From IMG/VR virus record IMGVR_UViG_3300023210_000240, positions 1-22,905 of that record: a stretch of DNA of 22,905 bases. One strand, written 5' to 3'. The stretch is from a virus. The stretch's first letter is position 1. Each line of letters opens with the position of its first letter. A program made the translations under genes and the position numbers. Below, in pieces: positions 1 to 22,905 of this stretch. Under the pieces are notes generated by a model. It searched no databases. It was given only the letters and a program-made list of their open reading frames with translations, and was not told the origin of the DNA.

Positions 1-273
1 AACATACTTAGGATTTATCATTTTTGTTTTTGAAGTGGTTTGATATCCACCATGGAAAGGTCCAATTTTGTCTTGAGACATAATTGATCCCATTGCTAAC
101 ACAATATTTTTTCCACCTGCTAAACTAGCAACATAATCTGTTTGCCATGTAGTAGGATTTACAACTCCAACTCCTGCTGCAGGAATGTCTGTTGTAGGAC
201 CATTACCAATTCCATCTGGAACTGCTGCGGTACTTAAAAGCGTTTTTTGAAACGCATGATTAAAATAAGCCAT
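1..273 (-). CDS. Probable virion structural protein, cut by the window edge
   Basis: The ATG lies at 273-271 and the frame stays open to base 1, giving 91 N-terminal residues that begin MAYFNHAFQKTLLSTAAV. The sequence is rich in Ala, Gly, Thr and Pro (for example TTDIPAAGVGVVNPTTW) with no signal peptide or membrane segment, which is usual for phage structural proteins. It is the last gene of the head/tail block in this window and is preceded by a 72-base spacer with a promoter-like element (301-340). The leader is A-rich with no Shine-Dalgarno sequence. A tail tube, sheath or other abundant virion protein is possible from position and style, but I do not recognise the family. The stop codon is outside the window. 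Confidence 0.75.
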   Translation of the reverse strand, partial: MAYFNHAFQKTLLSTAAVPDGIGNGPTTDIPAAGVGVVNPTTWQTDYVASLAGGKNIVLAMGSIMSQDKIGPFHGGYQTTSKTKMINPKYV

Positions 274-300
274 TTTTTCTTAATTTTTAAAATTTATAAA

Positions 301-340
301 CATATATACTATAATATAACAATTATTTTCTTAACTGCAA
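301..340 (-). promoter_or_regulatory. Promoter-like element, site A
   Basis: On the minus strand a TTG at 340-338 is followed 22 bases later by TATATTATAGTATATAT (318-302), which begins about 40 bases before the ATG at 273. The TATATTATAGTATATAT block recurs almost exactly at site B (19221-19237) and is close to site C (21559-21576). It is in the right place to transcribe the last gene of the window. Confidence 0.45.
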
Positions 341-347
341 AATAATT
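321..347 (-). repeat. Inverted repeat overlapping a stop codon
   Basis: A perfect 9-base inverted repeat (aattatttt at 321-329, aaaataatt at 339-347) with a 9-base loop overlaps the TAA of the preceding gene (348-346) and lies inside site A. No T-run follows it on the minus strand, so it is a poor intrinsic terminator. It could be an operator or an RNA 3' stabiliser. Confidence 0.3.
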
Positions 348-1053
348 AATTACTTCTTTCTGCTGATGTAGAAGTTCTTTGAGCTTGTACTATTGATTCA
401 ATATCACCTGCTAAAATATAAACTGCTTCATCTATTATTAATTCTACAATATCATCTTTAAATTCAGATTCTATATTTGTTGGACTAATATCTAATGTAT
501 AAGGATCTCTACAACCTTCAATTTGAATATTTACTGGTTTTCTATAATAGGTAAACCTAGCTTTTTCTAATTCAAAATCATTGTTTGTAAAAATTCTTAT
601 CTTATTATCTATTAATGTAGAAAAAGTTTCCCCCCATTCAAAACTAGGTTTTTTATTTACATCTCTTAATAACTGTGCTCTATTATCTTCTTCAGCAAGA
701 TACACAATCATTGATCTAGGTTCTTTACAACATTCATCACTGGCATATACATCAACTCTTTTATATTCTAAAAAGTTACCAGGTATTTCTAATAAAGATT
801 CATAAAATAAGTCTTTACCAATTATTTGCAAAGGTGTATCAATTAAAAGTTTTTGTAAATCATCTATTCTTCTAACTGATCCTTCATCTCCATCATTAAA
901 AGGATTACTACCACGTATTTGTCTACGCGCCCATTCAATTTGAGCTTTATTAAAAGATTCAACAATTTTCCAGCATGCTATATTATCATAGTCTAAACTG
1001 TCAAGTTTATTGATTCTTTCTTTAACTTTTAATTGTAATGTAGTATTATTCAT
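346..1053 (-). CDS. Head-tail connector (adaptor or ring) protein candidate
   Basis: This 235-residue soluble protein lies at the end of the head gene block, downstream of the capsid and minor genes. The C-terminal part has helical stretches such as VELIIDEAVYILAGDIES (about residues 204-221), similar in character to the helical ends of phage adaptor proteins that bind under the portal. The middle (about 90-190) looks beta-rich, with YYRKPVNIQIEG near 168-179. There is no signal peptide and no catalytic motif. Its ATG shares a base with the TAA of the 67-residue gene upstream (TAATG), so translation is probably coupled. The connector role rests on position and general character; another tail-ring or neck protein is equally possible. 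Confidence 0.5.
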   Translation of the reverse strand: MNNTTLQLKVKERINKLDSLDYDNIACWKIVESFNKAQIEWARRQIRGSNPFNDGDEGSVRRIDDLQKLLIDTPLQIIGKDLFYESLLEIPGNFLEYKRVDVYASDECCKEPRSMIVYLAEEDNRAQLLRDVNKKPSFEWGETFSTLIDNKIRIFTNNDFELEKARFTYYRKPVNIQIEGCRDPYTLDISPTNIESEFKDDIVELIIDEAVYILAGDIESIVQAQRTSTSAERSN

Positions 1054-1256
1054 TATCTTAACTTGTCAGGCATACCTTTTACAGTTCTACTTTTAGAAGG
1101 TTGTTGTGATAACAATCCTCTATTCTTAGATTCTGCTTCTCCTATACCTGAAACATCTTTTGAACTTTTAGGTCGTTGTGCCATAATTCTACCTTTTGCA
1201 TAGTTCATGCATTTTGCTATGTAACCACTTAAATCTTTTTTTCCTTTGTTTGCCAT
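1053..1256 (-). CDS. Small basic protein, unknown function
   Basis: A 67-residue lysine- and serine-rich protein starting MANKGKKDLSGYIAKCMNY. An upstream in-frame ATG at 1301 exists, but starting there would overlap the preceding small gene (stop at 1276). The start at 1256 leaves a clean 19-base spacer and is preferred. The N-terminal third could form an amphipathic helix; the rest (residues 30-67) is low-complexity and probably disordered. It couples by TAATG to the connector candidate. I do not recognise it. A role as a minor virion or assembly factor is suggested only by its place in the structural operon. Confidence 0.6.
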   Translation of the reverse strand: MANKGKKDLSGYIAKCMNYAKGRIMAQRPKSSKDVSGIGEAESKNRGLLSQQPSKSRTVKGMPDKLR

Positions 1257-1275
1257 AATTGTTATTTTTAAATTG

Positions 1276-1452
1276 TTAATATCCAAATCCAGCTGGTCCA
1301 TTTTGAAATCCTTTTTTAGAACCGCCTTTTTTCATTTTTTTCTTAGGAATTGTACCACCACTTTTAAAATTTAATGGGTAAGGTACATTACCTGCTCTTG
1401 CATTTGGACCAGTTGCCCATCCTGTAATTACTTGAGGTTCTACTTTATTCAT
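1276..1452 (-). CDS. Small Gly/Lys-rich protein
   Basis: A 58-residue ORF (ATG 1452-1450, TAA 1278-1276). It starts MNKVEPQVITGWATGPNAR, has a basic stretch KKKMKKGGSKKG at residues 37-48 and ends NGPAGFGY. Its ATG overlaps the TGA of the CDGSH gene as ATGA, and the next gene starts 19 bases after its stop, so it fills the spacer exactly. The residue pattern (ordered N-terminus, then Lys/Gly tail) suggests a nucleic-acid or virion-associated peptide, but no family is recognised. Being precisely nested between two other reading frames is the main evidence that it is a real gene. Confidence 0.6.
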   Translation of the reverse strand: MNKVEPQVITGWATGPNARAGNVPYPLNFKSGGTIPKKKMKKGGSKKGFQNGPAGFGY

Positions 1453-1547
1453 GCTTCAGATTTTTGTGCAGCATGTGAGCCATCACAAAACCCATCAGGA
1501 TCTTGTGATTGACCACATTTACATTGTTTTTTTTCTTCTTTATCCAT
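1449..1547 (-). CDS. Mini CDGSH iron-sulfur domain protein (32 aa)
   Basis: ATG at 1547-1545, TGA at 1451-1449. The peptide carries CKCGQSQDPDGFCDGSH: Cys9, Cys11, Cys21 and His25 match the 3Cys-1His ligands that hold a [2Fe-2S] cluster in CDGSH (mitoNEET-type) proteins, including the literal CDGSH string. The gap between the second and third Cys is 9 residues, one more than in mitoNEET, and the chain is close to the minimum for the fold. CDGSH proteins carry electrons or clusters, usually as dimers or tandem domains. The gene starts one base after the TAA of the 339-residue gene and overlaps the next gene as ATGA, so it is cotranscribed with structural genes. Function in the phage is unknown. 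Confidence 0.8.
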   Translation of the reverse strand: MDKEEKKQCKCGQSQDPDGFCDGSHAAQKSEA

Positions 1548-1548
1548 T

Positions 1549-2568
1549 TTATTTTGACCAAAGTGAAAATATAGGTTCACTAATAATTTCCATCATTTCT
1601 TCATTTAATGGACTTTTTAAATATTCTAAAACATCATTATTATTTCTACCTAAAAGTGTTCCAGATTTAATATGATAAATAAATCCATCTGATTTAGTAG
1701 CTAAATGTTTATAGAATACAGCATCTTTGATTATCGCTTTAATTTTTAAATCTTCAATTGAAAAGTTAGATGTTTCTAAAAATGTTTTAGCACATCTTTT
1801 CTTATCTTTTTCAAAATTTAAACCATTAATATAATCATCCATTACTTCATACATTACATCATTAGGAGTAGAATTAATATATTCAGGACTTCCTGGTACA
1901 ATTGCTTTAGTTACATATAGTAACTTTTTAGCATTTGTATCATATAAATTTTGTAATTCAGCTAATGCTTTATTACGTAATTTTTTATTTTCATTTTTAG
2001 TTGAAATTGTCTCTTCATATTTATCTAAATAAAATTTAGGAGGTGTTGGCATTGAATGAGCACTTTCTAAACTTTTAGCAATAATACTAAATCCTCCAGC
2101 TTCAATTGCAATCAATTTAATTAAATCATATGGATTATTTTCAGGATCTAAAAATGTTATATCATTTCCAGCTCTTAAAGTTATCTTTCCCCAAAACTCA
2201 TCGTTATTAGGTTTTAACAAAGTAACTTTATCCCAAAAGTCTTTATCATTAACATCAACAACATTAGAAGCTAAATCTTTTTCTAATTCACATACGTATT
2301 CACGTATTTGCCTTACTCTAGCTTCTTTTGCTTCATTGTTTTTAATTAACTTTACTTCTGGTGCAAATTCATTCAAACCAGTAACATATCTTTTGACACC
2401 ATTCTTCTCTAGACATGCTAATTGTTCTTCATGATATACTCCATCATATAAAGCCATTCCATAATTTTCTAATCCCATATTTTCCATTGCTGGATCAAAA
2501 TATGGTTTAATTGATACCTTCTTAGGAGTATTCAATGTTCTTACTTCTACTTTTGTAAATTCACTCAT
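1549..2568 (-). CDS. Conserved-looking structural-region protein, unknown function
   Basis: A 339-residue soluble, charged protein (starts MSEFTKVEVRTLNTPKKVSI) between the capsid-proximal genes and the CDGSH gene. Residues about 75-95 (NNEAKEARVRQIREYVCELE) form a likely helix. A Lys/Glu/Asn-rich helical stretch lies around 185-215, and the C-terminal half is mixed, ending EPIFSLWSK. There is no signal peptide, membrane segment or recognisable catalytic motif. The start is chosen because it is the first ATG after an A-run leader of the type used throughout the window (AAACCAAAAAAAAATG). Candidates are a head-completion or inner-virion protein. I do not recognise the family. Confidence 0.75.
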   Translation of the reverse strand: MSEFTKVEVRTLNTPKKVSIKPYFDPAMENMGLENYGMALYDGVYHEEQLACLEKNGVKRYVTGLNEFAPEVKLIKNNEAKEARVRQIREYVCELEKDLASNVVDVNDKDFWDKVTLLKPNNDEFWGKITLRAGNDITFLDPENNPYDLIKLIAIEAGGFSIIAKSLESAHSMPTPPKFYLDKYEETISTKNENKKLRNKALAELQNLYDTNAKKLLYVTKAIVPGSPEYINSTPNDVMYEVMDDYINGLNFEKDKKRCAKTFLETSNFSIEDLKIKAIIKDAVFYKHLATKSDGFIYHIKSGTLLGRNNNDVLEYLKSPLNEEMMEIISEPIFSLWSK

Positions 2569-2601
2569 TTTTTTTTGGTTTTTATTAGTTTATATTATTT
2601 A

Positions 2602-3198
2602 TTATAAATTCCCGTAAGGAACTTCTTTTTGTACTGGTGCTGGTAAAGCATTTACTGCTCCAGATGATGCTTTTAATAAGTTATCTGAATTAACAACAGA
2701 GCCTCCTGAGAAACCTCTTTTTGCAGTCAAATAATCATTATGTTTCTCTTTTAATTGAGAATAAAGAATCACTTTAGCATATGCTTTAGGTTGTGTAACT
2801 GAATCAGGTAATAAATATAATTTTACACTACTGAACATATCTCTTGATTTAGAATATCTAACTTTTGTTTTAGATTTTTTATTTTCTAAATCTTCAATTT
2901 GTTTTTCAGCTATTTTTTCAATTATTTCAGCAGCTCCTTTATCAGCAGCAGATGATGCTCCATCTTCTTTTATAAGTTTTGCATCATCTTTTATTGTTAC
3001 TAATTGAGGACCTGAAGGTTCTTTTACCTTTCCTTCTGTGGGAACAGGTAATTCTAGTTCTCCTTGTTTGACAGCAGTAGTAGGTTGAAAAGCTACAGTT
3101 TCAGTTATTGTTTTAACTGAAAGACGTGGATCTTGAAATGCCATATCTTGTACTCTTTTATCTTTTACAGCTGATTCTGGTGCGAATTTTTCTTCCAT
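2602..3198 (-). CDS. Structural-region protein with disordered N-terminus
   Basis: This 198-residue protein has a charged, Pro/Thr/Lys-rich and probably disordered N-terminal half (about residues 1-85). A Lys/Glu helical segment of coiled-coil type follows (about 85-110, EIIEKIAEKQIEDLENKKSK), then a more ordered C-terminal half containing DMFSSVKLYLLPDSVTQPKA. It sits 20 bases downstream of the 222-residue gene in the same operon. Minor head or internal virion proteins often have this build, but no family is recognised. The start follows an A-rich leader without a Shine-Dalgarno sequence. Confidence 0.65.
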   Translation of the reverse strand: MEEKFAPESAVKDKRVQDMAFQDPRLSVKTITETVAFQPTTAVKQGELELPVPTEGKVKEPSGPQLVTIKDDAKLIKEDGASSAADKGAAEIIEKIAEKQIEDLENKKSKTKVRYSKSRDMFSSVKLYLLPDSVTQPKAYAKVILYSQLKEKHNDYLTAKRGFSGGSVVNSDNLLKASSGAVNALPAPVQKEVPYGNL

Positions 3199-3218
3199 TT
3201 TTTCTAATTTTTATAATT

Positions 3219-3887
3219 TTAACTTAATAAAGGTGTTATTTCTGAATATGTAAGAAATTCAAACTGATAAAATACTTCAGCAGTTCCTGCTAAGCCATCA
3301 CCTGTTGCTGCTTCTAAAGTTACAACATACTCTCCTGCTACTGCAGAATCATCTAAAAATAATCCCATATAATCAGATTTTACTGCTGTACCAATTGTAG
3401 GACCAAGAACTGTATTAACCATATCAGCTCCTGAAACAAAACCATTAATAATATCAAATTCAGTACCTGGACCACCTGATGAATCTGTACATTTCACAGA
3501 ACCACTATTATCATATGCAATATAAAAACCTGCAGGAGTTACTCCTCCATCTGGTGATGGAATAGTAATAGTTCCTTGAGCTTCAGAATAAACATTAGAT
3601 CCAATTAATAACATACCACCTGTAAATTTCCATCCTTGTAAAACTGTACCATCAGAATAAGTAATTTGTGTAGCAGTTTTTTGTAAAAATGGTTCAGGAA
3701 TTGAACCTGAACTAGCAGATGTAGTAATTTGATCACTAACTAACTGTAATGCAGCTTCTGTTTCTGAACCAACTTGATTAACATGTGCTAATCTAGCTAA
3801 TTGTGCCTGTCCATATTCTTGCTTTCTTGCAATTCTTTCTAAATCTGGATCAGGGCTTTGTGCGTATATTTTTTTAATAAATGCCAT
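3219..3887 (-). CDS. Probable head fibre or decoration protein
   Basis: A 222-residue protein immediately downstream of the capsid gene and its terminator. Residues 1-60 are helical (ERIARKQEYGQAQLARLAHV, about 17-36), suiting a trimeric stem or capsid anchor. From about residue 75 it becomes a Gly/Ser/Thr-rich beta domain with phrases such as TITIPSPDGGVTPAGFYIAY and AGEYVVTLEAATGDG, as in fibre heads and decoration proteins. There is no signal peptide. A helical base plus beta head, placed beside the capsid gene, fits a head fibre or auxiliary capsid protein. The inference is from architecture and position only. Confidence 0.55.
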   Translation of the reverse strand: MAFIKKIYAQSPDPDLERIARKQEYGQAQLARLAHVNQVGSETEAALQLVSDQITTSASSGSIPEPFLQKTATQITYSDGTVLQGWKFTGGMLLIGSNVYSEAQGTITIPSPDGGVTPAGFYIAYDNSGSVKCTDSSGGPGTEFDIINGFVSGADMVNTVLGPTIGTAVKSDYMGLFLDDSAVAGEYVVTLEAATGDGLAGTAEVFYQFEFLTYSEITPLLS

Positions 3888-3906
3888 TTTTATAATTTTT
3901 AAACTT

Positions 3907-3934
3907 AAAAAAAGGGGAGGATAATGCCTCCCCT
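3907..3934 (-). terminator. Strong intrinsic terminator after the capsid gene
   Basis: On the minus strand an 8-base-pair GC-rich stem, AGGGGAGG / CCTCCCCT (3934-3927 with 3920-3913), encloses the 6-base loop CATTAT and runs into seven T (3913-3907). It begins 26 bases after the capsid stop codon. It is by far the most GC-rich hairpin in an otherwise AT-rich window and matches a factor-independent terminator. It should end or reduce transcription from the capsid gene into the head-fibre candidate, giving the capsid mRNA a defined 3' end. Confidence 0.9.
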
Positions 3935-3960
3935 ATTTTAGTTTGAGTTATTAATTTATC

Positions 3961-5577
3961 TTAGAATGATCCTCCAGTAACTGGATTTCTCATTACAATT
4001 TTAAGAACCTTGGTTGGATCTTTTACCCAAATAGCTGGCATTGTCTGTGACATATACACACGATATCCATTAAATTGACCAGATGAAGCAAATCCTTGAG
4101 ATCTACCCATATAATCCATTGTTCCATTTTGATACCACCATTTAAGTTGATTATCCCAATCTAACTTTAATAAGAAAATGTTATCATTTCCTGTATCAGT
4201 AATATCAAAGATAACAAAGCTATAAGAGCTAAGTGGATGACCATCAATGATTGGATTTTCAACATTATTAGTATGTAAGTTATCAAATGCTGGGTTAAGT
4301 ACAAACTTAACATTAGCTAAGAATGGAATTACATATGAAGTATAAGCAAATCCAAAGTTAAGATCCATTCCTTTACCAGTAATAGCACCTACATCAGATG
4401 CATTGATAACAAGACCTGAACCAACTGCTTCACGCTTAATTGCTTCATTAACCATTTTCATACCACCAATACCTGTTTGAACAATAAGTTGTCTTTGTGG
4501 ATCTGGTCCATTAAGTTCAACACGTCCTTGGTAAAAGTTGTAAAGTTCTGATTTAAATAAATCAAGAGAAAATCCTGCTTTATTATAAACTTTTTTAAAT
4601 GAGTTGTCAAGTTGTTTCCAAAGACCAACAGATAATCTGATGTCATCTGGACCATCTTGTCTAACTCTACCACCATGACCCCACATTAAGTATGTCTCCA
4701 TATCAGAAGCAATTTTACTTAAATGAGCAGCTTCAAGATTAGTTAAGAATGTTCTACTTAAAGAACCATTTTCCATTGCTTTCTTAACATATGATTTACC
4801 CATTGTTTGAACCATTTCTTCAATTGAAGATACAGAAGGGTTATTTGCATTTTTATCAAAGTTTCTCCAGATCTCTGTTACAGGAACAGTTCCATCTGCG
4901 TTCATACCACCTTTGATCATCATATCAGCTCTTGAAGAAATTGAATAATGAACATGAGCTTCAGCACCACCTACATAGTTATAGAATTCTCTGAATCCTG
5001 AACCTGTAATGATATCTGAAAATCTTTCACCATATTCACCTCTAGCAGAACCTTTTCTAAAGTACTTAGTTCCTTCAGTTAAGAATCTTGCGTCAAAAAA
5101 CTTTTGTGAATCATTATTTACTAATTGAACAGTGTAAATAAAACCGTCACCTACAGGCATGATATCATCAGCTGTAATATAAAGTTCAGTTCCATTATAC
5201 TTGTCATAAGTAATGATGTCACCATGTCCAAATTCACGCTTATTAAGTTTAATCTTAAAAGTAGTACCATCTATTCCTAGATTTTCACCATCTTCTACAT
5301 TACAAACTACATAAGGTAAGTCTTGGGAGACTGGCGTTTGCCATTTATACTCTCCACGAGCATTATCTACATTAATTACATTTTTTCCACCGAATGAAGA
5401 CATTTGATAAAGAGGCATTTCCACTTTCTGTGCCATAGCCCAAATGTCTACTGGCCCAAGATCCATGGGTTCTGCATCCTTCAACATGTTCACAAGATGG
5501 TAAGAGTCTAAATGAGATGACGCATTATATTGCGTATCTCTTAGAAAAATTCCATTGTTTAATACTGGAGTTGCCAT
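3961..5577 (-). CDS. Major capsid protein
   Basis: A 538-residue protein directly after a scaffold-like gene and before a strong terminator, where phage capsid genes usually sit. It has no signal peptide or membrane segment. It shows alternating beta and helical stretches, a Gly/Asn-rich N-terminal region and a long central helical region (about residues 245-290, EEMVQTMGKSYVKKAMENG) as in HK97-fold shells. The final part (about 500-538, ending MRNPVTGGSF) is beta-rich. Its codons use C and G in third positions noticeably more than neighbouring genes, consistent with a very highly expressed product. An assignment by homology was not possible here; position, size, composition and terminator are the basis. 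Confidence 0.8.
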   Translation of the reverse strand: MATPVLNNGIFLRDTQYNASSHLDSYHLVNMLKDAEPMDLGPVDIWAMAQKVEMPLYQMSSFGGKNVINVDNARGEYKWQTPVSQDLPYVVCNVEDGENLGIDGTTFKIKLNKREFGHGDIITYDKYNGTELYITADDIMPVGDGFIYTVQLVNNDSQKFFDARFLTEGTKYFRKGSARGEYGERFSDIITGSGFREFYNYVGGAEAHVHYSISSRADMMIKGGMNADGTVPVTEIWRNFDKNANNPSVSSIEEMVQTMGKSYVKKAMENGSLSRTFLTNLEAAHLSKIASDMETYLMWGHGGRVRQDGPDDIRLSVGLWKQLDNSFKKVYNKAGFSLDLFKSELYNFYQGRVELNGPDPQRQLIVQTGIGGMKMVNEAIKREAVGSGLVINASDVGAITGKGMDLNFGFAYTSYVIPFLANVKFVLNPAFDNLHTNNVENPIIDGHPLSSYSFVIFDITDTGNDNIFLLKLDWDNQLKWWYQNGTMDYMGRSQGFASSGQFNGYRVYMSQTMPAIWVKDPTKVLKIVMRNPVTGGSF

Positions 5578-5621
5578 AATTTAAATTTTAATTGTTATTT
5601 GTTATTTATTTATTTGTTTTA

Positions 5622-6893
5622 TTATTTTCTTTTAAAAAAGTTTTTTGCTGGTTTCTGTAAACCTCTTTTTGAAGTTTGAGAAGTTTTAGCATTAATATCT
5701 GTACCAGAAGAAGATATTCTATTTGATTGCTCAGTCTTTAATTTTTTAACTGTGTCTTCAACATGTGTATTTTTTGCAACACTACTAATTTTTTCTCTGT
5801 AACCTTTTGGGTCAGCTAATAACCATAATGCTTCAGCTATAAGTCCATGATTTGGTTCAACAAATTGATACTTTTCAATTAAATGACCAAATAAATTTGT
5901 AGGTTTACCTGATATAGAAGGATAATTTGGTTGTACTAATCCTGTATATAATAAATTTTGCATTTTTTGATCTAACTTTACACCATTTAACTCACCTGGA
6001 GAAAGGGTGCTATATACGCTTTCTATATACATTTGAGAAGCATTTTCTTGCTCTTTCTTAATTTTTTCTTGCTCCATCAATTGTTTTTGTACAATTGATT
6101 CTTGCATTTTATCTAATTTAGGTTTAAACTTTCCAACCTTATCTTCAAGTTTACCAAGATCTTTCCATTCTTCAATTTGTTCTTGAATATCTTCTTCATC
6201 TCCAAAATTAGTAGCTTCTAAATAATTTCTTGCAATTGACTCTTGACCTTTTTCTGTAGACGGATCTAATTCTTTTACTGTTTGATTTTTTGCTAAAACA
6301 GAAAACAAACCTTTTAAATCAGTTCCTCCATCACTAATATATTTAGCTGCATATTGTAATTCATGAGGTAAGTTGCTAAAAAAATCATGCTTTGCTTTTT
6401 TATCAAACTCACCAGCTTTTTGATTAAAGTTTGCATTAAATAATTCTTTATAATCATTTAATGTATAATCTTTAAAGTCTTCTTCACCTTCAAAAGGTGT
6501 AAGTAAACCTTCAGATATTAATTCTTTTGTTAATTGAGACATACCTTCTTTATCTAATTTAGGTCTTCCTGTATTAGATTCAAAGTCTTCTGTTTCTACT
6601 TCATTTATAATGTCATCAATTTCAACTTTTTCATTTTTTTCTTCAACTTTAAGTTCTTCAGTTTCTTCTGGTATTTTAACTTCATCAATTATTTCTTCTT
6701 TTTCTTCTACTTCAGGTTCATCAACAAAACTCATATCAACACTATCTTTTGAAAAAAATGTAAGTTTTGATTCTTCTTTTTTATCAGATGGTGTCATTAC
6801 AGATTCTGCACCAGGCATTCCTAAAAGGTTATCTAATTCTTCAATTGATACCTTCTGCACTTCAGTTTCTAAATTGTTTATTGTTTCAGACAT
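5622..6893 (-). CDS. Putative capsid scaffolding protein
   Basis: This 423-residue protein lies 44 bases upstream of the capsid gene and downstream of the portal gene, the standard place for a scaffold. The first 125 residues or so are very acidic and Glu/Val/Lys-rich (for example VEEKEEIIDEVKIPEETEEL, about 62-81). The middle carries a long charged coiled-coil with MEQEKIKKEQENASQ near 274-288. The C-terminus is basic and ends KPAKNFFKRK, as in scaffolds that dock on capsid subunits through a basic tail. No protease motif is visible. A promoter-like element precedes it, which could boost scaffold and capsid expression together. Confidence 0.6.
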   Translation of the reverse strand: MSETINNLETEVQKVSIEELDNLLGMPGAESVMTPSDKKEESKLTFFSKDSVDMSFVDEPEVEEKEEIIDEVKIPEETEELKVEEKNEKVEIDDIINEVETEDFESNTGRPKLDKEGMSQLTKELISEGLLTPFEGEEDFKDYTLNDYKELFNANFNQKAGEFDKKAKHDFFSNLPHELQYAAKYISDGGTDLKGLFSVLAKNQTVKELDPSTEKGQESIARNYLEATNFGDEEDIQEQIEEWKDLGKLEDKVGKFKPKLDKMQESIVQKQLMEQEKIKKEQENASQMYIESVYSTLSPGELNGVKLDQKMQNLLYTGLVQPNYPSISGKPTNLFGHLIEKYQFVEPNHGLIAEALWLLADPKGYREKISSVAKNTHVEDTVKKLKTEQSNRISSSGTDINAKTSQTSKRGLQKPAKNFFKRK

Positions 6894-6930
6894 TTTAAAT
6901 TGTTTATTGGTTTATATAATAATATAATAA

Positions 6931-6965
6931 TTTTATATATGATAAACTATGAAAGTTTAAAAAAA
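6931..6965 (-). promoter_or_regulatory. Promoter-like element, site E
   Basis: The 114-base spacer between portal and scaffold carries, on the minus strand, TTTAAACTTTCATAGTTTAT (6961-6942), which shares 16 of 21 aligned bases with the core of site D. TATA-rich sequence follows up to the scaffold ATG at 6893. It is a weaker member of the shared motif family. Confidence 0.35.
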
Positions 6966-6971
6966 AGTAAT

Positions 6972-6991
6972 TAAAAAAGATAAGATTATCT
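6972..6991 (-). terminator. Weak AT-rich hairpin after the portal gene
   Basis: On the minus strand AGATA-ATCT-TATCT (6991-6978) is followed by a T-run. It begins 17 bases after the portal stop. The stem is only five AT-rich pairs, so at most it would attenuate transcription into the scaffold gene. Confidence 0.3.
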
Positions 6992-7007
6992 CATTATATA
7001 GCTATAA

Positions 7008-9770
7008 CTATTTCTTATCATTATCTTTTTTACTTTTTACATCATATTGATTCTTATTTTCTCTAGCTATTTGAAGATTTTTATCAGCAACGTCTCTTTC
7101 TGTTTGCAATTTTTCTCTTTCAAGAATCATTTTTTCTCTATTTGCATTCATTTTATTGGTTTCCTTTTCTCTTTGAATAGACATATTTTGCTGATATTGA
7201 TCAGTTTCTCTTATTTCTTTCATTGAATCTTGAAAGTCAGATACCTTATTTTCATTAACATCCATCATTGCACCATATCCAGAAGCTCTAATTTCTGCAA
7301 CAAGAATATCTTTTCTTCTTTCTTTTTCTGATTCTTGAGTTTTATAATCTCTTTCTGCTTGTTTATCTTGTTGAGCTGCTTGAATTTGTTGTTCTTGCAT
7401 TTGTTGCTGATGTTGTTGTTCTTGAGCTTTAACAATATCTGTTTTTCTTTCTGCAGATTTCATTACACCTTTAATTTCAGCAACTGATTCTCCAGCAATA
7501 ATATTACCTAAATCATATATACTAGCTCCAGATGTATTATTATTAAGTGCTAATTGTCTTAGTTGTTCCATTATTGCTCTAGAATTTGCGCTAGTAACAG
7601 CAAAAACATTTATATCTCTTAATAAAAGATCAGTACCATTTATTTCAAAATTAACCTTTTCTTCATTTGTAGTTAGATAAGTTAATCTTATTGATTCTTT
7701 ATTTGAATGATAATATTGAGCTAAGTCAGTTCTCATTTGATTAACTCTAGGCATAAGATTATCACAATGATTAATAAAGTATTGTTCAGTTTGTGCATAT
7801 GAATTAGATTGTGCAACTCTTACTCCTTCAGCAGTTTCTTGTTCAATAGGTGCACCCATACGTTGTGGTCCTACACCAATGTTCTCAAATGCTTGCTGTT
7901 TGAAATATTGTCCTAATTGTATTCTAGACATTAATCTATTAGTTTGATCTAATTCTAATTTTTGATAATGTTGAAAAGACATTGGACTTTCTGTGTTTGT
8001 AATAGTAGTATCTAAAGGAAGCATACTAAAATCTTTCATAGCTACATATGCTTTAGCAAGATTATTTTTACCCCAATCTTCACCTAAAGAATGTCTTGGT
8101 AATGCATTTTGATCTAATACTATTACTGTTCCTAATTCATCTATTAGAATATCTGCAATTTGATTATTAACCATATTATAACCAATTTGCCAAGGTTTCA
8201 TTTGGTCAACCAAAGATACTGACTTTGAATTTCTGTCTGTAAATATTCTACCTTCTACAGGTAATTTACATCCATATAATGTTTTATCACCTTTAAATTG
8301 AAACTTGACTGGACCTACAAGATTTTGATTTATACCTAAATAAATTGGACTTATACCATTAGGATTATTCATACCCCAAAAAGTATTCATGTTAGGACCA
8401 ATTTTAACACCACCGTAAACATGATTAATCCAAATCCAATCAATGTGTTCTCCAAAAAGTAAATTATCTCTTCTTTTGTTTTTAAAGAACTTAGTATTAT
8501 AAATAGGTTTATCACTTACTTTATAATCTTCAGTAACTATTTCTTGTATGATTTCTCCATTATCATTAATTTTAGTCAAATGACCTAATTTTCTTTGAGA
8601 CTTCCAATAAGTGGTAGTAACACGTAATAAATTTAAATTACCATAATCTAAAAAATCTTCTGACTCACCTAATATCCATGAAACAATATCTTGTCCATTT
8701 TCATTAAATAAATCTCTATCAGAAACATATTGTCTATATCCTAATGAAGGCATTTCAGTGTTCCATTTATGTGATCTTGTAGGATCATAAAAAGAACCAT
8801 CATTCTGTTGACCACCTATAGTATAACCAGCAGCTCTTACAGGATATATTGATTCTAATGCAACTGTTTGTTCTTCATTAAGTAAAAATCCATATTTATC
8901 TATTACATCAGAAACAGACATCATATCTATTTTTCCTACCCAATTACCTTCAGATATATATCTAACATCAGGAGATTTATGATAAAATGTTAATACTGGA
9001 TTCCACAACTCAAGATCATAATCATCATCATACATTTTAAAATGCCAAAATTCTCTATCAGAAATTAACATATCTCTAAATGCTCTCTCTTCAAGTTCAT
9101 CTATTCTGAATCTTCCATCATCAGCTTCTTGTTGATGTTGAGCCCATTCTTCAACAATGTTAATATAATTCTTATCAAAAAATTCTTGAATTTGAGGTAA
9201 TGTTTTAATGTTTTCTACATCTAATTGTGCTTGCGCTTCTTGAGCAGATTCTTCATTTTCAAAAGCACCTTGTTCTATTAACTTAGAAAGAAGTTTAACT
9301 TGTTCTTGACTAACTAAATGTTCTTCAATCATCTTTCTTTTGTCCTCTAACATTTCATTATAGGAAGTATCGTCTACAGCTTTATATGTTACTTTAGTAT
9401 TTCTTTTAGCAAATTCATTTGCTAATGTATTTACAACATTAGGAATAATGGGATAAAATTTTAATTCTAATGCAGAGTTATCTTCTTCAGTAAGAGTTTG
9501 TATTATGTCACTATATTCATTATCTGTTTCAACTATATAATCTGTTTTATCTATTATACCATTAGCAAGTTTATAGTTTTTTAATAATCTTCTTGCATTT
9601 CTTCTAATTTGTTTTAGACCTTGCCATTCAAACCAATCCATGTTCCATGCAGCCCATTCTTGGTTCTTTTTACTTTTTGGTAAAAATTGAATAGGCTGAG
9701 ATAAATTAGACATTGTACTATAGTCTGCTTTCTCTCCCTTTTTTAAATCTAATGCGTTTAAAACTCTCAT
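7008..9770 (-). CDS. Portal protein
   Basis: A 920-residue protein 8 bases downstream of the large terminase and upstream of scaffold and capsid genes. Portals form the 12-subunit ring through which DNA is packaged. The core (about residues 30-760) mixes helices and beta strands and is aromatic-rich. It includes EGVRVAQSNSYAQTEQYFI (about 654-672), of the type seen in the long stem helices of P22-like portals. The last 140 residues or so are a Gln/Lys/Glu-rich coiled coil (KAQEQQHQQQMQEQQIQAAQ), reminiscent of the C-terminal barrel of podovirus portals. The stop is TAG, the only one among the accepted genes. At 920 residues it is longer than most portals, mainly through this tail. Confidence 0.85.
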   Translation of the reverse strand: MRVLNALDLKKGEKADYSTMSNLSQPIQFLPKSKKNQEWAAWNMDWFEWQGLKQIRRNARRLLKNYKLANGIIDKTDYIVETDNEYSDIIQTLTEEDNSALELKFYPIIPNVVNTLANEFAKRNTKVTYKAVDDTSYNEMLEDKRKMIEEHLVSQEQVKLLSKLIEQGAFENEESAQEAQAQLDVENIKTLPQIQEFFDKNYINIVEEWAQHQQEADDGRFRIDELEERAFRDMLISDREFWHFKMYDDDYDLELWNPVLTFYHKSPDVRYISEGNWVGKIDMMSVSDVIDKYGFLLNEEQTVALESIYPVRAAGYTIGGQQNDGSFYDPTRSHKWNTEMPSLGYRQYVSDRDLFNENGQDIVSWILGESEDFLDYGNLNLLRVTTTYWKSQRKLGHLTKINDNGEIIQEIVTEDYKVSDKPIYNTKFFKNKRRDNLLFGEHIDWIWINHVYGGVKIGPNMNTFWGMNNPNGISPIYLGINQNLVGPVKFQFKGDKTLYGCKLPVEGRIFTDRNSKSVSLVDQMKPWQIGYNMVNNQIADILIDELGTVIVLDQNALPRHSLGEDWGKNNLAKAYVAMKDFSMLPLDTTITNTESPMSFQHYQKLELDQTNRLMSRIQLGQYFKQQAFENIGVGPQRMGAPIEQETAEGVRVAQSNSYAQTEQYFINHCDNLMPRVNQMRTDLAQYYHSNKESIRLTYLTTNEEKVNFEINGTDLLLRDINVFAVTSANSRAIMEQLRQLALNNNTSGASIYDLGNIIAGESVAEIKGVMKSAERKTDIVKAQEQQHQQQMQEQQIQAAQQDKQAERDYKTQESEKERRKDILVAEIRASGYGAMMDVNENKVSDFQDSMKEIRETDQYQQNMSIQREKETNKMNANREKMILEREKLQTERDVADKNLQIARENKNQYDVKSKKDNDKK

Positions 9771-9778
9771 ATTGTTGT

Positions 9779-11992
9779 TTATCTAATATTTTTAAAAGGA
9801 TTTCTTTTTATACTGTTAGATTTACCTTTTCTTTTGTTACCAATATTTTTAAAAGGTCTACTACTTAATTTAAACAAATTTCTTGATTTATCCAAGTTTT
9901 TGTCATCTTGATCTTCTCTTATTCTTTTATATCCTCTATTTGACTCTTGTATCTTAACAAATGCCATTAAAGCACCAAATGAAATTAATCTATCAACGTT
10001 TAATCCAGGGTAATAAGCAATCATTTCTTTCATTAACATAATATCAGGTATTCTTTCAATACCATATGTTATATTTATCTTAGTTCCATCTTCTTCTGTT
10101 TCTGCATCAATCTCTTCACTTAAAAACTCAATTGCATAACTTAATATATGACCTTTAAAAATGTTACCTGTATTTCTCCATCCATAATCAGCATATACAG
10201 ATTTGTTAGCACCAATATCTTTTAAAAACAAAATTTGATCTTTTGGTACAAGAAATTTTTGTTTTCTTTTTGAAATCATAAATTGTATAAATAATGATAT
10301 GTTATTTTCTACTAATGTCCATGCATTATAATATTCTATTATTAATAATAGTCTTTCATGAGTTTTATTTATATCATCAAATCTTCCACACCAGCATGCA
10401 ACTATTTTACCTTTTTCAATAAATGTTTCTAAATTACCATTTTCATTTTCTCTTGTAACTTCTGTAGCATTTTTATAAACATATATAGAACATAAAGATT
10501 CTGATGTTGTGGTTTTACCTTCAGACACAGGATCAATAGATGCATAATACACACCCCATTCAGGTTTTTTTGGAGGTCTTTCAAATACTACAATAACACT
10601 TTCTTTATTTTCAGTTTTCTTATTTACAGGAAAATCTAATATTGGTATTTTTTTAGAATCTTTTACAACTATAACATTTTTGTCTCCTCTTTCTAATTCT
10701 ATATATTCTGTAGAATATTTTTTATCTTCAATTCTTCTAGTTTGTTCTGTAACCAAATGCAATGGAAAAGGAGATTCTTTCCTATATGCAAAAGCTTCTG
10801 CAATATTTTTTGGTTTTTGTGAAATACGTAATTGGTATTTATCAGGACTTAAATCTCTTTTCCATTGCACTCTTTGTTTATCAATTTCTATTAATGCTTC
10901 TTCAACTAATGAATTTCCATATTTATCAATACATGGAGGCATTGACCATTGTTCTGGTAAAAATAATCCATGTGTACCCCACGTTCCATCTTCATCTAAA
11001 AGATTTGATTCTACTGCATAAAATCCATTTTCTTTTGGATAAAGTATATAATCTTTTAAAGGTTCACATTGATCTAAATCACCAACTGAACCTGCTGCAA
11101 TAAACATTCCTGTAGTTTTCATTCCTGAATGTAATGCAGGTCTAATAAATTCATAAGTATCACCCATCTTAGGGGCTATACCAGCTTCTTCATGAAAAAA
11201 GTATCTACATGGACCACCCACACCTTTTGTTGCACTTTTTTCAAAAGATAATCCAACCATTGTACTTTTTAATCCTTTGTATATAGGTTGACCACTTGAA
11301 AGTTTAACTTCAATTTTTTGTTCCCATTTCATAACTTTTGCAGGATTATGTGCTCTTATCCATGCAGTATGTTCATTTAAAAAATCTGAATATTCTTGAA
11401 CCATTTTCCAAGAACCATTCTCATCTATGTAATCTTTTAATGAAGCTCCCATTTTTAATTTAGCTCCTTCTTCAAACCAGTATTGATTTACTAGTTTAGC
11501 TGTATGAAAATAAGAAGATGCAATTTGTCTTTTTTTAAGAATAACTGCATGTTCATTATGTAGTTCAGCTAATATTTCATATAGAGCCATATGATATTGT
11601 ACATCCCATATTAAAGGAAAATCATATATACCTTTTTCTTTATCAAAAATAGGTAAGAAATTTAACCACATATAATAATCTCTTGTTAGATACCAAGAAT
11701 TATTTTTACTTTTAAATATTACACCTATTCTATTTTTATTTTTTTGATCATCCCAATATTTTCTAAAGTCTTTACTTTTAAAAGGAGATTTACAATAAAA
11801 ACCATATTCATTAAAATGGGAAGCTTGTTCTCTAAACTTTAAACTTAAATCATCAAAGTTATATTCACCAGGTTCTTTAAATATTGATAATAAAAAATCA
11901 ATGAACTCTTCTGTTGTTTTAAACTCAGTTTCTGTCCATTGATTATTATCATATGTTGGAATTATTATCGGGTAACTTTCTTCTCTAAACAT
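9779..11992 (-). CDS. terL: Terminase large subunit (TerL)
   Basis: The 737-residue packaging motor, ATPase plus nuclease. Residues 148-160 (HAVILKKRQIASS) occupy the place of the Walker A loop in a deviant form, without a classical GKS/T. CRYFFHEEAG (262-271) matches a Walker B strand with its catalytic acid, and MFIAAGSVGD (296-305) fits the coupling motif. In the nuclease half YYASIDP (482-488) carries the first metal-binding Asp487 and LVENN (560-564) the second acid. The C-terminus (about 710-737) is a strongly basic tail with two copies of PFKNI. It overlaps the upstream 72-residue gene by 28 bases. AAGGA three bases before the ATG could be a Shine-Dalgarno-like site, rare in this window. 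Confidence 0.93.
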   Translation of the reverse strand: MFREESYPIIIPTYDNNQWTETEFKTTEEFIDFLLSIFKEPGEYNFDDLSLKFREQASHFNEYGFYCKSPFKSKDFRKYWDDQKNKNRIGVIFKSKNNSWYLTRDYYMWLNFLPIFDKEKGIYDFPLIWDVQYHMALYEILAELHNEHAVILKKRQIASSYFHTAKLVNQYWFEEGAKLKMGASLKDYIDENGSWKMVQEYSDFLNEHTAWIRAHNPAKVMKWEQKIEVKLSSGQPIYKGLKSTMVGLSFEKSATKGVGGPCRYFFHEEAGIAPKMGDTYEFIRPALHSGMKTTGMFIAAGSVGDLDQCEPLKDYILYPKENGFYAVESNLLDEDGTWGTHGLFLPEQWSMPPCIDKYGNSLVEEALIEIDKQRVQWKRDLSPDKYQLRISQKPKNIAEAFAYRKESPFPLHLVTEQTRRIEDKKYSTEYIELERGDKNVIVVKDSKKIPILDFPVNKKTENKESVIVVFERPPKKPEWGVYYASIDPVSEGKTTTSESLCSIYVYKNATEVTRENENGNLETFIEKGKIVACWCGRFDDINKTHERLLLIIEYYNAWTLVENNISLFIQFMISKRKQKFLVPKDQILFLKDIGANKSVYADYGWRNTGNIFKGHILSYAIEFLSEEIDAETEEDGTKINITYGIERIPDIMLMKEMIAYYPGLNVDRLISFGALMAFVKIQESNRGYKRIREDQDDKNLDKSRNLFKLSSRPFKNIGNKRKGKSNSIKRNPFKNIR

Positions 11993-12183
11993 CTTTCCTT
12001 TTCTAATAAATCTACTTTATATATTAAAGTATTAATATCACCTGATTGTAAAAATTTATCTTTTGGTGTACTCCAATATTCAGTATATTTGTCTCTTGGA
12101 ACTGCACTCCAAAGTTCTGTATGGTAATTAAAATGAAAAACCCAGTTATAATAATGCTTTCCTTTTTTTTCTTTTTTCGCCAT
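11965..12183 (-). CDS. Small protein upstream of terminase, unknown function
   Basis: This 72-residue ORF starts with a basic segment (MAKKEKKGKHYYNWVFHFNY) and contains an aromatic-rich middle (TELWSAVPRDKYTEYWSTP, about 22-40) and a charged helical end. Its final 28 bases overlap the start of the terminase gene in another frame, so terminase translation may depend on it. Trp/Tyr-rich regular composition rather than random AT-rich sequence supports a real gene. I do not recognise it. A packaging accessory role is only a positional suggestion. Confidence 0.6.
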   Translation of the reverse strand: MAKKEKKGKHYYNWVFHFNYHTELWSAVPRDKYTEYWSTPKDKFLQSGDINTLIYKVDLLEKERCLEKKVTR

Positions 12184-12259
12184 TATGATAATTTTTTAAG
12201 TATTTTCTATCAAAATATTCTAGTAGTATTAATATTATTAAGTTTATATATGCTCTCAT
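12146..12259 (-). CDS. Possible 37-residue membrane peptide
   Basis: ATG 12259-12257, TAA 12148-12146. The peptide begins MRAYINLIILILLEYF, a short hydrophobic stretch, and ends in a very basic tail GEKRKKRKALL. It sits in the 87-base gap between the 173-residue and 72-residue genes and overlaps the latter by 38 bases. Its leader is A-rich, ending in a run of A directly before ATG as in other genes here. The AT-rich context makes chance hydrophobic ORFs likely, so this is tentative. Confidence 0.3.
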   Translation of the reverse strand: MRAYINLIILILLEYFDRKYLKNYHNGEKRKKRKALL

Positions 12260-12270
12260 TTTTTTTTATT

Positions 12271-12792
12271 TTAACCTTGATCATATGCTAAACCTTTTCC
12301 ACCTCTTACAGAAGATTGCTGTTCATCTTTTAAATCTCTAAATGCTCCTTTAAAAGATTGTCTAATTGCATCAAAATCTTTTGCAACAGCTCTTATTTGA
12401 GATATGTTACCATCTCTTCCATCAGTTATTTGAGTATTAGCCATATAAGTTGCTATATTATCTAATGATTTTTTTATTCCCATATATGCTCTTGATGTAG
12501 GTGTTTCATATAATTTTTCACATTTGTCTAATGCTAATCTTATTAATGGATCTTCAGTAGAAAACTCTGCATCTACATCTTCTAATATAATATCTTCTTT
12601 TTCATTTTCTATCATATTAAAATAAGGATTAAGATCAGGATTCAAACATGTCATATAAAATAAATAAGAATAGACTTTAAGATATTCATCATTTTCATTA
12701 TACTCATCCATTATATCTTTTAAAAACTTTATTGTGTAACAATGTTCTGTAGGTACAATTTTTTCATTTTGTATATCAAATAATCTAACCAT
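12271..12792 (-). CDS. Helical protein upstream of terminase, unknown function
   Basis: A 173-residue mostly helical, acidic protein. A regular-looking C-terminal half (TSRAYMGIKKSLDNIATYM, about residues 98-116) ends in a Gly-rich tail VRGGKGLAYDQG. Its ATG overlaps the 3' end of the PD-(D/E)XK gene by 8 bases, so the two are probably translated in series. Small, helical proteins one or two genes before terL are often small terminase subunits, and this is the best positional candidate here, but no DNA-binding motif is evident. It could equally be an unrelated accessory protein. Confidence 0.65.
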   Translation of the reverse strand: MVRLFDIQNEKIVPTEHCYTIKFLKDIMDEYNENDEYLKVYSYLFYMTCLNPDLNPYFNMIENEKEDIILEDVDAEFSTEDPLIRLALDKCEKLYETPTSRAYMGIKKSLDNIATYMANTQITDGRDGNISQIRAVAKDFDAIRQSFKGAFRDLKDEQQSSVRGGKGLAYDQG

Positions 12793-13597
12793 TATTTTTT
12801 AAATATTTAATTATTGTTAATACTTCTGTTTTTAAATAAGGTAATTCATATGGTACTATTTTTTTAACAATTGGATCACCATTTTCTTGGTATTTAGTTA
12901 TTGGATAACCATTTTCATCATCTCCTTCTTTTTCAAAAATTACATGTTGTATTATTAATTTACCTGGTTTTAATTTAGGATTATGTTTTATTATTATATA
13001 CATGTATAAACTTAATTGTAAATTATAATGCATTAAATTACAATCTTCAATATGTTTCAATGGTACATTTAATGTTTTATATATACCCTCCCAATTTTTC
13101 CATGAACGCTTTTTAATTTCTTTATTAGTTTTATAATCAATTATATTAACATGATTATTTACAACATCTACATAATCTGCTTGACCACATATTCCTGCTG
13201 ATTTTAAATAAACAAAATGTTCAGGATATATACCAGGAATTAATTTTTGTTCTGGAGCGTATTTTAAATCATCTATTATTTTAGGTGGTATAATAGGTAA
13301 CGCTGTACCATCAATTGTTAATGTATCTAAACCAAGTAAATCAGATTCTCTTTGATTATGATAAAATGTTCCTAAAGAAGTTGCTCTATTTGATTCATTT
13401 TCCCAAATCTTTTTTATTTCTTTAGGATCTTTTCCATACCATTTAGATTTTTTATTCTTAGCAGACTTTTCTGCTTGTTGTGGATTAAAGGGTTCTTTAA
13501 AACTAGATATAACAGAAGTTACACTAGTCCAATTTATTTTTTCATTAGGATCTATACTTTCGTAAAGATGTCCTTTTTCTTTAAATATTAAGCTCAT
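12785..13597 (-). CDS. PD-(D/E)XK nuclease (Cas4/RecB-type)
   Basis: A 270-residue protein with the pattern of the PDDEXK nuclease clan. A His in GTFYHNQRE (76-84) is in the usual upstream position, GQADYVDV (138-145) carries the first acid Asp141, and IIDYKT (152-157) is the acid-x-Lys core with Asp154 and Lys156. YNLQLSLYMYI (191-201) matches the trailing Q-x3-Y helix of RecB/Cas4-like enzymes. Such enzymes cut or resect DNA; in phages they serve recombination, genome processing or host DNA degradation. The four-cysteine iron-sulfur cluster of Cas4 is not seen. It overlaps the zinc-binding gene upstream as ATGA, so the two are probably made together. Confidence 0.85.
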   Translation of the reverse strand: MSLIFKEKGHLYESIDPNEKINWTSVTSVISSFKEPFNPQQAEKSAKNKKSKWYGKDPKEIKKIWENESNRATSLGTFYHNQRESDLLGLDTLTIDGTALPIIPPKIIDDLKYAPEQKLIPGIYPEHFVYLKSAGICGQADYVDVVNNHVNIIDYKTNKEIKKRSWKNWEGIYKTLNVPLKHIEDCNLMHYNLQLSLYMYIIIKHNPKLKPGKLIIQHVIFEKEGDDENGYPITKYQENGDPIVKKIVPYELPYLKTEVLTIIKYLKNNG

Positions 13598-13893
13598 AAT
13601 GATTCATTTAATTTATCTTCTTCCTCTTCACTTAAAACTGCATTCCATCTTTTATCATCACATTCAGATGATAATGCTCTTGTTTTTAATGAAAGATCGC
13701 AACCACACAATGAACAGCATGGTTGTGTTCCTTTCACATAACATTGATTTCCTTTCAAATCAATATGAGGACATTTTTTACATATATTTAATCTTTCGTT
13801 GGCAATTAATTCAACATCTTCTTTTTTAAAGATTTTATTCTTTATTCCTTCTAGAATTTGATTTTTTGCTTTCCAAATTTTTATTATTGACAT
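13594..13893 (-). CDS. Small cysteine-rich zinc-binding protein
   Basis: This 99-residue protein has eight cysteines in a compact pattern: Cys38, 41 (CKKC), 51, 59, 60, 63, 65 (PCCSLCGC) and 78. This is enough for one or two structural zinc sites or, less likely, an iron-sulfur cluster. The N-terminus is a basic helix and the C-terminus is acidic. It overlaps the IHF-like gene upstream by 59 bases and the nuclease gene downstream by 4 (ATGA), placing it between two DNA-acting proteins. It may be a nuclease partner or a transcription-related factor. I recognise no named family with confidence. Confidence 0.75.
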   Translation of the reverse strand: MSIIKIWKAKNQILEGIKNKIFKKEDVELIANERLNICKKCPHIDLKGNQCYVKGTQPCCSLCGCDLSLKTRALSSECDDKRWNAVLSEEEEDKLNESL

Positions 13894-14263
13894 ACTCTAA
13901 TCTTTTTAAAAGTTTTTCATTTTTTTCTTTATTTCTTTTTTCTATTTCATCTTGCAACTTATTTAATTTTTCCATTCTTTCAATAGTTTCAAGTTTAAAC
14001 TTATGTTTATCAAAAGTCATTAAATCAGAACTAGGCATATTTTTTAAATAATTTTTATACTTCTGTCTTACATCTTCAATTTTAGTTTGCCTGACTCCAA
14101 AAGTACCTAAATTTGAAACATGTATCAAAGGAGATTCTAATTTAGATACTGTTAATCTTACAGATTTCCAATAAAAACTAATTACTTTTTCAACTATGCT
14201 TTTATCAATATTTAAATCATCTGCTGTTTTAGAAATAAAAAATTTTGATTTTTTAGGATGCAT
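13835..14263 (-). CDS. IHF/HU-like DNA-bending protein
   Basis: A 142-residue protein whose first 75 residues follow the HU/IHF layout. Two N-terminal helices (KTADDLNIDKSIVEKVISFY, about 12-31) lead to the diagnostic turn HVSNLGTFGVRQ (48-59), where HU/IHF proteins have a conserved G-x-F element before the DNA-clasping arm. Residues 90-142 are an extra Lys/Glu/Asn-rich, very basic coiled-coil-like tail absent from bacterial HU. HU/IHF proteins bend DNA for packaging, recombination and replication; phage-coded copies are known in crAss-like phages. It overlaps both neighbours, so it is part of the tightly packed block with the nuclease. Confidence 0.8.
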   Translation of the reverse strand: MHPKKSKFFISKTADDLNIDKSIVEKVISFYWKSVRLTVSKLESPLIHVSNLGTFGVRQTKIEDVRQKYKNYLKNMPSSDLMTFDKHKFKLETIERMEKLNKLQDEIEKRNKEKNEKLLKRLEYVNNKNLESKKSNSRRNKE

Positions 14264-14621
14264 CTTTTCTTAAAAATTTCATATCTAAAAATATATTACC
14301 ATTTGTTTGTAATTTTAAAATTGGATTTATAGTAATAGATTTTTTACTTTTTCCTTTTTTTACTATTAATTTTTTTGCTTCTGACTTATTTAATGAATTT
14401 CTAACAGATTGTGAAGAAGAAAATATTTCTTCAGATGCTGCAAAAAAACAAAAATCAGTTAGATTTGTTTCACCTTCAATACCTAATAATGTTAAACATT
14501 CCAAATCAGATTCAGATATAGTTATATCATTTAAATGACAATGTAATAATATTTGTAATTTTACAATATCATTTAAAGACATTTCTCCCTTTTTTTGTAT
14601 GTAATTTACTTCTGCCATCAT
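14253..14621 (-). CDS. Basic protein, possible winged-helix DNA-binding
   Basis: A 122-residue protein (MMAEV; the first ATG at 14621 shares a base with the upstream TAA, and a second ATG is at 14618). The first 75 residues are helical (MSLNDIVKLQILLHCHLNDI, about 14-33). Then comes VRNSLNKSEAKKLIVKKGK followed by strands KSITINPILKLQTNGNIFLD, a helix-turn-helix-then-wing rhythm seen in small transcription factors. The INP...GNIFLD ending resembles winged-helix replication or regulatory proteins, but I would not call a family. Its 3' end overlaps the IHF-like gene by 11 bases. A DNA-binding regulator is a reasonable guess. Confidence 0.6.
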   Translation of the reverse strand: MMAEVNYIQKKGEMSLNDIVKLQILLHCHLNDITISESDLECLTLLGIEGETNLTDFCFFAASEEIFSSSQSVRNSLNKSEAKKLIVKKGKSKKSITINPILKLQTNGNIFLDMKFLRKDAS

Positions 14622-15232
14622 TATGTAGATATATCTTTTGATTCAATTAAAGTATATGTAAAATCATTGCCCCATACTTTAGATGATTTTCTAACAATAT
14701 TCATAAATTGTTTAAAATCTAAAGGATTAGCAAATACTTGACATCCTGCAGAATATTTGTTAATTCTAGTAGAAGTTTCATATGCAGAACTTCTATGTAT
14801 ATTAATACCAAAATAACCTTTATCAGTAGTTTCTGGATCTAAATTATATATATCATTCTCATTACCATCTCTATATACCTCAACACTTCCGTTTCTCTGA
14901 CATAATGCGTAATATTTATTTCTATGTTTGTCAATTGTATATACACCACGATATTGATTTGGAACTAATATTGCACATCCTTTTTTATTTAAAGGATGAT
15001 CCATCCAAAATTTTCCTGGATCTGTTGTAGCATTCCATTGATGATAATACCAAGGTCCATTATCTTTTTTTTTATAAGAAATAGTTATAAGATCATCATA
15101 ATGATTTGTAACTCTATTGCATGTATCAGAATTTCTAATACCAACTATATTAACATTATAACTTCCTGATGTAAAAAATGCATATCCTTTAGATTCAACG
15201 GCATCTTTTACTTGATCCATTGTAAAATCCAT
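14621..15232 (-). CDS. YkuD-like L,D-transpeptidase fold, candidate lysin
   Basis: This 203-residue protein ends its catalytic region with GINIHRSS (142-149) and KYSAGCQVF (159-167). His146 and Cys164 in an H...S-x-G-C arrangement match the active site of YkuD-type enzymes, which act on peptidoglycan stem peptides. There is no signal peptide or membrane anchor, so export would need a holin or virion delivery. In a phage this fold most plausibly serves cell-wall cleavage at entry or lysis, since cross-link formation would bring no obvious benefit. It is coupled by TAATG to both the gene before and the gene after it. The motif is convincing; the lytic role is inferred. Confidence 0.75.
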   Translation of the reverse strand: MDFTMDQVKDAVESKGYAFFTSGSYNVNIVGIRNSDTCNRVTNHYDDLITISYKKKDNGPWYYHQWNATTDPGKFWMDHPLNKKGCAILVPNQYRGVYTIDKHRNKYYALCQRNGSVEVYRDGNENDIYNLDPETTDKGYFGINIHRSSAYETSTRINKYSAGCQVFANPLDFKQFMNIVRKSSKVWGNDFTYTLIESKDIST

Positions 15233-15540
15233 TATATTTCTTTTTTAAGCGTTCTTGATTTTGGACCAGTTGACATATTTCTCATCTCTTCTTGCATTTT
15301 TTCTTGTGAAGGTGCTTCAGGAGATGGAGCCATTGCTTGTGCCATTTGCATTTGCATTGCAAATCTTTCAAATTTTTGATTTTCTATTTTAGTTAGAAGT
15401 TCTTCGTATACTAATCTTTTTTCTAAAAAAGGAATTTCAGATTCATAATGTTTTTGAATAACTTGTTTTTGCTTTTGAATTTCTTCTTCAGTATATTCTT
15501 TTTCTTGAGATGGTTTTTCTTTTATAGATGTTTTTGACAT
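15232..15540 (-). CDS. Small coiled-coil protein, unknown function
   Basis: A 102-residue, highly charged Gln/Lys/Glu-rich protein. It has a long helix over about residues 16-65 (TEEEIQKQKQVIQKHYESEI then EKRLVYEELLTKIENQKF), a Met/Gln/Ala stretch (AMQMQMAQAMAPSP) and a basic tail. It has no membrane segment. It is the first gene after a promoter-like element (site D) and couples through TAATG to the YkuD-like gene. A spanin- or holin-partner role is conceivable from this position but there is no signal or lipobox to support it. Confidence 0.65.
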   Translation of the reverse strand: MSKTSIKEKPSQEKEYTEEEIQKQKQVIQKHYESEIPFLEKRLVYEELLTKIENQKFERFAMQMQMAQAMAPSPEAPSQEKMQEEMRNMSTGPKSRTLKKEI

Positions 15541-15570
15541 TTTTTTGGTTTTAAAAATTTGTAATAAGTA

Positions 15571-15605
15571 AATATACTTATAAAGTTTAAACTTTACAAA
15601 TTTTT
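15571..15605 (-). promoter_or_regulatory. Promoter-like element, site D, with palindrome
   Basis: On the minus strand TTG (15599-15597) lies exactly 23 bases before TATATT (15576-15571), the same geometry as site B; over about 32 bases the two sites differ at only three or so positions up to TATATT. Positions 15581-15596 form a perfect 16-base palindrome around TTTAAA. The element lies in an 86-base spacer 31 bases before the ATG at 15540. A phage promoter, perhaps with a dimeric regulator site, is the likely meaning. Confidence 0.55.
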
Positions 15606-15626
15606 AAATTTAAAATGTGTAAGAAA

Positions 15627-16010
15627 TTATAAATGTATATTTTTACTTTTATACATTAATCTTGCAAATTCATAATTAAGAAACAATTCTTCATTTGCTT
15701 TAACATCTTTTTTGGTATAAAAATCTAATGTTCTCTTTTCTTTATTAAATTTTATTGTAACATTATTATCTTTTCTAGAATTATATATTGCTCCATAACC
15801 ATATGGAATAATGATTTCATTTTTTATTGCAAAACTGTTACAACCAATTCCTGGAATAGTTCTAACTTTTTTAAACTCATCTTTAGAAAGAAATAAACCA
15901 TGACATTCCTCCAATAAAGTATCTTTTGGAATGTCATTTATAGCAAATACACCCCATCCATGGAGTATACTTTTTCTAACTTCAATGTTTGGATTTTTTT
16001 CTAATATCAT
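15627..16010 (-). CDS. Stand-alone SET-domain protein lysine methyltransferase
   Basis: A 127-residue protein that is little more than a SET domain, close in size to the chlorovirus enzyme vSET. GWGVFA (18-23) is the N-terminal SAM-binding turn. IYNSRKDNN (75-83) corresponds to the NHS-x(n)-N motif that threads the knot, here NS with a short loop. EELFLNYEF (107-115) is the C-terminal motif with the catalytic Tyr113. A methyl group from SAM would be put on a lysine of a protein. No pre-SET or post-SET zinc cysteines are present. It starts inside the stop of the tail-fibre gene (ATGA). The target is unknown; nearby lysine-rich proteins such as the IHF-like one are candidates. Confidence 0.88.
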   Translation of the reverse strand: MILEKNPNIEVRKSILHGWGVFAINDIPKDTLLEECHGLFLSKDEFKKVRTIPGIGCNSFAIKNEIIIPYGYGAIYNSRKDNNVTIKFNKEKRTLDFYTKKDVKANEELFLNYEFARLMYKSKNIHL

Positions 16011-18496
16011 ATACCAGCTCCATCTTGATGGAAAACACCTTCTATTATTAAACTAAAAGGAACAATAAGATTATCACCTGATATATCAGTTGTATATTCA
16101 ATATTAAATACTATTATATCATTTTCATAAAGAGAAGATACATCAACTTCACACAATTCTATTTCATGTAACATATTATTAACAGAAGACCATGTTGTTG
16201 CACCTATTGCACCTGATATTACATTAGATGCTCCATCTATTAAAACTGATGTATTATTTGGATCTCTTGATCCAGCTGCAGACAATAAATCTGCAGAGCT
16301 AAATTCTCTTTTAACTAAAGTTTTTCCTCCAGCAGGATCTGCAATAAAATTTCCTGAAACAGCTTGTGGTAATGCTTTTGCTGTTAATGTAATAGGATCA
16401 CTATTTAAATCAACAGCCATTCCTCCAGATTGAAATTCAACTGCACATTTTATTTTAAGAGGAAATGCTGTACATGTTCCTATTGGTATTGGAAATTGAA
16501 CACTTAAAGAATCTCCTTCCTCAATTACTGAAAAATTAATTTCATGTGTCCAATTATCTCCTGTAGTATTACCAACAGTTTCTGCATAATTTCCTAAATC
16601 TATTGTTGGATTCATGCCACCAGTTAATGAACCAGACCATACTCTACCACTTAAAAATATTGTTTTTCTAAACATTCCTAAACCTGTTCCTGATGGTATA
16701 CCTACTTTAGAAACATTAAATGCGCTATCAATTATTTTACATCTTTCAAATATTGGATAACTAACTGGAGCTCCATTAGGAACTGTTGTTCTTATTCTAC
16801 ACCAATATGCAGTTATAGGAGTACCTCCAACAGTAATAGACTTTGGCTGCCAATCAATATCTACAAATTTAAAATTATTTATAGAATTATATGCAGTATC
16901 ATTAGTTGCTCCTAATCTATAAAATTCTTTTGATTCATCTCCTGGATTACCTCTTCTAAAAAAAGCATTTCCATAAGGATAACCTTCTTCAGCAGATGTA
17001 GCCATACAAGAAACAATTTTCCATGCTCCTAATGATCCATCCCATATTTCAAATACATAATCCCCTAAATCACCAGTTGTAGCTGTATTTACTAACATTT
17101 CTAATCCCCACCATTTAAGTGCATTTGAAGAAACATCATATCTTCTTGATCCAAATGTTATTGTATCATTAGTTGCTCCAGTAGGAAAAGTGAATGTACT
17201 TCCTGATTTACTTATAACATCTGTTGTTATATCAGTTATATTATTACCATCAGTTGCAGCACCTGCATTATCTGAAGTAAATGCAACCAATCCTGTTATA
17301 AAAGGAGCACCTTTACCAAATGAAGATTCAATACCTTTTTCTGAAAATCCTGCAGAAAGTTGATCAGCTCCAAATATATTAAAACTTGAATCAAATTCAC
17401 TAGTTGGTTCTTGTATATATGTTAATGTAAATTCTGATTTACCAGCTACCTCTGGATTATAAATATAATTTGGTTGATGATTAGCCGATATTCTATAAAT
17501 AGAACTTTCTAAACCAACTCCTGTTGCTCCAATATCAACAGCAACAGCATATGTAACATTTTCTATTCTACCTCCAAGTAAATTAGAAGTTTGATATACA
17601 CCATCTGTACTTAAAGCATTAGTAGCATTAAATATGTTTGGTGTAAATATTAATGCAGTTGGATAGTCTACTCCTGGTCCAGGTGTAATAGTTGCCCCAC
17701 CTCCTTCTGTTCTAATAGCGTTAGTTACATTTGGAGAACCTGTATTAAACCCAAACATCTGGGCTCTACCACCATTGGTTGGAGCCACTCCCGTAGGATC
17801 ATCTGTGGTGATTAAAAGGACATTATCTATAGTACCAGGAGAATTAGGTACATGTATACCTTCTAAAGCTAAAACACCTGTTTCTACTCTTAATGCATTT
17901 GCCATACCTCCACCTTCTACTCTAATATTGCTACCTATTGTTTTTCCACCACCTGTTCTATTTATTCCAGTACCTGGCCCAGTAGTTCCAGTCCCATATA
18001 ATGTAATATCATATACTGAATTTGTACCACTAACTTGATTACATTCAACTGCAGCTTGTACAGAATTTGGAACTAATACACTAAATCCTTGTATATAACC
18101 CTGATCTCCTACTTGTATAACATCATATGCAGTTACACTACCATCACCAATTGTTGTATGTTCCCATCCACCTTCTGATATTAAAGATAAACCTGTTATA
18201 TCTAAAGTTGCAGTTTCAGGATATGTTCCAGGTCTTACAGAAATTAAATCACCAGGACTTGAAGCAGTAATTGCAGCACCTATTGTTAAATATTGTAAAT
18301 CTTGTCTACCAGGTAATGCAGTACCATCGTTACCATTAACAGCATCTACCCATAATGTGTTTCCTGTAACAATTGGTGATGAACCTCCTATTATATCAGC
18401 CATTGTAGCATATACATTAGCTGTACTAGGATTGTTTGCACCTACTGCAGCTTGATATTCATCATTTGGTAAAAATCTGTGTATTCCGTCTGACAT
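16007..18496 (-). CDS. Tail fibre or spike with right-handed beta-helix
   Basis: An 829-residue protein. After a short N-terminal anchor (1-45), NTLWVDAVNGNDG (46-58) and QYLTIGAAI...GDLISVRPGTYPE (68-94) match the opening of parallel beta-helix proteins of the pectate-lyase type. Gly/Asn-rich coils follow to about residue 340. The C-terminal 400 residues or so are Gly/Ser/Thr/Asn-rich beta domains (for example FKFVDIDWQPKSITVGG) probably forming further trimeric binding parts. No catalytic triad of a depolymerase could be identified. Receptor binding or surface-glycan degradation is likely. The gene is coupled to the coiled-coil gene before it (TAATG) and to the SET gene after it (ATGA). Confidence 0.8.
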   Translation of the reverse strand: MSDGIHRFLPNDEYQAAVGANNPSTANVYATMADIIGGSSPIVTGNTLWVDAVNGNDGTALPGRQDLQYLTIGAAITASSPGDLISVRPGTYPETATLDITGLSLISEGGWEHTTIGDGSVTAYDVIQVGDQGYIQGFSVLVPNSVQAAVECNQVSGTNSVYDITLYGTGTTGPGTGINRTGGGKTIGSNIRVEGGGMANALRVETGVLALEGIHVPNSPGTIDNVLLITTDDPTGVAPTNGGRAQMFGFNTGSPNVTNAIRTEGGGATITPGPGVDYPTALIFTPNIFNATNALSTDGVYQTSNLLGGRIENVTYAVAVDIGATGVGLESSIYRISANHQPNYIYNPEVAGKSEFTLTYIQEPTSEFDSSFNIFGADQLSAGFSEKGIESSFGKGAPFITGLVAFTSDNAGAATDGNNITDITTDVISKSGSTFTFPTGATNDTITFGSRRYDVSSNALKWWGLEMLVNTATTGDLGDYVFEIWDGSLGAWKIVSCMATSAEEGYPYGNAFFRRGNPGDESKEFYRLGATNDTAYNSINNFKFVDIDWQPKSITVGGTPITAYWCRIRTTVPNGAPVSYPIFERCKIIDSAFNVSKVGIPSGTGLGMFRKTIFLSGRVWSGSLTGGMNPTIDLGNYAETVGNTTGDNWTHEINFSVIEEGDSLSVQFPIPIGTCTAFPLKIKCAVEFQSGGMAVDLNSDPITLTAKALPQAVSGNFIADPAGGKTLVKREFSSADLLSAAGSRDPNNTSVLIDGASNVISGAIGATTWSSVNNMLHEIELCEVDVSSLYENDIIVFNIEYTTDISGDNLIVPFSLIIEGVFHQDGAGI

Positions 18497-18834
18497 TATT
18501 TAGTTTTTTTAGTTGTTCTTTTAGTTCTTGATCTAGAAGCTGCATTTGACATTAATTGTTCTTCCATCTTTCCTATCTTAACTTTAAGATCAGTATTTTC
18601 TTGAACTAATAAATCTATTTTTGATTCTAATTCATCAATCTTTTGTTTTAATTCTTCTATTACTTTAGCAAGTAATTTTCCTTCTGCTCTCCACTCTTTA
18701 TCTTCTTTTTCTTCTTCTCTAATTTCTTTTGCAGCAGAAATATCTATTTTCTTTTTCCAAATATTCCAAACTTCTTTTATACCAAAAGCTCCAATAAGAG
18801 CTACTAGACCTGCTATTATCGTGCTTTCTTCCAT
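18496..18834 (-). CDS. Membrane-anchored coiled-coil protein, holin-like candidate
   Basis: This 112-residue protein has one hydrophobic segment at residues 5-20 (TIIAGLVALIGAFGIK). A long charged helix runs over about 33-97, with heptad-like EELKQKIDELESKIDLLVQE (61-80), and the tail is very basic (RSRTKRTTKKTK). A single N-terminal span with a coiled coil occurs in type III-like holins and in accessory lysis or infection proteins. It lies only two bases after the 121-residue gene and joins the fibre gene by TAATG. A holin is the leading guess because the cell-wall enzyme is in the same region, but a tail-assembly chaperone or membrane-docking virion protein is possible. Confidence 0.6.
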   Translation of the reverse strand: MEESTIIAGLVALIGAFGIKEVWNIWKKKIDISAAKEIREEEKEDKEWRAEGKLLAKVIEELKQKIDELESKIDLLVQENTDLKVKIGKMEEQLMSNAASRSRTKRTTKKTK

Positions 18835-18836
18835 GA

Positions 18837-19202
18837 TTACTGAACTATTGAGATTACTAAATCAGCATTACCTGCTGTGTCTGGATCAGGATCAAAAGAT
18901 ATTGGACCTACAAGATTAGATTCATCAGAACTAAAAGAAACACTTTCACCTGGTTTTAATCTTCCACCTGCAACTAAAGATTCTGTAGCAGTTGACGCAT
19001 TAAAAAATGATATTGAATAAGTTGAACCAGTTGTTTGAATACCAGCTACTATTTCTCTTGATAAACTAGCAGCTCTTGTTGCTGGTGTTGGCGCACCACC
19101 TGATGCTACAACAATTTGTTTTAATAGTTTAAGTACGCCTAATTCATAAGCATAATTACTTCCTTTGTTACCATACTTTGGATTTCCGTTACCTAAGCCC
19201 AT
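18837..19202 (-). CDS. Small beta-rich virion-like protein
   Basis: A 121-residue protein with N-terminal Gly/Asn/Tyr-rich MGLGNGNPKYGNKGSNYAYE, a short helix (LGVLKLLKQIVVA) and then a beta domain rich in Ser, Thr, Gly (SISFFNASTATESLVAGG, LKPGESVSFSSDESN). It has no signal peptide. The pattern is typical of small virion or decoration proteins but has no recognised family. Its start is preceded by the strongest promoter-like element of the window (site B), suggesting high expression of this gene and the fibre genes behind it. Confidence 0.65.
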   Translation of the reverse strand: MGLGNGNPKYGNKGSNYAYELGVLKLLKQIVVASGGAPTPATRAASLSREIVAGIQTTGSTYSISFFNASTATESLVAGGRLKPGESVSFSSDESNLVGPISFDPDPDTAGNADLVISIVQ

Positions 19203-19220
19203 AATAAAATTTTTATAAAT

Positions 19221-19262
19221 ATATATACTATAATATACTTAAAATGTTTAAATTTTACAAAT
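19221..19262 (-). promoter_or_regulatory. Promoter-like element, site B
   Basis: On the minus strand TTGTAAAATTTAAACATTTT is followed by AAGTATATTATAGTATATAT, with TTG at 19260-19258 and TATATT at 19237-19232. The spacing from TTG to TATATT is 23 bases, as at site D, and TATATTATAGTATATAT is shared with site A. The ATG of the 121-residue gene is 30 bases downstream at 19202. It does not match the TTG/TAnnTTTG consensus of Bacteroidota well, hinting at a phage-specific promoter. Confidence 0.6.
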
Positions 19263-19280
19263 TAAGCATTAACTTATTAG

Positions 19281-19502
19281 TTATTTATCTTTATAATAGT
19301 CAGATTCTAAATAATATTCTTGACTTCCTGTTATTTCAGTTAGTTTAGAAATCATTTCTTCTTCTGTTAAAAAACTATATAAAGTTGGTTGACCAGTATT
19401 AAGTAGTTGATCGTTTCCTAATTTACCAAATCCTGATACATCACTATTTGTATCAATAACAATCCAATATCTATTTAAATCTGTTTTTTCTATTGTTTCC
19501 AT
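19281..19502 (-). CDS. Small acidic protein, unknown function
   Basis: A 73-residue acidic protein, METIEKTDLNRYWIVIDTNS at the start and a Tyr/Asp/Glu-rich end (SQEYYLESDYYKDK). A short beta-alpha arrangement is plausible (WIVIDTN ... TLYSFLTEEEMISKLTEIT). Its ATG overlaps the adhesin stop as TAATG, so it is probably a cotranslated chaperone or accessory of the adhesin, as small proteins after tail fibre genes often are. That role is inference from position. Confidence 0.6.
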   Translation of the reverse strand: METIEKTDLNRYWIVIDTNSDVSGFGKLGNDQLLNTGQPTLYSFLTEEEMISKLTEITGSQEYYLESDYYKDK

Positions 19503-20959
19503 TATATACCTCCTCCATCAGTTATGGTCCAACCATAAATATTAATTAAACTTGTTCTTGCTGTCTCAGCTGGACCTCCTAAAGTATATTGTGATGAACC
19601 AAAATCAATATTAGGAATTGGAGTATAACCTACTCCTCCTGGATATGAAGATTGCAATGTTGCTTCCCATCCAACTAAAATTGCATCATAATCTGATGTT
19701 AATAATGTTAGACCAGTCATAAAAAGACTAAAACCGTTAGGTTGCAAAGGATCAGTACCTACAGATGATATATCCCAACTAGATAAATCACTTGAAAAAC
19801 CTGTAGTCTGTCTAAACAGGCCTGACATAGACTCAACATTTGAAACATCCCATGAAGATAAAGTAGATCCAGATGCAGCAAAGCTTGATGCATCATAAAA
19901 TGTATTAATCATTAGGATACCTGAACTAGTATCCCAAGAGTCAAGATTTTGACTAAAAGATGTTGCTAATCTAAAAAGTGTGCTAAAACTTGTAACATTA
20001 CTAACATCCCAACCACTTATGTCTTGGTTAAATAATGGGCAAAATGAAAACATTCCACCTATATCTGTTGCACTACTCATATCCCAAGAACTAATGTCTT
20101 GATTAAAACTTGTAGCTCTAAACATTTGATCAAATTCTTCAATTCCTGATACATCCCATGATGCAAAACTTGGATTTGCTACAAAAGGTCCACCAAAAGC
20201 AGTATTTCTTTTAAACATTACAGTAAAACCAGCTCTTAAATTTAAATCTGCTACAGAAAAAACAGGTATATCAGTTGCAGTACAATTCATAAAATGAGCT
20301 GAATCAAAAGCACCAGCCAAATCTTTCCAAGGTTGTGTACCCCATTGTTTAATTTCTATTAGTTCATCTTGTGAACCCATAGAAATCTTTGGAAATAAAC
20401 CAGAAATTTTAACTTCATATGTACCTGCTACTGCATATGGATGAGTAATTGTGCTACCTGTATTTCCAATTACATTTTCTATTGCAGAACCATCACCCCA
20501 ATCTACATATGCATTTATAGGTAATATATTAAATCCTGCAGGACTTCTCATTATATTTATATCATCTCCAGGAGCAGCTGTTGTCCATTCTGTTATTAAT
20601 GGGACATAACTAGTAGTTTGAACAACTTGATTTGAATATGATTGTCCATACAAATTTGTTGCATATGCTCTAAAATAATATGTAGTATCATTTAATAAAC
20701 CATCTATATCAAGTATATCAACAGTAAAAGGACCTACACCACCACTACCTGAACTTTTAAAATTATCAGCAATTGTTGGATTAAAACTTGTGCTCCAACA
20801 TATACCAGTATCTGTTACAACTCCTCCTCCTTCATCTGTAACTTCACAACTAGTATCAAAATTTGTTAATTCTATATTTGTTAAAGTCATAGTAAGTGAA
20901 CCAAGAGTAGCAATTGTTTCACCTTGACCAAAAAAACTAAAAGGAATTTGTTGTGCCAT
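19502..20959 (-). CDS. Adhesin/tail fibre: FN3-like, PKD and BspA-like repeats
   Basis: A 485-residue protein of three modules. Residues 20-117 form a Bacteroidota FN3-like domain (TDTGICWSTSFNPT, then YYFRAYATNLYGQSYSNQVV). Residues 120-190 are PKD-like, with YVDWGDGS (151-158) and HPYAVAGTYEVKISG (173-187). About 205-415 are BspA/DUF285-type repeats with phrases such as FNQDISSWDMSSATDIGGMF (285-304) and FNQDISGWDVSNVTSFSTLF (310-329), period about 25. These repeats bind surfaces and are common in Bacteroidota cell-surface proteins. There is no signal peptide, so the protein is probably a virion part such as a receptor-binding fibre. The TAA is coupled by TAATG to the next gene. Confidence 0.85.
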   Translation of the reverse strand: MAQQIPFSFFGQGETIATLGSLTMTLTNIELTNFDTSCEVTDEGGGVVTDTGICWSTSFNPTIADNFKSSGSGGVGPFTVDILDIDGLLNDTTYYFRAYATNLYGQSYSNQVVQTTSYVPLITEWTTAAPGDDINIMRSPAGFNILPINAYVDWGDGSAIENVIGNTGSTITHPYAVAGTYEVKISGLFPKISMGSQDELIEIKQWGTQPWKDLAGAFDSAHFMNCTATDIPVFSVADLNLRAGFTVMFKRNTAFGGPFVANPSFASWDVSGIEEFDQMFRATSFNQDISSWDMSSATDIGGMFSFCPLFNQDISGWDVSNVTSFSTLFRLATSFSQNLDSWDTSSGILMINTFYDASSFAASGSTLSSWDVSNVESMSGLFRQTTGFSSDLSSWDISSVGTDPLQPNGFSLFMTGLTLLTSDYDAILVGWEATLQSSYPGGVGYTPIPNIDFGSSQYTLGGPAETARTSLINIYGWTITDGGGI

Positions 20960-20970
20960 TTTAAATAAAT

Positions 20971-21528
20971 TTATGCATTATATCCAATAGTAGCCACACC
21001 TCTAGAAGTTTCTCCATCACTAACAATAGTTATTATATCAACTTTTCCTGAAGTATTTGATAAAGTTGGTGTAATACCTAAAGGCCATTCAACACCAGGT
21101 GCAAAACCAAGAATTGGTGAAACTGCTCCTTCATATTCAATTATAATTATATATGTTCCAGCAGGAGGGGCTATTACTGTTTTTCCACTTGCTGTACCTA
21201 TTGTGAGAGTGTAAACAGGTATTGTATCACCATCTAAAGTAACTTTATAATATTGATTACAATTTTCACCATCTATTACTAAAAATGCAGGATCAAGAAC
21301 ACCTTTATTCTCACCTATTTTTGGTGGTAAATATACTACAGGACAAGTTCCAGTTCCTCCTCCTAAATCTGTTGCTCTTATCAACCTAGATCTCATTTGA
21401 CCTTGAGTTTCTCTACTTCTATTTCCAACATTAGTTGATGCTAACATTATAAAATCAGAGTTTTCTACTTTTTTGACTATTCTTTTTCTTCTAAATAATC
21501 CTAGGGCATCTAATACAAAATTGCTCAT
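20971..21528 (-). CDS. Virion or tail-related protein, unknown family
   Basis: This 185-residue protein has a basic N-terminus (MSNFVLDALGLFRRKRIVKK), then beta-rich sequence with Gly-rich turns (DLGGGTGTCPVVYLPPK, about 73-89; GKTVIAPPAGTYIIIIEYEG, about 144-163). It lacks a signal peptide or membrane span. It is the first gene after the terminator and site C that close off the T9SS gene, and is 11 bases before the adhesin. An adaptor for the fibre or a tail-tip component fits the position. I do not recognise the family. Confidence 0.65.
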   Translation of the reverse strand: MSNFVLDALGLFRRKRIVKKVENSDFIMLASTNVGNRSRETQGQMRSRLIRATDLGGGTGTCPVVYLPPKIGENKGVLDPAFLVIDGENCNQYYKVTLDGDTIPVYTLTIGTASGKTVIAPPAGTYIIIIEYEGAVSPILGFAPGVEWPLGITPTLSNTSGKVDIITIVSDGETSRGVATIGYNA

Positions 21529-21558
21529 TTTTTAATTTTTAATATTTTTATTTGTTGG

Positions 21559-21576
21559 CATATATTATAATATACA
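21559..21576 (-). promoter_or_regulatory. Promoter-like element, site C
   Basis: Minus strand TGTATATTATAATATATG, with TATATT at 21574-21569, some 41 bases before the ATG at 21528. It differs from the site A/B core by one base, but no clear TTG is present 23 bases upstream, where the preceding terminator hairpin sits. It is a likely start for the adhesin transcript. Confidence 0.4.
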
Positions 21577-21603
21577 AAAAAAATTTATTCTTTTATAAAT
21601 TTT
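21576..21603 (-). terminator. Intrinsic terminator overlapping the T9SS gene stop
   Basis: On the minus strand AAAATTTAT-AAAAGA-ATAAATTTT (21603-21580) is a perfect 9-base inverted repeat with a 6-base loop, followed by four further T (21579-21576) that with the stem give eight in a row. The TAA of the 401-residue gene (21587-21585) lies in its 3' arm. The stem is all A/T, so it is weaker than the capsid terminator. Confidence 0.5.
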
Positions 21604-22790
21604 CCTATAGCATTTACATTATCGCTTTTAGATTTTAATATATATGCTCCTTTGTTAAATTTTTCTATATTTATTTGAAAATCATGAATTTCTCCAATAA
21701 AATGTTTTTTATAAACTCTATTTCCGCTCATATCAAATATCTGTATATTATGATTTATTAGAGGATCTAATGTATAATCCATTTCTAATTCAATATAATC
21801 TATAGCTGGATTAGGTTTTATATTTAAACCAATTGTTTTTTCATTTTCAACATTAACAGATACAGGATAAAAAGTTTTTGAGTTACCATCATAATCTACT
21901 TGTCTTAAACGATAATAAGATAATCCTATATGTGGATATAGATCTTTTAATTCATACAATTTAGGTGTGTTACAATTCCCATGTCCAGGCAATCTATCAA
22001 CTTCTTTCCACTCATAACAATCTATACTATTTTCAACAACATAATAATCATTATTAACTTGTGATTCTACAATCCAATCAATATCTACGCTTGTTCCGTC
22101 TGCTTCTGCTGTGAAAGAAAGTAAATCTATTGGTAGAGAAGTGCCTGAACCTGATCCCAACAAAAAAAAATCATCAAACCAAAATTCTTCTCCTGCTCTA
22201 TCCACTACGGCTAAAACATCAATTGCAATCTGTCTGGTTCCTAACGGAAAAATCAATTCTATAATAGAATACCCATCTCCAGCCAAGGTTCTATCTCCTC
22301 CTCCTGCTGGTGTATATATATCTACATTACCATTGACAACTTTACTAACAGTCTTAGAATTAAAATCCCAATAAGCATTATTATTTCCAGTTATTCTAAC
22401 TTCTGAAAGATAAGTTAATCCACCATCAGTAGAAACTTGCACATCTATATAGTCACTTGCATCAATTCCTGAGTTAGGTCCTGTTGATGTAAATCTATAA
22501 GAACCAACATTAAGTTGAACCTTATACTCTTGTGTTGGATCTAATGTGTCTATATTAGGTAAACTATACCAATCATATTCATCATTTGCATTTCCTGTAC
22601 CATATATAACTGCAGATGCTGGTGCAGATTTAGATGCATTACTAAAAAATCCTGTTGTAGCAGCTCCTACCCACCAATTTCCTGACCATGTATATCCTTC
22701 CATTTGATCATATGCAACTGTATCTGGAAATGTTTGACCATTAACAATACGCATAATACTTAACAATAATATCAGTAATTTAATTTTCAT
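21585..22790 (-). CDS. Type IX secretion-targeted protein with C-terminal sorting domain
   Basis: A 401-residue protein. Residues 1-18 (MKIKLLILLLSIMRIVNG, then QTF) form a Sec signal peptide with no lipobox Cys. About 19-212 is a beta-sandwich-like domain (ASDYIDVQVSTDGGLTY, ending EEFWFDDFFLLGSG), comparable in style to MAM or jelly-roll domains. LPIDLLSFTAEADGTSVDIDW (starting near 219) opens an FN3-like module common just before sorting domains. Residues about 325-401 are a type A T9SS sorting domain: IKPNPAIDYIEL, IQIFDMSGNRVYKK, FNKGAYILK. T9SS is confined to Bacteroidota, so the product should cross the host outer membrane during infection. Some stretches use more G/C-rich codons than neighbours, hinting at host origin. 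Confidence 0.85.
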   Translation of the reverse strand: MKIKLLILLLSIMRIVNGQTFPDTVAYDQMEGYTWSGNWWVGAATTGFFSNASKSAPASAVIYGTGNANDEYDWYSLPNIDTLDPTQEYKVQLNVGSYRFTSTGPNSGIDASDYIDVQVSTDGGLTYLSEVRITGNNNAYWDFNSKTVSKVVNGNVDIYTPAGGGDRTLAGDGYSIIELIFPLGTRQIAIDVLAVVDRAGEEFWFDDFFLLGSGSGTSLPIDLLSFTAEADGTSVDIDWIVESQVNNDYYVVENSIDCYEWKEVDRLPGHGNCNTPKLYELKDLYPHIGLSYYRLRQVDYDGNSKTFYPVSVNVENEKTIGLNIKPNPAIDYIELEMDYTLDPLINHNIQIFDMSGNRVYKKHFIGEIHDFQINIEKFNKGAYILKSKSDNVNAIGKFIKE

Positions 22791-22905
22791 AAGTAGCTTT
22801 TATATGTTTTGCCCAGTCAAGAACGTAATCATTAATTTCTTCTTTTGTGTAATTGCTTGTTTTAACTATAATCCTAATAAGATCCATAAAAACAATAAAA
22901 TCAAC
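22780..22905 (-). CDS. Small ORF at window edge, possibly incomplete
   Basis: An ORF ends at TAA 22782-22780, overlapping the start of the T9SS gene by 11 bases. From ATG 22887 it encodes 35 residues (MDLIRIIVKTSNYTKEEIND onwards, ending AKHIKATYEN). The frame stays open upstream to the window edge, so the true start may lie outside. The C-terminal part would be a charged amphipathic helix. No family is recognised; overlap with the next start suggests a genuine gene end. Confidence 0.45.
   Translation of the reverse strand, partial: VDFIVFMDLIRIIVKTSNYTKEEINDYVLDWAKHIKATYEN

Follow-up and report, generated by a model that had tools for sequence, protein, structure and literature searches.

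Judged by its sequence, a 32-residue peptide encoded by a crAss-like phage consists of little more than an iron-sulfur-type CDGSH loop and belongs to a widespread, strongly conserved and so far unlisted class of tiny CDGSH-type proteins. Pattern searches show that members of this class recur across numerous phages as well as marine Bacteroidota, also as an add-on at the ends of larger proteins. The finding has widened from a single curiosity to a class, for which we infer a mechanism below.

The window (the whole stretch of DNA analysed, 22,905 nucleotides) is a virus contig of 22.9 kb with a crAss-type capsid, a portal and a terminase (phrog_6547 and phrog_6681 among the matches). The major capsid protein (3961..5577, minus strand) matches the crAss-like Pfam model PF23898 (E=4.3e-32). 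Distant matches include Cellulophaga, Flavobacterium and gut crAss-like phages. With its crAss-type capsid, portal and terminase the phage is a member of the crAss-like group. A 401-aa gene (21585-22790, minus strand) carries the type IX secretion system (T9SS) sorting domain Por_Secre_tail (PF18962, E=1.8e-9), a further sign that the host is one of the Bacteroidota. This protein has a hydrophobic N-terminus and is apparently addressed to the T9SS of the host.

The micro-gene and its slot

The micro-CDGSH ORF (32 aa, MDKEEKKQCKCGQSQDPDGFCDGSHAAQKSEA) occupies positions 1449..1547 on the minus strand, with its ATG at 1547-1545 and its TGA at 1451-1449. The first-pass annotation had reported an ORF here and left the strand unstated; the plus strand is interrupted by a stop. 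Inside the ORF lies a 17-residue motif (CKCGQSQDPDGFCDGSH, 1473..1523, minus strand), whose putative ligands are encoded at 1523-1521 (C9), 1517-1515 (C11), 1487-1485 (C21) and 1475-1473 (H25), also on the minus strand. Cys9, Cys11, Cys21, His25 and the literal CDGSH are all in the translation, as had been claimed. Between Cys11 and Cys21 there are nine residues (x9) versus eight in canonical motifs (x8), so the spacing is indeed one residue longer than canonical.

The gene is tightly joined to its neighbours. Its start at 1547 and the end of a 339-aa gene at 1549 leave a gap of a single base (TAAAATG), and its TGA shares an ATGA overlap with the ATG (1452-1450) of a 58-aa ORF. The coordinates confirm both joints, which had been noticed before. 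The x9 motif arises in 0 of 100 dinucleotide shuffles. The in-frame codon score is 0.66 bits per codon, close to the 0.61 +/- 0.21 that the phage's real genes give, and 0 of about 4000 out-of-frame chunks score as high as the micro-ORF. GC3 is 0.09 versus 0.106 in the real genes. The codon score, the shuffle test and the operon joints therefore identify the micro-ORF as a coding sequence, a real micro-gene. The first-pass annotation had called a chance origin very unlikely, and the shuffles and the codon score agree with it. It had also described a structural operon. Late and structural genes (the Crass_capsid MCP, portal and TerL) do surround the micro-ORF.

More locally, the micro-ORF lies in a hypervariable accessory slot of 495 bp (1054..1548, minus strand) between the 339-aa gene and a structural gene. 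The 339-aa gene (1549..2568, minus strand) is directly upstream of the micro-ORF. It is conserved, with 69 relatives in viral contigs, and it has no confident Pfam or PHROG match and zero matches in 50,697 phage records. Downstream of the micro-ORF follow the Lys/Gly-rich 58-aa ORF (1276..1452, minus strand), similar to basic ORFs that fill the slot in relatives, and a small basic 82-aa ORF (1053..1301, minus strand) as the last occupant. The gene for a 235-aa virion structural protein (346..1053, minus strand; phrog_29507, E=1.7e-13) closes the slot.

We compared this site across the 69 relatives of the 339-aa gene (best identity 63%; closer kin may exist). A CDGSH-like motif in any frame is found at 0 of these 69 crAss-like loci. 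The micro-gene is therefore accessory at this site and dispensable in the lineage: it fills a variable slot optionally. The check proposed with the first-pass annotation, that the ORF be conserved where its neighbours are, fails here by absence rather than decay, because the site is a hypervariable slot for small genes. In the 59 relatives in which the 235-aa structural gene was also located, slot size ranges from -4 to 4301 bp, and the slot is either empty or contains tiny Lys/Gly-rich ORFs. Several slot ORFs in L003-L070 have Cys tails (CGCKK, GCGCKK, CACGC, KCACGC) or a KCMSCGG start.

Extent and conservation of the x9 class

The class has the pattern C-x-C-G-x-[ST]-x-[DN]-P-x-G-x-C-D-G-[ST]-H. 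It exceeds the canonical motif by one residue and has Gly where that motif has an invariant Pro. The window ORF is free-standing and operonic and reads C-x-C-G-x-[ST]-x4-G-x-C-D-G-[ST]-H. Searching with a degenerate DNA pattern for C-x-C-G-x3-D-P-x-G-x-C-D-G-x-H, we found this DPxG form in 92 viral and 84 bacterial contigs. A looser general x9 pattern occurs at no fewer than 120 viral loci (at least 120), and a mis-framed control pattern of similar size gives 0 matches. Of 199 genomes from the family of Polaribacter irgensii (G001, L192), 13 are positive for the true pattern and 0 for the reversed control patterns.

Free-standing copies of 22-45 aa are present in more than 100 viral contigs. 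The shortest common free-standing ORFs have 22-23 aa, for example MIKPCQCGQTSDPSGNCDGTHIK. The rule that CDGSH proteins normally have 70 residues or more fails for the x9 class, in which such short copies are common. Carriers at L073, L118, L127 and L146 have crAss-like genes similar to those of the window.

In tblastn searches of the 50,697 phage records the window peptide has one weak match (Nican01, E=3) and the class consensus none. INPHARED yielded no flavophage with a micro-CDGSH. Models in PHROGs, NCBIfam and PADLOC say nothing informative about the window peptide, and open-licence papers gave us nothing relevant on phage CDGSH proteins, small CDGSH proteins or a link to YceI. Many class copies are shorter than usual gene-calling lengths. 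Two published surveys would be expected to miss x9 micro-CDGSH copies: one used the canonical motif as its query (PMC3174974), and the other filtered its sequences with a Pfam model of the whole domain (PMC5859297).

Variation within the class shows the signature of strong purifying selection. Among loci found by the second half of the motif, 97 of 97 have both upstream Cys correctly placed. A second, independent set was collected through a membrane-type gene frequently located just before the micro-ORF. Of its 79 loci that span the slot, 51 carry the complete motif, 2 a CDSSH variant that retains the four ligands, and 26 are clean absences, with 0 decayed copies. The Cys and His codons of this set vary only synonymously, and its motif pN/pS is 0.20. 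The sequences behind this ratio were extracted by a pattern that demands the four ligands, and the no-decay result comes from the 79-locus count. For codons that the pattern does not fix, pN/pS is 0.44 in the viral and 0.32 in the bacterial pattern-found sets. Class relatives keep the gene in frame and under selection, in line with the first-pass annotation.

Viral copies have same-strand neighbours upstream in 118 of 125 cases and downstream in 121 of 127. With start codons picked by rule, most upstream gaps are within 10 bases and many are 4-base overlaps. The recurrent neighbours are holin (phrog_3427), M15 peptidases and small membrane proteins, that is, lysis-type cassettes. The structural-gene position of the window copy is therefore one of several. 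By eye, L083 and L304 have a micro-CDGSH ORF 4 bases upstream of a GroEL-like phage gene, and in L083 a GroES-like ORF lies beyond it.

The x9 module also occurs at one end of larger phage proteins. It forms an N-terminal loop in a 108-aa protein (L071:2301-2624, with relatives in L073, L118 and L127), whose C-terminal part is conserved and unannotated and whose loci carry crAss-like genes. It forms a C-terminal loop in XkdF-type phage proteases (L267:1854-3677, L278, L286 and L336; Pfam was run on L267). A canonical x8 loop stands at the N-terminus of viral proteins of about 280 aa (L361, L356, L399, L411 and L451), and L361, the member tested, is a 2OG-Fe(II) oxygenase.

Bacterial copies have a context of their own. 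YceI is a lipid/isoprenoid-binding family. In marine Flavobacteriia, copies of 26-31 aa directly follow YceI: where the upstream neighbour is on the same strand, it is YceI in 44 of 48 cases, at a distance of at most 5 bases in 26 of the 44. FMN_red is found downstream of bacterial copies at 16 loci; 12 loci have an HxlR-type regulator nearby. In some proteins the copy is joined to the YceI N-terminus and precedes a hydrophobic segment, an arrangement that suggests a cytoplasmic CDGSH loop in these fusions. Opitutae (for example L228 and L195) have two x9 motifs in one chain of 54-60 aa, for which the AlphaFold2 model (pLDDT 57.9) is uninformative.

Comparison with known CDGSH proteins

The closest known proteins are CISD types 1-7 (PF09360; mitoNEET, 3TBM of type 3, 3TBN of type 6). 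The window peptide shares with them the order C-x-C ... C-D-G-[STA]-H with three Cys and one His, and with their bacterial members the Gly after the second Cys and the [ST] two residues on. The canonical motif is C-x-C-x2-[ST]-x3-P-x-C-D-G with an invariant Pro at motif position 11 (PMC3174974). Known structures also have a lid-proline strand (P motif GP-Phi-x-Phi) and a beta-sandwich for dimerisation (Lin et al. 2011, PMC3174974). In contrast, the window peptide has the longer spacing of nine versus eight residues between its second and third Cys. Gly19, two residues before the third Cys, replaces the invariant Pro. There is no GP motif with its lid-proline and no beta-sandwich, and free-standing copies of the class have only 22-45 residues.

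Pfam zf-CDGSH scores the window peptide at 17.2 bits (E=0.0064), below the gathering cut-off of 29.5 bits, and matches 6 of 21 x9 class members at E<=1 (best 5.8e-4). The best PDB matches of the x9 class profile are 3TBM and 3TBN, both [2Fe-2S] CDGSH proteins (E 0.007-0.009), and profile-profile comparison with canonical CDGSH gives a probability of 94.9%. The AlphaFold2 model of the window peptide has a pLDDT of 75.6 and a pTM of 0.32; for this very short chain of 32 aa, Foldseek and VIA-align find no structural match in the PDB.

Because the spacing, both Pro, the beta-sandwich and the Pfam score all fail, we rejected filing the peptide in CISD types 1-7 and take it to be a new variant outside them. 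The earlier idea of a minimal CDGSH protein stands as far as a real CDGSH-type micro-gene is concerned. It does not stand for a protein of the mitoNEET type, from which spacing, lid-proline and beta-sandwich differ.

Nearer relatives lie within the x9 class and among other free-standing loops. The YceI-linked copies of marine Flavobacteriia (L192, L183) have the same x9 motif, a length of 26-31 aa and an operonic place with gaps of a few bases. They are chromosomal and tied to YceI and FMN reductase, whereas the phage copy lies among structural genes. The Opitutae proteins carry the same motif twice and resemble a minimal type 6 tandem CDGSH; unlike them, the window protein has one motif per chain. 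Viral x8 micro-CDGSH ORFs (L360, 24 aa; L352, 32 aa) are free-standing loops of similar size, but they have canonical spacing and a Pro before the third Cys.

Proposed function and its alternatives

Our best explanation is a tentative one, to which we give slightly less than even weight. The micro-gene is an optional late gene, which a Bacteroidota-infecting crAss-like phage carries in its slot for small genes, and it encodes a free-standing x9 CDGSH loop. This loop would hold a [2Fe-2S] cluster and serve a redox or iron role. By analogy with canonical CDGSH domains, three Cys and one His would hold the cluster; we think it most likely that the loop alone holds [2Fe-2S] rather than Zn. Since so short a peptide leaves no room for the supporting beta-sandwich, it would act either as a homodimer or while docked to a partner. 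Cluster geometry could differ, since the Pro and the lid-Pro are absent and one residue is inserted. The role may be that of a cytoplasmic module for redox or for iron/cluster handling in the late-infected cell. The best physiological clue is the host operon of YceI and an NADPH-dependent FMN reductase, sometimes with a YceI fusion. None of the phage copies lies beside YceI, and the host context may not carry over.

A rather unlikely alternative, and still the strongest, is a knuckle for Zn or another metal: three Cys and one His would then form a docking tag, for example for virion or lysis proteins, without a redox role. The 3Cys-1His set is also common for Zn. The Pro and lid-Pro that stand beside the cluster in known structures are absent here, and the fusion of the module to unrelated phage proteins (the C-terminus of XkdF-type proteases, the N-terminus of the 108-aa crAss-like protein) is what a docking tag would look like. 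However, strong selection preserves the D-G-[ST]-H end, which is a typical feature of [2Fe-2S] CDGSH domains. The PDB profile matches are [2Fe-2S] proteins and not Zn fingers, and the host operon with its FMN reductase is redox-like.

It is improbable that the peptide is a virion-associated protein, packaged or attached near the capsid or ring proteins of the flanking genes. The place of the gene between structural genes fits this, as does the fusion of related modules to head-maturation-type proteases. Yet sister micro-ORFs mostly lie in lysis-type cassettes (holin, M15 peptidase) or at other places, so their location is not tied to virion genes.

Far less probable still, the motif could be a frameshifted C-terminal tail of the 339-aa protein instead of a separate protein. 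The micro frame stays open for 15 codons back into the 339-aa gene, and other phages have the module as a C-terminal fusion. But the micro-ORF has its own ATG one base past the stop, an arrangement (TAAAATG) typical of coupled re-initiation, and most class members are free-standing with their own ATG. A chance ORF without a product would agree with the fact that none of the 69 related loci has the gene at this site, but the shuffle test, codon usage and class-wide conservation contradict it and leave it a negligible probability.

The [2Fe-2S] reading can be extended from the window to the class, with more doubt than for the window gene itself. The class would then be a hidden, widespread group of one-loop iron-sulfur microproteins of 22-45 residues in phages and marine Bacteroidota. 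Phages would use them as redox or iron modules that are optional and act late, and also as domains that snap onto virion proteins and enzymes. If this is true, they are among the smallest natural [2Fe-2S] proteins. If the clusters are held, then a CDGSH loop is functional without the beta-sandwich that is thought to define the domain. The recurrence in many phages raises the question of why redox or iron modules would be present late in infection, and the hosts offer a testable partner in YceI and the FMN reductase.

The same phage encodes a 127-aa SET-domain protein (15627-16010, minus strand, E=7.9e-11). It also encodes a 485-aa DUF285-repeat protein (19502-20959, minus strand, E=1.1e-44), and genes resembling the latter are found in loci that also have the 108-aa CDGSH protein. 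A Cys-rich 99-aa protein of the window (13594-13893, minus strand) has relatives in the CDGSH-module loci L101, L127, L128 and L253.
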